Shown: positions 1 through 55,374 of the stretch, piece by piece
Position numbering within the stretch: position 1 is the stretch's first letter
Layout of the letters: each line of letters starts with the position of its first letter
Source of the DNA: a virus
Strand: one strand, 5' to 3'
Virus record (IMG/VR): IMGVR_UViG_3300028800_000112
Coordinates: 1 to 55,374 of that record
DNA: 55,374 nucleotides
Made by a program: the position numbers and the translations under genes
Notes under the pieces: model-generated
Told to the model about the DNA's origin: nothing
Databases searched by the model: none
What the model saw: the letters and a program-made list of their open reading frames with translations, nothing else

Positions 1-81
1 CTTCGACCCTGGGTACGGTCCATCGAAAACATCAGGACCGTACCTGCCGAGACCGTAGATATCGTTGTCGTAAATTCCCAC
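1..81 (-). CDS. partial hypothetical protein, 5' end only
   Basis: An open frame runs off the left edge of the window. A GTG directly follows the TAA of the upstream gene, with AGGA about 10 nt before it. The 27 visible codons begin VGIYDNDIYGLGRYG and are rich in Gly, Tyr and Asp. Position and tight coupling place it in the baseplate and tail-fibre operon. Too little is visible to name it. Confidence 0.5.
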   Translation of the reverse strand, partial: MGIYDNDIYGLGRYGPDVFDGPYPGSK

Positions 82-762
82 TTACAAGTTCCTAAGGAAG
101 TAGGCTTCGAAGGTAGAAGTGAAGCACTGTAGGTGCTGGGTATCCGTCGCATTGCCGAGGAACAGCCTTACTAGGTCGCCCGCGATCATGTGCTCGAAGT
201 GAATCGTATCGGTATACCCGCGTTCGCCGTTGTATGTCTGCCCGTACCTGTTGTTGCCCTGCGGGAACTGGTCGAAGTCGAACACGCACTGCCTTCTGAG
301 TTCGCCGTTGACGTGGCACTGATTGCGGCACCACCCGGAAGGACGGTACTCCCATTCCTGGTGCTGGATGACGAGGTAAAGTCCCGTCGCCCTGACGGTC
401 ATGCACGTGCCGTCGAAGTAGTTATGAGTATCCCTCTTAACATGAAAAGGAGGGTGACTGACAAGGAAGTCAGGACCGTTCTGGTTGGTGCTCTGCTGCC
501 ACTCAATTGAGAAGTTGTCAAGTTCAAGGCTGATGTACGGGTTGTTCAGCCCGAGACCCCATGCGCTGATCTTCGCCGCTTCATTAGCGTACTGGATAGG
601 AGGACCGAACGGAGGGGAGTACTCCACCTGCGGGTTGATGCCGATTGCCTGCTCGATCGCGACCACTTCAGCCGCGATGCTGTTAGGGTCGGCAGCCCAG
701 ATGATCTCCCCGTTTATCCTGTCAGTCCATGACACGATCGACTTCGGGTACACGCTTTGCAT
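82..762 (-). CDS. unknown tail-tip or baseplate-associated protein (226 aa)
   Basis: I do not recognise a family. The protein has no signal peptide or membrane segment and is rich in aromatic residues (several Trp and Tyr, for example QHQEWEYRPSGW). Its second half looks like an all-beta domain with two Cys close together (WCRNQCHVNGELRRQC). Its ATG overlaps the stop of the J-like baseplate gene as TAATG, so it is translationally coupled to it. In contractile phages the gene after the J-like protein is commonly another baseplate or fibre-attachment protein, which is an inference from position only. Confidence 0.75.
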   Translation of the reverse strand: MQSVYPKSIVSWTDRINGEIIWAADPNSIAAEVVAIEQAIGINPQVEYSPPFGPPIQYANEAAKISAWGLGLNNPYISLELDNFSIEWQQSTNQNGPDFLVSHPPFHVKRDTHNYFDGTCMTVRATGLYLVIQHQEWEYRPSGWCRNQCHVNGELRRQCVFDFDQFPQGNNRYGQTYNGERGYTDTIHFEHMIAGDLVRLFLGNATDTQHLQCFTSTFEAYFLRNL

Positions 763-2285
763 TACACACCACCGGAAACGCTAATAAAGAAATTGCCTGG
801 GACTGCTATCTCAAATCCACGGAGGACGATCGGGCTGGTATCCGACTGCGGTGCGTCTTCCCTTGTTATCAATGGTATGACACAGTAAGCTACTCCCGTG
901 ATGGCGAGTACTGTCGCGTAAATCGTGCCGACGTTAATCGTCTGACCGAAGCTCGTATTAGGCGAACTCAGCAGTGAAGCCAGTGCAGCCTGCACTTTCG
1001 CGAGCACGCCCGACTGACTGAACCCGTTCTGGACGACGAGGCTTGCCTGGTTACCGTTAGTTCCTATGTCGATCGGGACGAGAGTCGGCTGAGCCGTCGT
1101 CACCGTGACTCCAGCTAGCGTCTTACCCTGGAAGAACGCTTCCGCGTTGCTCTGGATTCCAGTTGAAGCTGGCTGGTTATTAGCACCCATGAGGTACAAG
1201 GTGACCGAGGTAGAATGAGCCGCCACTGCCGTAGCCGCCGTGACGCCCGGTATGTTCTGAGCCATGGCAATGAAGTCACTAAGACTGACCGCCCTCTGAG
1301 CGGTAGCAAAAAAAGCAGGTGCGTTCGCCCTGATCTGGTCGTTTGTCTCCGGATCGGTTCCGCCCGTCATCGCGGAGCTTACATAGGCAGTCCCGCTCAT
1401 CGCCAGCTTGGTCGATACCCCCGAGATAGGGTTTAGGAAAACACCAACCACACCCGACTGGGTGTTGCCAGCAGTACCCACTCCCAGCCGGTATCCCGCC
1501 ACGACCGTGTACCCGCTCGTCGGTACTGCCCCGTTGACGCCATCTCCGAATTGCACCCATGTAAGACCTGCCTGGTCTAGGAACGTCGTGAAAACCTGGT
1601 CGGATGGTCCGAAGTCACCGAGGAACTGAACGTAACTCCAGTCGGTGATGCTCGTCAGGCTCTCGATGTCAATCGTGATCGTACCGTCGATGACACCAGT
1701 CTGGGGGATGCCGAATACCTGAGCCGCAGTTCCGTCACTCGTACCGAGCGTGACATTCGAATATGTAATGCCCTGAGTTACGTTGAGCGTCAACTGCCCG
1801 CCCGCCGCTGGTACCTCGTACGTAGTCTGACCCGGATCTACCTCGTATACGACCTGGGCGTCAACAACGGAGACGTAGCCACCCGTCAACTGGGTTCCCG
1901 GTGGAACCGCTGTCTGCGGTGCGGTAGCCGCCGTCTGGAAGGTTACCGTTCCTGTAGCCGGGTTCCCGTTACTCACGGTGTATCCGAGAAGCTGGGCGAT
2001 ATTGAGGAGCGACTGGCGCTGGGTAGCGGTAGGAAGGTATGCTTCCTGCGAGATCCTGTCTCCGTAATAGCTGAGGATGTCTCCCATGTAAGCGGTCGCC
2101 TCAAGGATGGCGAGACCGATGTCTCCCTCGCTGGAGCCGAAGTTCCACTCGGGCATAGCCTGGGCTGCATACGTCTGGAATGCCAGCATGAAGCCGAGGA
2201 AGTCCTTCGACGTGTAGTCGATGGCTGAAGGAACGGTCAGCGCCGTGGTGATAGCTGGTACAGCCAGCGGATTCGGTGTCGTCAT
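762..2285 (-). CDS. baseplate J-like wedge protein
   Basis: A 507-aa protein of the gpJ/T4 gp6-type baseplate family. The N-terminus has the typical opening (DYTSKDF, residues ~24-30), then GDIGLAILEATAYMGDILSYYGDRISQEAYLP-type text (residues ~54-86, helix where the wedge protein packs), followed by repeated beta segments. These proteins form the wedge ring that closes the baseplate around the hub and triggers sheath contraction. It follows the gp25-like gene with only a 30-aa gene between, the usual gp25-J order. The ATG overlaps the preceding stop (TAATG). Confidence 0.9.
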   Translation of the reverse strand: MTTPNPLAVPAITTALTVPSAIDYTSKDFLGFMLAFQTYAAQAMPEWNFGSSEGDIGLAILEATAYMGDILSYYGDRISQEAYLPTATQRQSLLNIAQLLGYTVSNGNPATGTVTFQTAATAPQTAVPPGTQLTGGYVSVVDAQVVYEVDPGQTTYEVPAAGGQLTLNVTQGITYSNVTLGTSDGTAAQVFGIPQTGVIDGTITIDIESLTSITDWSYVQFLGDFGPSDQVFTTFLDQAGLTWVQFGDGVNGAVPTSGYTVVAGYRLGVGTAGNTQSGVVGVFLNPISGVSTKLAMSGTAYVSSAMTGGTDPETNDQIRANAPAFFATAQRAVSLSDFIAMAQNIPGVTAATAVAAHSTSVTLYLMGANNQPASTGIQSNAEAFFQGKTLAGVTVTTAQPTLVPIDIGTNGNQASLVVQNGFSQSGVLAKVQAALASLLSSPNTSFGQTINVGTIYATVLAITGVAYCVIPLITREDAPQSDTSPIVLRGFEIAVPGNFFISVSGGV

Positions 2286-2377
2286 TATCTGCTTCCGTGT
2301 GCTTCACAGTCCGGGTCGGGTATCGTATACGGCTTACCGTCTTCATCGTATCCGGTAAGGCAAGAGCATGAAGCCAT
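2285..2377 (-). CDS. 30-aa cysteine-containing mini-protein in baseplate operon
   Basis: A short frame joined by overlaps on both sides: its ATG shares a base with the TGA of the gp25-like gene (TGATG) and its TAA shares a base with the ATG of the J-like gene (TAATG). The product starts MASCSCLTGYDEDGKPY and carries C-x-C near the start and a later Cys and His (DPDCEAHGSR), a possible metal-binding pattern. The perfect coupling on both sides argues that it is translated. Function unknown; a small structural or assembly factor is possible. Confidence 0.7.
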   Translation of the reverse strand: MASCSCLTGYDEDGKPYTIPDPDCEAHGSR

Positions 2378-2787
2378 CAGTTATTCACCACGGTCCCGCC
2401 TTGTGTTATCGTCACGGTCTTGTACTGCGTGCCCTGCAATGTTGATACCTTGTTGCTGCCCGCCATGTACACAACGTCAACGGCGGCGATTCCCAGCATC
2501 TCGTCAGTCGATGCTGCCGGGCTCACGCTCGTCAGCGTGATGTTTGGCTCCCACTTGCTGAACGCCTTAGTAACGTCATTCTGCATTACCTGGATGAGCA
2601 CCGGGTCATTGTTTCCGAAGATAAGCCCGGACAAGTTCAGCCCGTATCCGGGCAACATGACACGTTCTCCCTGGATCGTTGATATCAGCGCGTTTACATG
2701 CTGCTGCACCTGAAGGTCAGGATCAGACACGTTGGCTATTCCGCCTGACTGGTTAACCGTGAAAGGCTGGGCGATTTCGAGGCTCAT
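2377..2787 (-). CDS. gp25/gpW-like baseplate wedge protein
   Basis: A 136-aa protein of the T4 gp25 / P2 gpW lysozyme-like fold family. The signature is visible at residues ~35-60: LISTIQGERVMLPGYGLNL followed by a Phe/Asn turn, then helix and strand to the C-terminus. These proteins sit in the inner baseplate and nucleate sheath assembly. The gene lies between the large fibre-like protein and the J-like protein, as in other contractile tails. Length is typical (about 100-140 aa). Confidence 0.88.
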   Translation of the reverse strand: MSLEIAQPFTVNQSGGIANVSDPDLQVQQHVNALISTIQGERVMLPGYGLNLSGLIFGNNDPVLIQVMQNDVTKAFSKWEPNITLTSVSPAASTDEMLGIAAVDVVYMAGSNKVSTLQGTQYKTVTITQGGTVVNN

Positions 2788-2802
2788 GTGTAAAGGATAC
2801 CG

Positions 2803-5184
2803 TTAGCTCAAAGGTAGGAAGATGTGGAAGAAGATTTCCTTGCTGGCGGTCGCGATACCCGTCACCTGGATGTCTCCCGCTGTATCAATGAAGATCCAGG
2901 GAGGCGTCGTGCCTCCCGAGTTATTCCATCCAGCGGGGTAATTCGCCGAGAAAGGCGGACGGTACCCGGTAGGTAGCTGGAAGCAGTTCGAGTTGCCCGT
3001 GACGCTATTGATGATGTCGCCCATGATCTCTACATGGTAGTCAGTCGTGTACCTGTAGAACAGCCCGCCCCTGCCACCACTGCCGGTCCAGCCGTTGATC
3101 AGCGTTGCCGTTGTCCATCCGGGCTGGCTGAACCCGTTGACCTTCTTCATCGTCGTCGTGATCGTGCCACCGAACTCGAAGATGATAGCCGCGTCGGTAC
3201 TGCTGTCGCCAGCCTGCCCGATAAGCTGGATTGCCGCGTCATCCTTTGAATTCGTCTTGCCAGAAGAGTGAATCATCCACGTCTGCTGGGTCGTAGTACC
3301 CGGATTAATCGTAAATCCGAATGTCTGTGGTACGAGCGTTACATTGGTTACGCCCGGAGGCAAGAAGGTGACGGTCGGGACGGAGCCGAACGTCGCATTG
3401 GTGCTCTGGAGGCTGATGACGGAGCCGTTTGTAGTTCCGGAGTAGATGTGGAAACCGGCGACATACGCGTTGCCGAACTGATCAGTGCCCGAATTCGGTG
3501 CCAGCGACATGATCAGGGGGTTAGGCGGGTACATCCTGTACGCCGTGACGATCTGCGTCGCCGTTGGCAGTGCAATTATCGTCGGCGGAATGGCGTTAAC
3601 CGGGTGCGCCGTTACCGTGCTGGTAGCAAGATGCAGTGCAACGCTGACATTGGACGCCACCACCAGAGGATAGGCAGTAACGTTTACCCTAGCCATCTGG
3701 ATGGTTAGCCCGCCGATGAACGGGCTGGGCGACTTCCTGTGCCTCGACTTGACCGCAGCAGTCTTACCGCGAGTTATCTTCGTCGGCGGGTAGAAAGGTG
3801 ACGCATTCGCGACGTACGGGCTTCCCTTTGAAAACCTGTGCCTAGTCTTAGCGGTAACAGGCTTGCCCCGGTTTGCCTTTACCGGAGGGCTGAATGGCGA
3901 AGGCGTAACCGGGACAATGACAACGGGGCTGCCCGAAGACTTCGTAGTCTTGCTCTTCGGTCCCTGAGCGTGCGCTCTTACTTCCCTCGTCGGTGGCGTG
4001 AATGGAGACGCAGGAGGGAATACAGGGATAACAGGAGACTTAAAAGTACGGCTTCTCTTAGCCAGTTCGTGCGCGTTCCTGTTGACACGTGGCGGCGTAA
4101 ATGGTGACGGAGGAGACGGAGCGACAAACGGAGAGCCAACGTTGAAGAATGAACGGCTCTTCCTTATGTCCTGCCTTGTGTTCCTGTTTACTACAGGCGG
4201 GGTAAACGGTGAAGATGTCGGACCCGCTAGTATGACCGGGCTGCCCGGAGAAGAAGAAGTACGGCTCTTCTTGTCTAGCTGATGAGCGTTCCTGTTCACA
4301 TTCGGCGGTGAGAAAGGAGACGCCCCCGGATTGACAGGGCTTCCCGGTGACCAAACGAACCGGCTCTTCTTAATTAGCCCGTGCCTGCTCGCCTCTTCAG
4401 TTACCGGAAGCGTAAACGGAGACGGAAGGACAGCAGGAGCCGATCCCTTTGAACTGCTTACCCTGGTTGTCGTCCTTTTCGCAGCCGGGTGCTTCCGGAC
4501 CGGGGGAGCCGGGGTAAAAGGAGAAGGGGTGGCGCTAACTGTTCCTTTAACCGTGACGATGCAGCCAGCGGAGGCGGCACTTCCCGCTGCGGTCTGGTTG
4601 TAGGTGAAGCTGGCACTGCCGGACGTGACGATCTGGTAACCGCACAGCGAGAAATCGTCGGTGAACTGGAGTTCGGTCCATGGTGCCCCGACCGTGGTCA
4701 TCGACTGCCCGAAGATGACCAGGCTCGCGAGGACGAACTCGGGAACGGCGGTGATGGAGCCGCTAGCTCCGGACGTGACCGCCGTTCCTGTCGTCGCGGG
4801 CGTCGCGTTCGACTTGTCAAGCGTCGGGCTCGCGCCCAGTCCCGCGACCTCGATCGCTATAAGACCAACAGCCCCGGCGGTGGGCGACGACCCGATGCCG
4901 TTGTTCATCGTGACGGCGACCGTCTTAGCGCTGCTCGCGACGTTCGGCAGCATCCAGATGGCGGTGTAAACCGGGCTTGAGCTGCCGCTGTTAATGTCCT
5001 TGAGCAGCGTGGCGCCCGTAACGGACCCGCCGTTGTACAACGGGTTCGTCGCGCTCATCGTCGCGGTCACGACGTTGTAGTCGGTAGCTATCAGGAAGAC
5101 AGTGTTACCGATGGTGACATTACTCGCGAAGGAGCCGGACCATGCATCCGCAATTTTGGCGGTCTGGACGACGGAGATCGTCAT
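2803..5184 (-). CDS. large tail-fibre or appendage protein with SPF-x-PP repeats (793 aa)
   Basis: Three parts can be seen. Residues ~1-210 are a beta-rich domain like secreted or surface proteins (many Thr, Ser, Ala). Residues ~215-505 are a basic, proline-rich repeat region in which SPF[TSY]-x-P recurs about nine times, each followed by NRNAH-type and KSR-type basic text and then GSP. Residues ~510-793 are another beta-rich segment ending in a sandwich-like domain, typical of fibre tips. It lies just upstream of gp25 in a tail operon. A role as host-contacting appendage is inferred. The repeat linker is unlike ordinary collagen-like or coiled-coil fibre shafts. Confidence 0.75.
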   Translation of the reverse strand: MTISVVQTAKIADAWSGSFASNVTIGNTVFLIATDYNVVTATMSATNPLYNGGSVTGATLLKDINSGSSSPVYTAIWMLPNVASSAKTVAVTMNNGIGSSPTAGAVGLIAIEVAGLGASPTLDKSNATPATTGTAVTSGASGSITAVPEFVLASLVIFGQSMTTVGAPWTELQFTDDFSLCGYQIVTSGSASFTYNQTAAGSAASAGCIVTVKGTVSATPSPFTPAPPVRKHPAAKRTTTRVSSSKGSAPAVLPSPFTLPVTEEASRHGLIKKSRFVWSPGSPVNPGASPFSPPNVNRNAHQLDKKSRTSSSPGSPVILAGPTSSPFTPPVVNRNTRQDIRKSRSFFNVGSPFVAPSPPSPFTPPRVNRNAHELAKRSRTFKSPVIPVFPPASPFTPPTREVRAHAQGPKSKTTKSSGSPVVIVPVTPSPFSPPVKANRGKPVTAKTRHRFSKGSPYVANASPFYPPTKITRGKTAAVKSRHRKSPSPFIGGLTIQMARVNVTAYPLVVASNVSVALHLATSTVTAHPVNAIPPTIIALPTATQIVTAYRMYPPNPLIMSLAPNSGTDQFGNAYVAGFHIYSGTTNGSVISLQSTNATFGSVPTVTFLPPGVTNVTLVPQTFGFTINPGTTTQQTWMIHSSGKTNSKDDAAIQLIGQAGDSSTDAAIIFEFGGTITTTMKKVNGFSQPGWTTATLINGWTGSGGRGGLFYRYTTDYHVEIMGDIINSVTGNSNCFQLPTGYRPPFSANYPAGWNNSGGTTPPWIFIDTAGDIQVTGIATASKEIFFHIFLPLS

Positions 5185-5235
5185 AATTCACCGCCTTCGG
5201 GTTCTCCTTATGGTCGTACAGCGGCGATAAACGAC

Positions 5236-5754
5236 TTACTCAGCGAACCAAGCCATGACACGGACGAGCCAGTTGGAACCAGCGCCAGGACCGGCAGGAA
5301 CGGTGACGTAGAACGCGGTCGTCTTGTTAGCGTTGCTGCTACCGGAAGCACCGAGGTTGATCTCTCGCCCGGTGTTCTCCCATGCGTCAGTTACGAATGC
5401 GCCGCCCGCGAACGGGATCGGGGCACCCCAAAGCTCTGTGCTCTGAGTCAGACCAGTAATGGCGGTTGTACCAGAGCTAACTACTGTGTTAGCAGCCAGG
5501 AGAGACGGGCTAAGGGGAGCTGGTGTGACTGCCGCGCCGCCCGCCTTAGTGCCTGTCGTCACGTTGAAGCTGAAGTAAAGGTCAGAGTTTGACACTGCGG
5601 TCGGGGCAGAACCGGAAACTTCAGCACTGACACGGATCGCAATGATGTTCGCGTCGTTCGTCGTGGTCGGCGCAAAGTAAAGAAGGGGAGCTGACAGACC
5701 AGTTGAGCTGAATGCGATCAGACCTGAGTCAGCAACATACGGACGGTACATCAT
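5236..5754 (-). CDS. hypothetical virion protein, beta-rich (172 aa)
   Basis: Starts MMYRPYVADSG and is rich in Ser, Thr, Ala and Gly with short hydrophobic strands and no membrane segment. The C-terminus ends WLVRVMAWFAE. The gene lies between the fibre-like gene and another small virion-like gene, with an AGGAG-type site before the ATG. Composition and place suggest a minor tail or decoration component; no family is recognised. Confidence 0.7.
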   Translation of the reverse strand: MMYRPYVADSGLIAFSSTGLSAPLLYFAPTTTNDANIIAIRVSAEVSGSAPTAVSNSDLYFSFNVTTGTKAGGAAVTPAPLSPSLLAANTVVSSGTTAITGLTQSTELWGAPIPFAGGAFVTDAWENTGREINLGASGSSNANKTTAFYVTVPAGPGAGSNWLVRVMAWFAE

Positions 5755-5799
5755 ATTACGTTTCTCCTGTTGGTAGGAAGCTTCTTGTTCATTATAGGG

Positions 5800-6273
5800 C
5801 TAAGCCGCAGCAACCCAAGATATCAGCCCGGATGCGTTGACTGTAAGCGTGAACTGCGTGCCCGCGACCGTTTGAGGACCACCGAAGTCAAAGATGGCTA
5901 GCAATGGTCGGGTCGCGTCTGTAGATGACGACGCGGTTTCGTCATGAATCCACGCGTAGCTGGCACTGAAGGTAGCCGATGGCCAATTGGGATTGCTTGA
6001 GTTGAGTGTCGTAGTCAAACCGGACACGTTGAGGGTAACGGCTGACAAGTTCTGGCGGGCATAGCCTGTTGACGACGTTGACACTTCAGTAAGGGCAGAT
6101 CCTCCGTTGGCGAGCAAGTCGGATACGTACTCATAACCTTCTGACGTGGTTCTCGTCGCGAGTGTTCCGGAGGCGATAAGGCCAACGACTAGCGTGTCTG
6201 TCGCGAGGTTAATCAGCTTACGCCCGAGGTGATTCTGCTCGAACTTCGGCTGGAAATAAGCTGCCGCTACCAT
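5800..6273 (-). CDS. hypothetical tail protein (157 aa)
   Basis: A soluble protein starting MVAAAYFQPKFEQNHLGRKLINLATDTLVVGLIASG. Small 'KFEQNHLG..INL.TDTL.V.L' proteins of this type occur in the tail-tip region of many actinophages, but I cannot assign a function. It is nine bases after the spike-like gene and in the same operon. Beta-rich C-terminal half. Confidence 0.72.
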   Translation of the reverse strand: MVAAAYFQPKFEQNHLGRKLINLATDTLVVGLIASGTLATRTTSEGYEYVSDLLANGGSALTEVSTSSTGYARQNLSAVTLNVSGLTTTLNSSNPNWPSATFSASYAWIHDETASSSTDATRPLLAIFDFGGPQTVAGTQFTLTVNASGLISWVAAA

Positions 6274-6281
6274 TTATGCTC

Positions 6282-7088
6282 CTACACCGGGTTCGCGTAC
6301 CAGAAGGCACCGTTACTGTTAATGATGAAGTTAATGCCCTTGAAGACCGCCGAGTCGATCTCTGTACCGTTAATGATACCCGCGACAACGGTTCCAGCTT
6401 CAATGTTAGCAGCAGTGACAGCGCCCGCTGCTAGGTGCGGCGTGTCAATAGCGGAATTGGCGATGTTAGTTCCCGTGATAGCCGCATCCTGAACAGCATA
6501 TGTTGTAACGGCTGCGGTTGCTATCTGTCCTGTCGTGACAGCTCCATTGGCGAGCTGCTCCGTATTAATGGCGTTGTTCGATATCTGAGGGGTGTTGACC
6601 GTGCCCGGAGTGATCGTCCCTCCGTTGAGGCTGCCCTGCGTAACCCATGAGAACGTGCTCGTATTAGGGTCAAACGTCCACTGCTGAGGATTGCCGAATG
6701 CCGTAGTGCCGCCCGTTGTCACGGTGGGGAACCATATATCGCCTACGTTGGGGCTCTCCGGGGGTACAGGACTGTAAGTAGTCTTGGCAACGCCGACTGA
6801 AGATCCCGTGATCTTCTCGTTCCACACCCATACGGGATGCTGAACGTCACCACCAAGAAACATGACCTGAACGGGCTGGTTAAGCGTTGGCAATGTCGTA
6901 TAAGGACCAAGCGGCGGTGCCCAGTCGGTAACGGTCGTTCCGGATACCATCGGAACGTTCAACTGGAGAGCGCCCTGACCATTCGGGTCGGCATTGCTGA
7001 CGACAATAGCCGGGTAAACCCCGTTCCACTGGGGCACCTGACCTTCACCGGCACTGCCGAGGTAACGCGACCCGTTGTTAAGCGTCAT
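6282..7088 (-). CDS. baseplate spike / gpV-like protein with OB-fold N-terminus
   Basis: A 268-aa protein. Residues ~20-100 look like the OB-fold of baseplate spike proteins (gp5/gpV/VgrG type): YPAIVVSNADPNGQGALQLNVP then PPLGPYTTLPTLNQPVQVMFLGGDVQHPVW. Residues ~165-250 are a ladder of short repeats (for example NNAINTEQLANGAVTTGQI) like the beta-helical needle of spikes. It is immediately upstream of the hub-like gene in reverse order, the standard hub-spike pairing. It would form the membrane-piercing tip at the end of the tube. Confidence 0.78.
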   Translation of the reverse strand: MTLNNGSRYLGSAGEGQVPQWNGVYPAIVVSNADPNGQGALQLNVPMVSGTTVTDWAPPLGPYTTLPTLNQPVQVMFLGGDVQHPVWVWNEKITGSSVGVAKTTYSPVPPESPNVGDIWFPTVTTGGTTAFGNPQQWTFDPNTSTFSWVTQGSLNGGTITPGTVNTPQISNNAINTEQLANGAVTTGQIATAAVTTYAVQDAAITGTNIANSAIDTPHLAAGAVTAANIEAGTVVAGIINGTEIDSAVFKGINFIINSNGAFWYANPV

Positions 7089-8270
7089 TTAGGCTCCATT
7101 ACTAATGCCGTCACTTATGACCGCCTGGCTTGCCGATGTCCACGTGCTGCCCGATAGGGTCATGCCTACCTGCTCGGGACTGATCGTTACAACACCCTTA
7201 ATTGTAGGCTTCGGACCTTGCGTGTTCCTTATCATCTCGACCTGCGTGACGAACTTGTCGTTTGTCGTAGCGACGGAGCCGCTCGATACAAGCTGGTGCC
7301 TTGTCCTCGCGAGGCACCAGTATCCCTGGTTATTCTGCGGCAAAGCGTTTCCCTGTGCGTATATCAACTTGCCCGGATACAACGACTGGTCACCGAAAAG
7401 TTCAGCCGTGCCCCCGATCCAGAACTGACTCAGCCCGTCCCAAGCCGTCTGGATCTGCTGGACCTCGGCAAGGCTGGTGGCGACACGCGTTGTGTTGTAC
7501 ATCGTCGGAGCGGAGCCGCCCGTGCTGGCACTGACAATCTGACCGGAACCACTTGACGTGTCGATGCCGTACACGGTACGGTTGCTTATACTTGACCCTG
7601 GCAGGGAGTCACCCCGGACGACCCTGAAGTCTCTCATCGTGTCCTGCTTGATCAGCGACTTGTCCTGCACGAAGACTGACACTCCTTGTGACTGCGACCC
7701 GGTGAAGTACACCGCTGGGTCAACGAAGTACATCGTCCCGCCCGACACATAGAATCGGTACCCGTTCTTCTGGGCGAGGTAATTCATGAACTGGAAGTCA
7801 GTCATGCTCGCCTGGGTGATATTCGTCAATGCCTGGGTTGTTGCCGGGGTTGTCACGACGCAACGGAACTTGTACTTCAAAGCCATCTGCTTAGCTACGT
7901 CGGTCGGTGTCGTCAATCCCCAGTTCTTGTTCGACATCGCGTTCATCGGCTTTGAAGTGCCGAGTATCACGTAGTCATACTGGAGGTTGTGGTCGCCACT
8001 ATCGGCGTTACCGGCTAGTTCATTGTGCGCTACGTATCCGTACCATGTATTAAGGGGATTTGGTGACCTTCCCCATGATATCTTCACGGGAGCGTTGTCA
8101 GCCCACGGGGTAATGGTCGACATGGGGAACAAGCTGTTGTATTCGATTCGTACCTGGGCTATGTCATGCATTCCCCATTGCATGTCGATAGAGCAGTTGA
8201 GGATGATGTCCGTAACAGTTGTCCCGTTTACCTGGACATTCGTGGATACGGCACCTACGGGGAGAGCCAT
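7089..8270 (-). CDS. gpD-like baseplate hub protein
   Basis: A 393-aa protein matching the late-control protein D / T4 gp27-type hub: N-terminal strands with a WYGYVAHNE strand, then a domain with TDFQFMNYLAQKNGYRFYVSGGTMYFVDP (residues ~155-187), the text most typical of gpD hubs. The hub is the trimer that joins tail tube and spike. Its start overlaps the stop of the LysM-like gene by one base, and the spike gene follows directly. Confidence 0.85.
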   Translation of the reverse strand: MALPVGAVSTNVQVNGTTVTDIILNCSIDMQWGMHDIAQVRIEYNSLFPMSTITPWADNAPVKISWGRSPNPLNTWYGYVAHNELAGNADSGDHNLQYDYVILGTSKPMNAMSNKNWGLTTPTDVAKQMALKYKFRCVVTTPATTQALTNITQASMTDFQFMNYLAQKNGYRFYVSGGTMYFVDPAVYFTGSQSQGVSVFVQDKSLIKQDTMRDFRVVRGDSLPGSSISNRTVYGIDTSSGSGQIVSASTGGSAPTMYNTTRVATSLAEVQQIQTAWDGLSQFWIGGTAELFGDQSLYPGKLIYAQGNALPQNNQGYWCLARTRHQLVSSGSVATTNDKFVTQVEMIRNTQGPKPTIKGVVTISPEQVGMTLSGSTWTSASQAVISDGISNGA

Positions 8271-8542
8271 CAGGTCACCGGAATGCGTAGTAGTGTACCG
8301 ATGGGCAGGTTATCCCAGAAGAGGACTTCTGGATTGGCATTGGCGATGCGCCACCACTGGGTGGCGTCACCGAGGAATGCGAAAGCGATAAGGTCAATCC
8401 TGTCGGAGGCGGATACCTTGTACGTAGTGAATGAGAATGTCTTGGCGGACGGCTCGGGCAGGATAATTGTCTTCCTGTCCTTGCTGAACAAATTGACGAT
8501 TGCCAAAGTGTCACTCGCGTACCGGCTGTTGCTGACTATCAT
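8270..8542 (-). CDS. LysM-like tail protein (gpX type)
   Basis: A 90-aa protein whose C-terminal half reads RIDLIAFAFLGDATQWWRIANANPEVLFWDNLPIG in pieces that match the LysM fold of P2 gpX and other small hub-associated tail proteins (ASDRID, then WWRIANAN, then PIGTLLRIP). Located exactly between tape measure and hub, the expected position. It overlaps the tape-measure stop and the hub ATG. It likely helps attach the hub to the tube. Confidence 0.82.
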   Translation of the reverse strand: MIVSNSRYASDTLAIVNLFSKDRKTIILPEPSAKTFSFTTYKVSASDRIDLIAFAFLGDATQWWRIANANPEVLFWDNLPIGTLLRIPVT

Positions 8543-10860
8543 CCCGTCACCCCGTTAGCTAGCTGCTGCAACAACTGACTCTTCATCATGCTCGATTCTA
8601 TCGCCTGGGTAAGCTGTGTTGCCTGGGCGATCGTGTCACTTGTCGTGTTGTAGCCCTGGTAGTTTGTCCCGACCTGGACAGCACCCTTTTCAATGTGAAC
8701 GTGGATCTGACCGGCTCCGCTTCCACCGCCTGACAAGGCGCTCATCAGATGGGATGATGTCGTCCATGGTGCCTGCACCGCCTGACTTGTCTGGTGAGCG
8801 CTGAGGATCTTCTCACCGCCGCCCATCATCATCAGTTCCGGACCACGCTCACCCACCATGGCGAGACCAGGACGGGCTGAAGAAGTGCCGGAAGCATACC
8901 AGTTGTTCTTCTGGTGGAATAGCCATGCCTTCGACGGGTCACCGTAAGAGTCCTTTACGTAATTCATCATCCACAAGAACTGCGCCTGGGCATTTCCGCT
9001 GTTAGCCGCCTGCGCCTGGGCATTGGTAAGACCGAATCCCCCGTACTGGTTAGCCATGCTTCCCTTGGTGGCGTCAGTGCCGTGACCGAGCGCCTGGGCA
9101 ATTCCGAATGCACCAGATCCAGCATAGTTAAATACCTTCGAGTTCCAGCTTGCCTCAGACATCTCAAGGTTCTGCATAGCTGACAGTTCCGTTGCTGATC
9201 CCCATCCGAACTGGGTCATCATCGTCTTCGCCCATGCTGGCATCGAATTAGTTGCCGCCTGCGTTCCTCCCTTGCTCGGCACCGTTGCGAGGGAAGCAGG
9301 GGCAGCTACGGTGGCTCCCTTTGCTCCCTTTCCGCCTACGGTCGATCCAACAGCAGGACCAGGGACAGCACCAGAACCGCCTCCGAGGGCACCGATGATG
9401 CCGCCGAGTGCTGTCGCGGCTGCGCCGCCTCCGAGGGCACCAGAGATCCCGGAGGCTGCTGCGTTGGATACGGCTGCTGTTCCACCGGCAGCAGACGCGA
9501 CAGGAGCGGACGTAAGGACTGGGGAGAGCAGGTTCGTAAGGTCTTGGATTGCCTTAGTAGTAGCCTGCAACGCTGTCACGAAGTCGGCATTAGCTCCCGA
9601 TTGCGTAGCCGTTTGCCCGGCGTTAGTCTGGGTCAGGCTTTGCAGCATCGACTGTGAAACACCATGGCTTGTAAGCCATGCCTGTGCTGATTTCTGCTGA
9701 CTTCCCGTGCCATTGACGTACTGCCCGACCTGCTGCTGCATCTGCTGCATCGTGATCTGGCTGCCGCCTTGAGAGTTAAAGTTGCTGACGGCTGTATTCT
9801 GCTGAGTCCATGAATTTGCCCATTCCTGGTACTGAGTCGGTGTCATCCCCATTGCCTGCTGCATCTGGTACTGGAACAAAGGACTGTTCAAGTTGGCTGC
9901 TAGGCTCTTAGAGTCGAACGTCCCCGATGCCGAGTTGAGTCCCTGGAACCCGAACCGCGTTCCAATTGACTGAAGAACGGAAGCGGGGTTATTCGCTTGA
10001 CCCGTACCATATTGCAATGGTGTCGTCCCGACGCCCATCATCCTCAAATTGTAACTCGACAACGGGCTCATGACCGACTGGGTAAGCTGAGCGGAAGACT
10101 CCATTCCGAGACCTGGGTTAGCCATGGCGAAGCTGGCAGCGTTGAGGTAAGGGCTTGTCATTCCGCCGTTGCCCGCTGCTGTAGTCCCGTACCCGATACC
10201 GGGCGTGCCGTTGACGTAGTTACTGCTGCCTACTACGCTGGACAGGATTGAAGCGCCGAACCGGGCGTCAGTAGCGTTGAGTGCCGCGTTGTTCTGCCCG
10301 TAGATACCCCCCTTGCCAGCGGAACCGAATGCCGTTCCGATAGCTGACTGGTATGCTGCACTTCCCGGTGCCGGGCTGCCACCGTAAAAGCTCGCCTGAA
10401 CATACCCGTAAGTATTGATCTGAGCCTGGTTGTTCAACTGGTTGGGACCGGCGTTGAGCAGGTAGTTGCCGACTGCTCCTGCGGCAGAACCGAGGGCACT
10501 CGACATTAGCCCGCCGACAGCACCACTGATTCCTATGCCGCCACTGCCTCCAGCCATTGAGAACGGGTTGGCTCCTGATGTACCACCCGAACCATTGGCT
10601 ATGCCCGCTCCGTTACCCGTCTGCCCGGAACCGGCTCCCCATCCGCCTCCGACGATGTTGTTAGCGCCTTGTGTTCCCGTCGTGAATGTCGCACCGCCCG
10701 CTTGCGTGGCACTGCTGGGTGTCGTAGTCGTACCGTTGCCATTGGTCATCCCACGGATGGCGGTGACGAGTTCATTCATCGACCTGTCAAGGGTGTCGAT
10801 CGAATGCTGTAGGTCATTTGCCCCGGCGATAGGCGGCGTTGACTCGGGCTGTGTCGTCAT
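8539..10860 (-). CDS. tape measure protein with transglycosylase-like C-terminal domain
   Basis: A very long Gly/Ala/Gln/Asn-rich protein with hydrophobic stretches, as in tape measures. Residues ~545-660 hold a lytic transglycosylase-like domain common in actinophage tape measures: WAKTMMTQFGWGSATELSAM, then SWNSKVFNYAGSGAFGIAQALGH, then AQFLWMMNYVKDSYG. It ends just before the LysM and hub genes. The frame could begin at a TTG at 10905, but I choose the ATG at 10860 (MTTQPES) because a -10 box TATACT on the minus strand (10883-10888) predicts a start of transcription near 10876, downstream of that TTG. It would set tail length and locally open the cell wall. Confidence 0.85.
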   Translation of the reverse strand: MTTQPESTPPIAGANDLQHSIDTLDRSMNELVTAIRGMTNGNGTTTTPSSATQAGGATFTTGTQGANNIVGGGWGAGSGQTGNGAGIANGSGGTSGANPFSMAGGSGGIGISGAVGGLMSSALGSAAGAVGNYLLNAGPNQLNNQAQINTYGYVQASFYGGSPAPGSAAYQSAIGTAFGSAGKGGIYGQNNAALNATDARFGASILSSVVGSSNYVNGTPGIGYGTTAAGNGGMTSPYLNAASFAMANPGLGMESSAQLTQSVMSPLSSYNLRMMGVGTTPLQYGTGQANNPASVLQSIGTRFGFQGLNSASGTFDSKSLAANLNSPLFQYQMQQAMGMTPTQYQEWANSWTQQNTAVSNFNSQGGSQITMQQMQQQVGQYVNGTGSQQKSAQAWLTSHGVSQSMLQSLTQTNAGQTATQSGANADFVTALQATTKAIQDLTNLLSPVLTSAPVASAAGGTAAVSNAAASGISGALGGGAAATALGGIIGALGGGSGAVPGPAVGSTVGGKGAKGATVAAPASLATVPSKGGTQAATNSMPAWAKTMMTQFGWGSATELSAMQNLEMSEASWNSKVFNYAGSGAFGIAQALGHGTDATKGSMANQYGGFGLTNAQAQAANSGNAQAQFLWMMNYVKDSYGDPSKAWLFHQKNNWYASGTSSARPGLAMVGERGPELMMMGGGEKILSAHQTSQAVQAPWTTSSHLMSALSGGGSGAGQIHVHIEKGAVQVGTNYQGYNTTSDTIAQATQLTQAIESSMMKSQLLQQLANGVTG

Positions 10861-10882
10861 ATTTGTCCAATCGTCTTCTAGA

Positions 10883-10890
10883 AGTATACT
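10883..10890. promoter_or_regulatory. palindromic, possibly bidirectional -10 element
   Basis: The 8-mer AGTATACT contains TATACT on both strands. It lies between the divergent tape-measure gene (minus) and the 201-aa gene (plus, RBS AGGGAG at 10908-10913). Neither side has a good TTGACA at the right distance, so this is a candidate only. Confidence 0.4.
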
Positions 10891-10918
10891 GTTGGTAGAC
10901 TTCAACCAGGGAGATTAA

Positions 10919-11524
10919 ATGCCAGGACTAGTTAGCCCACGACAGTTCGGTACGGAAGCGTACTCAATTGGTCGCCTGCCGGTTCAGCAGACTCAGCTAG
11001 GCAGCTTTAACCTCCGCACGCCCGATTCAGGCAAGACACCAACGGAAGACCCGACAGAGAACCCGACCGACTCAGGAAACAGCAAGGGGATATCCGGCAG
11101 TTCAACGGCTGGCGCAGGAGCGGGAGCCGCCGCTGGCGCGGGTGCAAAGGCAGGAGCTAAGACAGGAAGCAAGAGCTTCATGCAAACTCTTGAAGAGCCA
11201 CTTAGCGGTGTCAGCCAAGGCTTGGGTAACTTCGAAAGGTCAGCCGCCCGCAAGGTTGGTCAGTCCATCTGGGATGTCACGTCACCGAGTTCAGCCGTTG
11301 GGCACGTGGTATCAAACGTGATGAACTTCGGCAACCCGTTCCCGGCTGGCTCGCCGGGCGGTGCTCCCGTTAATTCACAGCAGTTCGGCAAGGTGGGCGA
11401 ATCTACTGCCAAGTCTGCTGTCGGAGAGCCAGAGGGAGGCTTCTCAGGGTTCGTCCAGACCGCCGAGAGTGCTGGTTCAAAGGTAGGCTCAGCTCTCGCT
11501 GATGTAGCCGACGCACTCTTTTAA
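10919..11524 (+). CDS. hypothetical Ala/Gly-rich protein on opposite strand inside tail module
   Basis: A 201-aa protein with a clear AGGGAG ribosome-binding site five bases before ATG. Residues ~58-80 are a low-complexity Ala/Gly/Lys segment; the C-terminal half has amphipathic stretches (GFVQTAESAGSKVGSALADVADALF). No family is recognised. It is the only plus-strand gene in the 21-kb tail region. Its TAA and the TAA of the convergent neighbour overlap in the palindrome TTAA at 11521-11524. It could be a virion-associated protein or a later insertion. Confidence 0.8.
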   Translation: MPGLVSPRQFGTEAYSIGRLPVQQTQLGSFNLRTPDSGKTPTEDPTENPTDSGNSKGISGSSTAGAGAGAAAGAGAKAGAKTGSKSFMQTLEEPLSGVSQGLGNFERSAARKVGQSIWDVTSPSSAVGHVVSNVMNFGNPFPAGSPGGAPVNSQQFGKVGESTAKSAVGEPEGGFSGFVQTAESAGSKVGSALADVADALF

Positions 11525-12339
11525 GGGTTGCCGATCGTAGCGCTGGACGAGAAGTTGCTCAGTCCGAACTGCTGGTTGAGAACTCCCTGGTTGGCAGCAC
11601 TTGTGCTCAACGCGGTGCTCTGATAGGGTGAGTACATCGTGAAGCTGATCTGGATCGAGCACTGACGGGGAACCATGTTCTGGTTGAAGCTCGTGTAGTC
11701 AACACTGAAGGCTGATATCGTGCCGTAATAGGCTAGCTGGCTTTGCAGTGCGTTCGCGCCGGATGCTACCTGGCTGCCGAAGTAAGCCCACGACATGACC
11801 TGAGCCATTGGTGATAGTGTCTGACCCTGAGGGATCGTGCTGGCTATGGCTGTCGTCTCACCGATGCTGACCTGGCTGAGCATGCCCGTAAACTGCATCA
11901 ACTGAAGCACGTCCGCCTGCACCCCGATGACGCCCGGATCATTCATTGATGACGTTGACGCTGCTCCAGCGGCTAGCTCGTACGTCCTGTCGAAGTAAAC
12001 CGTCCATGAAGCCGTCTGGTTCATCGGCATCGCATTGATGTTCGACGCTCCCTGGTAAGGATACTGCTGCAAGATCTGTGCGGTCGTGTCACCGATGGCG
12101 AAGTTGGAGATGATCTCACTCGGGTTGAACAGGTAGTTGAATACTGCCCTTCCGGTGCCTCCCGCGCCGCCCGTGTAGTTCAAGTACCCGCCGTTGGCTG
12201 CATCCCAGATCATGTATCCCTTTTGAAGAACAGGGTTCTGACCTAGCGGCTTGATCGCGGGGAAGCGCAACTGACTTGCGAACGGAGGCTGGTTGAGAAG
12301 AGCCTGCGAGGTAATGGTCGTTGTCGAAGTGCTAGCCAT
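11521..12339 (-). CDS. virion tube-associated protein (CIS tube / LysM-region type)
   Basis: A 272-aa protein between the tube/chaperone genes and the tape measure. Residues ~65-75 (FNYLFNPSEI) followed by a Trp-Tyr-Phe strand (TASWTVYFDRTYEL) and a DPGVIGVQADVLQLMQF helix resemble the contractile-injection tube-associated proteins that link tube and baseplate. The C-terminus returns to strands (RQCSIQISFTMYSPYQ). The call rests on this pattern and on place; a simple unknown minor tail protein remains possible. Confidence 0.6.
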   Translation of the reverse strand: MASTSTTTITSQALLNQPPFASQLRFPAIKPLGQNPVLQKGYMIWDAANGGYLNYTGGAGGTGRAVFNYLFNPSEIISNFAIGDTTAQILQQYPYQGASNINAMPMNQTASWTVYFDRTYELAAGAASTSSMNDPGVIGVQADVLQLMQFTGMLSQVSIGETTAIASTIPQGQTLSPMAQVMSWAYFGSQVASGANALQSQLAYYGTISAFSVDYTSFNQNMVPRQCSIQISFTMYSPYQSTALSTSAANQGVLNQQFGLSNFSSSATIGNP

Positions 12340-12523
12340 CGTTACCCGGTGGTTTCTCTCGTGCTATTAGGGCATCCGCCCACGCGATCCAGTGACGGCG
12401 CTCTCGGGGCGACATATTCATGATCTCACGGTAAGACCAGCCCTTATAGTAATGCGCTATCGCTCCGACATCATAGATAAGACGCTTATAATCGAGACCG
12501 TCAAAGGTTTCTGACAAGCTCAC
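12332..12523 (-). CDS. small tail assembly protein (DUF6760-like)
   Basis: A 63-aa protein starting at GTG and overlapping the end of the previous gene by 23 bases. It contains AIAHYYKGWSYREIMNMSPRERRHW, which fits the small 'Y-h-W-[ST]-x-x-E-I-x-x-M-x-x-x-E-R-R-x-W' proteins that follow the T4-gp26/28-type gene in contractile tails and injection systems. In such pairs the overlap may act like the tail-chaperone frameshift of siphophages, but no slippery site was identified here. Confidence 0.7.
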   Translation of the reverse strand: MSLSETFDGLDYKRLIYDVGAIAHYYKGWSYREIMNMSPRERRHWIAWADALIAREKPPGNDG

Positions 12524-13355
12524 GAAACAAGTCTCCCACCCCGAGTGCGAAGCTCACCTCATTCTTGCACTCCGCATGGGTGAACTCGATCACCGTGAAC
12601 CTCGGTCCCGGCTGCTTGTCTAGAATGGCATTGACAATGCTCGCCCGGTCGGGTATGTTCAACTTAGTAATGAACGACGGCTCTTGCTGGACACGGACAG
12701 TCACGCCCTTGGCATCGGTCAAGGTTGAGACGCAACGCCGCAGCATCTCAGAGTTAATCTCTGCCTTCGTCCAGTTCGGGTCGGCTAGGTAGGCAGCCTC
12801 ATCATTGCCGGTCGGGAAGCGGGCTAGCGCTGTTCCTCCCTTGCGGAGGCGGACCTCAACCCACCCGTCCTTAGCCGGGTCGGTTAGGCGTACACGCTCA
12901 AGATCCTTCCTGAGGTCGAAGCTGATGTCGCTACTGCCATGGCAGTAAGGGCATACCCACCCGTCAAGAGTGAATGTGTTGCCGTACGTCGCATTCCTGA
13001 TCGCTATTGCTATCTCATTCCTGTCACCGACGAACAACTGACCAAGTAGCTCGGGCGTAGCCGGAAACTGACCCAGTGCTACCGTACCTCGCGTGATCAG
13101 CGTATCGAGGAAGTGGGTAGGGTCGGATGACTTAATCGCCCTTGAAAGGGCTTCCTCGTCAGATCCCGTAAGCTCCCTGACAGTCGCCTTCCTGATGACC
13201 TGACCACTGTGGATCAGACCACCCGGAAGGTCAACAAGGTCGTCGGGAACGTCATCGGCAAGGGGCAACTGGTCAATGCCTTGCGCTCTCGCGCTGAGGC
13301 TGTTAGCGAGAGCCGGGTCAGCCAGAAGCTCTTCCCGGGTCCATTCCTGCTCCAT
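12501..13355 (-). CDS. T4-type baseplate / tail assembly protein with zinc-finger-like cysteines
   Basis: A 284-aa protein in the slot after the tube gene. It carries KATVRELTGSDEEALSRA (residues ~56-73), the hallmark opening of T4 baseplate/tail-chaperone-like proteins (R-x-L-x-G-x-D-E). A CPYCH motif (residues ~138-142) and a C-terminal HAECKNE pattern suggest a zinc-binding subdomain. It probably acts as the tail assembly chaperone or hub assembly catalyst. Neighbours are the tube (upstream) and the 63-aa companion (overlapping). Confidence 0.72.
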   Translation of the reverse strand: MEQEWTREELLADPALANSLSARAQGIDQLPLADDVPDDLVDLPGGLIHSGQVIRKATVRELTGSDEEALSRAIKSSDPTHFLDTLITRGTVALGQFPATPELLGQLFVGDRNEIAIAIRNATYGNTFTLDGWVCPYCHGSSDISFDLRKDLERVRLTDPAKDGWVEVRLRKGGTALARFPTGNDEAAYLADPNWTKAEINSEMLRRCVSTLTDAKGVTVRVQQEPSFITKLNIPDRASIVNAILDKQPGPRFTVIEFTHAECKNEVSFALGVGDLFRELVRNL

Positions 13356-13372
13356 TTAAGCTCCTAGTTAAG

Positions 13373-13975
13373 TTAGAACGATGCCGCATTGCCCGTGTAC
13401 GTCGTCGCCAAGTGGAAGTCCCACCCTTCGTGCGCAAGGGTTACCTGGCTGATCAATAGCTGGTTGGCACCAGCGTCGAGGTCGCTGTATGAAAGCTGGC
13501 TTGGCCATGCGTTATACACACGGTACCATCCGGATACGGGAGCGGCAGCGCCGGTCACGGGGTGACCCAGAACCTGAATGTCAACGGTTCCCCTGAAGTC
13601 AGAGCCTACACCATTCGGGAACTGAGCAGTATCGGGGCTGTTCGGGGTGACGGATGCGTTATTCGTACCCTGCATAACCTGGAATAGCTGCTTCAGCCAT
13701 GCTAGTTCATAAGGCATTCCAACGGCAACACCCTTAGTCAGCACGATAGGTGCGAATTCAGCCTGCCCCGGAAGCTTCTGGGTCGTCGTGTTCATCGCGC
13801 CGTCACGGTAAGAGATGACACTGACGGTGACACTCAGCCCGGATACGGACATGAATCCAACCGTGATGGGAGCACCCGCAGGAGGCGTGATCGCCACTGT
13901 GAACTTAAAGTTCCTCAGCGGGTCCGTCGCAAGACGGGAAGTCGTAGTCGTCTGGACTACCGAGGTGGTTGCCAT
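13373..13975 (-). CDS. tail tube protein (T4 gp19-like)
   Basis: A 200-aa protein of the contractile tail tube family: NFKFTVAITPPAGAPITVGFMSVSGLSVTV (residues ~22-51), then a YRDGAMNTTTQKLPG loop and PIVLTKGVAV. These features (F-x-V-x-h, SGL, G-x-x-N-x-x-x-K-x-P-G, hVLKRG-like) are diagnostic for gp19/Hcp-like tubes. It directly follows the sheath gene with an 8-nt gap. Confidence 0.93.
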   Translation of the reverse strand: MATTSVVQTTTTSRLATDPLRNFKFTVAITPPAGAPITVGFMSVSGLSVTVSVISYRDGAMNTTTQKLPGQAEFAPIVLTKGVAVGMPYELAWLKQLFQVMQGTNNASVTPNSPDTAQFPNGVGSDFRGTVDIQVLGHPVTGAAAPVSGWYRVYNAWPSQLSYSDLDAGANQLLISQVTLAHEGWDFHLATTYTGNAASF

Positions 13976-13983
13976 TTTGCTCC

Positions 13984-15981
13984 TTACGAGCTAATAGAGG
14001 TCGTTCCCCCAGAAACCATCTGAGAGAGATTGATAACTACGAACTCAGCGGGAGCAGCAATCGCTACGGCTACGGAAGCATTTACAATGCCCGCTTGGAT
14101 TGTCGCAGGAGTGTTAACGGTACTGTCACAAATTACGACGAATGCCTGATCCTGCACCTTACCGTATAGCAGACTAGCTTGCATCTGCTGCAACAGGTAG
14201 TTGGTAAGGACAGTGGAAATCGACTGCCACAATTGCGGCGTGTTGTTCTGGAAGATGGCGAAGTTGGTCAGGTAAACCATATCGTGGGCGATCTTCATCA
14301 GCGTACGGCTGATGTTGATGTAACGGCTCGGGTAAGCAGCGGCAGTCGTCAGCCCTCCGAAGATGCAGAAGCCGACACCAGAGACGAGCCTGATCGGGTT
14401 GACCTGTGCAGACTCAAGGTTGGCGAGGTCGGTCGGGCTGAAGTACGCTTCTAGCTGCGATGCGACGACGGTCGCGCCGATGCCAGCGGGAGTCTGCTGG
14501 ACTCCGTTGATTGCGTCATTCTGCGAGATCAGACCTAGTACGGCACCTCCCGGTGGTACCCACTTGGTAGCCGCGACAGATGCCGAAGCCGGGTCCTGAA
14601 TGCTCAGCCATGGACCGTAAATGCCCGCGTACTGGCTTGAGTTGATGATCGACCCGCCGCCTCCTTGCGTCAGCGCGGTATAAAGCGCTGCCACGCTGCT
14701 GCTCGTAAGGTTACCGCCACCGAATGGTCCGTCGAATACCACGAAGACGCTGCCGAGACCAACAGCCCACGCAATAAGCTCATTAGCGAGGGTGAAGTTA
14801 TACGCATTGGATGCCCCGTTGTCCTGAAGGTCAGGAAGGTTGACGACAAGCTGCTGGTTTGTCAGCGTCGCGAGTGTCCCCTGGTTCCACGCAACACTCG
14901 GAACCGACGTACCGGAAAGGACGTTGAACAAATCCATCGGGGTGGTTCCGTCACTGCCCGCGACGCTTGACACAACGACAGGCTGGCTTGGTCCCGCTGG
15001 GGTATTGAGGGCGATCGGAGTGGTGAATGCGATCGGGTCGGATGTTCCCTGCACGTAAGACGCTGGCAATCCGGAGATCTTGATGAAGCTCGACCCGGTA
15101 TTGGTCGAGTTGATAAGGCTCGGCGCGTACCTGCTGGCGGCGGGGTTGACACTGACGCCGTTCCAGCTCTCGACAAGGTTGCTCGGCTGGGTACCGCCGA
15201 GGTAAACCTGGAGGTTGAACAATGTCGTGGTCGTGCCGGAAGTCGGAGTTACATATACGTAAATCGTGTTGCCGTAAGTGCCAGGGTTCCTTGATGTGAC
15301 AGTGAACGCCGGGACGCCCGTCGTATTGGCTACGGGAGGGTTGGCACCAGTGTTCGTCACCGTCGTAGAGATAGTGAGGTTCGTTCCGATCGCGGTCGGG
15401 CTGCCTACAGTCTGCTGGCGCGTGTAAGTACTGCCGCCAGCCTGGGTAACGTACGCGTACCATCCGGTCGCACCCGCCTGAGTCGCCGGGCTCGTGATGA
15501 CGATCTCACCAGTCGAAGCCAGGACAGAGGTAGTCGAAGGGGAAGCTGTCGTCTCGCCAGCCGCGTCAACGTAAGTGACTTCTACCTTGTACGTACCCGA
15601 GGCTAGCGTTCCCGTTCCCGTCGTCGGCGTGACAACAGGAGCAGTCGGCGCAAGGAGGTTACTTCCGGTGACATCGGCGACGACGAGGCTAGCCTGAATC
15701 GCGTCCGAGTTGGGAACGCGAAGGACGAAGCACCCGGTACCACCATTGGCAAAGTACTGGTATACAGCGTACGGAAGGTATGAGTTCGAAGCGGTGCCGA
15801 AGCCACCGAACTGAGTCATGAACTGCTGCCACGACGTGATGAAAGTCGGGACAGTCGGACCAGCATTGTAGTTCGCGACGAAGCATCCCACCGGCTGACC
15901 CGGAATGGTGCCCGAGTTAGTAGCGATTGGCGCTAGCGTCTGGTTGACATATACGCCTGGGCGCGAGTAAGCTACCATCAA
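13984..15981 (-). CDS. contractile tail sheath protein
   Basis: A 665-aa sheath protein. It opens with the classic YSRPGVYVNQT (residues ~5-15), followed by PTVPTFITSWQQFMTQFGGF and GTGCFVLRVPNSDAIQ, and ends with the conserved sheath domain (YPSRYINISRTLMKIAHDMVYLTNFAIFQNN, FVVICDSTVNTP). Residues ~85-230 are an extra Thr/Val-rich domain exposed on the sheath surface, making it longer than simple sheaths (about 480 aa). It marks the phage as a myovirus-type. Confidence 0.95.
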   Translation of the reverse strand: MMVAYSRPGVYVNQTLAPIATNSGTIPGQPVGCFVANYNAGPTVPTFITSWQQFMTQFGGFGTASNSYLPYAVYQYFANGGTGCFVLRVPNSDAIQASLVVADVTGSNLLAPTAPVVTPTTGTGTLASGTYKVEVTYVDAAGETTASPSTTSVLASTGEIVITSPATQAGATGWYAYVTQAGGSTYTRQQTVGSPTAIGTNLTISTTVTNTGANPPVANTTGVPAFTVTSRNPGTYGNTIYVYVTPTSGTTTTLFNLQVYLGGTQPSNLVESWNGVSVNPAASRYAPSLINSTNTGSSFIKISGLPASYVQGTSDPIAFTTPIALNTPAGPSQPVVVSSVAGSDGTTPMDLFNVLSGTSVPSVAWNQGTLATLTNQQLVVNLPDLQDNGASNAYNFTLANELIAWAVGLGSVFVVFDGPFGGGNLTSSSVAALYTALTQGGGGSIINSSQYAGIYGPWLSIQDPASASVAATKWVPPGGAVLGLISQNDAINGVQQTPAGIGATVVASQLEAYFSPTDLANLESAQVNPIRLVSGVGFCIFGGLTTAAAYPSRYINISRTLMKIAHDMVYLTNFAIFQNNTPQLWQSISTVLTNYLLQQMQASLLYGKVQDQAFVVICDSTVNTPATIQAGIVNASVAVAIAAPAEFVVINLSQMVSGGTTSISS

Positions 15982-15987
15982 GCTCTC

Positions 15988-16674
15988 CTAGTTCTGAATG
16001 TCTGTACTGCTTTGGAGACCGGCACTGAAGTAGCCGGTGTTCTGGGCAATACCGGCAGGTGATGCAAGGTCAATGTTGCCCGGATCGGAATATACCGAAA
16101 AGTCAATATCAACGGTGGTCACAGGAACAAGTGTACCGCCGAAGTAAATGCTGCTGTTAACGTACTCGGGTAGTTCTGAAAATACACGCAACCTGTATAC
16201 GACCTTGAAGAGGCGCTTACCGTCCTCGTCGGTACCGTATCCCTCTTCGGGACCACCAAGTAGCCTCATAGTCCTCAATGTCCCGTCCTGAGGGACAAGG
16301 AGCGCGCCGATCTTGGCTGGCAGTCTCGTCAGCGTAGCCAACTGGGCGACTAGGGGCTGTACCTGCGTCGACCAGAATCTGGCATAAAGGGTGATCTGGT
16401 AGTCAAGGTTGTAAGGAGTCGGGGCATAGAACGCATAATACGGGCTCGTCGCCGGGACTACCTCCTGATTCTCAGTAGTCCATGAAGCTGACCCATCGGG
16501 AGCATAAGGCAACTGGTAGTTGACACCCGCCTGCATCCTGTCCTGGTCCGGGTAGATGCCCGCGTGCTCGATGATGATCACCGGATACGTAAGGTTAGCC
16601 AGCTCGTCATTGGGCAGGCGGTACCGGACATCGACGTCCCTGCCATCGGGAGCATTGGCGTCGAATACCTGCAA
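15988..16674 (-). CDS. hypothetical neck/tail-completion protein (228 aa)
   Basis: An unknown soluble protein directly upstream of the sheath, a usual place for tail terminator or tail completion genes. Text such as YQLPYAPDGSASW and YAFYAPTPYNLDYQITLYARFWSTQ fits the compact beta domain of such proteins, but this is not proof. The only plausible start is TTG at 16674 right after AAGGA; the frame is closed by TAG 30 nt further upstream, inside a small GCCGCT-CTTTT-AGCGGC hairpin. The HNH gene just upstream may have displaced the original start. Confidence 0.7.
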   Translation of the reverse strand: MQVFDANAPDGRDVDVRYRLPNDELANLTYPVIIIEHAGIYPDQDRMQAGVNYQLPYAPDGSASWTTENQEVVPATSPYYAFYAPTPYNLDYQITLYARFWSTQVQPLVAQLATLTRLPAKIGALLVPQDGTLRTMRLLGGPEEGYGTDEDGKRLFKVVYRLRVFSELPEYVNSSIYFGGTLVPVTTVDIDFSVYSDPGNIDLASPAGIAQNTGYFSAGLQSSTDIQN

Positions 16675-16689
16675 TCCTTGCAGCCTGAA

Positions 16690-16710
16690 TTTAAGCCGCT
16701 AAAAGAGCGG
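16690..16710 (-). terminator. short hairpin after HNH gene
   Basis: GCCGCT and AGCGGC pair around CTTTT between the HNH stop and the 228-aa gene. It has no U-tract, so terminator activity is uncertain; it might instead act in RNA processing or limit translation. Confidence 0.35.
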
Positions 16711-16718
16711 CGTCCTCA

Positions 16719-17303
16719 TTAAGGAGCCAACTCATCTTGCATCACCCGCCTATGCTGCTCGACGTAATCAGCAGCCGATCGTAGGCGGGCAGTGTTGTCT
16801 CTGCTCCAGCCAAGTGTGAAGTTACATGAAACACATAGAAGTGCCCGTGTGCATCGTCCGCATGATCTGCTATTCGGGCAGCAAGAGTGATCGTGGTCAA
16901 TCTGTGGGACATTCATGTTCTCATCACAGACCGCACACTTTCCTTTCTGCTCCGATAGCCTTAGATCATACTCTACTTTACTCATATTATGCCATCTAAG
17001 CTGGCTATTTAGCTTGGCACACGGATGGCAGTAAGCCTGGTAGCCTCCGGACTTCTTACTGGCAGACTTACCGAAGTTATCAAGGCTCTCGTACTTTTTG
17101 CAGAGTGAACACCAACGAATATGGGGACGAGGGTTAGTGAATATGCCGAGAGGAGTCACAAGAACCGTAGCACCAAGCCCTTCTATCTGTTTTTTGAGCT
17201 GCTTCTCGGACACCCCCAGCAATGGTTTGAGCGTCTTGTAAGTTCCTATCATCCCGTCCGGTGCAAAGTTTCCCGACTCAATGAGTTCCTGTAGCGTGTT
17301 CAT
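16719..17303 (-). CDS. HNH homing endonuclease (endonuclease VII type)
   Basis: A 194-aa endonuclease. The C-terminal half has CAVCDENMNVPQIDHDHSCC followed by C-x-x-C zinc ligands and LLCVSCNFTLGWSRDN, the endonuclease VII-type HNH core with the DHDH metal site. The N-terminal part (residues ~1-70) carries a WCSLCKKYESLDNFG zinc finger that may add DNA specificity. It stands alone between two connector/tail genes, has no role in tail assembly, and is best read as a selfish homing gene. Confidence 0.9.
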   Translation of the reverse strand: MNTLQELIESGNFAPDGMIGTYKTLKPLLGVSEKQLKKQIEGLGATVLVTPLGIFTNPRPHIRWCSLCKKYESLDNFGKSASKKSGGYQAYCHPCAKLNSQLRWHNMSKVEYDLRLSEQKGKCAVCDENMNVPQIDHDHSCCPNSRSCGRCTRALLCVSCNFTLGWSRDNTARLRSAADYVEQHRRVMQDELAP

Positions 17304-17342
17304 GAGAAGATCCTACCATAAACATGCCTTACAGGGGAAGCA

Positions 17343-17906
17343 TTACTGCGTGCCTCCCCCGATCTGAGTCACGGGTCCGTTCGTCGTGTATGCGCCGCCA
17401 GGTGCCCACTGAGCGAACTGAGTGTCCATGACTAGCTCGTCGGGCTTGCACTGAGTCGTGCTAATGGATACGATGATGTCACGACGCTGGATCTGTCCCC
17501 GGATTGACATCTGCTGGACACGGAATACCTTGCGGTCGTAGACGATCCTGTCTTTCAGGTAGTTGCCCGTCATGATGTCGGCATAGTCCATGCCCGCTTG
17601 CAGCAACTTGTCGAACGCGACGATGAGTTCAGCGTCGTCGTTGTAGTAGAAGCCGTACTCACTATCCTCGTTGGCACCTTCGACATGCGTGATGTGCAAT
17701 GTTTGGATGCGGAACGGGGGAAAGTATATGAGCCCGTTACCCGCTGGCTCGTCATAAACGTCGTGAATTTCCGAATGGTAAGGATCAAAACGGTAATAGT
17801 CACACCAGTCACCGTCTACGACCTGCCAACCGGAAAGGGCACCGAGGATCTTGTCAGTCTCATAATCAGAGTTGAACTTGCCGCGCTTATAGTCGAGGCG
17901 ACTCAT
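17343..17906 (-). CDS. hypothetical connector/neck protein (187 aa)
   Basis: An unknown acidic, Tyr-rich soluble protein (DGDWCDYYRFDPYHSEIHDVYDEP). Residues ~110-140 (GNYLKDRIVYDRKVFRVQQ) look like a strand-turn-strand found in head-tail connector proteins. Its ATG lies within the end of the upstream 68-aa gene (20-nt overlap). The call is from position in the connector block. Confidence 0.72.
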   Translation of the reverse strand: MSRLDYKRGKFNSDYETDKILGALSGWQVVDGDWCDYYRFDPYHSEIHDVYDEPAGNGLIYFPPFRIQTLHITHVEGANEDSEYGFYYNDDAELIVAFDKLLQAGMDYADIMTGNYLKDRIVYDRKVFRVQQMSIRGQIQRRDIIVSISTTQCKPDELVMDTQFAQWAPGGAYTTNGPVTQIGGGTQ

Positions 17907-18093
17907 TGATGTTCACCACCTGACCGACACTGGGAGCGTCAAAGCTGGCGGACTGCCAGTTATTACACACAGCGTAAGGCTCTATCATGCCGGAAACGAG
18001 ATCACACGATCCCCATTTGAACATAACGCAATTCTCGCATTGAAGTTCATTTGGTGACACTGATATATACCCGGCAGTTAGCTTGTCGATCAT
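17887..18093 (-). CDS. small Cys protein, high-potential iron-sulfur-like phage family
   Basis: A 68-aa protein starting at the ATG that overlaps the upstream TGA (ATGA). It contains CENCVMFKWGSCDLVSGMI then VCNNW. This C-x2-C-x7-C-lV-x-G-x-I-x-p-x8-C-n-x-W pattern occurs in small proteins encoded among phage connector genes that resemble HiPIP cores. Metal or cluster binding is likely; role unknown. Confidence 0.72.
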   Translation of the reverse strand: MIDKLTAGYISVSPNELQCENCVMFKWGSCDLVSGMIEPYAVCNNWQSASFDAPSVGQVVNINESPRL

Positions 18094-19058
18094 GTTCCCC
18101 AGTTTCCATTCCAAAGAGGGCTGGGAACACCAGATACATCGTCGTTCCTGTGGTCAACAGGAGGAATCTGCCGTTGCGGGTACCTGTGATCATCGTACTC
18201 ACGCGGACGGAACAACGGGACGAGCCTTCCGGTCGTCTTACTCGTGCGGCGCAACTGCAATACCTCGCTCCGGTACAGACCGACGTTGAGTTGCCCGCAA
18301 TAATCCATGTAGCGGAGCGTCATCGCCTGGATCTGCTCCATGATGTGGTTATACCGGGTCGTCCTGTCGATGACAGTTCCCTCAGCCGTCTGGACGTTCG
18401 AATCGGTAGCGGCGTCATTGGCGAGTGCCCAGAACGCATTAACCACGGTTAGCATCTCTACCAGTGGCTCTTCCAGCGCCGGCAAGTTTTCCAGTGTCTT
18501 CGGGGTCTCACGGTACGTAATGAAGCCGCGTGCGTCCCTGTACCGCTCCTCGACTTCTGACCCGGCAGTATGCTGGTTAACTGACTCGATGGCAATCCTG
18601 GCTAGCTCATAATCGGAGAACAAGCTCCAAGCGCACCCGGTAATCAGCAATGTCGCATTCAAAGGGATGGGGGCACCGAGGAATACCTGACCGATCGATG
18701 CATCCATTCGGTAAGCGATAGTGGTATCGTCACGCCATTGCGCCGTCGTATTGCCCGGGACGGGAGTGTCGTTGACGTTAGTTTCCAATGAGGTAAAATA
18801 ACTGTCCTCGAAGGTAACTTGCTGCCCGGTTGTGTAAGTCACGGTCGAAGACCAGGGCTGTGCGAATGAGAAATCGGTCAGTACCGTTTCGACGGAGCCG
18901 TTGACAACTGTCACTCCGAGAACGGTCTGCCGGTTGATCTCTTGCTTGGGCAGGTCATACCAGACCGTTTGCCCGTCTCCGAGAGCCGTCGTCCGGAAAG
19001 GCATCGCCGGGTCACCTATCTGAAGGCGGACCCTGTGGATAAGGTCACGAAGCCTCAT
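18090..19058 (-). CDS. head-tail connector-like protein (322 aa)
   Basis: I take the ATG at 19058 (MRLRDLIHRVRLQIGDP), which has AGGAG five bases upstream; a longer frame to 19151 would overlap the previous gene. The opening helix followed by a beta domain (residues ~60-130 include YTTGQQVTFEDSYFTSLETNVND, a carbohydrate-binding-like strand set) and then helices with LARIAIESVNQHTAGSEVEERYRDARG suggests an adaptor-type connector with an inserted beta domain. No firm family. Confidence 0.72.
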   Translation of the reverse strand: MRLRDLIHRVRLQIGDPAMPFRTTALGDGQTVWYDLPKQEINRQTVLGVTVVNGSVETVLTDFSFAQPWSSTVTYTTGQQVTFEDSYFTSLETNVNDTPVPGNTTAQWRDDTTIAYRMDASIGQVFLGAPIPLNATLLITGCAWSLFSDYELARIAIESVNQHTAGSEVEERYRDARGFITYRETPKTLENLPALEEPLVEMLTVVNAFWALANDAATDSNVQTAEGTVIDRTTRYNHIMEQIQAMTLRYMDYCGQLNVGLYRSEVLQLRRTSKTTGRLVPLFRPREYDDHRYPQRQIPPVDHRNDDVSGVPSPLWNGNWGT

Positions 19059-19065
19059 GACGCTC

Positions 19066-19218
19066 CTATGAAGACGTGCTCGGATACATAAACTGCCAGC
19101 GATCTGCCGCCAACTGCTGCATGTTTCCCTGAATGGGCTGAGCGACCGCACAATCTATTGTAACGGTTGCCGACAGTTCCTGAAGGGCAGCTATGGCTAT
19201 CTGGGTTGTCTTGTCCAT
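19066..19218 (-). CDS. hypothetical small protein (50 aa)
   Basis: The correct start is the ATG that overlaps the upstream stop as TAATG at 19218, giving MDKTTQIAIAALQELSATVT; longer readings extend into the previous gene out of frame. No motif is recognised. It sits between two connector-block genes and is translationally coupled. Confidence 0.65.
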   Translation of the reverse strand: MDKTTQIAIAALQELSATVTIDCAVAQPIQGNMQQLAADRWQFMYPSTSS

Positions 19219-19769
19219 TAGCTGTTCGTCCCGAAGCTCGTGTAGAGGATGAAGGAAGCTGACGAGGCGGGAGTGCCCGTTGCCGTCCTCCTGACCCACA
19301 GAGCGGCTACCTGGCGTGGCAGGATGTCACCCAGCACGACACCTCCCGATAGTGACGCTGAAGGTCCAGCCCACGTGCTGACGCCAGCAGGGGCTATGTA
19401 CGGGCTCGATACGGACACAGCCTGAGGGGTACTGGACGTGTAGCCGCTCGGTGGTGTAGGATCGGCACCGATAGCCCACGTGATCGCGTTCGATACGACA
19501 CTGCCCGTGGGAATCCAGGCGGTCGCCGCCGTCAGCGTCGTCACCGTGTCGGAATTGTAGACGAACAAGCACTGGTAGTCCACCTGGTGCTGTGCGTTCT
19601 GTGGTCCCGTCGTATCCGGGAAAACGTTGTTCTTAGTGACGGACAAGTCTACCTGCGTGGTCGAGCAGAACAGCCCGTTCGAGTTGTACACCGTGCCGGG
19701 CAACGCATAACCGGCGACGGCATTCGGTGCTGCCAGCAAGTACTGGACTGAAGCTGTCGAGAACGTCAT
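19218..19769 (-). CDS. hypothetical virion protein (183 aa)
   Basis: Starts at the ATG of a TAATG overlap (MTFSTASVQYLLAAPN). A beta-rich, Ser/Thr-rich soluble protein with a PSASLSGGVVLGDILPRQVAALWVRRT segment resembling an exposed surface domain. Probably a structural component; no family recognised. It is coupled to both neighbours. Confidence 0.7.
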   Translation of the reverse strand: MTFSTASVQYLLAAPNAVAGYALPGTVYNSNGLFCSTTQVDLSVTKNNVFPDTTGPQNAQHQVDYQCLFVYNSDTVTTLTAATAWIPTGSVVSNAITWAIGADPTPPSGYTSSTPQAVSVSSPYIAPAGVSTWAGPSASLSGGVVLGDILPRQVAALWVRRTATGTPASSASFILYTSFGTNS

Positions 19770-20356
19770 TACGTTAGCCCGATCTGGAACTGACCAGGAG
19801 CGACCTGGATAGACTTCGTAGCCAGAACCTGCTGAGGCACGGGCACTATCCACAAGTACATCAGCAGCCCGTTGTTGACAGTCGATGCGATCGGAGTGTC
19901 ACTGCTGTCGTCAACGCGGGGGACCGCCATCAGAGCCGCCCAAGATACCTGGGCAGCCTGGTTAGCCGTATACGGACCGAAAGTAGCCGTGCCCGTATTC
20001 GAGATGACTGACGGGATCGCCGCCGTGCCAACGGTCATCGGGAAGGGCTGGCGAAGGTAGCCCGTCGTAGTATCCTCAAGGGCAGCGGCTTGCTGGATTG
20101 TCTGGACAAGCCCGCCGCCTGGTCCGCCCGTAGTCGGGTCGGATACCAGCAGGGCGAGGTACAAGTCATAAGGACCAGCAACCCAGGTCGAAGTAAAAGG
20201 GTCATACACGTAGATCGCATTGCCAGCGGATGTATTGATCCACTCCTGCCCCGGAATCCAAGATCCGGGTGCCGACGCACCTACGAATGGTTTCGCCTGA
20301 CCGGATAGCTTGTTCGCTAGGAACTGTGCTCCGACCTGAGTTAGCTGTCCTGCCAT
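19769..20356 (-). CDS. hypothetical virion protein (195 aa)
   Basis: I place the start at ATG 20356 (MAGQLTQVGAQFLANKLSGQ), one base after the upstream TGA. The protein is rich in Pro, Gly and Ala with strands such as AIYVYDPFTSTWVAGPYDLYLALLVSD. Together with the following 183-aa protein it looks like a pair of structural proteins, which is inference from composition and coupling. Confidence 0.7.
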   Translation of the reverse strand: MAGQLTQVGAQFLANKLSGQAKPFVGASAPGSWIPGQEWINTSAGNAIYVYDPFTSTWVAGPYDLYLALLVSDPTTGGPGGGLVQTIQQAAALEDTTTGYLRQPFPMTVGTAAIPSVISNTGTATFGPYTANQAAQVSWAALMAVPRVDDSSDTPIASTVNNGLLMYLWIVPVPQQVLATKSIQVAPGQFQIGLT

Positions 20357-20357
20357 G

Positions 20358-20555
20358 TCACGTCCTGCAATAAGTAACGATTGGGCTCTGCCAGTAAGGC
20401 TGCGGAAATATCCAGCCCTGCTGTTGCGGGGGAAGAATAATCGGCTGAGGCAGGTCATCGATCCTCGTTACCTTGAGAAGCGTGATGTCAAGCTCAAGCT
20501 GCCTGATCTTATCTTTCAGCGCGGTGATCTCTTCCGCGCACTCTTCAGTAGTCAA
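20358..20555 (-). CDS. small coiled-coil protein (65 aa)
   Basis: The N-terminal half is a heptad-like helix (EEITALKDKIRQLELDITLLK) and the C-terminal half a Pro/Gln/Trp-rich tail (PPQQQGWIFPQPYWQSP). It overlaps the upstream gene by 11 nt. A small scaffold-like or trimerisation role is possible; no family is recognised. Confidence 0.65.
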   Translation of the reverse strand: MTTEECAEEITALKDKIRQLELDITLLKVTRIDDLPQPIILPPQQQGWIFPQPYWQSPIVTYCRT

Positions 20556-21000
20556 CGAGGTACCCCAGGAATTCCAGGTGATCGGCTAGGTCTCTATCGA
20601 CCGTGTACCACCTGCCACGCTCGAAGTTGTAGTTGTTGAGCCCGCCGATCCTGGCTGGCTGCACTACTACGCCGTCCTTGATGACGGCATCAGACAAGAT
20701 GCTCTTTCCGAAGGTCATGTCCTGAATGTCGTCATTGACGCGGATACGCCGGGTCGGGACTTCGACACTGACTTCCTCGATGACGACTTCCCCGTCTACC
20801 TCGACTTCCTGTGGTGCCTGGCGGTGAGTCGAGTAATCAACTTCGGTAGTCCTCTTGCGCTCTGCCTCTGCCTCTAGCTCCAGCTCGATGTCGCTGCGCT
20901 CCTGTGCCTTCTTGGCTGCTGCTTCCTTAGCTAGCTGCTGCCCACGGAGACCCGTGAAGTCACGAGGGTTCTTCTGCTGTGTGTTCGTGCGTGGTGGCAT
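20545..21000 (-). CDS. hypothetical virion/connector protein (151 aa)
   Basis: The N-terminal 60 residues are a charged Lys/Glu/Ala helix (QQLAKEAAAKKAQERSDIEL), the rest a compact domain ending NNYNFERGRWYTVDRDLADHLEFLGYLVDY, a pattern seen in small proteins near the head-tail joining genes of large phages. It is the first gene of the minus-strand tail operon on this side of the plus-strand cluster. Confidence 0.72.
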   Translation of the reverse strand: MPPRTNTQQKNPRDFTGLRGQQLAKEAAAKKAQERSDIELELEAEAERKRTTEVDYSTHRQAPQEVEVDGEVVIEEVSVEVPTRRIRVNDDIQDMTFGKSILSDAVIKDGVVVQPARIGGLNNYNFERGRWYTVDRDLADHLEFLGYLVDY

Positions 21001-21045
21001 GTCTATCCCCTAGTCTTGTACGATTTGACGTTCCTAGCTTAGCAC

Positions 21046-21074
21046 TTGACAGCCTTCTGCCTGGGGTGTAAGAT
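21046..21074 (+). promoter_or_regulatory. strong sigma70-like promoter before structured RNA
   Basis: TTGACA at 21046-21051, 17-bp spacer, TAAGAT at 21069-21074; predicted start about 21081. It is among the closest consensus promoters in the window and is followed by a short RNA that ends at a strong terminator. Confidence 0.8.
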
Positions 21075-21099
21075 GGTGTCAGACCCCAAGGGAGAAGAC

Positions 21100-21132
21100 A
21101 TGACAGACGCCACGAAGCAGCAAACCGCATAG
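21100..21132 (+). CDS. possible 10-aa leader peptide
   Basis: ATG preceded by GGGAG at good distance encodes MTDATKQQTA then TAG, inside the short transcript. It could be a leader peptide that couples translation to terminator folding. No run of a single regulatory amino acid is present, so classic attenuation is not obvious. Confidence 0.4.
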   Translation: MTDATKQQTA

Positions 21133-21218
21133 CGGCAGGAGCCTTCAGCGTGCAGTGGCGCTCTGCCTGATTCTTTCGGTGGAGCACACACGAGTCTTCC
21201 CACCAGAATCAACTGCAC

Positions 21219-21252
21219 AGAGCCCCGGATTTACGAGTCCGGGGCTCTTTTA
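21219..21252 (+). terminator. Rho-independent terminator
   Basis: AGAGCCCCGGA pairs perfectly with TCCGGGGCTCT (11 bp, 8-nt loop) and is followed by TTTT. It would end the short RNA or attenuate transcription into the genes from 21270. Confidence 0.85.
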
Positions 21253-21269
21253 ACTTTACAGGAGGAATC

Positions 21270-21392
21270 ATGATACTACTAGCAACAGCAGCAGCCGTCA
21301 CAGGCGGGCTGAACATCTTCGGATTTAACATCGGAATCCCGGTGATCATCGCATTCATCGTCGGATACTTCTCAGGAAAGAAGTGGGGTTAA
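21270..21392 (+). CDS. small membrane protein (40 aa)
   Basis: AGGAGGAATC before ATG gives a strong start. One hydrophobic segment covers most of the protein (LLATAAAVTGG... IPVIIAFIVGYFSG) and the end is basic (KKWG). It directly precedes the zinc-finger-like gene; stop and next start are adjacent. Confidence 0.75.
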   Translation: MILLATAAAVTGGLNIFGFNIGIPVIIAFIVGYFSGKKWG

Positions 21393-21545
21393 ATGTCACC
21401 ACTTAGAAGGCGTCCTGACCCTGAGCCAGTACCCGCCCCTCCAGGTAAGATGACCTTTACCTGTACGGGGTGTGGTGCTACATACGACACATTGGACAAG
21501 GCTGTAGCATGCGCTAACAGCCATCCCGCACCTAAGAGGGACTAA
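21393..21545 (+). CDS. small C2H2/zinc-ribbon-like protein (50 aa)
   Basis: Starts MSPLRRRPDPEPVPAPPG and contains FTCTGCGATYDTLDKAVACANSHP: C-x2-C followed 13 residues later by C-x3-H, a zinc-finger arrangement. The ATG abuts the previous stop and its own TAA overlaps the next ATG (TAATG). DNA, RNA or protein binding is possible. Confidence 0.75.
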   Translation: MSPLRRRPDPEPVPAPPGKMTFTCTGCGATYDTLDKAVACANSHPAPKRD

Positions 21546-21685
21546 TGTCACAAACACAGCACTGCGGAGACAGCTCCGTTCATACCGAGCACAGTTATAG
21601 CCGCACCGTCTACAACAAGAAAACCCGGCAAGTGGACATCGTGTACTACTGGTTCCCAGGCACGCAGAGCAGCAACGGTCACTAA
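21545..21685 (+). CDS. hypothetical small protein (46 aa)
   Basis: Coupled by TAATG to the zinc-finger-like gene. Polar, Ser/His/Tyr-rich (HTEHSYSRTVYNKKTRQVDIVYYW). No motif is recognised. Confidence 0.65.
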   Translation: MSQTQHCGDSSVHTEHSYSRTVYNKKTRQVDIVYYWFPGTQSSNGH

Positions 21686-21697
21686 GTAGGAGGTGCA

Positions 21698-22039
21698 ATG
21701 CCAAGAGGATGCACTAAATGCACGCCCGACCGGCGCGGCAACTGCCAGTCCGGTTGCGACTGCTCCAGTTGCGAGGGCAGCCTCGACAGGGCAGCTGGTG
21801 CCTTCGGCGGTCGGCGTAAGAGAGCCGACGCCGGGCAGTCACGCGGAACGGATCGCGGCGGACTCAAGAAGGGGAGCAAGCTCCCGATTGAGCGCATGTC
21901 AAAGAAGGATGCCGATAATTTCATCAAGCAACAAGGCGACCAGGTAACCGGGGGTGGCAAGAAGCGCCACTATGAATTCGAGCCTGACCCGAACAACCCG
22001 GACAGCGGAACGCTGATCTACGTGAAGGACGAAGACTAG
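21698..22039 (+). CDS. Cys-rich basic protein (113 aa)
   Basis: AGGAGG precedes the ATG. The first 30 residues carry six Cys (GCTKCTPDRRGNCQSGCDCSSC), a likely zinc-binding unit; residues ~35-75 are highly basic (GRRKRADAG, LKKGSKLPIERMSKKDADNF); the end is acidic. It may bind nucleic acid. No family is recognised. Confidence 0.72.
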   Translation: MPRGCTKCTPDRRGNCQSGCDCSSCEGSLDRAAGAFGGRRKRADAGQSRGTDRGGLKKGSKLPIERMSKKDADNFIKQQGDQVTGGGKKRHYEFEPDPNNPDSGTLIYVKDED

Positions 22040-22048
22040 GAGGCACAG

Positions 22049-22243
22049 ATGGGATGGGGAAAGAAAAAGGAAGAACCGGCGAAGGAACCCGCACGTACTC
22101 CGGGCAGGTCTGACAATCACGCGCACTCATATACGCAGCTTGTCAGTGAGGTAACGGGCTACCACGCCGGGCACAGGGTAAGAACTACTGTCAAAGCCTG
22201 CTCTTGTGGTCTTACGAACACGACCACGGTTGACGGGTCGTAG
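22049..22243 (+). CDS. small zinc-binding-like protein (64 aa)
   Basis: AGGAGG before ATG. The N-terminus is Lys/Glu/Pro-rich; the C-terminal half has several His and a C-x-C (HAHSYTQLVSEVTGYHAGH then KACSCGL). Metal binding possible; function unknown. Confidence 0.7.
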   Translation: MGWGKKKEEPAKEPARTPGRSDNHAHSYTQLVSEVTGYHAGHRVRTTVKACSCGLTNTTTVDGS

Positions 22244-22299
22244 GCTTTTAGTGTTACGATACCCGCAAGGCAAGACAACGGAAACAGGAAGTGGTTTAA

Positions 22300-22422
22300 G
22301 TGAGCCGAAAAGGCGGACCTCCGCTAGTACCAAGGAACCGCTGCAAGACGTGCGGTTGCGAGCACGGTTACGGCTGTACTTCATGTGGCTGCATGTGCGC
22401 CAAGACTGACAAGGAGAAGTGA
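22300..22422 (+). CDS. Cys-rich mini-protein (40 aa, eight Cys)
   Basis: Starts at GTG about ten bases after AGGAAG. The core holds eight Cys in 18 residues (RCKTCGCEHGYGCTSCGCMC), which could bind two zinc ions or a cluster, metallothionein-like in density. No family is recognised. Confidence 0.68.
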   Translation: MSRKGGPPLVPRNRCKTCGCEHGYGCTSCGCMCAKTDKEK

Positions 22423-22424
22423 TC

Positions 22425-22499
22425 ATGCTGCGGGTCATGATGAAGTGCGAAGAATGTGGTGCCAGCGGAGATTGCGACTGCTGGGCATGGAAAAGGTAA
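22425..22499 (+). CDS. Cys-rich micro-protein (24 aa)
   Basis: AAGGAG precedes the ATG at suitable distance. The product MLRVMMKCEECGASGDCDCW has C-x2-C and C-x-C motifs and ends WKR. It overlaps the next gene by 13 nt. Its reality rests on position and the shared Cys pattern with its neighbours. Confidence 0.5.
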   Translation: MLRVMMKCEECGASGDCDCWAWKR

Positions 22500-22612
22500 T
22501 CGCACGGGTGTATGACTGGCTTGACGATCAGTTCTGCACGTTGGCATTCTTCGGGTACCGCCCGCCCTGGTACAAGGAATGGTGGACTCGCGGCAGGTTT
22601 ACCGGCAGGTGA
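22487..22612 (+). CDS. hypothetical small protein (41 aa)
   Basis: I choose the ATG at 22487 inside a longer open frame because the longer reading overlaps two coupled genes. The product is rich in aromatic residues (VYDWLDDQF, FFGYRPPWYKEWW). No motif recognised. Confidence 0.55.
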   Translation: MEKVIARVYDWLDDQFCTLAFFGYRPPWYKEWWTRGRFTGR

Positions 22613-22647
22613 TCCGGGTATAACCATGACAACAGAAAGGAACTGTT

Positions 22648-22965
22648 ATGGCTGATACATTCGGAACACCGAACGAGCAGGACCAGGATCGCAGGGACCA
22701 GGAAGCCCGCGATGCCCAGGCACGTGATGAGCGTGACGCTAACGGCAACCTGATCCGCACTCCCGAGGAAGCACGCGCACAGCGTGAGAGCGACGTCAAG
22801 GGCGACCGTCTCAACGAGAAGCTAGCGCCGCTCGACAAGCGTGTAACCGCGCTTGAGCAGGCTATGCTCGAACTAGGTCGGTTCTTCGACGGAACGCACG
22901 ATCCTCACGGTGAGAAGATCCACCCAGAGGTCGGCTTCATCATCAACGACCATCTCCGCAGGTAA
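22648..22965 (+). CDS. charged coiled-coil protein (105 aa)
   Basis: AAAGGA lies before the ATG. Residues ~10-45 are a strongly charged Asp/Arg/Glu region, then a heptad helix (LNEKLAPLDKRVTALEQAMLELGRFF) and a His/Gly tail. Soluble. Function unknown. It precedes an inverted repeat overlapping the next promoter. Confidence 0.75.
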   Translation: MADTFGTPNEQDQDRRDQEARDAQARDERDANGNLIRTPEEARAQRESDVKGDRLNEKLAPLDKRVTALEQAMLELGRFFDGTHDPHGEKIHPEVGFIINDHLRR

Positions 22966-22973
22966 GACCTGAG

Positions 22974-23008
22974 TTGACATGCCCCGAGCCTTTAGGTAGA
23001 CTCGGGGC
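22974..23008 (+). promoter_or_regulatory. leaderless-type promoter within inverted repeat
   Basis: TTGACA 22974-22979, 17-bp spacer, TAGACT 22997-23002, then six bases and ATG 23009. An 8-bp inverted repeat (GCCCCGAG 22981-22988, CTCGGGGC 23001-23008) overlaps the spacer and -10 box and ends just at the start codon, so it could be an operator or a terminator for upstream transcripts. Confidence 0.82.
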
Positions 23009-23239
23009 ATGAAACTTTTTACAGCAGAAGAGTATTACGATCTTCACCAAGACATGCCGCGTAATAACCACGTCATGGTTGCCGGTGACGGCGAATGGCT
23101 GGGAGATGTCAGTCAGTCAGATCATGACCCCCAGTACTGGACGATCATCGCGATTAAGGACCATGGCGACCTCATTTCGTTCGCTTGCCCGCTGTCTTCG
23201 ATCTATGAGATCTTCGAGGCGAACTTCCCCGGGCAGTAG
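23009..23239 (+). CDS. hypothetical protein (76 aa), leaderless start
   Basis: No ribosome-binding site; the ATG is six bases after a -10 box. Acidic, His/Asp-rich protein (MKLFTAEEYYDLHQDMPRNN). No family is recognised. It is a single-gene transcription unit followed at once by another leaderless promoter. Confidence 0.8.
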   Translation: MKLFTAEEYYDLHQDMPRNNHVMVAGDGEWLGDVSQSDHDPQYWTIIAIKDHGDLISFACPLSSIYEIFEANFPGQ

Positions 23240-23240
23240 C

Positions 23241-23275
23241 TTGACACGCCCGGCATGACCTAGTAGGCTTCAGTC
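23241..23275 (+). promoter_or_regulatory. leaderless-type promoter
   Basis: TTGACA 23241-23246, 17-bp spacer, TAGGCT 23264-23269, six bases, ATG 23276. It starts immediately after the stop of the 76-aa gene. Confidence 0.82.
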
Positions 23276-23773
23276 ATGGACTACTACGGAAGCATTAACC
23301 TCATCATCGGCAACGCCGTCCTTGCATGCCCGATGGGCGAAAACGACGCCGAAGCCGGAACTGTAGGTGAATACCTCGTCAAGCTGCTCCGTCTCGTATG
23401 GGAAGAAGAAGAGGGATTCGACGGGAAGCGTCCATTCGGTAACTCCGGATGGAAGTCAGAAGTTTACAAAGCCCTCGTTGAGGCGAACTTGATCAAGGGA
23501 AAGATGACAGACGGCTACCTCGAAGACTATGACGAGGCAGAGGCGGACAAGCTGATCGACCTCGCGATTGACGCGATGTTATGCCGCCGCGTGGACGTGA
23601 AGAACGCCCAAGCCCGCAGCCTGGAAGGGGTTCCGGACCAAACGGCGGACCAGGCAGGGGAGACCGGGGCGGGTCAGCAGCAGGAAACAGGGGACCGGGG
23701 ACGCAACCCTCTGCGCCGCCATTGCCACCTCCACCGAGACAAGGAAATTAGAGGCACTTGTGAACGAGTATGA
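23276..23773 (+). CDS. hypothetical protein with possible -1 frameshift near its C-terminus
   Basis: The first ~100 residues (MDYYGSINLIIGNAVLACPMGEN..., KLLRLVWEEEEGFDGKRPFG, LIDLAIDAM) form a coherent acidic alpha-helical protein of a kind common in actinophages, function unknown. After residue ~102 the zero frame turns into atypical Arg/Cys/Gln text, whereas the -1 frame from 23581 to 23751 gives a clean Pro/Gly-rich tail ending PPLPPPPRQGN just before the next gene. Either a frameshift (programmed or an indel) or an overlapping gene is present. Leaderless start. Confidence 0.7.
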   Translation: MDYYGSINLIIGNAVLACPMGENDAEAGTVGEYLVKLLRLVWEEEEGFDGKRPFGNSGWKSEVYKALVEANLIKGKMTDGYLEDYDEAEADKLIDLAIDAMLCRRVDVKNAQARSLEGVPDQTADQAGETGAGQQQETGDRGRNPLRRHCHLHRDKEIRGTCERV

Positions 23774-23957
23774 GCGAGCCCTGGAAGATTTCTGGAGGGA
23801 TGAGGCTCTTAACGATCCTGACGACCCCGTAGGAAAGCACATCGCTTACATAGAGGAATCGAATGCCCGGATACTCGGGTACATGCCCAGGAGGGCATTC
23901 GAATCCCAGGAAGCTTACGAGGCACGGGTACCCGAAGATCAGAGGGGCGAGTACTAA
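23760..23957 (+). CDS. hypothetical acidic protein (65 aa)
   Basis: Starts at GTG with AGAGG five bases upstream. Acidic helical protein (EYERALEDFWRDEALNDPDDP). It ends just before the bidirectional hairpin separating this cluster from the capsid gene. Function unknown. Confidence 0.65.
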   Translation: MNEYERALEDFWRDEALNDPDDPVGKHIAYIEESNARILGYMPRRAFESQEAYEARVPEDQRGEY

Positions 23958-23973
23958 CCTAGCCGGAAAACTG

Positions 23974-23998
23974 AAAAAGCCCGGCGAAAGCCGGGCTT
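23974..23998 (-). terminator. terminator after capsid gene
   Basis: AAGCCCGGC and GCCGGGCTT pair around a GAAA/TTTC tetraloop; on the minus strand the hairpin is followed by TTTTT. It closes the head-gene transcript between convergent genes. Confidence 0.85.
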
Positions 23999-24029
23999 GA
24001 CAGTAAGACTCTGCTGGGATAGGGTGGTA

Positions 24030-25049
24030 CTAGTTGGTACGGGCGATCACGACAGCCTGGTCGGTGATAAGACCAAGACCCCAGATCGAGTACCACGCAA
24101 GACCGTGCTCACGCCCGTAGTCGAGGATACCCGCGTCACGAAGCTCAACCGGGAGGCTGATAGCGTGACCGAAGGCGTTGTCCCCGATGAAGATCGCGTC
24201 ATAGTAGAGCGATGTCGGTGAACCGGTGACGCTCGGAAGGTTGTTCACGAGGTCGTTCCACACCTGAGTCGTCTCGATGAACACGATGTCGTTGATGCGC
24301 CCGATTTCTCCGAGCATGAAGTTGCCCGGTGCCGCGTACTTCGTGACCTCGGTCCAGCTCGGGTCGTCACGAAGCTGACGTGACTGGTGAGGGTGAACGA
24401 AACCGACGTAGGCGTCGCCTAGCCTCGGGACGTTCTTCGTCGCAAGGGTTTCAGCGACATCCTTGGTGACTGATTCAGTCATCGCGTAGTTACCAGCAGC
24501 TAGACTCTGTGAACTAGTACCGGGAACACCGTGGTCATACGGGCTCAGAGGAGTACGAACAGCGCTCGCGAGAGCAGGCTTGTTGTAACCGTAAAGGAGA
24601 GAAGTTGCCTGGCGCAGGGTGTCACGGGCTGAACCGTCAAGATACAGCGCCATGTTCCTTCCGAGAAGACGTGCCGCGCTCGCCATAACGTCATCAAAGG
24701 ATGCGTTGAGCAGAAGCTCGGTAACGGCTACGGCGAATCCCTGCTCAGCTACGGAGATGTCGAACTGAGAAGCGGTCAGTGCGACCGGCTCAAGACGGAC
24801 ACCTTCAACAAGCTGAGAAGCAGCCGGTAGGTTGTTGTAACGCATGAAGTGAATCGTGAGTCCTGGTTGTACACCAAGCTCCGTCTTCTTTACGGCGAAC
24901 TGCTCAAAACGCAGCACGGGCATCGCCATAAAGAGGATTTCCTTGCTCCATAGCTGCTGAATTGCAGGGCTGAGCTGGCTGTTCGCACCGGAATATCCGG
25001 TTGGGGCACTCGCCAGGAAGTTAGTACCCGTGATCGATGATCCTGCCAT
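24030..25049 (-). CDS. major capsid protein
   Basis: A 339-aa capsid protein of the N4-gp56/HK97-fold type. The opening SQLSPAIQQLWSKEILFMAMPVLRFEQF (residues ~24-51), FDISVAEQGFAVAVTELLLNASFDDVM and AARLLGRNMALYLDGSARDTL are typical of this family. It follows portal and scaffold in the usual order, with a terminator right after. High expression is expected. Confidence 0.92.
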   Translation of the reverse strand: MAGSSITGTNFLASAPTGYSGANSQLSPAIQQLWSKEILFMAMPVLRFEQFAVKKTELGVQPGLTIHFMRYNNLPAASQLVEGVRLEPVALTASQFDISVAEQGFAVAVTELLLNASFDDVMASAARLLGRNMALYLDGSARDTLRQATSLLYGYNKPALASAVRTPLSPYDHGVPGTSSQSLAAGNYAMTESVTKDVAETLATKNVPRLGDAYVGFVHPHQSRQLRDDPSWTEVTKYAAPGNFMLGEIGRINDIVFIETTQVWNDLVNNLPSVTGSPTSLYYDAIFIGDNAFGHAISLPVELRDAGILDYGREHGLAWYSIWGLGLITDQAVVIARTN

Positions 25050-25134
25050 TGATTATCCTTTGCAATCTGATCCGGCAGGCAGTCGCCCTGCCAACATTTA
25101 TGAGTATAGAGCAGAAAGTAGTTACTGTGTGATT

Positions 25135-25878
25135 TTAGTCAAACAGTCCTTTGCCCGATCCGTTTGGCATGTTGATCCTCTGCCTGAGAGCAGCGAACTC
25201 GCTCATTGACATGCCCTGGATTTGCTCTGCGGTCAACTGCCGGTCACCCGGAGTATCTAGCGGACCCTGAGCGTTGACACCAGCGGCAGGGGCTACACCC
25301 GGCATCTGGCTGCGCTGGCGGACACCCGCGTTGCGCACGCCGTCAGCGATCTGCTGGGTCTTAACCTTGACTCGCTCGATCGAAACCTCGACCGCCTCTT
25401 GAGTGTCACCGTCGATAAAGTCGATAAGCTCGGGAGCGATGTTGTCCTGCTCTTCATTGATCCTGCGCTGGACGTAAGCCTGAAGGGCGATCATCTCATT
25501 CTGCTTCTGAAGAAGAGCGACCTTGACTTCCTGGTCCTGCTGAAACTGCTGGAACCGGGCATTCATCTCTTGCTCGCGCTTGGCGATAAGCTGCTCAGCC
25601 GATAGCTTTGCCTCTTCCGCCTTCTTGCGCTCTGCTTCGATAGCTGCCTGACGGTCAGCCTCAAGCTTCTCAAGCTTCTTCTGAGACGCCCGCAACTCCT
25701 TCAGTTCATCAGCCATCGCGTCTGTCTGCTGAAGCTTCGGGTAGAGCTTGTCCCGTTCCTGTGTCCTTGCCTTGTTGAGCATTTCATCTACCTGCTCCTG
25801 GCTGTAAAACCTTGTGTCAGCGGCGGGTGCAGGTGAAGCCGGTGGAGTTGCCGTGTCATCAACTAGCGGTGTCGTCAT
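25135..25878 (-). CDS. capsid scaffolding protein
   Basis: A 247-aa protein dominated by a long charged helix: residues ~25-170 are Glu/Lys/Gln-rich (QEQVDEMLNKARTQERDK, KKLEKLEADRQAAIEAERKK). It has a Pro/Ala-rich start and a short C-terminal tail (MSMSEFAALRQRINMPNGSG) of the type that docks to the shell. Placed exactly between portal and capsid, it fits a scaffold. Confidence 0.87.
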   Translation of the reverse strand: MTTPLVDDTATPPASPAPAADTRFYSQEQVDEMLNKARTQERDKLYPKLQQTDAMADELKELRASQKKLEKLEADRQAAIEAERKKAEEAKLSAEQLIAKREQEMNARFQQFQQDQEVKVALLQKQNEMIALQAYVQRRINEEQDNIAPELIDFIDGDTQEAVEVSIERVKVKTQQIADGVRNAGVRQRSQMPGVAPAAGVNAQGPLDTPGDRQLTAEQIQGMSMSEFAALRQRINMPNGSGKGLFD

Positions 25879-25924
25879 TTCATTTCCTTTTGTCCGAGTA
25901 AGCCACTTGTCGTAAGTCTACCTT

Positions 25925-27715
25925 CTATTTGTCGTAACCTGGGTTGTCCTGGTCGGCGGAAGGGATTCGCCTCTGGGCGAGCTTTGTACCGAATGCCTGG
26001 GTAACCAGGTCACGAAGAATCATATCGGATGATCCGGCGATGGCGCTCGTGATGTCACCAACGCCTGGTAGCTGAGGAAGGACGCCCGTAGCCTGGCTGC
26101 CTACTGTCGGCTGCTTGTCAGTAGTCTTAGTCGTCTTCGTCCCGTCGGGCTTCTTGGTTGTCGTCTCCGAAGTCTCGCCGCCATCGACAGGCGTTCCTGC
26201 TCCCTCTGGAATTATTCCGGTGAGAGCGATGATCATGCTGTCGATCTGGGTCATCAAGATCCGCTTCGCAGCGTCCATCTTAGTATCGTTCAACTGCTCG
26301 CGGAATAGCTCCTGTAGCTTCTCGTCAGGGAACTGCTCACCGAGCTTCCTCAGTGCGCCTTCCTTGCTCTCGATGCCGAGCATCAATTCTGCCTGGATCT
26401 CGTTCAGAACGACAAGCTGGTCCTGTGGCAGAGGCGGCGGGAAGATGCATTCGATGTTGTACACCTGAGGATCGAACGGGTCAAGCCCCGGCTGCTGGTC
26501 ATCGGTCATGATGCCCTGAGTCATCTCGTTATACATCGCCTCGTCGGGCTCGAAGAAGAGCAGTGTCTTCAGTGCCATCTGGCTGATCTTACGGATGCCG
26601 TTTCCATACTGGGTCGTCTTCAGATTGTACTTCTGCATCGTCGGCATGTACTGGATAGCCAGGGCTACTCCCGATGTATTGCTGATCTGCTGCTCTTGCC
26701 CTAGTGCAGTCTGAGGTACGCCCGTTATTTCATGCATCCACAGCTTGATCATCGACATGAACTCGATCGCGGGAGCGAGACCTTCGACGCCACCCGTAAG
26801 GTTCTCTACGCGGGCATCCTTCTGCGGGATAGCCCACACCTTGCTGGCACCCATCTCAAGGCTCGAAGCTTTCGCGCCTGTAATGATCGTGACAGGAGCG
26901 GTGTGGTAGTTGATGATGTCAAGGATGTCCGTGGCAAGTTCGTTGAACGTCCGGTTCAACGGGATGATGTCGATGACGTCGGACAAACCCCAAGGGCTCG
27001 CCGCTACCGGCTTGTTAGCGATGTGGACAATCGGTATAAATCCTAGTGGGTTAGGTCGCCTGTCGATCAACTCATCATTGATGTATTCTTCGATGTACTG
27101 GTTGGTGATGATCTCGACATAAGTGTTGACCATCCTCGTTCCCTCTGGAGAAGTAGCCCAGAAACGGTACTTCAATTTGAACCGGAGCAGGCGGTCCTTG
27201 TCATGAGGGTGCCACTCGGGGAAACAGAAGCTAGGGTTGAGAGGCAGGATGCGGACACGCCCGTTGACCGGCTCTCCCGTAGCTTCATTGACATAAGCTG
27301 GCTCATAAGCTACCTTGACAAAGCAGTCACCGTAGACACTGCCGAGGTTGCCCATCCCCCACAAGAGTTCATTCTTGCGGTTATCCTGGTTCCAGATCCT
27401 GTCAAGTAGCGCGGGCGTGATATGCGTGAACATCGGGTCAACCTTGAACATCACCGACTTGCTGAACGTGAAGTTCGTCAGGTAGTCGCTGAAGGTTGAC
27501 ACGTAGTTTGCGGTAAGCTGAGGCTCGCCCGGAGGGCGACGATATGCCCAGTGGTGACCCAGGTAGAACGCCGCAGCATTGGCGTAACGGGTGAGGCGGG
27601 GACCGTGTATTTCGAATTCCTCGTCACTAAGCTCGATCAGACCCAAGGGAGACACTGAAATAGCAAGGTCTGATCCCGCTGCCCTCATGCTCGGGCTAAT
27701 AAAATCCAGCGCCAT
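25925..27715 (-). CDS. portal protein
   Basis: A 596-aa portal: ELLWGMGNLGSVYGDCFVKV, then RFWATSPEGTRMVNTYVEIITNQYIEEYINDELID, PNPLGFIPIVHIANKP, and DVIDIIPLNRTFNELATDILDIINYHTAPV, all typical portal clip/stem text. I choose ATG 27715 (MALDFISPSMR) rather than an in-frame TTG at 27727. The C-terminal ~70 residues are a Thr/Lys/Pro-rich tail. It forms the dodecameric DNA gate and anchors the terminase. Confidence 0.92.
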   Translation of the reverse strand: MALDFISPSMRAAGSDLAISVSPLGLIELSDEEFEIHGPRLTRYANAAAFYLGHHWAYRRPPGEPQLTANYVSTFSDYLTNFTFSKSVMFKVDPMFTHITPALLDRIWNQDNRKNELLWGMGNLGSVYGDCFVKVAYEPAYVNEATGEPVNGRVRILPLNPSFCFPEWHPHDKDRLLRFKLKYRFWATSPEGTRMVNTYVEIITNQYIEEYINDELIDRRPNPLGFIPIVHIANKPVAASPWGLSDVIDIIPLNRTFNELATDILDIINYHTAPVTIITGAKASSLEMGASKVWAIPQKDARVENLTGGVEGLAPAIEFMSMIKLWMHEITGVPQTALGQEQQISNTSGVALAIQYMPTMQKYNLKTTQYGNGIRKISQMALKTLLFFEPDEAMYNEMTQGIMTDDQQPGLDPFDPQVYNIECIFPPPLPQDQLVVLNEIQAELMLGIESKEGALRKLGEQFPDEKLQELFREQLNDTKMDAAKRILMTQIDSMIIALTGIIPEGAGTPVDGGETSETTTKKPDGTKTTKTTDKQPTVGSQATGVLPQLPGVGDITSAIAGSSDMILRDLVTQAFGTKLAQRRIPSADQDNPGYDK

Positions 27716-27758
27716 GTGTGTCCCCAAGATCGATTGGTCTGTAGCTAGTCTACAGGAC

Positions 27759-27792
27759 TTGACAACTAACCAGGAGTTGATAGACTGTGCAT
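27759..27792 (+). promoter_or_regulatory. leaderless-type promoter
   Basis: TTGACA 27759-27764, 16-bp spacer, TAGACT 27781-27786, six bases, ATG 27793. It lies in the divergent gap between portal and the membrane-protein gene. Confidence 0.82.
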
Positions 27793-28560
27793 ATGAAACT
27801 ACCAGACTTCATCAAGAGATTTGGCTCGGTTGAGCCCGACATGACAGTCACGGAGGAATCCTTCCTGCGTCGCTGGCGTGAATGGGCTTTCCGTGCCCTC
27901 GCTCTCCTGATCGTCATGATGACGGTCGTCAGCCTGTCCGAGTCGTTCCACGGACTGTACGAGTGGTTCGTCCTTCACGGCGTCGGAGGTAACTGGGGTT
28001 ACATCGCCCCGATCGCCATCGACTTCGCGATGATTATCGGTGAACTGGCTATCTTCACCGCATTGACAGGAAAGTGGCACTGGAAGAAGAGGCTCGTTCC
28101 TTGGAGTGCGGTCTTCCTTGGGTTCAGCGCTAGCGTCGCCGGTAACATCGGTCATGTTTACGCTCATCACCCGTTGCCATGGGATCTGACGGCACTTGTC
28201 TTTCCCGTCGCCGCTGCATTCGGAATCCTCATAGGGTTCTCAGTTCTGAAGAGCCTCGCCCGCGAGCGTTCGGATAAGGCACGCCAGGTAAGGTATGACA
28301 TGACTGCGGAAGTCATTCCGAATAAGCCTGACAAGGCGGCGCTCCACCCGGACCAGGTGAACAAGGGGATTGATGCCCTGATCCCTCCCGTGCCTGCGAT
28401 CGAGCGTCCAGCGGAGCAGGTTGCCTATGCTGCCGCGCCCGTTCCAGGGTCAACGCAAACTACGTGGACAGAGATAGACCCGAGGGACGCCCGTCTAAGA
28501 GGGGCAGACCTAAACGTAAAGCTCCGAAACACAGGTCAGCAGCCAGTGCTCGTTGACTAG
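27793..28560 (+). CDS. DUF2637/Spd-like membrane protein
   Basis: A 255-aa protein with about four membrane helices (residues ~35-165: WAFRALALLIVMMTVVSL, WGYIAPIAIDFAMIIGELAIF, VPWSAVFLGFSASVAGNIGHVYA, LTALVFPVAAAFGILIGFSVL) and a soluble C-terminal tail. The WGY-x-x-PIAID-x-x-M and SAxxAGNxxH patterns are those of DUF2637 proteins, known from actinobacterial plasmid spread/transfer regions and phages. Its function in a phage is unknown. It is a leaderless plus-strand gene within the minus-strand head module. Confidence 0.8.
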   Translation: MKLPDFIKRFGSVEPDMTVTEESFLRRWREWAFRALALLIVMMTVVSLSESFHGLYEWFVLHGVGGNWGYIAPIAIDFAMIIGELAIFTALTGKWHWKKRLVPWSAVFLGFSASVAGNIGHVYAHHPLPWDLTALVFPVAAAFGILIGFSVLKSLARERSDKARQVRYDMTAEVIPNKPDKAALHPDQVNKGIDALIPPVPAIERPAEQVAYAAAPVPGSTQTTWTEIDPRDARLRGADLNVKLRNTGQQPVLVD

Positions 28561-28934
28561 AAGTCGTCAGCGACATTCCCCGCTCGTGTCTTACGGCGGG
28601 GAATGTTCTGGTTTGGCGGGGCATAAGTAAAGTCACGTGTTGACTGAGCGAAACGCTCACCATCGGGTGTCCTGTTGGTCGAGTGGTTCAGTGTCGCCCT
28701 CTTGCCGTTCGGGTATACCGGCATGTGCTGTTCAGCTACCGTGCGAGCCATATGGGTAGCGATGCCGTTCCCCTGGAAGTCAGGATCTACGTAGACACTG
28801 TGGATAGTGTTGTTGCCCGGATGCCAGTCAAGGTGCCCGACCGACCTTCCCCCGTGTTCCGCTAGCATGCGGTTATACTTCGTGCCGTTATCCCCCGCTG
28901 GCAAGACACTGAACTGGAGTCCTTGCAGTTCCAT
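28557..28934 (-). CDS. GNAT-family N-acetyltransferase
   Basis: A 125-aa protein with the acetyl-CoA motif A: GRSVGHLDWHPGNNTIHSVYVDPDFQGNGIATHMARTVAEQ (residues ~30-70 in pieces), where QGNGIAT is the R/Q-x-x-G-x-G/A loop. It is short for GNATs and the C-terminus looks disordered. Substrate unknown; phage versions may modify host proteins or small molecules. It overlaps the stop of the plus-strand DUF2637 gene by four bases. Confidence 0.82.
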   Translation of the reverse strand: MELQGLQFSVLPAGDNGTKYNRMLAEHGGRSVGHLDWHPGNNTIHSVYVDPDFQGNGIATHMARTVAEQHMPVYPNGKRATLNHSTNRTPDGERFAQSTRDFTYAPPNQNIPRRKTRAGNVADDF

Positions 28935-29191
28935 TACTCTTCCGTTCCCCAGATGAACTGCTTGTACTCACTGATGTCGTCAAAGTCGGATTGCCCGCGA
29001 TTGCGCCATCGGTGCCTCTGCACGGCAGCCGTGTGGATTTTCGTGTCCATCTCGTCACGTCGGTGCAACGGGGTGGCTTCGAGAATCTCCTTATTGGCTG
29101 CCCGGAGGTTCATCCGGTCAAGGGGTCGGCTGTTGTCACCGTCAAGGTGTGGCGACGGTCGTCGCTCATTGTAAAAATTCGTATTATTCAT
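28934..29191 (-). CDS. hypothetical polar protein (85 aa)
   Basis: Highly polar, Asn/Arg/Asp-rich (MNNTNFYNERRPSPHLDGDN), likely helical in the middle. Its TAA overlaps the ATG of the GNAT gene. No family recognised. Confidence 0.7.
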   Translation of the reverse strand: MNNTNFYNERRPSPHLDGDNSRPLDRMNLRAANKEILEATPLHRRDEMDTKIHTAAVQRHRWRNRGQSDFDDISEYKQFIWGTEE

Positions 29192-29200
29192 GCAATAAGT

Positions 29201-29449
29201 TTAGCCCTGATTAATGGCGTATGACGTATCCGAATGCCATTCCTCACGACGGGCAATGCTCGCGTTTGCCCACATGATCGCCTCTTCGAGAGCCGTGATG
29301 GCAAGGCTCTTCTCCCGGCTTTCCGGGCAAAGGGTATTGATGTGAATCGCTAGCTCACGACCATAAGAACGAAGGTTCTCGTACCGGGCTGCCTGGTCTC
29401 CCTTCGGCGGGTGATACGAGAACCTTCGGTCTAGTTCTTGAGTGTTCAT
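29201..29449 (-). CDS. acb2: Acb2-like cyclic-nucleotide sponge (candidate anti-CBASS protein)
   Basis: An 82-aa all-helical protein. It begins with RRFSYHPPKGDQAARYENLR and ends with CPESREKSLAITALEEAIMWANASIAR, the signature of the Acb2/Tad1-hairpin family (F-x-Y-H-x-P, then CP-x-SREKSLA-x-T-x-LEEA-x-MWANA-x-IAR). Known members form hexamers that bind cyclic di- and trinucleotides and so block CBASS defence. Length and the full signature match. It is encoded between an HNH gene and small head-region genes; activity here is inferred from family. Confidence 0.85.
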   Translation of the reverse strand: MNTQELDRRFSYHPPKGDQAARYENLRSYGRELAIHINTLCPESREKSLAITALEEAIMWANASIARREEWHSDTSYAINQG

Positions 29450-29958
29450 TAGTCGAGAACCTGAGCTTCCAAGTAAATAATTGCGTTCTTCATGGTTGTA
29501 ATACTATCACCGAAGAATCCTAGTGCCTGATTACATGTCTGGCATAGAAGACCACGGATACACTCACCACAAGTTGTTCTTCCTGAACAACAAGAATGAT
29601 CATGGTCAACGTGAAGCGAAACTTCAGTCTTGCAAATACCACATACACCATTTTGTCTTGTCAAAAGTGTATTCCAGCGTTCTTCATCGATACCATATTG
29701 TCTTTTCAACCAATTAAACTTTTTGTAATCAGTTGTTTTAGAACGACCGTGTGTAGTCATCAAGGCGCTTGCTACTTCACGTTGGATACAACCGCAAGAA
29801 TCACTGTGAAATTTACCTTTAAACCTTAGGCGTTTTTCAGTGCCGCAAGCGCAACGGACGCTAAAGACTGCTGCCCCCGAAGGAAGTCTTTCAAATTCTG
29901 AAGACAGAACAGTCCAGCGTCCGTGCGTAAAACCAGCCTTGACATCTACAGCTCTCAT
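29449..29958 (-). CDS. HNH homing endonuclease (endonuclease VII type)
   Basis: A 169-aa protein with an N-terminal DNA-binding-like part (HGRWTVLSS, CACGTEKRLRFKG, SDSCGCIQRE, AP2/NUMOD-like zinc residues) and the nuclease core VCGICKTEVSLHVDHDHSCC then GLLCQTCNQALGFFGD. It is visibly richer in A/T than its neighbours, a sign of separate origin. Its last five residues (AQVLD) repeat the last five of the gene before it, as if it inserted at that gene's 3' end. Its TAA overlaps the ATG of the Acb2-like gene. Confidence 0.9.
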   Translation of the reverse strand: MRAVDVKAGFTHGRWTVLSSEFERLPSGAAVFSVRCACGTEKRLRFKGKFHSDSCGCIQREVASALMTTHGRSKTTDYKKFNWLKRQYGIDEERWNTLLTRQNGVCGICKTEVSLHVDHDHSCCSGRTTCGECIRGLLCQTCNQALGFFGDSITTMKNAIIYLEAQVLD

Positions 29959-29991
29959 GCAGTATAGTCTAACACATGAGATAGTCCAGGA

Positions 29992-30381
29992 CTAATCAAG
30001 TACCTGAGCCGCATTCCTGCGAGCATAATGACCACCGTCACGGCTGACCTGGATGTACGTCTTCTCGGCTTCGTCACTCTGACCGCCCATGAATCCCTGG
30101 AGGTAAGTCGGAGCTTCGACCCAGGATGCTGACCCGACGTGGACGCGCTCGCGCATCGTCAATTCGGCTTCCTTCTCATATACGTTCGCATTGTGCCCGC
30201 GACCGTCATCGATATAACCCTGGCGCATGCCAGTAACGAACTCGTTGGGAAGGTCGGTATCTGTAGCAAGACCTTCCTCGAAGCGCAGAGGACCACGCCC
30301 GCCCGGTGCATCCGGGGCAACCTTGACCTCATACACTGTTGACTGCTGCTGAGGCACACGGGGTGCTGGTGCTAGAGTCAT
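29992..30381 (-). CDS. hypothetical head-region protein (129 aa)
   Basis: Soluble protein beginning MTLAPAPRVPQQQSTVYEVKVAPDAPGG; contains GGRGPLRFEEGLATDTDLPNEF and ends RRNAAQVLD. Similar small proteins occur in the head region of large actinophages; role unknown, perhaps a head accessory protein. Upstream of the HNH gene. Confidence 0.72.
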   Translation of the reverse strand: MTLAPAPRVPQQQSTVYEVKVAPDAPGGRGPLRFEEGLATDTDLPNEFVTGMRQGYIDDGRGHNANVYEKEAELTMRERVHVGSASWVEAPTYLQGFMGGQSDEAEKTYIQVSRDGGHYARRNAAQVLD

Positions 30382-30413
30382 CTGTTCTCCTAAAAGATGG
30401 TGTTGCTATTAGT

Positions 30414-30881
30414 CTATCCTGCGGCTTGGATAAGGTATGTCGGCGTGCCCGTGCTGATCAGCCCGACTACGAAGCCGGTATTGGCGTAGTTCGCACTTCC
30501 CTTGCCCGCCAGGGATGACCCGTAAGGAGCAATCTGCCCCGGCTGGGTCGGAGTACTCGGGTTGGTACTCGCATTGTAGGCGGCACCGTTGCCGACGACG
30601 ACAGTACCGGCGACAAGGACGTTCTGCGCTTGTGACCACAAGCCCGCTCCGTTAGCCAGCATCACTGTCTGACCGGGCGGGATCTCGACTGATCCGGTTT
30701 CGGCTGACGTGGTGTCAGTCGGGACAGTACCGTTGCTGGTCGCATAGATATTGCCCGCCGCTCCCGTATTGGTCACGGTGACATAGCCGAGCCTGTCAGC
30801 GAATGACACGGTGTCAGCCTGGGCTGCGATCAGGGTACCGGCGTAAGCCATTACCCCCGACGCAATCGGGATGTTTGCCAC
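30414..30881 (-). CDS. hypothetical virion (decoration-like) protein (155 aa)
   Basis: A Gly/Ala/Thr-rich, beta-rich soluble protein (SFADRLGYVTVTNTGAAGNIYATSNG, EIPPGQTVMLANGAGLWSQAQ). This is the composition of capsid decoration proteins, which is inference. It follows another protein of the same style. Confidence 0.7.
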   Translation of the reverse strand: MANIPIASGVMAYAGTLIAAQADTVSFADRLGYVTVTNTGAAGNIYATSNGTVPTDTTSAETGSVEIPPGQTVMLANGAGLWSQAQNVLVAGTVVVGNGAAYNASTNPSTPTQPGQIAPYGSSLAGKGSANYANTGFVVGLISTGTPTYLIQAAG

Positions 30882-30890
30882 GAGTGGTCC

Positions 30891-31439
30891 TTAGTTAACC
30901 GGGGTCCAGACAACGCTGGTCAGGTTGGCGATGGAAGCAAGCTTGACCCAGCCCGCAGGCGGAACTGCGATCACAGTGTTAGCAGACGCAGCCACGGGCT
31001 GTGTGGCACCGAAGGTAGCTGCTGCTGCCGACGCCGCATACGGGGCAACCTGAGCGGTAGTTCCGGTAGCACCGTAGACTATTGTCAGTGTCGCGTTCAT
31101 GCCGTAAGGGTTCTGAACGCCCGTTGTCGTCGGAGAAGGCGCAGCAAGAGTACCCGTCATGATCGTGTTGCCGTCTGCATATCCAGGGTTCGTCAGGATC
31201 GACACGTTGTAAGCACCGTCGTTCTCTGATCCGATGTCCTCAGCCTTAGGAGGGTTCGGGAATCCCGCGCCGCCCTGAAGTGCCGACGTGTACGTGCCTG
31301 AGATCGGGGCAACAGCAGGCTGTGCAAAGCCCGGACCTGGCGTGCCGAAACCAGTAGCACCGTTGCCGGTGAAGTTTCCCTGTACGTTCCAGCCCGTAAC
31401 CAGGTTGTCGTCCTGAGGCTGCTGTGCGAATGTTGCCAT
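30891..31439 (-). CDS. hypothetical virion protein (182 aa)
   Basis: Gly/Ala/Pro-rich protein without charged helices (WNVQGNFTGNGATGFGTPGPGFAQP; later VIAVPPAGWVKLASIANLTSVVWTPVN). The C-terminal strand resembles that of the 155-aa neighbour and of the 137-aa protein at 40563. Probably structural. Confidence 0.7.
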   Translation of the reverse strand: MATFAQQPQDDNLVTGWNVQGNFTGNGATGFGTPGPGFAQPAVAPISGTYTSALQGGAGFPNPPKAEDIGSENDGAYNVSILTNPGYADGNTIMTGTLAAPSPTTTGVQNPYGMNATLTIVYGATGTTAQVAPYAASAAAATFGATQPVAASANTVIAVPPAGWVKLASIANLTSVVWTPVN

Positions 31440-31478
31440 GTTTAATCCTTACGTGAGGTTCATTAATATGGTAGCGCC

Positions 31479-33263
31479 TTATGGAGTGAACTGCTGTCCG
31501 AGAGTAGGAGCGGCAGGTGTTCGGCTCGACTGGCGCTGCTGCCTCGTTTGCGCATAATCGGCATGGTATGCGTCCGCCGCATGGTGCGCCGCTTCGTGAC
31601 CACGTACATTCCTAGCCTTGTGGGCGTCCGAGTGAACGTCACCAATACGGGAACCCGAAGAATCGTGCTGCTCGAAATGCTCGCCCGTCGCATGGAATAC
31701 ATGGTCGTTAAGTGACTTGCCGTTGACAGTCGAGTTCATCAAGGTGTGGAGGGCGAACTGAGTAGGCGAAGCCTTACCGTAGGCACGCCCGTGCCCGCCA
31801 GAAGTTCCGCCAGGAGAGCGACTAGATCCTCCCCCTGTAGTTCCACCGGGTCTGCTGTTGCCACCGCCGACGCTTCCACCGGACTGACCGATTGAGACGC
31901 TGCCCCCGATGTTCTGGACGCCGCCCGCGTTATGGTAAACGTCACCGAAGTGCTGCCCGCCGTAGTAGTTGTGCACGTGGTGGTGAACACCGCCATCACT
32001 CCATCCGTCACCAATGCTCTTAGATGACCTTGGAGCCCGCGCCGTCTTGTCTGGAGCGGGGGCAGCCGGGGTAGATACTACTTGCCTTGCCTGTGTTGCA
32101 GGAGGGGTATCCTGTACAGTTTCCTTCATCTGGGCGGGTGAAAGCGTCGGCACGTTACCGCCGCCGATGACCTTCGAAGATGCGGCACCCGTTTGCGGTG
32201 CCGTCCTTACTGGAGACACAGGAACGACAGGAGCCGGTGGCGCAGGGCGAGCGGCAGGGCGTGATGGAGCAGGTGCCTGAACAGGTGCTGAAGCAGGAGC
32301 GGGTGCCGATGGCTTCTCTGGCTCGACATACCGGCTCTTGGGTGCCTCAGCAGGTGCGGCAGCAGCCTCCGGGGCACTCGTCTTCTCCTTGTATACCTTG
32401 ACCTTCGTACCCGACTCATTCTGGGGAACGGCGAAGCTCGTCGGAGTTGACCTGCCCGCAAAGGGGTTGCCGACACGGGTCAATTTGCCGGTAGCTGGTG
32501 TAGCCGGTCGTGACTCGGAAGCAGCGGGAGAGGGTGGCGACACGTCAGGAGTCTTCGCTGGCTGTTCCGGCGCTACCTTGGGAGCTTCCGCAATAGCTGG
32601 CTTCGCTGGAGCAGGCGTCTTAACCTGTTCCGTCGCTATGGCTGTCGGTATCTCTGCTGATGCCCGAGGAGCCTTCTTCTGCGTGACATTCGTCTTCGCC
32701 GCCCTGACAGCCCTTGCTGGCTTGGCGTCAGCCTCGTTCCTGTGAGCAGTCAGCATCGCGTGCGCTTCCTCAGCAGTTCCTGAACCAGACGCACCGCCCG
32801 CCTTTTCCCATTCAGACTTCTTCTGGGTGTAGTCACCATTGGCTGGAACACCACGAGACGCCCTGTCGGCTAGCAACTTAGCCTGGAAGTCGGCGATGCC
32901 TCCCGTGTCGATCTCACCCCCGCCGAGCTTCGTCTTAGCCGGTGCTGGCTTGTGATCACCGAATTGCTCGTCGTTAGCGATGTCGGCATGAGCCGCGTGC
33001 ATAGCCGCGACGTCGGAATCAACTTCAGCGCCCGTCGTATCGAGGTTGATCCTGTGAGGGTTCGTGTCGGGCTCGCTCGCTTCTCTCGGCTTACTGGTAT
33101 GCCCGACCATGCCAGAGTTGACACCCGACGTGTCACGCTGCGGCTGTGATGCCCACGCGGCGAAGTCGGGAGAGTCGGGAGCAGGTAGCGGAGGCGGGCT
33201 TTCCCATCCCTTGGGCTTCTTCTGGTTACCAAGACCAGTGTGCTTACCAGATGCAGCAGACAT
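31479..33263 (-). CDS. large Pro/Ala-rich low-complexity protein (594 aa)
   Basis: Mostly disordered: residues ~120-400 are Ala/Pro/Lys/Ser-rich with many APA and KTP-type stretches. Residues ~425-490 contain HVHNYYGGQHFGDVYHNAGGVQNIGGSVSIGQSGGS, a short repeated strand motif. The end is His/Ala-rich (HEAAHHAADAYHADYAQTRQQ). It may be an internal head protein. It lies between head genes and the TAA overlaps with upstream ATG. Confidence 0.72.
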   Translation of the reverse strand: MSAASGKHTGLGNQKKPKGWESPPPLPAPDSPDFAAWASQPQRDTSGVNSGMVGHTSKPREASEPDTNPHRINLDTTGAEVDSDVAAMHAAHADIANDEQFGDHKPAPAKTKLGGGEIDTGGIADFQAKLLADRASRGVPANGDYTQKKSEWEKAGGASGSGTAEEAHAMLTAHRNEADAKPARAVRAAKTNVTQKKAPRASAEIPTAIATEQVKTPAPAKPAIAEAPKVAPEQPAKTPDVSPPSPAASESRPATPATGKLTRVGNPFAGRSTPTSFAVPQNESGTKVKVYKEKTSAPEAAAAPAEAPKSRYVEPEKPSAPAPASAPVQAPAPSRPAARPAPPAPVVPVSPVRTAPQTGAASSKVIGGGNVPTLSPAQMKETVQDTPPATQARQVVSTPAAPAPDKTARAPRSSKSIGDGWSDGGVHHHVHNYYGGQHFGDVYHNAGGVQNIGGSVSIGQSGGSVGGGNSRPGGTTGGGSSRSPGGTSGGHGRAYGKASPTQFALHTLMNSTVNGKSLNDHVFHATGEHFEQHDSSGSRIGDVHSDAHKARNVRGHEAAHHAADAYHADYAQTRQQRQSSRTPAAPTLGQQFTP

Positions 33264-33928
33264 TAGTACCCCGAATACGGTGCGATAACGTTATATTCTT
33301 CTTCCGGTGTCCACATGTTCGACATGGGGAATACCGGGTCGTACTTGTACGGGTTGACCGTGCCCGAGACAATCAAGGTTTCGATGTCAACCGGACCGGG
33401 TGAGTCCGATGCCGGAACCTGGATGTGGTAAGTCCTGCCACCGGGAAAGTGCTCAATCACGAAGTAATAAAGCGAGTTGCCCGAGTCAGTCGTGATGGTC
33501 ACGCCGGAAGCTGTCTGGTCTGTCGCGAATACCTCGATATTGAGGTAACCGAGATTCAAGTACAAAAGTCCTGATCCCCACTGGTTCAGTGAGAACGATG
33601 TCGGGTTGTTCGTCGTACCTGTCAGCCGAGCGGGCAGCCTGTAATAACTCGTGACACTGTTGACCGTATCCTGAACCGTGATGTTGTCGCTCATCATCAA
33701 TGTCAGGTAGCCGGGTACGCCCGAAGAGTTCGAGTCGAAGTAGTTACCGACGATGTTGACGAACGCCAGGTTGGTCGGGAAGCGGGGACCGAAGACATTG
33801 GACGTGCTGGCAAGGATGTTCTTAGGATTCTGATTTGTCCAGCCGGGAATCCACCAGGGCGCGACAAGAGGATCGTCGGCATTGTACGTGCCGTCGTAAA
33901 TTGGCGGAAAACTGTTCGGCGTGCTCAC
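33263..33928 (-). CDS. hypothetical virion protein (221 aa)
   Basis: Soluble beta-rich protein (WWIPGWTNQNPKNILASTSNVFGPRFPTNLAFVNIVGNYFDSN; FVIEHFPGGRTYHIQVPASDSPGPVDIETL). Immediately downstream of the terminase. Its place suggests a head or fibre component; no family recognised. Coupled to the following gene by TAATG. Confidence 0.72.
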   Translation of the reverse strand: MSTPNSFPPIYDGTYNADDPLVAPWWIPGWTNQNPKNILASTSNVFGPRFPTNLAFVNIVGNYFDSNSSGVPGYLTLMMSDNITVQDTVNSVTSYYRLPARLTGTTNNPTSFSLNQWGSGLLYLNLGYLNIEVFATDQTASGVTITTDSGNSLYYFVIEHFPGGRTYHIQVPASDSPGPVDIETLIVSGTVNPYKYDPVFPMSNMWTPEEEYNVIAPYSGY

Positions 33929-33945
33929 CCTTATATCATACGGGA

Positions 33946-35595
33946 CTATCGCCCTTCGTATCTGCGCCTGTTCCTGGTGTAGAAAGGATTCTGCATAACT
34001 TCAATGGTTCCGACCTCTTCATCGTTATAGTCCCGTGTAAGTATGCAGGCGAGGGCGAGAGAGTCGGCATAGTCATCATGGGCATCACGCATATTCGGTG
34101 CCTCAGCCAAGACGTACGGACCCTTGAACAAGATTTCAAGGTCTTCCATCTCCTGACGGAAACGACGCCAGACCTTCAGCTTCCTTACCTTCGCACCAGA
34201 AGGCCACATCACCTGACGCCTGTCAATCAGGTTGCGGAGATACTTCCACCTGTCAGACTGGTCCGACTGCGCGCTGCCTATCTCTATCACGTCAATTTGG
34301 GGCATCAGGATCTTCAAACGCTGGGCTACAACGTCGCCGACGCCGCCGACGTCGATCCCGATCTTCCACACATTGTACCCGGCGAGGAACTCGACAATCT
34401 GGAAGTACTGTTCTTCCCAGTCCATTCCTTCGAGGTCGAGCCAGTTGAGGACACGGTGATGGTACATGCCAAGCTCGTCGGGATGGTCCCAGTCAACGTA
34501 GACGACGGTGACTACTGTCCTGTCCTGCTTCCGGGCGCAGTCAATACCGACGACGACAGGAGTGTGGTGCCACTGCTTGACCAGGGACTGCATCGATACA
34601 TCGCCGCACTCGTCCAGCTTCGCACTCGTCGTGAACATTCCCTTGTCGAGCAGCCACATCAAACGATATGACAGCTTGAACTCGTCACTGTCTTCACCGA
34701 GACGGAGAAGCTCTCCCTCTACGAACCTCTTGTAATAAGCGTTTTCTTTAGCTGCCTCGCGCCAGTCAACTTCGAAGTGATTCGCCCTTGTGCGCCCGCG
34801 CCTCGTCAGCGCCCGCTTGTTCTTCGCGATCTGCTCATAAAAGACGTTCTTCGTATATGTCGGCGTTCCCGTCATGATCATCGTCGCGTTGTTGGCGGCA
34901 CCCATCGGGGCGATCGACTTGTCAACTACGCGGTCGTCGGCTCCCTGGCATTCGTCAATGAGGATCAGGTGGTACGTACGACCTTCGATCGTCGCCCTCG
35001 GGTGAGCCGTCGTCTTCCTGACGTAACTGTGTCCCTTGCCGTCCTGCAAGGATTCCGTGCTGTTGAGGAACCGGACGTATACCGTCCTTCCCTTGCCATC
35101 GAGCCTCGCGTTGATCTCGGGATCAGCCATGACAACCTGAGCCGCATCCGACGACAACCGGGATACGATGCGACCGAATAGCGTGTCAGCCTGCTCGTCA
35201 ACGGGAGCGAAGGCACCGACCCATACGCCTCCCTTGAACTTTCCCAGCATCTCCGGGTAAGCCTTGGCGAGTAGCGGGAACATGATCATGCTCGTAGCGA
35301 CGACATCCGCTACTGTCTCGCTCTTTCCCGTCTGCCTGGCGAACAAAGCCGTGATCTTCGCCCCGTCATCAATGATGAGGGACTCGAACATGCGACGGGC
35401 GAAAGGTCTCTGGTAGTTACGCAAAGGATGACCGGAGATAATGTCGTTGACCTTCATCAAGCGGTCAACCATGCTATTGACATTCGCCTGGGTAACCTCG
35501 TCGAGTATGACCTCTGTACCCTCTCGGGCTTCCCTCTCAGAGTCAGTCTCGTCTTCGTATCCCTCGAATACATCGAGTTCCTCGTCAAGCTCCAT
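33946..35595 (-). CDS. terL: terminase large subunit
   Basis: A 549-aa packaging motor. ATPase: FARQTGKSET (Walker A-like, residues ~83-92), LILIDECQGADD (Walker B and coupling Glu, ~213-224), TGTPTYTKN (motif III). Nuclease: VVVGIDCARKQDRTVV (~305), KIGIDVGGVGDVV (~365) and a C-terminal HDDYADSLALA Asp cluster (~510), the three acidic sites of an RNase H-like nuclease. It cuts and pumps phage DNA into the prohead. An 8-bp inverted repeat covers its ribosome-binding site. Confidence 0.95.
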   Translation of the reverse strand: MELDEELDVFEGYEDETDSEREAREGTEVILDEVTQANVNSMVDRLMKVNDIISGHPLRNYQRPFARRMFESLIIDDGAKITALFARQTGKSETVADVVATSMIMFPLLAKAYPEMLGKFKGGVWVGAFAPVDEQADTLFGRIVSRLSSDAAQVVMADPEINARLDGKGRTVYVRFLNSTESLQDGKGHSYVRKTTAHPRATIEGRTYHLILIDECQGADDRVVDKSIAPMGAANNATMIMTGTPTYTKNVFYEQIAKNKRALTRRGRTRANHFEVDWREAAKENAYYKRFVEGELLRLGEDSDEFKLSYRLMWLLDKGMFTTSAKLDECGDVSMQSLVKQWHHTPVVVGIDCARKQDRTVVTVVYVDWDHPDELGMYHHRVLNWLDLEGMDWEEQYFQIVEFLAGYNVWKIGIDVGGVGDVVAQRLKILMPQIDVIEIGSAQSDQSDRWKYLRNLIDRRQVMWPSGAKVRKLKVWRRFRQEMEDLEILFKGPYVLAEAPNMRDAHDDYADSLALACILTRDYNDEEVGTIEVMQNPFYTRNRRRYEGR

Positions 35596-35602
35596 GTCAT
35601 CT

Positions 35603-35622
35603 CCTAGTGTATAAACACTAGG
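35603..35622 (-). promoter_or_regulatory. inverted repeat over terminase ribosome-binding site
   Basis: CCTAGTGT and ACACTAGG (8 bp, 4-nt loop). On the minus strand the second arm runs into the AGGAG before the terminase ATG at 35595, so folding would hide the site; it also reads as an operator. Confidence 0.5.
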
Positions 35623-35631
35623 ATATACAAA

Positions 35632-35657
35632 GAAGCCCGGACGTTGGTCCGGGCTTC
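35632..35657 (-). terminator. Rho-independent terminator
   Basis: GAAGCCCGGAC pairs with GTCCGGGCTTC around GTTG (11 bp). On the minus strand it is followed by TTTG. It separates the 85-aa gene from the terminase unit. Confidence 0.75.
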
Positions 35658-35661
35658 GATG

Positions 35662-35919
35662 TTACAGTCCGTACTGCTTCAGCGCGGCGATGATCGCCTG
35701 CTCTAGTGACTGAATGACGACCTGCAATGCCTGCTGGATCTCAGGAGCCGCTGCCTGGTACTGTTGCAGCAACACCTGCTCTTCAGCGGTGACACTCGCC
35801 TTGACCGTTTCACCGAGGCGAGTCAGGTCAGCCTTGGCAACTTCGAGGGCTGCCTTGCCTTCCTTGTCAAGGTCTTCAATCAGGTTCGTGTAGAAATCGT
35901 GAATTTCCCTGATGAACAT
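35662..35919 (-). CDS. small helical protein (85 aa)
   Basis: Start ATG 35919 with GGAAGGATC before it; the longer frame lacks support. Predominantly helical (FIREIHDFYTNLIEDLDKEG, EVAKADLTRLGETVKASVTAEEQVLLQQYQ, LEQAIIAALKQYGL) with a hydrophobic C-terminal helix. Function unknown; a terminator follows. Confidence 0.72.
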   Translation of the reverse strand: MFIREIHDFYTNLIEDLDKEGKAALEVAKADLTRLGETVKASVTAEEQVLLQQYQAAAPEIQQALQVVIQSLEQAIIAALKQYGL

Positions 35920-35944
35920 ATTTGATCCTTCCGTTAATCCGAGT

Positions 35945-36142
35945 CTACCCGGTCTCGTCTTCTTCGTCAACTTCAACGTTGATATTATCCGGATCATGCC
36001 CGGCTGTAGCGCAAGAGCAGTACCAAACGCTAGCAGGACCGCCAGCCGCTCCCTTGATACTCACAGGGCACAGGTCGTGATGCTTCGTCTGGCAGAAGCC
36101 ACACTGGTGCGTCTTCTTCCTGGTCTTCGCCGTTACCTTCAC
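35945..36142 (-). CDS. small zinc-finger-like protein (65 aa)
   Basis: CGFCQTKHHDLC and WYCSCATAGH give a C-x2-C...C...C-x-C-x4-H pattern typical of a zinc-binding module; the C-terminus is acidic (NVEVDEEDE). Starts at GTG overlapping the upstream TGA. Could bind nucleic acid or a protein. Confidence 0.72.
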   Translation of the reverse strand: MKVTAKTRKKTHQCGFCQTKHHDLCPVSIKGAAGGPASVWYCSCATAGHDPDNINVEVDEEDETG

Positions 36143-36369
36143 GCCATAACCACAAGGATGATGAGGATGATGCCCGCGAACATCAGCATTAGCTGGAACG
36201 GCAGGTAGAAGCCGGATGTAGGAGCAGGACCAAAACGGCTGCCGCCACGGCTGTTAACGAGCCGGTTCCACCTTCTGTTCTCAAGATCGTAACCGCCGCC
36301 GATGCTGTGCTCCCAAGGGTCATGCCCCTCGATGTAACCGAGTTCCTGCTGGAAGTCGTAGTCGTTCAT
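36139..36369 (-). CDS. C-terminally anchored membrane protein (76 aa)
   Basis: The first ~50 residues are soluble and acidic (DYDFQQELGYIEGHDPWEHS); the last 25 form one membrane helix (FYLPFQLMLMFAGIILIILVVMA). The tail anchor could be part of a lysis or membrane complex, but no lysis gene is evident nearby. Confidence 0.75.
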   Translation of the reverse strand: MNDYDFQQELGYIEGHDPWEHSIGGGYDLENRRWNRLVNSRGGSRFGPAPTSGFYLPFQLMLMFAGIILIILVVMA

Positions 36370-36605
36370 GAGATTCCCTCCTTCTCTAGTAGTTCCGATA
36401 CTACCATGGTGACTACCATGTTGGCAAGGGCTACCTCGGCTAGGTGGGCATTATCACCTGACCTCCGGTACATCTCCAAGTGCCTGCCCATGCCCGGAAT
36501 CGCCACCTCAAGCCAGTCCATGAGGTCCGTCTTACCAAGGTTCTTGATCCTCGTAGCTGCACGTTCTATCCCTTCCTGGGTGCCCGCTTGCTCGAACAGA
36601 CCCAT
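36366..36605 (-). CDS. hypothetical helical protein (79 aa)
   Basis: Start taken at ATG 36605, in a TGATG overlap with the preceding small gene. Helical text (ERAATRIKNLGKTDLMDWLEVAIPGMG; LAEVALANMVVTMVVSELLEKEG). No family recognised. Confidence 0.7.
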   Translation of the reverse strand: MGLFEQAGTQEGIERAATRIKNLGKTDLMDWLEVAIPGMGRHLEMYRRSGDNAHLAEVALANMVVTMVVSELLEKEGIS

Positions 36606-36751
36606 CAAGTCACCCCGTACCTGTCAAGTATTTCATGAGCCCACATCAGATCCAGCATCTCTAGTAGCTCCATCTCGCAGTCCAGGTCTCCCCTGGCGTA
36701 CTCGGCTACGGACTCCATGACTGAACGACACATCTCTCGTGTGATCACCAT
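36605..36751 (-). CDS. small acidic protein overlapping previous gene (48 aa)
   Basis: A frame starting at ATG 36751 with GGAG seven bases upstream gives MVITREMCRSVMESVAEYARG then an acidic helix (CEMELLEMLDLMWAHEILDRYG). It overlaps the end of the 146-aa gene by 119 nt. The amino-acid make-up of this frame is more protein-like than that of the overlapping 3' end. Confidence 0.6.
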   Translation of the reverse strand: MVITREMCRSVMESVAEYARGDLDCEMELLEMLDLMWAHEILDRYGVT

Positions 36752-37073
36752 CCCAGAACTCCAATTCGCTCTGTGTAGGGGGACGGGTTCGAACAGCCCT
36801 CAGCATGGCTTCGTCTTCCTTGAGTCCCGTTTTGCTCCACAAGCCTACAGCGATACCGCGCCGGAACGGCGGAACATGCAAGATGAGACTGCGAGTATAC
36901 CTGTACGGCTCGTCGATCTCCTGACCTCTCGCCGTATGAGGCGGCGCATACCTCTTGAGTGGTACGACGCTAACGTAGAACCGCGTCACGAAAGTCTTGC
37001 GCATGAGAAGGTCTAGTGCGTCAACGCGACCGTGCATCCAAGAGATGACATCGCTGAAGTCCTTGTACTCCAT
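36633..37073 (-). CDS. hypothetical protein with doubtful 3' end (146 aa)
   Basis: The first ~105 residues look genuine (MEYKDFSDVISWMHGRVDALDLLMRKTFVTRFYVSVVPLKR). The last ~30 (RSRVRQGRPGLRDGATRDAG) look like out-of-frame reading of the next gene. In the -1 frame a TGA occurs right next to the ATG of that gene, so an indel or -1 frameshift may restore a normal end. Function unknown. Confidence 0.65.
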   Translation of the reverse strand: MEYKDFSDVISWMHGRVDALDLLMRKTFVTRFYVSVVPLKRYAPPHTARGQEIDEPYRYTRSLILHVPPFRRGIAVGLWSKTGLKEDEAMLRAVRTRPPTQSELEFWDGDHTRDVSFSHGVRSRVRQGRPGLRDGATRDAGSDVGS

Positions 37074-37090
37074 GTGTGCTCCAATTTAAC

Positions 37091-37618
37091 TTATGCCAGG
37101 CGAGTATACCCGTTCGGCAAGTTCCTGTACATCCACTTGCCCGGTGACCAGGAATGGCTGATACCTTGCCACTGCTCGGGAGTCACGTCATGGTAGTCAT
37201 ACACTTCGCCGTCCCGGAACTGGACCCTCATCGTACCTGTCTGCTCGTTATAACCGAGGGCGCGAGTCCTTGGGCGGGCAGGGTTGGACGTAGATGAAGG
37301 ACTGATAGTGTACTCAACGTCGTCGTCAACCGCGTTGAGGTCGTCCCCCCAGTCAGACGGTGGAGTGACGTACCTGACACTGAATTCTTCATCGCCAGCT
37401 TCCGGGTGGTAATAAGGAAGCCATTCACCACTCGAACCGGGAATGCGGGTCGGCGTCATCGATGACACTGCCTGCTTACGGTAATAATCCGGCATCGCCT
37501 TGTTATCCGTGCGACCGACGACACGAACATGCGTATCAGGCTGAGGCAGTCGCCTCACCGGCTCTGGAGCTTGCCTGCGCCGTACGAACCCGAACCTGTC
37601 CTTAAATGCCACTACCAT
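37091..37618 (-). CDS. KTSC-domain protein (175 aa)
   Basis: The C-terminal ~70 residues match the KTSC domain (after Lys-tRNA synthetase C-terminus): RALGYNEQTGTMRVQFRDGEVYDYHDVTPEQWQGI, then PGKWMYRNL. KTSC domains bind RNA or act as small modules in phages and bacteria. The N-terminal part is basic and disordered (RFGFVRRRQAPEPVRRLPQP). I choose ATG 37618, after AAGG, over the adjacent GTG. Confidence 0.82.
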   Translation of the reverse strand: MVVAFKDRFGFVRRRQAPEPVRRLPQPDTHVRVVGRTDNKAMPDYYRKQAVSSMTPTRIPGSSGEWLPYYHPEAGDEEFSVRYVTPPSDWGDDLNAVDDDVEYTISPSSTSNPARPRTRALGYNEQTGTMRVQFRDGEVYDYHDVTPEQWQGISHSWSPGKWMYRNLPNGYTRLA

Positions 37619-37883
37619 CACCTACCTTATCCCACTGCACTGTCCAATCGGGTCTGATCCGCTTGCCCGTCTCATCTTCACGCTCGAAGTGAGGGCACCA
37701 GGAAGCACGAGGAGACTCGTGCTTGCCGTTGGCATACCGGCAGACCTTCAACGTCGCCATCCTATCACTGCCCCGGTTGGGTCGCATATCGGGAGCCTGC
37801 TGCCAGAACTCGCGACGGAAATCCGGTGGCTCGTCTTTCGGTACGAAAGGACGAGGTATGTCAAACAGCGGGTCTACAGGCAT
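37602..37883 (-). CDS. hypothetical protein (93 aa)
   Basis: Soluble, Pro/Arg/Asp-rich (DPLFDIPRPFVPKDEPPDFRREFW) with a central VCRYANGKHESPRASWCPHF that could hold a metal with C...H...C-x-H. Overlaps the KTSC gene by 17 nt. Unknown. Confidence 0.68.
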   Translation of the reverse strand: MPVDPLFDIPRPFVPKDEPPDFRREFWQQAPDMRPNRGSDRMATLKVCRYANGKHESPRASWCPHFEREDETGKRIRPDWTVQWDKVGDGSGI

Positions 37884-38294
37884 TTACTTTCCGTATACCT
37901 TGGCGCAATCTCTTACAATGTCAGCCTTGGCGATGTGGGCTTCGATGACCTTCACTTCAGCCAGGTCGGCTGGCTTCTTGTCATTCCGGGTAAGAATACC
38001 GATGAAGTAATCCCAGTTCTGAACGTCGGTCACGGCTCGGGCATTACCGGCTTCACATGAGGCGATAGCCCCTTGCTGGATCGTCTGAGACTGCTGCTGG
38101 ACTGAGTGAGTGAGGTTAACCTGCCCGAAGTACAGGTAAGCGATGAAGATAGCACCGAGGACGAGTACGCCGACTACACCTTGCAGCCACCTAATCGATC
38201 TCTTAGGTGTCTTCAAGGCTTTCTCGACAATTGAGTCAATCTGAAGTAGCTGTCGATCCGCCAGGTCAACTAGCCTAGTGCTCCCCTGTGTCAT
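37884..38294 (-). CDS. single-pass membrane protein (136 aa)
   Basis: A basic N-terminus, one membrane helix (residues ~37-58, WLQGVVGVLVLGAIFIAYLYFG), then a soluble domain with two Cys that could pair. The topology would place the C-terminal part outside the membrane. It shares a base-overlap with the next membrane protein; the pair could be lysis or defence related, but no motif proves it. Confidence 0.72.
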   Translation of the reverse strand: MTQGSTRLVDLADRQLLQIDSIVEKALKTPKRSIRWLQGVVGVLVLGAIFIAYLYFGQVNLTHSVQQQSQTIQQGAIASCEAGNARAVTDVQNWDYFIGILTRNDKKPADLAEVKVIEAHIAKADIVRDCAKVYGK

Positions 38295-38749
38295 TACTTT
38301 CCTTCCGGTGCTACGTGGTCTAGCGTGTGCAATAGTATTGCCGCCGCTACCTGCTCGCCTGGGTACACGACGAACCCAACGTCTTGCCCAGGCTCCCAGT
38401 CGCGGATTATTCTCAGGTAACCAGCCAGTTCTGTTGTTCCTTCCGGAGTCATCGTGCCATCCATTAGGTCGTCAAGTAGTAGGTCAATATTAACCCGGCT
38501 TGGCTCCGGGTGATGAAGCACACGCGCCATGTCACCGGCAAGCTTCTGCCAGAACAAGTCCATCTTGGTCTCTACGATCGTTACCCGCTTGTCCAGCGGG
38601 TCGAAGAGTTCTTCGACAACCCTGTGAATGGCCATGGTAACCGCTTCCTCAATCAGCTTCTTCCGTGACCTTACCACGTACTGCACTGCCCCGAATATCG
38701 TAGCGATAACGGTGCCGACGGCTGATAGGAAGTAGATATTTGCGTGCAC
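38294..38749 (-). CDS. N-terminally anchored membrane protein (151 aa)
   Basis: Start GTG. A membrane helix at residues ~4-24 (IYFLSAVGTVIATIFGAVQYVV) is followed by a helical stretch (KKLIEEAVTMAIHRVVEELFDPLDKRVTIVETKMDLFWQKL) and an acidic end. Resembles holin-adjacent or coiled-coil membrane proteins of phages. Function open. Confidence 0.72.
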   Translation of the reverse strand: MHANIYFLSAVGTVIATIFGAVQYVVRSRKKLIEEAVTMAIHRVVEELFDPLDKRVTIVETKMDLFWQKLAGDMARVLHHPEPSRVNIDLLLDDLMDGTMTPEGTTELAGYLRIIRDWEPGQDVGFVVYPGEQVAAAILLHTLDHVAPEGK

Positions 38750-38764
38750 GGCGAATCCAGGGAT

Positions 38765-38802
38765 AGTCGGGGCAGGTTAACTATAGTCTACCTGCCCCGA
38801 CT
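38765..38802. repeat. 13-bp perfect inverted repeat
   Basis: AGTCGGGGCAGGT and ACCTGCCCCGACT flank a 12-nt loop that contains TAGACT on the minus strand. Between the RecA-like gene and the GTG of the next gene. No U-run follows on either strand, so it could be an operator or a weak terminator. Confidence 0.6.
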
Positions 38803-38803
38803 G

Positions 38804-39601
38804 TTAAACGTTTCCCGTCAGGTACTCATACAGGTCACTCGCATACTGCGGATTTTGCCGAAGGTAATGAGCGGCTCTGTCGAATCCCTGCACGCGGGTA
38901 TGGTTCAGGTAATACCATGATCCCCGGAAATTAATAACTTCTGCTTCAACCGCTGTGTGCAGCAAGTCGGTCGCCCAGTCTATCCCGGTTCCCGGCTTGA
39001 TATCGAAGTCTGCGTACTTGTCAGTACCTGCAACACGGGCGGTTACCCGCTTTGTTCCGTCCTGGTGCTCTGACTGTATTTTAAGGCTGACTCGTTGCTG
39101 AGCCTTTTCGCTGATGCCCGTTCCCCTGATGGGGGGATGCTGGTTAGCCCGGGGCATCGACAAGAACATCACGCTGCCACCGTATTCGGTGCACAATGTC
39201 TTGACGATGGCGAGTTCGAACTTGTACTCCCGGTGAGTATCGGGGACGTATGACGGGTCTCCGTCGATCTCACGCTGCCGTACGAGACCATTGGCGGTGT
39301 CAACGACGATCAGCGCAGCCCCCTCACACAAGGCTGCGTTGATCACCGTGAATGCCTCTTCAGCGCTTTCAGGACGAGCGAGGACGACGTTTTGACACCG
39401 AGTTGGAACTTCGGTACCCAGAGGTATCCACAAGGCTGCGTCGTCGCTCTCCAGCGCGTGAACGGCGTGCTCTGCCAGAGTCGTCTTCCCTGATCCTGTC
39501 TTCCCCTGAATGTCGATTATGCAGCCGCGCCGCCATCCGCGTCCAAGGGCGAGGTCGAGGCTCACGCTGCCTGTTCTCATCGGGTTTCTCGGCTGGTCCA
39601 T
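38804..39601 (-). CDS. RecA-like recombinase ATPase (265 aa)
   Basis: Start ATG 39601 with GGGAGG upstream. The core has RTGSVSLDLALGRGWRRGCIIDIQGKTGSGKTTLAEHAVHAL in pieces: the TGS-x-x-LD-x-ALG lead and Walker A GKTGSGKTT. Walker B is ALIVVDTANGLV. VMFLSMPRAN precedes a loop like RecA L2. It is shorter than bacterial RecA (about 350 aa), lacking the C-terminal domain, as in phage RecA/UvsX variants. Likely acts in recombination-dependent replication. Confidence 0.85.
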   Translation of the reverse strand: MDQPRNPMRTGSVSLDLALGRGWRRGCIIDIQGKTGSGKTTLAEHAVHALESDDAALWIPLGTEVPTRCQNVVLARPESAEEAFTVINAALCEGAALIVVDTANGLVRQREIDGDPSYVPDTHREYKFELAIVKTLCTEYGGSVMFLSMPRANQHPPIRGTGISEKAQQRVSLKIQSEHQDGTKRVTARVAGTDKYADFDIKPGTGIDWATDLLHTAVEAEVINFRGSWYYLNHTRVQGFDRAAHYLRQNPQYASDLYEYLTGNV

Positions 39602-39761
39602 CTTTAACCTCCCCTCGAACGATAACGGGCTCGAATATGCCCCTTGCAGGCGGGATGTCAATATCAGGTGACAGATTCTTCCTGAACTCGACATACTCAG
39701 GCATAGTCATGGCGGCGATGTCTTTCGCAGTCACGCAGCCATCGACTACCTGGTAGTTCAC
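39369..39761 (-). CDS. hypothetical protein running out of frame into the RecA-like gene
   Basis: The first ~55 residues (MNYQVVDGCVTAKDIAAMTMPEYVEFRKNLSPDIDIPPARG) look real. From residue ~55 the frame overlaps the RecA-like gene for 233 nt with Arg-rich, atypical text. A TAA lies in the -1 frame only four bases before the RecA-like ATG, so the natural product may end there through a frameshift or an indel. Function unknown. Confidence 0.6.
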   Translation of the reverse strand: MNYQVVDGCVTAKDIAAMTMPEYVEFRKNLSPDIDIPPARGIFEPVIVRGEVKDGPAEKPDENRQREPRPRPWTRMAARLHNRHSGEDRIREDDSGRARRSRAGERRRSLVDTSGYRSSNSVSKRRPRSS

Positions 39762-40153
39762 CGACCTGGCTTCTGAGTGCCCGGCATGCGAACGAATGTG
39801 CCCCCGCGCTCCTTCGACAGGTGCCAGAAGCCGAACTCGATCAGCCCGGCATTGTAAAGGGCGTCGAGCAGATCGACGTACTTATCCCACGTGATATGCC
39901 TGTTGAGGTACAAGTGATAGTGCCCCGGTGTAGTTGACGGCTCAAGATGAGCCTCGTAGTCGAGGTCGATGCAAGGTAGATGCCAGTCGTTGCCGAACGG
40001 GTCATCATTGTCCCTGACATTCGAGCTAACGAGGTTAGCGTCAGCGTCGTCTTCTACTTCTACCCGGTTGATGTCACGGTAGACATCTTGTGCTGCCGGA
40101 TCGTTGACGGTCGGTGAGAACCACCGCTTCCTGTCTCCGAGGAAGTTAAGCAT
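39758..40153 (-). CDS. hypothetical protein (131 aa)
   Basis: Start ATG 40153 (MLNFLGDRKRWFSPTVNDP) after GGAGG. Contains LPCIDLDYEAHLEPSTTPGHYHLYLNRHITWDKYVDLLDALYNAGLIEFGFWHLSKERGGTFVR in pieces, a conserved-looking alpha/beta domain with IDLD, H-Y-H and KERGGTFVR motifs. Related proteins occur in actinophages; the activity is not known to me. Confidence 0.75.
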   Translation of the reverse strand: MLNFLGDRKRWFSPTVNDPAAQDVYRDINRVEVEDDADANLVSSNVRDNDDPFGNDWHLPCIDLDYEAHLEPSTTPGHYHLYLNRHITWDKYVDLLDALYNAGLIEFGFWHLSKERGGTFVRMPGTQKPGR

Positions 40154-40334
40154 GAGCCGCCTCCACGAAATTGTTGTCACTGTCGTACCAAACACGCATG
40201 CGAGGCGAAGGACGCCTCTCACCTTCATGCAGGACGGGACGCCACGTCACCCGAAATCTCCCCGGCTCCGTCGCGGACACGCTCCCGAAGATTTCGGGAT
40301 GGACCTTGAGCCTTACCATCGTTCCTTGCTTCAT
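40146..40334 (-). CDS. small SH3-like protein (62 aa)
   Basis: MVRLKVHPEIFGSVSATEPGRFRVTW and MRVWYDSDNNFVEA suggest an SH3-like beta-barrel with K-V-x-P-x-x-x-G-x-V. ATG overlaps the upstream TGA as ATGA; the 3' end overlaps the next gene by 8 nt. Function unknown. Confidence 0.7.
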   Translation of the reverse strand: MKQGTMVRLKVHPEIFGSVSATEPGRFRVTWRPVLHEGERRPSPRMRVWYDSDNNFVEAAHA

Positions 40335-40483
40335 TCTTCCTCCTGTGTATGTAGTTCCTGCCCGATCTCGATAACCTTGCCCCTGATAGTGTCAACGCCA
40401 TCCGACATAGACACTTCCTTGGTGAAAAAGCTGCTCATTACCCGCTCTGATCCGGATGCAACTTCGATAATCATGTAGGGCAT
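40331..40483 (-). CDS. hypothetical protein (50 aa)
   Basis: GGAGG six bases before the ATG. Product MPYMIIEVASGSERVMSSFF continues as an acidic helix and ends HTQEEE. Its TGA overlaps the next ATG. First gene after a promoter embedded at a terminator. Confidence 0.68.
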   Translation of the reverse strand: MPYMIIEVASGSERVMSSFFTKEVSMSDGVDTIRGKVIEIGQELHTQEEE

Positions 40484-40504
40484 GAATCCTCCTTAAACGA
40501 GAAA

Positions 40505-40530
40505 AGCCCCGTACCGTTGGGCACAGGGCT
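40505..40530 (-). terminator. terminator after the 137-aa virion-like gene
   Basis: On the minus strand AGCCCTGT pairs with ACGGGGCT (one G-U) and TTTT follows. A promoter just upstream (40531-40559) would start RNA within the first arm, so its transcripts would avoid this terminator. Confidence 0.75.
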
Positions 40531-40559
40531 AATCTATCGTACTAACGTTGTTGTGTCAA
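40531..40559 (-). promoter_or_regulatory. sigma70-like promoter overlapping terminator entry
   Basis: TTGACA (40554-40559), 17-bp spacer, TAGATT (40531-40536) on the minus strand; predicted start near 40524. Confidence 0.72.
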
Positions 40560-40562
40560 GAG

Positions 40563-40976
40563 CTAGAAGGTTCCGGTTGCGGTGATCAGGAGAGCCTGCG
40601 GACTGACGTAGAACTGAAGCACGGATGATGCCTCTACGACGTTGGCAGCGGCAGGAGTCAGAAGGATCTGAACCTGACCGACATCGGTCTTAGGTGCTGA
40701 AGTAGCACCTGTCTGCTGAACGAAAACTGGTGCCCAGTAGTTGTCAACCTGAGTAGTACCTGTGAACTTGGTGATGACGGGCAGCCACTTGGTGGCGTTA
40801 TCCGAAGATGCAACCGCGTTGCCCTCAGCCTGCGGGTTGAAGATGCGCTGGGTTGAGTTAGGGTCGATGATCGCTGCGATCATCGTCGTGCCGAGAGTAA
40901 CGGCACCAGTGTTGAGAGCGCCTGCGCCAGTCACGACCGGAACCACGGCGAAGGTAAGTCCTGCGAAGTTAGCCAT
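40563..40976 (-). CDS. hypothetical virion (decoration-like) protein (137 aa)
   Basis: Beta-rich, Ala/Thr/Val-rich soluble protein (MANFAGLTFAVVPVVTGAGALNTGAVTLG; VLQFYVSPQALLITATGTF). Composition is like capsid decoration or fibre proteins, but the gene is 5 kb from the head genes. AAAGG precedes the ATG; followed by a terminator, so it may be strongly expressed. Confidence 0.7.
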   Translation of the reverse strand: MANFAGLTFAVVPVVTGAGALNTGAVTLGTTMIAAIIDPNSTQRIFNPQAEGNAVASSDNATKWLPVITKFTGTTQVDNYWAPVFVQQTGATSAPKTDVGQVQILLTPAAANVVEASSVLQFYVSPQALLITATGTF

Positions 40977-41024
40977 AGTGACTAGCCTTTCGAGAAAGAA
41001 ATGATAGATCTATCTTCAGCTAGT

Positions 41025-41285
41025 CTAGCGCTTCCCGTGCCTACCTTTGTAATGACCCGATTGTAGCTCTTCAATGAAGAAAGGCTTTGTAGGTGTACTG
41101 AAATTTGAAGGCACATCTTGAATTGCCCGCTCATACCTGACGACCTCAAGAGGTCGTCGTTCCTCTATGTACATGTTCATTTGCCCCGTGTCAGCGAAGT
41201 AAGGTCTAATGGCCTTACGGAACTCTTCTTCGGGCAGACCGAGGACACGAAGCCACTCGATCATTTCTTCTTCAGTAGGTTCCAT
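41025..41285 (-). CDS. hypothetical acidic protein (86 aa)
   Basis: Helical, acidic N-terminus (MEPTEEEMIEWLRVLGLPEEEFRKAIRPYF) and basic C-terminus (SGHYKGRHGKR). No family recognised. Confidence 0.7.
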   Translation of the reverse strand: MEPTEEEMIEWLRVLGLPEEEFRKAIRPYFADTGQMNMYIEERRPLEVVRYERAIQDVPSNFSTPTKPFFIEELQSGHYKGRHGKR

Positions 41286-41316
41286 ATAACGACCGTATCA
41301 CGCTGAGGCATGAGAG

Positions 41317-41505
41317 TCAACGGATGCTCTTGCTCGTCTTCCATACGGCGAAGGCAACTGCCCCGATGAACAGAAGGACGACGACCCATGCGAGCAGGTC
41401 AGACTCCCAAACGGGCAGTATGCCCGGACCAGGGTGGTAGCAGTAAGGATCGTTGGGTCGCCCGGTAGTGCCGTGGCACCGACCTATGGCTTCAGGTATG
41501 TTCAT
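41317..41505 (-). CDS. single-pass membrane protein (62 aa)
   Basis: An N-terminal soluble part with Cys and His (GRCHGTTGRPNDPYCYHPGPG) and one C-terminal membrane helix (LLAWVVVLLFIGAVAFAVW) followed by KTSKSIR. The last protein gene before the tRNA array. Confidence 0.72.
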   Translation of the reverse strand: MNIPEAIGRCHGTTGRPNDPYCYHPGPGILPVWESDLLAWVVVLLFIGAVAFAVWKTSKSIR

Positions 41506-41529
41506 GACTGGAGTCTACACAGTCGAAGG

Positions 41530-41600
41530 CTGACCGTCAAGGATTCGAACCTCGATAGCGGGGACCAAAACCCCGCGTCCTGCCGTTGAACGAACGGTCA
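41530..41600 (-). tRNA. tRNA-Gln(TTG)
   Basis: Seven-base acceptor TGACCGT/ACGGTCA, loop TTTTGGT with anticodon TTG, T-loop TTCGAAT, discriminator G as expected for Gln. No CCA encoded. Confidence 0.92.
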
Positions 41601-41659
41601 ATGAAGGATCACAGGTCGCAGCTCGCGCGTTCCATTCTCCGGAGAATCCGGTGATCCAG

Positions 41660-41730
41660 CTTCGGGACAGAGATTCGAACTCCAATTGCAAGGTTCAGAG
41701 CCTTGAGTCCTGCCGTTGAACGATCCCGAA
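41660..41730 (-). tRNA. tRNA-Gln(CTG)
   Basis: Acceptor TTCGGGA/TCCCGAA, anticodon loop CTCTGAA, T-loop TTCGAAT, discriminator G. The gap after tRNA-Gln(TTG) holds the 14-base palindrome ATTCTCCGGAGAAT. Confidence 0.92.
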
Positions 41731-41776
41731 ATGAAGAGCAGCAGCTAACCGTGGTGTCGGGCAATTCACTGCTCAG

Positions 41777-41847
41777 TGCCCCCACAAGGATTCGAACCCT
41801 GGTACGCGGGGTAAAAGCCCGCTGTCCTACCGCTGAACGATAGAGGC
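41777..41847 (-). tRNA. tRNA-Lys(TTT)
   Basis: Acceptor GCCTCTA/TGGGGGC, anticodon loop CTTTTAC, canonical T-loop, discriminator A. Confidence 0.92.
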
Positions 41848-41925
41848 ATGGCGCGTCCGTATTTTCACAACCCCCCGGCGCTTATCTACTGAGTCGCGCC
41901 CGGACCTCGTTGGGGGAGTTTCCGG

Positions 41926-41999
41926 TAGACCGGCTGGGAATTGAACCCAGATAGCTTGCTTATAAGACAAGATTCGTCAAACCGTCCGAATCCCGGTCA
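41926..41999 (-). tRNA. tRNA-Ile(TAT)
   Basis: Anticodon loop CTTATAA on a 5-bp stem, T-arm CTGGG/CCCAG; acceptor pairs in six of seven positions (first pair T-T). It would read AUA. Ends one base from the next tRNA. Confidence 0.82.
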
Positions 42000-42000
42000 G

Positions 42001-42071
42001 TACACCGCCACGGTACCGACCCGTGTTCCCCAGATTAAGAGTCTGGTGCATCACCTTAATGCTTGCAGCGC
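42001..42071 (-). tRNA. tRNA-Lys(CTT) with non-consensus T-loop
   Basis: Acceptor GCGCTGC/GCGGTGT (all pairs with G-U), D-stem GCAT/ATGC, anticodon arm CCAGA-CTCTTAA-TCTGG, T-stem CACGG/CCGTG. The T-loop is GTCGGTA, without T54 and A58. Adjacent to tRNA-Ile. Confidence 0.65.
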
Positions 42072-42125
42072 TTGTGCCCCGATTTTTACCGACTTAACGG
42101 AGTGCCCCTCGGGACAAGGGGAGCG

Positions 42126-42197
42126 TAGTCCTGCCCGGAATCGAACCGAGATCCTGCCCTTAGGAAGGGCTAGTACTGTCCTTTGTACTACAAGACC
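42126..42197 (-). tRNA. tRNA-Arg(CCT)
   Basis: Acceptor GGTCTTG/CAGGACT, D-stem GTAC/GTAC, anticodon loop TTCCTAA, T-loop TTCGATT. Confidence 0.9.
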
Positions 42198-42313
42198 ATT
42201 GGTAGCCGCGCACGTGCCTACTCGTGCTGTCCCTCAGACTTATCACGCTGATCAGGCGCGCATCCTTATGAGGTCGGCATCTCGCCATGCTAGCCAAGCT
42301 TCTGCCGCGACCG

Positions 42314-42385
42314 TAGTCCCTGAAGGAATCGAACCCTCATGAGTAGCTTAGAAGGCTACTGTCCTGTCCGTTGAACGAAGGGACC
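42314..42385 (-). tRNA. tRNA-Arg(TCT)
   Basis: Acceptor GGTCCCT/AGGGACT, anticodon arm GTAGC-CTTCTAA-GCTAC, canonical T-loop. Its 5' base coincides with the predicted start of a promoter at 42392-42421. Confidence 0.92.
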
Positions 42386-42391
42386 ATGATT

Positions 42392-42421
42392 AGTTTAACC
42401 TATCAAAATATCATTTGTCAA
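42392..42421 (-). promoter_or_regulatory. promoter inside tRNA array
   Basis: TTGACA 42416-42421, 18-bp spacer, TAAACT 42392-42397 on the minus strand; predicted start at 42385, the first base of tRNA-Arg(TCT). Confidence 0.75.
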
Positions 42422-42422
42422 G

Positions 42423-42494
42423 ATCCTCACCAGGGAATCGAACCCTGGACCTCTTCCGTACCAAGGAAGTGTTCTGCCACTGAACTAGCAAGGA
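42423..42494 (-). tRNA. tRNA-Thr(GGT)
   Basis: Acceptor TCCTTGC/GTGAGGA, D-stem GTTC/GAAC, anticodon arm CTTCC-TTGGTAC-GGAAG, T-loop TTCGATT, discriminator T. Confidence 0.92.
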
Positions 42495-42610
42495 ATAGCG
42501 CCCGGCATCGGGCTGGTTACCGTCGCTAACATCCGGGCGTACTGGAAACGGAAGCGTCCTTCCTCGCGCCGACAACTTGGTTAAGAGCCAAGATCGTACG
42601 CTTCATCCAG

Positions 42611-42681
42611 ATCCCCGCCGAGGAGTCGAACCCCGATCACGTCATTACGAAAGACGTATTCTGCCATTGAACCAGCAGGGC
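42611..42681 (-). tRNA. tRNA-Thr(CGT)
   Basis: Acceptor pairs in six of seven positions (GCCCTGC/GCGGGGA), anticodon loop TTCGTAA, T-arm CGGGG-TTCGACT-CCTCG. Confidence 0.85.
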
Positions 42682-42788
42682 ATGTACTGTGAACTCTCAG
42701 AGCGACCAGCGAATTCCTGGGGCTACCCGTTTTCCGGACGCGAAGTCAAGCGGCACCTCTGACGGGAATATTGCCATTCACAGTAACG

Positions 42789-42862
42789 AGCCGCTTCTCG
42801 GACTTGAACCGAGTACCTCCTGTTTACAAGACAGGTGCTCTAGCCGGGTGAGCTAAAGCGGC
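42789..42862 (-). tRNA. tRNA-Thr(TGT)
   Basis: Acceptor GCCGCTT/AAGCGGC, D-arm GCTC/GAGC, anticodon arm CCTGT-CTTGTAA-ACAGG, T-arm CTCGG-TTCAAGT-CCGAG. Confidence 0.94.
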
Positions 42863-42970
42863 ATCAGGGGCAAGGAGAAGGATTTGACACCTTCACTTTT
42901 CTCTCCGCGAGCTGGTCTCTGCCCGACATCCCAGACCGGAACCAGGATGACTGTTTAACCTACCCTTGCG

Positions 42971-43041
42971 TACCCAGTGAAGGTAATGCTCCCTCGTCGT
43001 CGGTTTGTAAAACCGCTACTCTTCTTTTGAGCTAACCGGGC
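42971..43041 (-). tRNA. tRNA-Val(TAC) with non-consensus T-loop
   Basis: Acceptor GCCCGGT/ACTGGGT, D-stem GCTC/GAGT, anticodon loop TTTACAA on a stem with one end mismatch, T-stem GAGGG/CCTTC but T-loop AGCATTA. Confidence 0.65.
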
Positions 43042-43099
43042 ATAGGCTGACAATTTAACGACACGTCAGCAAGTCGGGCGTAAGTGGAGTCGCCACCCG

Positions 43100-43158
43100 T
43101 GGATCGTACGAGAGTCGAACTCGTCATGCGCGCTAGGTCACCGGACCTTTCACGACCC
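43100..43158 (-). other. truncated tRNA-like element without anticodon arm
   Basis: Canonical T-arm (ACGAG-TTCGACT-CTCGT) and a paired acceptor (GGGTCGT/ACGATCC), but only 27 nt between acceptor and T-arm, forming one AGGTC-CGGT-GACCT hairpin. 59 nt in all. A deleted tRNA or a tRNA mimic. Confidence 0.55.
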
Positions 43159-43304
43159 ATGTTGGTGGGTGTGGGTGCCCGCACAGGGCGGACCTCTTTA
43201 TCCTCCGTCCGCCTCTGCTTCCCTCACCTTAGTTCCGGACTTCGGATGAGTTCTTTCCAGGCTCGCTCGGGCTTATACGGGACTAGTACTACCCGCACAT
43301 CCGG

Positions 43305-43387
43305 AGGAAGATATGGGATTCGAACCCATGAGACCGTAGCCTACTGGTTTAGCAAACCAGCGCAATAAGCCGCTATGCGAATCTTCC
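43305..43387 (-). tRNA. tRNA-Ser(GCT)
   Basis: Type II tRNA with long variable arm: acceptor GGAAGAT/ATCTTCC, anticodon arm CTGGT-TTGCTAA-ACCAG, T-arm ATGGG-TTCGAAT-CCCAT. Confidence 0.93.
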
Positions 43388-43388
43388 A

Positions 43389-43538
43389 TTAAGCACCCGG
43401 ACCAGATGTCTCCGTCCAGGCAACACCACACGAATCACACTTCCAGCTTACCGTCGTCCACTTGTTGCCGTGACGGTCTTGACCAGAAGATGTGCTCGTG
43501 ATTCTCGGGGACTCATGATTGTCAACTCTGCAAGCCAT
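43389..43538 (-). CDS. small zinc-ribbon-like protein (49 aa)
   Basis: AAGGAG before the ATG. Product begins MACRVDNHESPRITSTSSGQ; the C-terminal half has WKCDSCGVAWTET with C-x2-C, a zinc-ribbon half. It lies between tRNA-Ile(GAT) and tRNA-Ser(GCT), its stop next to the tRNA 5' end. Function unknown. Confidence 0.7.
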   Translation of the reverse strand: MACRVDNHESPRITSTSSGQDRHGNKWTTVSWKCDSCGVAWTETSGPGA

Positions 43539-43551
43539 GATTCTCCTTGAG

Positions 43552-43625
43552 TAGAGCGTATGGGAATCGAACCCATCGAAACTTGCTTATCAGGCAAGCC
43601 TCTTCAACCAGCCGAGCCACGCTCA
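43552..43625 (-). tRNA. tRNA-Ile(GAT)
   Basis: Anticodon arm CTTGC-CTGATAA-GCAAG, T-arm ATGGG-TTCGATT-CCCAT, acceptor pairs in six of seven positions. Confidence 0.88.
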
Positions 43626-43626
43626 G

Positions 43627-43708
43627 AGGAAGGTAGAGGTGTCGAGCCCCACGGGTTTCCCCGCCTCACGCTTTCAAGGCGTGCTGGTCCGCCGGGACCG
43701 TACCTTCC
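43627..43708 (-). tRNA. tRNA-Ser(TGA)
   Basis: Type II: acceptor GGAAGGT/ACCTTCC, anticodon loop CTTGAAA on CACGC/GCGTG, long variable arm, T-loop CTCGACA (position 54 changed). Confidence 0.87.
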
Positions 43709-43835
43709 AGGGTGACTGTTGTACGACCATCGTAGCATTTAGACTCAAGAATTACAACTTTCTTGAGAGGAACTATATAGATCGCCAGCAGGTCAGACTT
43801 ACTTGCGTCAAACTTTTTGATCTGTGTCGCAGTCG

Positions 43836-43887
43836 TGCTGCCACTACACTATCCGGCTCAATTGAGCCAGCCGGGATTCGAACCCTG
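43836..43887 (-). other. tRNA-half module in 3'-then-5' order
   Basis: On the minus strand a T-arm (CAGGG-TTCGAAT-CCCGG) and acceptor strand CTGGCTC are followed after AATT by GAGCCGG, which pairs with it over 7 bp, and then a D-arm (GTGT-AGTGGCA-GCAC). No anticodon arm can be built from the flanks, so it may be a relic. Confidence 0.45.
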
Positions 43888-43900
43888 CCTTGTCGTCGCG

Positions 43901-43981
43901 TAGCTCCACTCGGATTTGAACCGAGACGCCCGGAGGCACTAGTTCCTAAGACTAGCGTGTCTGCCGTTCCACCATGAAGCC
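43901..43981 (-). tRNA. tRNA-Leu(TAG)
   Basis: Type II: acceptor GGCTTCA/TGGAGCT, anticodon arm CTAGT-CTTAGGA-ACTAG, variable arm 13 nt, T-arm CTCGG-TTCAAAT-CCGAG. One base from tRNA-Ala. Confidence 0.92.
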
Positions 43982-43982
43982 G

Positions 43983-44053
43983 TGGAGCCATAGGGAATCG
44001 AACCCTAATCCGCTGCTTGCAAAACAGCAGTCCTACCGTTGAACGATAGCCCC
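43983..44053 (-). tRNA. tRNA-Ala(TGC)
   Basis: Acceptor GGGGCTA/TGGCTCC, anticodon arm GCTGT-TTTGCAA-GCAGC, canonical T-loop. Confidence 0.93.
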
Positions 44054-44468
44054 ATGTAAGGCTTTTTCACCAGTAGCCCACACTGACAGCCGTACGTTGC
44101 TGCGTGGAGTCACCGAGTGCTACCCCCGGCTAGAACGCCCTGCCAGAGCATCCTGGTCGTTGGACCCAACCCCATTGGCAAGCTTATTAAGGGAAGCCTA
44201 CGAGAAACCTTGCAGTGCTAGAGATACGTTCCATACTCTAGCTTCCGTTTTATCCGTCGAGAGTGAACGCTGTCACCGGCTTGGGAACGCTTCTGCACAG
44301 CGCCCCTGTCCGGTCGCGAACCGGATCGTTTTCAAGTCTACCCTATTGCCAGCTTCGACACCGTGTCACTAGCTAGCTGCATGATTCCTGTATGGGTTGC
44401 CACTTGGGCGCTCACTCCACGGCGCAGGTGGTCATGCGACATTGCCTAGGATGAATAAAGTAGACCCG
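44054..44468. other. hairpin-rich gap in tRNA array, no gene recognised
   Basis: No protein frame with a ribosome-binding site and no complete tRNA was found. It holds a perfect 7-bp hairpin (GCTAGAG 44217-44223, CTCTAGC 44236-44242) and a T-arm-like hairpin TCCGG-TTCGCGA-CCGGA near 44320 without a matching rest of a tRNA. It may contain decayed tRNAs. Confidence 0.5.
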
Positions 44469-44540
44469 TAGTCCCACAGGGAGTCGAACCCTGTTCGTCG
44501 GGGTGAAAACCCGACATCCTAACCCATAGACGATGGGACC
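44469..44540 (-). tRNA. tRNA-Glu(TTC)
   Basis: Acceptor GGTCCCA/TGGGACT, anticodon loop TTTTCAC on TCGGG/CCCGA, T-arm CAGGG-TTCGACT-CCCTG. Confidence 0.94.
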
Positions 44541-44607
44541 ATATCCACTGGTTTTATTTCCACTGAAGCGAACCAGATCGACAAAACGCTTACACGGGGC
44601 TATAGCG

Positions 44608-44680
44608 AGCAACCGATGGGATTTGAACCCACCCTAAGACATTGGCAATGTCTCGTGCTATCCGCTAACACTACGGTCAC
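44608..44680 (-). tRNA. tRNA-Gly(GCC)
   Basis: Acceptor GTGACCG/CGGTTGC, anticodon arm AGACA-TTGCCAA-TGTCT, T-loop TTCAAAT, discriminator T. Confidence 0.93.
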
Positions 44681-44739
44681 ATACCATCGGATGCCCGGCT
44701 TACGCAGGCTGTACGTACCCAAACGTAGATCCTCCGGAG

Positions 44740-44810
44740 CGCGCCGTACGGGATTCGAACCCGTGATATCACCTTGACGGGGTGACGTGTTCCCGCTACA
44801 CTAACGATGC
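44740..44810 (-). tRNA. tRNA-Asp(GTC)
   Basis: Anticodon arm TCACC-CCGTCAA-GGTGA (C at position 33 instead of U), T-arm ACGGG-TTCGAAT-CCCGT, discriminator G. Acceptor has one A-C mismatch. Preceded by a promoter. Confidence 0.88.
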
Positions 44811-44818
44811 ATGTTGCC

Positions 44819-44847
44819 ATCCTAGCCGGGATGGCTCGGTTTGTCAA
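44819..44847 (-). promoter_or_regulatory. promoter before tRNA-Asp
   Basis: TTGACA 44842-44847, 17-bp spacer, TAGGAT 44819-44824 on the minus strand; predicted start near 44812, two bases from the tRNA 5' end. Confidence 0.78.
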
Positions 44848-44849
44848 GC

Positions 44850-44927
44850 TTAACGACCTCTGTACCAGAAGCCGCCGCCGCCAAGTAGCAGAACAATCAG
44901 GACGACAACAATAATGATGAGTAGCAT
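44850..44927 (-). CDS. 25-aa hydrophobic micro-protein
   Basis: AAGGAGAG before the ATG. MLLIIIVVVLIVLLLGGGGF then WYRGR: a single membrane helix with a Gly run and basic end, like small hydrophobic proteins found across bacteria and phages. Function unknown. Confidence 0.68.
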   Translation of the reverse strand: MLLIIIVVVLIVLLLGGGGFWYRGR

Positions 44928-44957
44928 GTCTCTCCTTTCGTCTGTACCATCCTAGCG

Positions 44958-45029
44958 TAGTCCCACGGAGACTCGAACTCCGGTCACCAGGTTGAGAACC
45001 TGGCATCCTCACCGCTAGACGATGGGACC
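44958..45029 (-). tRNA. tRNA-Glu(CTC)
   Basis: Acceptor GGTCCCA/TGGGACT, anticodon arm CCAGG-TTCTCAA-CCTGG, T-loop TTCGAGT. Confidence 0.94.
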
Positions 45030-45143
45030 ATGCTACTGATACATGAACACTTGGCTCGACCCGGAAATAATCCGGCGCTGTGCTCGTGAGCGCTTCGGGA
45101 TCTGGTTCCCTCATTACTCATCATCTGGCGTATGTACCAGCAG

Positions 45144-45215
45144 TGGCTCCCGGTGGTAACGATCCACCCTCTCAGGTTCTTCAGACGAGCGCTAATCCGT
45201 CTCAGCTAGAGAGCC
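45144..45215 (-). tRNA. degenerate tRNA-Phe(GAA)-like element
   Basis: Acceptor GGCTCTC/GGGAGCC (7 bp), D-arm GCT/AGC, loop CTGAAGA with anticodon GAA but two mismatches in the anticodon stem, T-stem GGTGG/CCACC with loop ATCGTTA. It overlaps the last codons of the HNH gene. Confidence 0.4.
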
Positions 45216-45539
45216 ATGTGTTCTTCTGTTATGTGTTCTTGTTCTGTGACAGTTAGAACATACTAGTTCACATTTGTCAATCTCACTTTGAAGTCGCTCG
45301 CGACCCCATCCGTGCTGTACTGCTTGCGAAACGTTCAATACTTTTCCGTCAAGATGATCGAAGTCCATCACCCAGTAAGGATACCTAAGTCCGCAATCCA
45401 CACACGGTTCTGACTCTTTGAGTTCCTGAATCCAGAGCCTCATGTTATCGAGTCGTTCACGTTTCTGCCTGCGAAGAATTGGCATCCGTTCTTCTCTGTG
45501 GTCTTGATGCCACTGCTTCTGATACTCTTTTGAAGCCAT
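45192..45539 (-). CDS. HNH endonuclease within tRNA array
   Basis: A 115-aa protein: basic helical N-terminus (KEYQKQWHQDHREERMPILRRQKRERLDN), then CVDCGLRYPYWVMDFDHLDGK and CELVCSNCHRTRTHNRRTH. The C-x2-C, DFDHLDG and C-x2-CHRxxTHxR are the compact HNH fold. Lower G+C than the neighbourhood. It starts 20 bases after a tRNA-Phe 5' half, as if inserted into that tRNA. Confidence 0.9.
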   Translation of the reverse strand: MASKEYQKQWHQDHREERMPILRRQKRERLDNMRLWIQELKESEPCVDCGLRYPYWVMDFDHLDGKVLNVSQAVQHGWGRERLQSEIDKCELVCSNCHRTRTHNRRTHGSLAETD

Positions 45540-45559
45540 CGTTGAAGTCTATCACAAAG

Positions 45560-45597
45560 GCTTCAACCGGGTGCTCTACCAACTGAGCTAACCGACC
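45560..45597 (-). other. 5' half of a canonical tRNA-Phe(GAA), interrupted
   Basis: GGTCGGT-TA-GCTC-AGTTGGTA-GAGC-A-CCCGG-TTGAAGC is a textbook tRNA up to the end of the anticodon loop (GAA). The rest is missing; the HNH gene follows. GTTGAAG of the loop pairs with CTTCAAC 20 nt on. No matching 3' half was found. Confidence 0.7.
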
Positions 45598-45765
45598 ATA
45601 ACCCGGTGTTGAGCACCCCAGCTACCGGGCATTACTGGGAGAGTTGTCGCAGGACTTTTGAGAGGTGTCCCACAGCCGTCCCCGGCTGATCTTAATGTAC
45701 CGTAGCGCCCCTTCAGCCGAGAGGCTACATTCGGGGATAGTTTAGCGTCTATACCCAGGACGACG

Positions 45766-45836
45766 AGCCCCTCGCGGATTCCGCCACCGCGACTCATGCT
45801 TGGAAGGCACGCATGTTGCTTCTACACCAGAAGGGC
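45766..45836 (-). tRNA. tRNA-Gly(TCC) with non-consensus T-loop
   Basis: Acceptor GCCCTTC/GAGGGGC, D-stem GTGT/ACAT, anticodon arm CGTGC-CTTCCAA-GCATG, T-stem GCGGT/TCCGC (inner pair T-T), T-loop GGCGGAA. Confidence 0.65.
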
Positions 45837-45986
45837 AAGTTAGATGCTCTTTTGCGACTAGCACCTGAAGCCCGATAAGTGGTTAGAGACGCCTTATCGC
45901 GCGTCTTAGGCTTTTAACGACATCCTACAGGTCGCCTACCGTAACTCGTCAGGACCAGGGTAAGTTTTGAGACATTCCAGGTCTCG

Positions 45987-46058
45987 TTGCGCAGACGGGA
46001 GTTGCACCCGCAACGGATGGATTATGAGCCCACCATGATACTGTTTCACTACCGCGCA
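45987..46058 (-). tRNA. tRNA-Met(CAT)
   Basis: Acceptor TGCGCGG/CTGCGCA, D-stem GTGA/TCAT, anticodon loop CTCATAA on GTGGG/TCCAT, T-arm GCGGG-TGCAACT-CCCGT. Elongator versus initiator is unclear: the three G-C pairs of an initiator are not all present. It could also be an Ile tRNA with modified CAT. Confidence 0.85.
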
Positions 46059-46063
46059 AAGCC

Positions 46064-46093
46064 ATCGTATCAAACTTCGTGCCCGCTTGTCAA
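46064..46093 (-). promoter_or_regulatory. promoter before tRNA-Met
   Basis: TTGACA 46088-46093, 17-18 bp spacer, ATACGA/TACGAT at 46064-46070 on the minus strand; predicted start at 46057-46058, the tRNA 5' end. It lies in the end of the 54-aa gene. Confidence 0.68.
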
Positions 46094-46234
46094 GTTCAAG
46101 CGTGACACTGTGTCAAAATCTTTGTAGATGACCCAGTATAGGTCGTCCAGGTACTCTTCATATGCCTTCGTATCGCCGGGCAAGAACACATCTTCGTAGC
46201 TCGACCTCGGTGGCATGTACCACACATCTGGCAT
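46070..46234 (-). CDS. hypothetical acidic protein (54 aa)
   Basis: GGAGG before the ATG. Product MPDVWYMPPRSSYEDVFLPG continues acidic and aromatic (AYEEYLDDLYWVIYKDFD). Unknown. Located between tRNA-Leu(GAG) and tRNA-Met. Confidence 0.68.
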   Translation of the reverse strand: MPDVWYMPPRSSYEDVFLPGDTKAYEEYLDDLYWVIYKDFDTVSRLNLTSGHEV

Positions 46235-46349
46235 GTTTCCTCCAAGTCACCCGTCCACAACGCCCGGATCTCTTGTCCACCTTAACTTACAGGGTGTGCG
46301 GAGTCAAACCGCGAGTCATGGAGTTGAACCATGAGTGGACCGGCTTACG

Positions 46350-46422
46350 TGTGCCTACGAGGATTCGAACCTCGAACCGCCGGTTCTCAGCCGGACTCGC
46401 TCTGCCGTTGGCGTACAGACAC
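46350..46422 (-). tRNA. tRNA-Leu(GAG)
   Basis: Acceptor GTGTCTG/TAGGCAC, anticodon loop CTGAGAA, T-arm CGAGG-TTCGAAT-CCTCG. It has a short variable loop, unusual for Leu in bacteria, so identity should be checked. Confidence 0.82.
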
Positions 46423-46496
46423 ATAACGCCCCCACGTTCCTACCTGGAGGGATTCGAACCCCCGTGGGGACTGGGAAGCCTGCGCAGACTTCCTTG

Positions 46497-46571
46497 TCTA
46501 GGTGGCTGGATTCGAACCAGCGTTCTCCTCCGTCCGAGGGAGGCAGATTAACCAAGCTTTCCCACACCTAG
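46497..46571 (-). tRNA. tRNA-Pro(CGG)
   Basis: Acceptor CTAGGTG/CACCTAG, anticodon arm CCTCC-CTCGGAC-GGAGG, T-arm GCTGG-TTCGAAT-CCAGC. Confidence 0.9.
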
Positions 46572-46574
46572 TCG

Positions 46575-46841
46575 TTACTCTTCTTGCGAAAACTTTGTTA
46601 TATCTTCATCTGTCGAAGCATTGGCTGCCGCCATTGCGCCGTTATCTGTTGCCCAGTTGGCATAATTACTCGCGACCATGACGTAAGCAACACCAACAGT
46701 GAGCCAAACATGAGGCTCGAATACAGCTAGTGCCAGCAAGGGCAACGTGACGATCAGCCACACTCTTGCCATGAACTTGTGGATCTTGTACTGGAGAACG
46801 GGATCACCTTCGACCCGCTCGCCAAGCATCTTCAGATTCAT
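46575..46841 (-). CDS. small membrane protein (88 aa)
   Basis: Two hydrophobic segments (FMARVWLIVTLPLLALAVF; WLTVGVAYVMVASNYANW) with an acidic end (STDEDITKFSQEE). Function unknown. It lies between two tRNA-Pro genes. Confidence 0.72.
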   Translation of the reverse strand: MNLKMLGERVEGDPVLQYKIHKFMARVWLIVTLPLLALAVFEPHVWLTVGVAYVMVASNYANWATDNGAMAAANASTDEDITKFSQEE

Positions 46842-46857
46842 GATATTCCTTCGATCG

Positions 46858-46929
46858 TCGGGCTACAAGGACTCGAACCTTGCCTATCTGCTCCCAAAGC
46901 AGATGCGCTACCCCATACACGATAGCCCG
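46858..46929 (-). tRNA. tRNA-Pro(TGG)
   Basis: Acceptor CGGGCTA/TAGCCCG, anticodon arm TCTGC-TTTGGGA-GCAGA, T-arm CAAGG-TTCGAGT-CCTTG. Confidence 0.93.
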
Positions 46930-46973
46930 TGTAGCCCGATTTGTTTTGCTTGTCTCGGAAATCACAACAAGAG

Positions 46974-47054
46974 TACAGGGCGATAGCTCTAACCGCTGAG
47001 ACTTACACGGGCACTTAGACCCGTGACCGGATTTGAACCGGCGACCACCGCCGT
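46974..47054 (-). tRNA. candidate circularly permuted tRNA-Tyr(GTA)
   Basis: Reading the minus strand: AC-GGCGG (3' side of anticodon stem), TGGTC, T-arm GCCGG-TTCAAAT-CCGGT, acceptor 3' strand CACGGGT; then CTAAGT; then acceptor 5' strand GCCCGTG, TA, D-arm with AGCGGTTA loop, TCGCC and CTGTA. GCCCGTG pairs with CACGGGT (7 of 7) and TCGCC with GGCGG (5 of 5); joined ends give loop CTGTAAC with anticodon GTA. The 3' half precedes the 5' half. See findings for doubts. Confidence 0.45.
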
Positions 47055-47083
47055 AAGCTATCCGACATAAGCGCTCATGTCAA
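47055..47083 (-). promoter_or_regulatory. promoter before the permuted tRNA module
   Basis: TTGACA 47078-47083, 17-bp spacer, TAGCTT 47055-47060 on the minus strand; predicted start about 47048. Confidence 0.72.
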
Positions 47084-47121
47084 GTTGCCACCTTAGTCGA
47101 GTAAGAATCCCGACCAACACG

Positions 47122-47194
47122 TACACCCAAAGGGAGTCGAACCCCTATTACTAGGTTCGTAGCCTAGTGCCCTGATCCATTAGACGATGGGTGC
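47122..47194 (-). tRNA. tRNA-Arg(ACG)
   Basis: Acceptor GCACCCA/TGGGTGT, anticodon arm CTAGG-CTACGAA-CCTAG, T-loop TTCGACT. An ACG anticodon would need host TadA to make inosine. Confidence 0.93.
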
Positions 47195-47314
47195 ATATGA
47201 TCAGCATAACAGCGTTCGGACGCGCGTCCCCTACTAACTGTCAGGCACTCACGGGTTAGAGCGCTGATCTGCCTAGGTCTAGCCTGCCCGTTTATCGCTT
47301 AGCGCTAGACCTTG

Positions 47315-47387
47315 CTCCGACGCATGGATTCGAACCATGATAGCCAGGTTAACAGCCTGGCGTCCTGCCTGGTTAAACGACATCGGA
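47315..47387 (-). tRNA. tRNA-Asn(GTT)
   Basis: Acceptor TCCGATG/CGTCGGA, anticodon arm CCAGG-CTGTTAA-CCTGG, T-arm CATGG-TTCGAAT-CCATG, discriminator G. Confidence 0.94.
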
Positions 47388-47465
47388 ATGTAGGGACTGT
47401 CTCGCCGTCCCACGCGCTCGATTCTTTGCTTCCGTTCCTAGGGTCGGATCACGTCTTCGAGTCAG

Positions 47466-47537
47466 CACGCCCAGTAGGATTCGAACCCACGCCAACGGTT
47501 TTGGAGACCGCCGTGCTACCGCTAACACCATGTGCGT
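47466..47537 (-). tRNA. tRNA-Trp(CCA)
   Basis: Anticodon arm GCGGT-CTCCAAA-ACCGT, D-stem GTGT/GCAC, T-arm GTGGG-TTCGAAT-CCTAC, discriminator G; acceptor pairs in six of seven positions. Confidence 0.92.
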
Positions 47538-47598
47538 ATAGTGCCCGATATTCCCGCGTCGAGCCAGCGACGGTCGTGCTATTCATCTGTATAGGATT

Positions 47599-47627
47599 AC
47601 AGTACCACACCCAGGATTACATGTCAA
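47599..47627 (-). promoter_or_regulatory. promoter at the head of the tRNA array
   Basis: TTGACA 47622-47627, 17-bp spacer, TACTGT 47599-47604 on the minus strand; overlaps the last codons of the 64-aa gene and would transcribe tRNA-Trp onward. Confidence 0.72.
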
Positions 47628-47818
47628 ATCAGCGGCGAGTCGATGCCTCCGACTCTCCAGCCCCTCTCGGGCATCGCGTCTTCAGTCTCGCTAACCCACA
47701 AGACTTCCCACGTTGTACCAGGATCGTCCTTGAGTGTTACCGTGTTGCCCGGTCTGACTTCCTTGTCGACCCAGGCGGTAGTCTCGGTAGTACCCGATTT
47801 TAGCTTGACTTGTCTCAT
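47624..47818 (-). CDS. hypothetical small beta protein (64 aa)
   Basis: MRQVKLKSGTTETTAWVDKEVRPGNTVTLKD then TTWEVLWVSE: small beta-barrel-like protein seen often near tRNA genes in actinophages. Function unknown. It sits between the ribonucleotide reductase and the tRNA array. Confidence 0.72.
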   Translation of the reverse strand: MRQVKLKSGTTETTAWVDKEVRPGNTVTLKDDPGTTWEVLWVSETEDAMPERGWRVGGIDSPLI

Positions 47819-47837
47819 ACCCGGATACTACCAGAGA

Positions 47838-49937
47838 CTACTTAACAGGGCAAGCCCCACTGGAACATTCCTCACTCGTTGAGTCCTCGACTAGCTTCGC
47901 AGCCGCCGCCTCGTAATCCTCACGTGTAATCCTATTGTACGGTGCTTGTTCCCTGCTTGCATCCACCATGATAGTCGTTCCCTTCAGCCTTGGCAAGTAC
48001 TTCGCCAAAATTTCCTGAAGCTGCGGGGAAGAATATTGCCCATCAGCGATATTGGCAGTGTACGATACCGCGTTGTCAGCCCAGTACTCCTGGTACATCG
48101 CCTGGAAGGCGAGCATGTCTTCGAGGCTGATCTCGTCAGCCGCTTCGACAACAGACTCATCGAAGTCAAGGTCGTAACGCTCCACGAGGTCTCGAACCTG
48201 GCTGACGAGGATGTCTTCCGTTGGGAAGACGACGACAGCCGTCATGCCCGATGGATCGTAAACGTCGTCTTCGACGGTGAAGCCCTGCGACATGTAATCC
48301 ATGACCTGCTCGAACTCCCGCTCATCCCTCTTCGAGAAGCGGATGCGGCGCTCGTACCACTTGGCGTAAACCGGGTGGATGCCCTCTGTAGTGCCCGGCA
48401 TCTTGGCGATCGTCCCCGTAGGCGCGACCGACGTGACCTTCACGGGCTCTGGAATCCTCAACTCGAAAGCATACCTTCTCGCCTCTTCACGCACAACCCC
48501 GCGCAGGTAACGAAGTTGCCCCGCGAGGTTCGCCACGCCGTTGCCCGCCTTCGAATGAGCGGCATCGGAGTACTTGATTCCCTGCTTGGCTAGGAAGGCT
48601 TGGACACCGAAGTGCCCGAGACCTATGCGGCGGTTCTTATCCTGAATCGCCCGCTGTCGCGAATCATTAATGTCAGCGAATGTCGATCTGATGAGGAACC
48701 TCGTCATCAACTCGTGAGCCTCTTTGAGGGCACCATAGTTGACACCGCCATAGTTGTCATAGTCGATGAACGCATCGAGGTTAACATGCCCGAGGTTGCA
48801 GGCTTCCCATGCTTCCAAAGCGATTTCACCACAAGGGTTCGTCGCGACAATAGTGCCCGTCTCACCGACCTTCGCCAGATCCGAATTCCAGTACCCAGGC
48901 TCTCCGTTTGACAGTACGGCATCACATACAGCGCCGTGAACGATCTCTGCTCTGTAATCCTGGCACATCATCGGGTCCTTGTCAAGGGCAAGCTGCTGAA
49001 GGAACTCGTCATCGATCTCGACGCTGATGTTGGTTGACCAGTGACTCGAACCGTCCTGCTTCGCCTTGATGAAGTCCATGATGTACGGGTCTTTCCAGTG
49101 ACAGACCGACATCCTGGCTGACCTTCGCTTGCCACCGGCTACAGCGCCGACAGCGATGTGATGGTCGATCTCCATCAGGTCAACAGGAGAGAAGTACCCT
49201 TGCTTGTGTGCCCGGTTGAGAACGTCACCTATGTTCTTGAGCATCATGGCGAGAGGCAGCGGTCCAGCGGCGGTACCACCTGAAGACACCAGCTGTGAAC
49301 CTTCAGGTCGGATGTATGACACGTCGAACTCGATGACAGCGGGGACATCAGAGTAATCCTGCATCGATATGTCGATGAGGTACTCAAGCGCCCTCGACCA
49401 TCCTTCCCTCGTGTCGTCAACCCAGAAACCGTTGCCGTAATGACGCCCGTCATCAGCGAGAACGGGCTCAAGCTTGCCGAAGTCTTCATGAGCCTGGTTG
49501 CAGTTGACGCGGACGTTGACCGATGTCTTCGGTGCTCCGAAGTGCTTGACGAGCCGGGTGCTGTAATTCGCTCCTACGCCACCTCCTTCGACCAGTCGCA
49601 TGAAGATAAACGCGAAGTGATCGCTGAACTTTTCTCCCCATCCCGACACATGGCAGTTGAACAAATACTGCCTGCCGGGTACGCCCGTCGCCCACAACTG
49701 CCTGCCAGCCGGAACAATGGCGAAGCGGTCCATGTAATGCGTCAGCTTGGCAAACTCAACATTGACTTCGGTGGACCACGTGGAAGGGTCGCCATATACG
49801 AGGGCGAGGTTGCCGGTGACCACGCGGTCTACCGTCTCGAACCAGTTCTCGAAAGTACCGTCATCCTTCGTACGGCTGTACGTCCTGTTGTAGACCGCTT
49901 CTCCGGTCGGTCCCCACTTTACTTTTGAGGTTGCCAA
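47838..49937 (-). CDS. nrdJ: adenosylcobalamin-dependent (class II) ribonucleotide reductase
   Basis: A 699-aa single-chain enzyme like the monomeric ribonucleoside-triphosphate reductases. Visible motifs: GVGANYS (residues ~115), the active-site NPCGEIALE (~390), EACNLGHVNLD, APTGTIAKMPGTTEGIHPVYAKWYERRIR (~530-560), TIMVDASREQAPYNRI, and C-terminal redox Cys (SEECSSGACPVK). It makes dNTPs without oxygen, using cobalamin. Starts at TTG with AGGAG seven bases before. Supplies DNA precursors during replication. Confidence 0.92.
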   Translation of the reverse strand: MATSKVKWGPTGEAVYNRTYSRTKDDGTFENWFETVDRVVTGNLALVYGDPSTWSTEVNVEFAKLTHYMDRFAIVPAGRQLWATGVPGRQYLFNCHVSGWGEKFSDHFAFIFMRLVEGGGVGANYSTRLVKHFGAPKTSVNVRVNCNQAHEDFGKLEPVLADDGRHYGNGFWVDDTREGWSRALEYLIDISMQDYSDVPAVIEFDVSYIRPEGSQLVSSGGTAAGPLPLAMMLKNIGDVLNRAHKQGYFSPVDLMEIDHHIAVGAVAGGKRRSARMSVCHWKDPYIMDFIKAKQDGSSHWSTNISVEIDDEFLQQLALDKDPMMCQDYRAEIVHGAVCDAVLSNGEPGYWNSDLAKVGETGTIVATNPCGEIALEAWEACNLGHVNLDAFIDYDNYGGVNYGALKEAHELMTRFLIRSTFADINDSRQRAIQDKNRRIGLGHFGVQAFLAKQGIKYSDAAHSKAGNGVANLAGQLRYLRGVVREEARRYAFELRIPEPVKVTSVAPTGTIAKMPGTTEGIHPVYAKWYERRIRFSKRDEREFEQVMDYMSQGFTVEDDVYDPSGMTAVVVFPTEDILVSQVRDLVERYDLDFDESVVEAADEISLEDMLAFQAMYQEYWADNAVSYTANIADGQYSSPQLQEILAKYLPRLKGTTIMVDASREQAPYNRITREDYEAAAAKLVEDSTSEECSSGACPVK

Positions 49938-49960
49938 AATGAACTCCTGAATGATAGGTA

Positions 49961-49987
49961 GAAAAGAGCCCGGCTTGACCGGGCTCT
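49961..49987 (-). terminator. Rho-independent terminator
   Basis: AGAGCCCGG pairs with CCGGGCTCT around CTTGA; on the minus strand TTTT follows. Between the peptidase and the reductase genes. Confidence 0.85.
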
Positions 49988-49989
49988 GA

Positions 49990-50805
49990 TTAGAACAACT
50001 TCTTGAGCCAGTTGGTCAGCCAGCATGTCTTCGCCGCTGGCTGCTGGGGAACTGGCTGCCCCGTGATCTGGTCAAACTCTGCGATCATCTGCTGTAGGTC
50101 GAGACCAAGCGGGTTGAGCCCGTTCTGCTCGATCCAGTCATCCGTGATGATCACCCATGCTTCGTCACCATATGCGAGCCAGAAGGCTTCATCCATTGGC
50201 TGGAGGCGACCCCACGTCACCGGGTACATGTAATCCTGGTCCCACTTTTGCAAGTCGATCGCATGCCCGCCGATAATCGGGCTGCCAGGGACAAATGTCC
50301 ACGGCTGCCCTGCGCCGAACTGATCTTCAGCCGACTGAGGCACCTGAAAGCCTAGGTACACCGTGCCGAACATGTCAAGGGCTTGCTTCATCTCGCTGAG
50401 GTTCTTGTGGTCAACCTGGGCGAACATGCGGAACTTGTGACCACCGATGCCGTTCTTCTGAACCTCTGCCAGGACGTCCTGCTCGACAGCTCCGTTGTCG
50501 TTCTGACCAGTCGCCGGGTTGTACCCGCTGACGCGGATGTAAAGATTGAGGATATCTGAATCGGGCAGGGTCAGCGTAGTGCCCCGTGAGTACGTTGTCC
50601 AAGCCTCCGTCGAGTGCCCCAGAGCGGCGCACGTGCAGTCACCCAACCTGTCGTTGAGGTACATTGGCCATCCGGATACCCGTGTGGCGTAGTCAACGAC
50701 GGATGGCGGCTGCACAGGGTCAAGGTGGTCACCCAGTTTGACTCGCGGGTGCGTTTCCTCCGAATGCGGGTCAAGCTTGCCATACTTAAAAGTGTCAAAA
50801 GCCAT
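49990..50805 (-). CDS. papain-like (C1-type) cysteine peptidase-like protein
   Basis: A 271-aa protein with LNDRLGDCTCAALGHSTEAW (catalytic Cys in G-D-C-x-C-A, residues ~50-69) and IIGGHAIDLQKWDQD (His region, ~175) followed by VTWGRLQPMDEAFWLAYGDEAWVI. This arrangement fits C1-like peptidases found in actinobacteria and phages. Possible roles are processing of a virion or host protein; no signal peptide. GGAG precedes the ATG. Confidence 0.78.
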   Translation of the reverse strand: MAFDTFKYGKLDPHSEETHPRVKLGDHLDPVQPPSVVDYATRVSGWPMYLNDRLGDCTCAALGHSTEAWTTYSRGTTLTLPDSDILNLYIRVSGYNPATGQNDNGAVEQDVLAEVQKNGIGGHKFRMFAQVDHKNLSEMKQALDMFGTVYLGFQVPQSAEDQFGAGQPWTFVPGSPIIGGHAIDLQKWDQDYMYPVTWGRLQPMDEAFWLAYGDEAWVIITDDWIEQNGLNPLGLDLQQMIAEFDQITGQPVPQQPAAKTCWLTNWLKKLF

Positions 50806-50867
50806 GTCATCTCCTGAAGTTAATAAAAGGATACCGATCAGCGCAGGATTACACTCGCGGGGAGTAG

Positions 50868-51161
50868 CTATGCCCGGTCATCGGCTGGAACAGCCTGTTC
50901 GAGGTCCATCGCGAAGCTCAGAAGAGCGGCAACGCCGTCGTAGAAGATCGAATCGGCGTCATGATCGTCGGCATCGAGCTTTTCAGCCTTGTCGATCAGC
51001 GCGATGAAGACATTGTGAGTCGTAAAACGCTCAATCTGAGCGAATCCGGATGTCAGGGCGGCTTGAAGAGCCTGTTCGTGGGTCATCCCGTGGTCAATTT
51101 CAAGCTGGTAAACCTGATGAGCGGCTTTTACAGCCGGGTTGACCGGGTTAAGCGGCATCAT
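50868..51161 (-). CDS. hypothetical helical protein (97 aa)
   Basis: Helical and acidic (AVKAAHQVYQLEIDHGMTHEQALQAALTSG; DHDADSIFYDGVAALLSFAMDLEQAV). It overlaps the WhiB-like gene by 14 nt. Unknown function. Confidence 0.72.
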   Translation of the reverse strand: MMPLNPVNPAVKAAHQVYQLEIDHGMTHEQALQAALTSGFAQIERFTTHNVFIALIDKAEKLDADDHDADSIFYDGVAALLSFAMDLEQAVPADDRA

Positions 51162-51447
51162 TGCGCTCCTCGGGCAGCAGTCCAGCCCATATGGACGTCT
51201 CTGACGGGTGCCTGGTGATGTAATCGAGGCATGCAGCCTGAACGGGGCATGACATGCAGATCATGCGGGCATAAGAAATGGCGTTACGACGGGGTATGCG
51301 CCGCCCGTCGATCATGACGGAACCGGTCATCGTCGTAACGCCGTCCCTCGTGCTCGTATCGAAGTATTTCGGGTCGTGTGAAACGCAAGCACCACGTGAC
51401 ATGAACGACGTTTCGTCGAACATAAGGTCGGGCATGAAGTCAGTCAC
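51148..51447 (-). CDS. WhiB-family iron-sulfur regulator
   Basis: A 99-aa protein with GACVSHDPKYFD (first Cys), then ARMICMSCPVQAACLDYITRHPSETSIWAGLLPEER: C-x2-C-x5-C and the G/A-x-W-x-G turn of WhiB proteins. WhiB proteins hold a 4Fe-4S cluster and bind the housekeeping sigma factor; phage copies can alter host transcription. Start is GTG 51447 or ATG 51435. Strong sign of an actinobacterial host. Confidence 0.9.
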   Translation of the reverse strand: MTDFMPDLMFDETSFMSRGACVSHDPKYFDTSTRDGVTTMTGSVMIDGRRIPRRNAISYARMICMSCPVQAACLDYITRHPSETSIWAGLLPEERNDAA

Positions 51448-51649
51448 CGGGCGTCCTCACCTGGACGACGATCCGGATTACCATTTCATCATCATCACCG
51501 ATGTCAGTCACGAGATCATCCAGCCGTTCATACGTGAACTCGTTCCGCATGTGACTGATCGCGGTATTGAGCATGTCAACGGGCAGCCCGGCGAACGACT
51601 TGACGAGTATGCCGGGAATGACGTACTCAGCTTGCAGTTTCTTATCCAT
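51440..51649 (-). CDS. hypothetical protein (69 aa), paralogue of next
   Basis: MDKKLQAEYVIPGILVKSF ... TYERLDDLVTDIGDDDEMVIRIVVQV. The end ([DL]DDLVTDIG-x-DD-x-h-V-I-x-I-V) is matched by the 68-aa gene just before it in transcription, suggesting a tandem duplication. Overlaps its neighbour by 8 nt. Unknown function. Confidence 0.72.
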   Translation of the reverse strand: MDKKLQAEYVIPGILVKSFAGLPVDMLNTAISHMRNEFTYERLDDLVTDIGDDDEMVIRIVVQVRTPGD

Positions 51650-51848
51650 GAAAGTCCGCCCCGATGATCACCTGGACGATCAGGCTGTCACCGGGACCGA
51701 TCCCAGTGAGCAAGTCGTCAACCAGGTCAAACGGCAGGTTTTCGGCAGCCGCAGCGAGCACCGAGGTGGTGAAGGCTTCGGCATCTCCTGACTCGTACCG
51801 GAGTGCCCCGCCAGGGATCGTTATCTTTACCTCGTATTCAATGTCCAT
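51642..51848 (-). CDS. hypothetical protein (68 aa), leaderless start
   Basis: MDIEYEVKITIPGGALRYESG ... LPFDLVDDLLTGIGPGDSLIVQVII. Shares its C-terminal pattern with the 69-aa neighbour. The ATG is six bases after a TATGCT -10 box, with no ribosome-binding site. Confidence 0.75.
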   Translation of the reverse strand: MDIEYEVKITIPGGALRYESGDAEAFTTSVLAAAAENLPFDLVDDLLTGIGPGDSLIVQVIIGADFHG

Positions 51849-51883
51849 GCGACGAGCATATACCCGGCACGGACTCGTGTCAA
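51849..51883 (-). promoter_or_regulatory. leaderless-type promoter
   Basis: TTGACA 51878-51883, 17-bp spacer, TATGCT 51855-51860, six bases, ATG 51848 (minus strand). Drives the cluster ending with the WhiB gene. Confidence 0.82.
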
Positions 51884-51892
51884 GGGGTAAGA

Positions 51893-52273
51893 TCAGTCTT
51901 CGCTGAGGTAGAACTTGGCGAGGTCGATCTCTGCCTTCAGCCGCTCGGCGTTGTCGGCGTATGACCGGCTGGTGAGGAAGTCACGGGCAGCGGCGAGGGC
52001 AGCCTGGCGTAGCTGGAACTTGACTTCGGCTGGTACTAGCTGGGGAGGCAGCGGAGACTGCGGAGGCGCAGGAGCGTAGCTGTCAGGAGCGGGGACACGG
52101 GGAGCGTACTCGGGCTGAGGCGCGCTGACACGGGCAGGAGCCGTTGAGGCATAACGTGGTCCGGATGGAGTCGGGTAGCCCTGAGGGGCACTGACACGGG
52201 CGGCTGGAGGCACGTGGGCATAATTCTGATCCGGTACGCCCGCGCGGGCGTCTGTGGCGTAATTAGTAGTCAC
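51893..52273 (-). CDS. hypothetical Pro/Ala-rich protein (126 aa)
   Basis: I prefer GTG 52273 (TTNYATDARAG), which has AGGAGG just before it, to an upstream ATG at 52306. Residues ~15-75 are Pro/Ala/Tyr-rich and disordered with repeated RVSAPQ and PAP; the end is a helix (KFQLRQAALAAARDFLTSRSYADNAERLKAEIDLAKF). Unknown. Confidence 0.7.
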   Translation of the reverse strand: MTTNYATDARAGVPDQNYAHVPPAARVSAPQGYPTPSGPRYASTAPARVSAPQPEYAPRVPAPDSYAPAPPQSPLPPQLVPAEVKFQLRQAALAAARDFLTSRSYADNAERLKAEIDLAKFYLSED

Positions 52274-52306
52274 TTGGTCCTCCTGATGTCTCTTGAAGAT
52301 AGTCAT

Positions 52307-52480
52307 GTTCTGATCCTACATGAGTAAGTAAGGTAAGTAAAGAGGTAAGTAAAAAATCAAAAGCTTTAAGTCAAATTTAAAGTCCCCCTCCTGCCTCCCC
52401 CACTGGGATGTCTACGACTGTACGTGCCCGGCTAGCCCGTGTCAAGCAGAACGGCAAAGAAGAAAATTTCCTGCCGGGGG
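52307..52480. promoter_or_regulatory. intergenic control region with GTAAGTAA repeats and divergent promoters
   Basis: A 170-bp gap. GTAAGTAA occurs three times (52324, 52333, 52345) in an A/T-rich tract. A minus-strand TTGACA-17-TACAGT promoter lies near 52420-52447, and the plus-strand leaderless promoter follows. It may be a regulatory or replication region. Confidence 0.5.
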
Positions 52481-52515
52481 TTGACACGACGATCCGGGCA
52501 AGGTAGTCTACGGGT
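52481..52515 (+). promoter_or_regulatory. leaderless-type promoter
   Basis: TTGACA 52481-52486, 17-bp spacer, TAGTCT 52504-52509, six bases, ATG 52516. Confidence 0.82.
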
Positions 52516-52773
52516 ATGAGCAAGTGGAACGGACGGGTACACGGGCGAGACCGGCGGCAGCTAGAACGACAGCTAGATGCAGCCGGTCTGGGCGAAGACG
52601 CCGTGTTCAGCATATTGTGGCTGGCGACGGAGTTCGGACGGGTAACGGTTGACACGTACGACAAGACAGAGTACGGTGACAGGGTGTCACTGACGGTGGG
52701 CGTAAGGACAGCAGCAGAGACGAAGGACATCGTGGAATTCAGCATCGAGACGAAGGAGCACCCTTACGGGTGA
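52516..52773 (+). CDS. hypothetical protein (85 aa), leaderless start
   Basis: MSKWNGRVHGRDRRQLERQLDAAGLGEDAVFSIL and then strands. A basic N-terminal helix and mixed alpha/beta remainder. Unknown. No ribosome-binding site. Confidence 0.78.
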   Translation: MSKWNGRVHGRDRRQLERQLDAAGLGEDAVFSILWLATEFGRVTVDTYDKTEYGDRVSLTVGVRTAAETKDIVEFSIETKEHPYG

Positions 52774-52798
52774 AATATGGAAGTACCAGGATGGCGAC

Positions 52799-53089
52799 GT
52801 GTGCCCAGGCGTGGAGGTAACGTTGCGACAGGGTACGTCATATGAAGCAATGACAACGGCTGAGTCACCCTTTCTGATAGAACTCCTCCTGCAAGGAGAC
52901 GGGCTAGATCCGGAAGCCGCTTATGAGGCAGTAAAGGAAGCCTTGAGCGAGGGATCGACGGTACTGCCCGTTTACCGGGGAAACTACTCGGGCAACATAC
53001 TTGACATAACGGAGAACAGGGGACAAGGCAGGATCATCGACTGGCTATTCCGCATATACCCGGAAACACAAAAAGCCCGGTCCGTCTAA
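52799..53089 (+). CDS. hypothetical protein (96 aa), start uncertain
   Basis: The clear part is SPFLIELLLQGDGLDPEAAYEAVKEALSEGSTVLPVYRGN, a soluble alpha/beta protein. Start may be GTG 52799 or the internal ATG 52850 (MTTAESPF). A 22-codon frame just upstream (ATG 52777) ends at a TGA beside that ATG. Unknown function. Confidence 0.65.
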   Translation: MCPGVEVTLRQGTSYEAMTTAESPFLIELLLQGDGLDPEAAYEAVKEALSEGSTVLPVYRGNYSGNILDITENRGQGRIIDWLFRIYPETQKARSV

Positions 53090-53253
53090 TGCCACTGTTC
53101 AGGTTCTAGTTGAAATACGGGAAAAATGAAAATGCCACTGTCTAGGAAAGACAATGGCAGTCTACGCGAAAAATGAGGTCCGGGCTCCTCTGAATCGAAG
53201 TTCGTTAATGATGGGGGGTCTTTACCTTCCCTTATCTTTCATCCTGCAATATC
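53090..53253. other. structured non-coding gap
   Basis: No gene seen. AAATGCCACTGT occurs at about 53089 and 53131 in variant form; the second copy pairs with GACAATGGCA. AGCCCGG near 53070 can pair with CCGGGCT near 53180. A minus-strand promoter at its right edge would transcribe into it, so a small RNA is possible. Confidence 0.4.
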
Positions 53254-53293
53254 AATCTACCCGGCGGGGGCTAGCGTGTCAACCCCCGCCGGG
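53254..53293 (-). promoter_or_regulatory. promoter enclosed in an 11-bp inverted repeat
   Basis: TTGACA (53277-53282), 17-bp spacer, TAGATT (53254-53259) on the minus strand. CCCGGCGGGGG (53260-53270) fills most of the spacer and its mate CCCCCGCCGGG (53283-53293) abuts the -35 box, so the hairpin loop holds the -35. It can also act as terminator for the gene at 53300. Confidence 0.7.
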
Positions 53294-53299
53294 TACTAG

Positions 53300-53785
53300 T
53301 TAGATCGCTTCCCAGCCTGCCCGCTTGACCTGCCCGATGGCGGCGTCCCTGATCTCTTCGCTGATCTTGTGGGGCTGGAATGCCCGGTCACGCGTCAGGT
53401 AGCCGATCGGCTTGACTTCGCCTTGACCGATCCTCATGCGTGCGACCCATACCGTCTGCCCCTTGACAGTCTGCGGCTGGACGGTGATTACCGCGTCATG
53501 ACGGGCGCCCGGCTTACGAACCGTGATCATGTAGTGGTTAGCCGTATGCGGGACCTTGACCCATCCCGTCACGCCGTTCCGGCTGCCCGCCGTGGTCGTG
53601 CCCTGGCGAAGCGCACCATCACGCTTCTCAGCTACCGTCGCATCGGGCATTGTGACGCCGACGCGGGTGACCGTGACAGGTCCGGCTAGCTGGTGAAACT
53701 TCCGCTGCTGGTCAGACCCGGTCACCCTAGCCGTGACGCTGACTCGCGGTGCCGGGCGACCGTTGATCGTTGCGTGGAACCCCAT
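53300..53785 (-). CDS. hypothetical protein (161 aa)
   Basis: Basic beta-rich protein (FHATINGRPAPRVSVTARVTG; HDAVITVQPQTVKGQTVWVARMRIGQGEVK). GGAGGGG before the ATG and a promoter (TTGACA 53841-53846, TATGCT 53818-53823) upstream. No family recognised. Confidence 0.72.
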   Translation of the reverse strand: MGFHATINGRPAPRVSVTARVTGSDQQRKFHQLAGPVTVTRVGVTMPDATVAEKRDGALRQGTTTAGSRNGVTGWVKVPHTANHYMITVRKPGARHDAVITVQPQTVKGQTVWVARMRIGQGEVKPIGYLTRDRAFQPHKISEEIRDAAIGQVKRAGWEAI

Positions 53786-53817
53786 GATAACCCCTCCAGG
53801 TCGTTGTGCTTAGCTAC

Positions 53818-53846
53818 AGCATATGCGGTGCCGGGCAGGTTGTCAA
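53818..53846 (-). promoter_or_regulatory. promoter for the 161-aa gene
   Basis: TTGACA, 17-bp spacer, TATGCT on the minus strand, then a leader with GGAGGGG. Confidence 0.75.
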
Positions 53847-53929
53847 CTCCCTAGTTCTTAGCTAGGCAAGACCCGCTATGCGAGGTAGAGGAGATGGACC
53901 CTCCTTGCCCTGCACCGCCTTACACTTAC

Positions 53930-53958
53930 AGCTTATGACACTGCCTGCGGCTTGTCAA
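53930..53958 (-). promoter_or_regulatory. promoter without evident protein gene
   Basis: TTGACA 53953-53958, 17-bp spacer, TAAGCT 53930-53935 on the minus strand. The ~80 nt before the next promoter have no convincing reading frame, so it may make a short RNA or be a second promoter of the 161-aa gene. Confidence 0.6.
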
Positions 53959-54008
53959 GCTCTTGACTTTGCGTTTAGTGCCTGACCAGGCAAGACTTCC
54001 CGCTATAT

Positions 54009-54099
54009 GGAAGTTGCTAGTCTACCTGGCACACGTTCTCTTGAGGGATAAGTTGCTAGCCTGACTACCAGGGGAAACTCATGAGGCATAAGTTGCTAG
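54009..54099 (-). repeat. ~40-bp imperfect tandem repeat
   Basis: CTAGCAACTTAT (minus strand) begins at 54099 and 54059 and a third copy CTAGCAACTTCC at 54020. Units also share CCTCA-x-GAG and GGTAG. The first copy contains the stop codon of the HNH gene. Confidence 0.75.
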
Positions 54100-54650
54100 G
54101 CTAGCTCGAATAGCCAACCGCGAGCGCTACGGTCAAGCTTGCTCTTGATTCCGTACTGAGTCATTTCCTCACGCAGGACACCCGCTACGTGCGCTGGAAT
54201 ATCAAACTCATTTCGAACATCCGCAGACCGGCACGTTCCGTCATTGCCAATGTGCGCCTTTATCCACTCAGCTATTTCTACGGGCTCATACATGCCCGGA
54301 TTTACCGGAGCTGTCATCTTGCTCTCGTAAGCCATCTTACGTGTATCTGCCAGCTTTGGCAAGCCCATCTTTGCCCGGATTTGGTCAGCGGGAGGATTGG
54401 CCTTGAATGACTCCGCGTCTGCCAGGTGACTAGCTGACTTGCCCCGGTCAACCGACGCTAGTTTTTGGTTGCATGAATTGCATACCCATGCACGGATGCA
54501 CATGATGCAATATTCTTTTTCCCCGTGATGCGGGCACACGTTGTGCTCATGATCCATGTTCGATGTCTGCCAGGTGAACAATACCTGGCAGACTCCGCAC
54601 TTGCCATCTTGGATTAGCCACATCTGGTCTCTGTACGTGTTATCGAGCAT
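54096..54650 (-). CDS. HNH endonuclease (endonuclease VII type)
   Basis: A 184-aa protein: CGVCQVLFTWQTSNMDHEHNVC, then C-x2-C ligands and AWVCNSCNQKLASVDRGK, the DHEH/zinc core. The C-terminal ~70 residues look like a winged-helix DNA-binding unit (VEIAEWIKAHIGNDGTCRSADVRNEFDIPAHVAGVLREEMTQYGI). Unlike the other HNH genes it has a leaderless promoter of the phage type, suggesting regulated use rather than chance insertion. Confidence 0.87.
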   Translation of the reverse strand: MLDNTYRDQMWLIQDGKCGVCQVLFTWQTSNMDHEHNVCPHHGEKEYCIMCIRAWVCNSCNQKLASVDRGKSASHLADAESFKANPPADQIRAKMGLPKLADTRKMAYESKMTAPVNPGMYEPVEIAEWIKAHIGNDGTCRSADVRNEFDIPAHVAGVLREEMTQYGIKSKLDRSARGWLFELA

Positions 54651-54685
54651 GTCTACAAGCTACCCGGTATTTGGTAGCCTGTCAA
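54651..54685 (-). promoter_or_regulatory. leaderless-type promoter
   Basis: TTGACA 54680-54685, 17-bp spacer, TAGCTT 54657-54662, six bases, ATG 54650 (minus strand). Confidence 0.8.
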
Positions 54686-54691
54686 GCCCGT

Positions 54692-54823
54692 CTAGTCCTT
54701 AGGAACCAGGATGATCGTTCCGCCCGGACCCGCGACGGAACGCCACGTGATCGGGCTCTTCTCCATCTTTCGGGCAAAGGCGCTCATATCCGACTTCTGG
54801 GTAATTACGACTACCTCTGGCAT
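54692..54823 (-). CDS. hypothetical small protein (43 aa)
   Basis: AAAGG before the ATG. MPEVVVITQKSDMSAFARKM then SPITWRSVAGPGGTIILVPKD. Unknown. Its promoter (TTGACA 54884-54889, 17-bp spacer, TAGACT 54861-54866) leaves a normal leader, with the RBS in a small AGCCT/AGGCT hairpin. Confidence 0.7.
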   Translation of the reverse strand: MPEVVVITQKSDMSAFARKMEKSPITWRSVAGPGGTIILVPKD

Positions 54824-54860
54824 GACTAGCCTTTCTAGGCTCGTTCCTGCTTACGTTGTA

Positions 54861-54889
54861 AGTCTATGCGATGCCCGGCTACTTGTCAA
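54861..54889 (-). promoter_or_regulatory. promoter for the 43-aa gene
   Basis: TTGACA 54884-54889, 17-bp spacer, TAGACT 54861-54866 on the minus strand; the -35 overlaps the end of the 87-aa gene. Confidence 0.78.
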
Positions 54890-55149
54890 CGGAGGCTGTA
54901 AAGCTCTGGCAGCCCGCATATTTCAGCCAGCTTGCACGCTGTCGCCATGATATCGCCCGATACGTACCCCGTATCCTGCCCGTACGTCACGTACTCCCAC
55001 AAGCCCGGCATTACCCGAACGGCGTAAGCCATCACGTTCTTACCGTGCCTGATTTCCATCACGCCATTGATCATTCTTGCGTACGCCCGGACGGGCGTCA
55101 GGTCGATACCCAGCTCTTTGGCTGCTTCTTCAAGCCCGGTGTCTTTCAT
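54886..55149 (-). CDS. hypothetical protein (87 aa), leaderless start
   Basis: MKDTGLEEAAKELGIDLTPVRAYARMINGVMEIRHGKNVMAYAVRVMPG in pieces: a small alpha/beta protein. No family recognised. ATG six bases after TAGAGT. Confidence 0.78.
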   Translation of the reverse strand: MKDTGLEEAAKELGIDLTPVRAYARMINGVMEIRHGKNVMAYAVRVMPGLWEYVTYGQDTGYVSGDIMATACKLAEICGLPELYSLR

Positions 55150-55184
55150 GCCCTCACTCTACGCGTTGCCCTCTTACTTGTCAA
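55150..55184 (-). promoter_or_regulatory. leaderless-type promoter
   Basis: TTGACA 55179-55184, 17-bp spacer, TAGAGT 55156-55161, six bases, ATG 55149 (minus strand). Confidence 0.82.
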
Positions 55185-55374
55185 CTACCAGTCAATCGTA
55201 TCCGCCACGCCTAGAAACGTGTACCGACCGTCTGTGTACTCGCATTCAAGTGTCATCCCTCGTACCGCATCATGCACGCATGCATGCCCGTGCATCTTCG
55301 CGTGACTAATCACCTGAATTGCTTTCAACGGGCTTGACAAGTAAGCCCGCGCCTCCGTGTAAGCCGCGCCGTCC
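55185..55374 (-). CDS. partial hypothetical protein, 3' end only
   Basis: Open frame from the window edge to TAG at 55185: ...AIQVISHAKMHGHACVHDAV... then ECEYTDGRYTFLGVADTIDW. Soluble; unknown. The start lies outside the window. Confidence 0.65.
   Translation of the reverse strand, partial: DGAAYTEARAYLSSPLKAIQVISHAKMHGHACVHDAVRGMTLECEYTDGRYTFLGVADTIDW

What the first reader, a model, noticed from the sequence alone, without database searches (positions are those of the whole stretch)
46974..47083. Module that reads as a circularly permuted tRNA-Tyr
On the minus strand a T-arm and 3' acceptor strand come first, then six bases, then the 5' acceptor strand and D-arm. The acceptor strands pair 7 of 7, and TCGCC at the end of the 5' half pairs 5 of 5 with GGCGG at the start of the 3' half. 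Joining the ends gives loop CTGTAAC with anticodon GTA. Permuted tRNA genes are known from a few algae and archaea; I know of no established phage example. Against it: the promoter just upstream predicts RNA starting at about 47048, inside the 3' half's stem, and I see no splicing motif. A decayed tandem duplication that lost its outer halves is the main alternative.
Basis: partly seen in the sequence, partly recalled or inferred. Interest (0 to 1): 0.85.

Follow-up and report, generated by a model that had tools for sequence, protein, structure and literature searches.

The report
Phage Y-RNA-like permuted tRNA mimic
What looked like a scrambled tRNA-Tyr gene in a soil phage is best read as a small non-coding RNA of the bacterial Y RNA (YrlA) type, whose tRNA-shaped end is naturally built in permuted order; it is a new, diverged example of a known kind, not a new way to make tRNA.

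Summary
The layout is real. On the minus strand (47052-46979) come a T-arm, a 7-bp acceptor-like hairpin with a 6-nt loop, a D-arm and a closing stem. It is probably not a permuted tRNA-Tyr gene. Rfam, scanned permissively, aligns the full length of YrlA (bacterial Y RNA, with a permuted tRNA-like domain) to it at 22.4 bits; the gathering score is 69. Related phages settle the kind. Four Borockvirus-type Streptomyces phages and two related soil contigs carry tandem arrays of such units, up to nine, each on its own basal stem, beside a Ro60/TROVE gene. YrlA-like hits (30-52 bits) lie beside Ro genes in 10 of 12 other phages sampled. Ro-less related loci with 97 tRNAs give none (one Ro-less contig elsewhere does). 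Against tRNA-Tyr: 5-nt variable region (relatives' tRNA-Tyr is 83-85 nt), no A73, 2 extra nt before the D-stem, and such modules joined at arbitrary points are called tRNAs with arbitrary anticodons. The window also holds a second, weaker module (43835-43887). Open: the window's Ro-binding stem is weak, no Ro gene lies in this 55-kb fragment, and the closest relative lacks the module, so it may be a diverged, orphan or decaying Y RNA.

The parts
46979..47052 (-). Core permuted tRNA-like module (m1): closing stem, T-arm, acceptor-like hairpin, D-arm
   Evidence: Rfam YrlA full-length alignment, 22.4 bits; model R2 built without the window, 28.3 bits
47026..47042 (-). T-arm GCCGG-TTCAAAT-CCGGT
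   Evidence: 5/5 pairs, TTCRA loop
47006..47025 (-). Acceptor-like hairpin CACGGGT-ctaagt-GCCCGTG
   Evidence: 7/7 pairs including one G-U
46986..47001 (-). D-arm TCTC-AGCGGTTA-GAGC (3 of 4 pairs; 4-nt linker before it instead of 2)
   Evidence: the 37 best reference modules all have a 2-nt linker
47045..47052 (-).
   Evidence: 8-bp stem in the MFE of the core
46979..46986 (-). 3' strand of closing stem CTATCGCC
47061..47072 (-). Candidate 5' strand of a basal (Ro-type) stem, GCTTATGTCGGA
   Evidence: 10 of 12 Watson-Crick pairs with 46948-46959; shuffle frequency 0.046 for WC only, so only suggestive
46948..46959 (-). Candidate 3' strand of the basal stem, TCCGAGACAAGC
47055..47083 (-). Promoter-like TTGACA-N17-TAGCTT
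   Evidence: read; below the threshold; the same TTGACA type sits 6-9 nt before tRNA-Met, -Asp and -Arg in this array
43835..43887 (-). Second permuted tRNA-like module (m2), T-arm 4/5, acceptor hairpin CTGGCTC-aatt-GAGCCGG 7/7, D-arm 4/4
   Evidence: 35.2 bits with R2

Best explanation
Module 1 encodes the tRNA-mimicking domain of a YrlA-type (Y RNA-like) non-coding RNA, diverged and possibly decaying; it is not a tRNA gene. The RNA folds as T-arm, acceptor-like hairpin and D-arm on a closing stem, giving a tRNA elbow without an anticodon. By analogy with YrlA, a basal stem would be bound by a Ro60-type ring protein of phage or host, and the tRNA-like part would engage PNPase, tRNA-modification enzymes or tRNA-cutting nucleases. 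Shown here: layout, kinship with Ro-linked phage Y-RNA arrays, lack of tRNA-Tyr features. Inferred: transcription, Ro binding, function.
For: The YrlA model aligns end to end on the right strand. BRock, LuckySocke, GiJojo and pSt2308 (TerL 53%) each carry two such modules, among 4-5 Y-RNA units, between tRNA-Asn and a Ro-like gene. Contigs G004 and G006 have TROVE plus longer arrays. Basal stems, not used to select units, pair with their own partner at 5.2-5.75 of 6 against 2.6-3.6 for swapped partners (the G004 anchors failed). YrlA-like hits lie beside Ro in 10 of 12 other phages. Among TerL relatives strong modules track Ro, except G019. Ro-less control: 0 hits in 97 tRNAs. The module is in the same kind of array and also follows tRNA-Trp and tRNA-Asn.
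Against: YrlA score 22.4 is far below gathering (69), and tandem ordinary tRNAs reach 23 bits with that model and 27.4 with R2. The D-arm linker is 4 nt, against 2 nt in all 37 best reference modules. The relatives' Ro-site motif (CGAAGTG or CGATGCG ... TACTTC) is absent and the basal stem is only suggestive. No TROVE gene in the window, whose tRNA array is complete. The closest relative G002 has Arg-9 bp-Pro here, without the module. The unconstrained fold slightly prefers a structure that breaks the D-arm, -42.4 against -41.6 kcal/mol.
Confidence: 0.72

Rival explanations
1. A decayed tandem tRNA duplication or rearrangement: the 3' half of one copy and the 5' half of the next survive, the outer halves are gone, and the product has no function.
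For: tRNA genes here can abut with no spacer (tRNA-Ala/tRNA-Leu 43982/43981). The acceptor stem GCCCGTG/CACGGGT is identical to that of the tRNA-Arg(acg) genes of GiJojo and pSt2308, and the module lies next to tRNA-Arg(acg). The closest relative lacks it. The D-arm carries 2 extra nt.
Against: All other arms are intact; no trace of the outer halves was seen in the flanks; no tRNA in the related loci matches both halves better than unrelated tRNAs do (joint score 35, background median 35). The same layout is common and structured in relatives with Ro and absent from 97 tRNAs in Ro-less loci.
Confidence: 0.2
2. A genuine permuted tRNA-Tyr gene, as in red and green algae: the precursor is cut by RNase P and RNase Z at the acceptor linker and the ends are joined in the anticodon loop.
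For: 5-bp anticodon-like stem, U33-G34-U35-A36 available, no ordinary tRNA-Tyr found in the window. Related phages encode RNA ligases.
Against: Variable region 5 nt, whereas relatives' tRNA-Tyr genes are class II, 83-85 nt; nucleotide 73 would be C, not A; position 1-72 is G-U; 4 nt instead of 2 before the D-stem; no bulge-helix-bulge seen at the ends; only 3 of 155 junctions are called Tyr and control Y-RNA modules are called as tRNAs of arbitrary identity.
Confidence: 0.05
3. Chance juxtaposition of tRNA-like arms.
For: The window is tRNA-dense.
Against: 0.12 descriptor hits per shuffled window, 0 hits in 1.07 Mb of Ro-less related loci with 97 tRNAs, two modules in this window.
Confidence: 0.03

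Closest known systems
YrlA / bacterial Y RNA (Rfam RF02553), tRNA-like domain seen in Salmonella YrlA, PDB 6CU1 (cited in PMC8394870)
   Same: Order T-arm, acceptor-like hairpin, D-arm on a closing stem; TTCRA T-loop and GG D-loop; in related phages it lies beside a Ro60/TROVE gene.
   Different: 22.4 bits against a gathering score of 69; Ro-binding stem and motif not clearly recognisable; no Ro gene in this fragment; 2 extra nt before the D-stem.
Y-RNA arrays of Borockvirus-type Streptomyces phages and contigs G004/G006 (found here)
   Same: Same TerL family, same tRNA-array context, same permuted module.
   Different: There modules sit in tandem arrays of 4-9 units with variable paired basal stems next to Ro; in the window there are two isolated modules and no Ro.
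Permuted tRNA genes of red and green algae and archaea
   Same: 3' half upstream of 5' half in DNA.
   Different: No splice motif, wrong variable arm and discriminator for tRNA-Tyr; relatives' modules have no consistent anticodon stem or loop.
Permuted (two-piece) tmRNA, Rfam RF04321
   Same: A permuted tRNA-like domain in a bacterial or phage non-coding RNA.
   Different: No match of that family here; one is present in Brevundimonas phage Gurke.

Membership tests
YrlA / bacterial Y RNA (RF02553) | Permuted tRNA-like domain: T-arm, acceptor-like hairpin, D-arm, in that order | tested here: met
YrlA / bacterial Y RNA (RF02553) | tRNA-elbow nucleotides (TTCRA T-loop, GG in D-loop) | tested here: met
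   alignment A2
YrlA / bacterial Y RNA (RF02553) | Basal stem between 5' and 3' ends | tested here: inconclusive
   10/12 Watson-Crick pairs 47072-47061 with 46959-46948; 4.6% of shuffles do as well; in the YrlA alignment 4 of 6 basal pairs form
YrlA / bacterial Y RNA (RF02553) | Conserved Ro-binding motif | tested here: inconclusive
   The motif of the sister phages is absent; the YrlA consensus is partly matched, CGGAUaGCUU / CUUGUUG
YrlA / bacterial Y RNA (RF02553) | Score above the Rfam gathering threshold | tested here: not met
   22.4 against 69. All sampled Ro-linked phage hits also miss it (main hits 29.9-52.1 bits; one weaker extra at 25.8), so it is not filed as an Rfam member, only as YrlA-like
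YrlA / bacterial Y RNA (RF02553) | Ro60/TROVE partner | tested here: inconclusive
   None in the 55-kb window, which is a genome fragment
YrlA / bacterial Y RNA (RF02553) | Stable RNA bound by Ro | not testable with these tools
   needs infected cells
Permuted tRNA gene (tRNA-Tyr) | 3' half upstream of 5' half with pairing acceptor and anticodon stems | tested here: met
Permuted tRNA gene (tRNA-Tyr) | Class II variable arm and A73 of bacterial tRNA-Tyr | tested here: not met
   variable region TGGTC, 5 nt; C at position 73; relatives' tRNA-Tyr 83-85 nt
Permuted tRNA gene (tRNA-Tyr) | Unique tRNA identity after joining | tested here: not met
   3 of 155 junctions called Tyr, 12 called otherwise; Y-RNA controls called with arbitrary anticodons
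Permuted tRNA gene (tRNA-Tyr) | Splice motif (bulge-helix-bulge) at the ends to be joined | tested here: not met
   by inspection only
Permuted tRNA gene (tRNA-Tyr) | Joined or circular RNA | not testable with these tools
   needs RNA-seq

The most novel reading that the evidence does not exclude
In this phage family, Y-RNA units have multiplied into arrays (4-9 per genome, with different anticodon-less tRNA-like heads) next to Ro, RNA ligase and large tRNA arrays. They may serve as decoys or adaptors that protect the phage tRNA pool from anticodon nucleases or other tRNA-targeting host defences. The window phage would keep two such heads without its own Ro, using host Ro or acting as bare decoys.
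Probability: 0.12. Interest if true: 0.75.

Novelty: new member of a known kind. Interest (0 to 1): 0.4.

Why it matters
It removes a tempting claim (a permuted tRNA gene in a phage) and replaces it with a coherent one. Permuted tRNA mimics of the Y RNA type are widespread in phages, usually beside Ro60 genes and often in tRNA arrays, but Rfam's cut-off misses every one sampled here and some are annotated as ordinary tRNAs. The arrays of up to nine Y-RNA units, each with its own basal stem, make it testable what Ro and Y RNAs do for a phage, for example against tRNA-cutting defences. The tRNA-like domain of Salmonella YrlA has been proposed as a competitive inhibitor of an anticodon nuclease (PMC7790460).

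Tried and rejected
Permuted tRNA-Tyr: rejected on variable arm, discriminator, D-linker and junction controls. CM score alone as proof: rejected, since tandem tRNAs score as high. Covariation of the module arms (97.9% paired) was not used as independent proof, because modules were picked by a descriptor that requires pairing; basal stems, which were not, are used instead. Near-identical copies of m1 in IMG/VR: none. Closer relatives through the RecA-like gene: none; through RNR: one, 43% identity; through the 271-aa ORF: two, one of them (L249) with a module and a Ro-like gene in its tRNA array. First basal-stem script gave poor anchoring and was redone; its G004 anchor still failed. The primary YrlA paper (Chen 2014) and related papers were not held.

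Full report
WHAT IS THERE. Read 5'->3' on the minus strand: GGCGGTGG (47052-47045), TC, T-arm GCCGG-TTCAAAT-CCGGT, CACGGGT, loop CTAAGT, GCCCGTG, TAAG, D-arm TCTC-AGCGGTTA-GAGC, then TATCGCC. Two details were not in the finding: the D-stem pairs 3 of 4, and it follows the acceptor strand after 4 nt instead of 2. The closing stem extends to 8 bp. A descriptor scan (T-arm, acceptor hairpin, D-arm) gives 0.12 hits per shuffled window. It also finds a second module at 43835-43887, just downstream of tRNA-Leu.

WHAT IT RESEMBLES. A permissive Rfam scan aligned the whole YrlA model (RF02553, Y RNA-like, positions 1-114) to 47068-46958 on the correct strand at 22.4 bits, E 0.0086 for 191 nt; the gathering score is 69. 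YrlA is a bacterial Y RNA with a large stem from its two ends and a domain resembling the D, T and acceptor arms of tRNA; the stem holds the Ro60-like ring protein Rsr, and the other domain engages PNPase (PMC8394870). The score alone proves little. Tandem ordinary tRNAs reach 23.3 bits with this model, and with my own model R2, built without the window, a tandem pair at 42351-42457 scores 27.4 against 28.3 for module 1 and 35.2 for module 2.

RELATIVES DECIDE THE KIND. The window is an IMG/VR fragment. Its terminase is 53% identical to those of Streptomyces phages BRock, LuckySocke, GiJojo and pSt2308. In all four, between tRNA-Asn and a Ro-like RNA-binding gene (TROVE, E about 1e-14 to 1e-16), lies an intergenic array of 4-5 units. 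Each unit has its own basal stem (TTGACAGC...GCTGTCA, AGCGCC...GGCGCT, TTGAGTTCC...GGAACTCA and so on), an internal motif CGATGCG...TACTTC / TTTTCTA, and a variable head; two heads per genome are T-arm, 7-bp acceptor hairpin and D-arm, as here. Two related soil contigs with TROVE genes, G004 and G006, carry longer arrays; G006 has nine units. Basal strands pair with their own partner at 5.2-5.75 of 6 positions and with swapped partners at 2.6-3.6 (the anchoring failed for G004). This is compensatory evidence that was not used to select the units.

ASSOCIATION WITH RO. Of 20 terminase relatives searched whole, TROVE was found in G004 and G006 only; strong module hits (31 bits or more) occur in those two and in G019, which has no detectable Ro. 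Control loci of the same family without Ro, 1.07 Mb with 97 tRNAs, give no descriptor hit at score 15 or more. A Ro protein search found 96 phage records. In 12 of them sampled across Gordonia, Streptomyces, Brevundimonas, Caulobacter, Vibrio, Bacteroides, Rhizobium, Bacillus and Xanthomonas phages, YrlA-like hits of 29.9-52.1 bits lie within about 3 kb of Ro in ten, all below Rfam's cut-off. Permuted tRNA-like modules are thus a normal companion of phage Ro genes. TROVE proteins in phages (PMC7824862) and YrlA in phages (PMC7765460) have been mentioned before.

WHY NOT A PERMUTED tRNA-Tyr. De-permuting module 1 at 155 junction choices, ARAGORN calls a tRNA in 15, of which 3 are Tyr(gta), 4 Val(tac) and 2 Lys(ctt). 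The same procedure on Y-RNA modules of other phages gives 22-141 calls per module with arbitrary anticodons. The GTA reading is therefore not evidence. Tyrosine tRNAs of the related phages are class II, 83-85 nt, while the variable region here is 5 nt; position 73 would be C; positions 1-72 would be G-U; two extra nucleotides disturb the U8-R9 linker; and no bulge-helix-bulge is visible by inspection.

WHY NOT SURE IT IS A WORKING Y RNA. The conserved motif of the sister phages' Ro site is absent around module 1. A candidate basal stem, 47072-47061 with 46959-46948, pairs 10 of 12, but 4.6% of shuffles do as well. The minimum-energy fold of the 125-nt candidate (-42.4 kcal/mol) is slightly better than the fold that keeps the tRNA-like arms (-41.6), without tertiary contacts counted. 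The window has no Ro gene, and its tRNA array, where relatives keep Ro, is complete. The closest relative with an array, G002 (TerL 74%), has tRNA-Arg(acg) and tRNA-Pro(tgg) 9 bp apart with no module. The D-linker is 4 nt (module 1) and 3 nt (module 2), against 2 nt in the 37 best-scoring reference modules. An orphan or slowly decaying Y RNA fits these facts. The acceptor stem equals that of tRNA-Arg(acg) in GiJojo and pSt2308, which keeps a tRNA-derived relic in play.

MECHANISM. Most likely, with inferred steps marked: an RNA begins near 47072 or, if the weak promoter TTGACA-N17-TAGCTT is real, near 47048 (inferred); it folds into a tRNA elbow closed by the 8-bp stem (supported by sequence); through its stem it would be held by a Ro60-type protein of phage or host (inferred from relatives), presenting a tRNA mimic to PNPase, tRNA-modifying enzymes or tRNA-cutting nucleases (inferred; a competitive-inhibitor role was suggested for Salmonella YrlA in PMC7790460).

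VERDICT. Observation confirmed; interpretation as a permuted tRNA gene not supported; YrlA-like tRNA mimic, new member of a known kind, working state uncertain.

Noticed in passing
L244 (G006:C1:47000-52000), L243 (G004), L003-L006 upstream of the Ro genes: Tandem arrays of 4-9 Y-RNA units with individually paired basal stems and different heads (permuted tRNA-like or plain hairpins) beside phage Ro genes.
   Followed up: partly
L004:5482-5555, L005:5106-5180, L254:2704-2775: Annotated tRNAs (LuckySocke tRNA-Ser gct, GiJojo tRNA-Arg cct, VanLee tRNA-Arg tct) overlap permuted Y-RNA modules and are probably misannotations.
   Followed up: partly
L254-L265: Rfam's YrlA gathering score (69 bits) misses every Ro-linked phage hit sampled (main hits 29.9-52.1 bits); the family model seems too narrow for phages.
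   Followed up: partly
window 45626-45573 and 45539-45144 (-): A tRNA-Phe-like 5' half (CCCGG TTGAAGC) directly upstream of an HNH endonuclease ORF whose end overlaps a weak tRNA (45215-45144): possible homing endonuclease insertion in a tRNA gene.
   Followed up: partly
window 43887-43835 (-): A second permuted tRNA-like module 13 nt after tRNA-Leu, without an anticodon-like stem.
   Followed up: partly
window 42971-43041, 43628-43708, 45144-45215, 42001-42071 (-): tRNA-like matches found by Rfam but not by ARAGORN, one of them scoring as tRNA-Sec, possibly tRNA-Ser(tga).
   Followed up: no
L258:6345-6690: Brevundimonas phage Gurke carries a permuted tmRNA (RF04321, above gathering score) about 2 kb from its Ro gene.
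   Followed up: no
L245:1554-1764 (G019): Two permuted modules, one with a 9-bp basal stem, in a 109-kb contig without a detectable Ro gene; a parallel to the window's orphan modules.
   Followed up: partly
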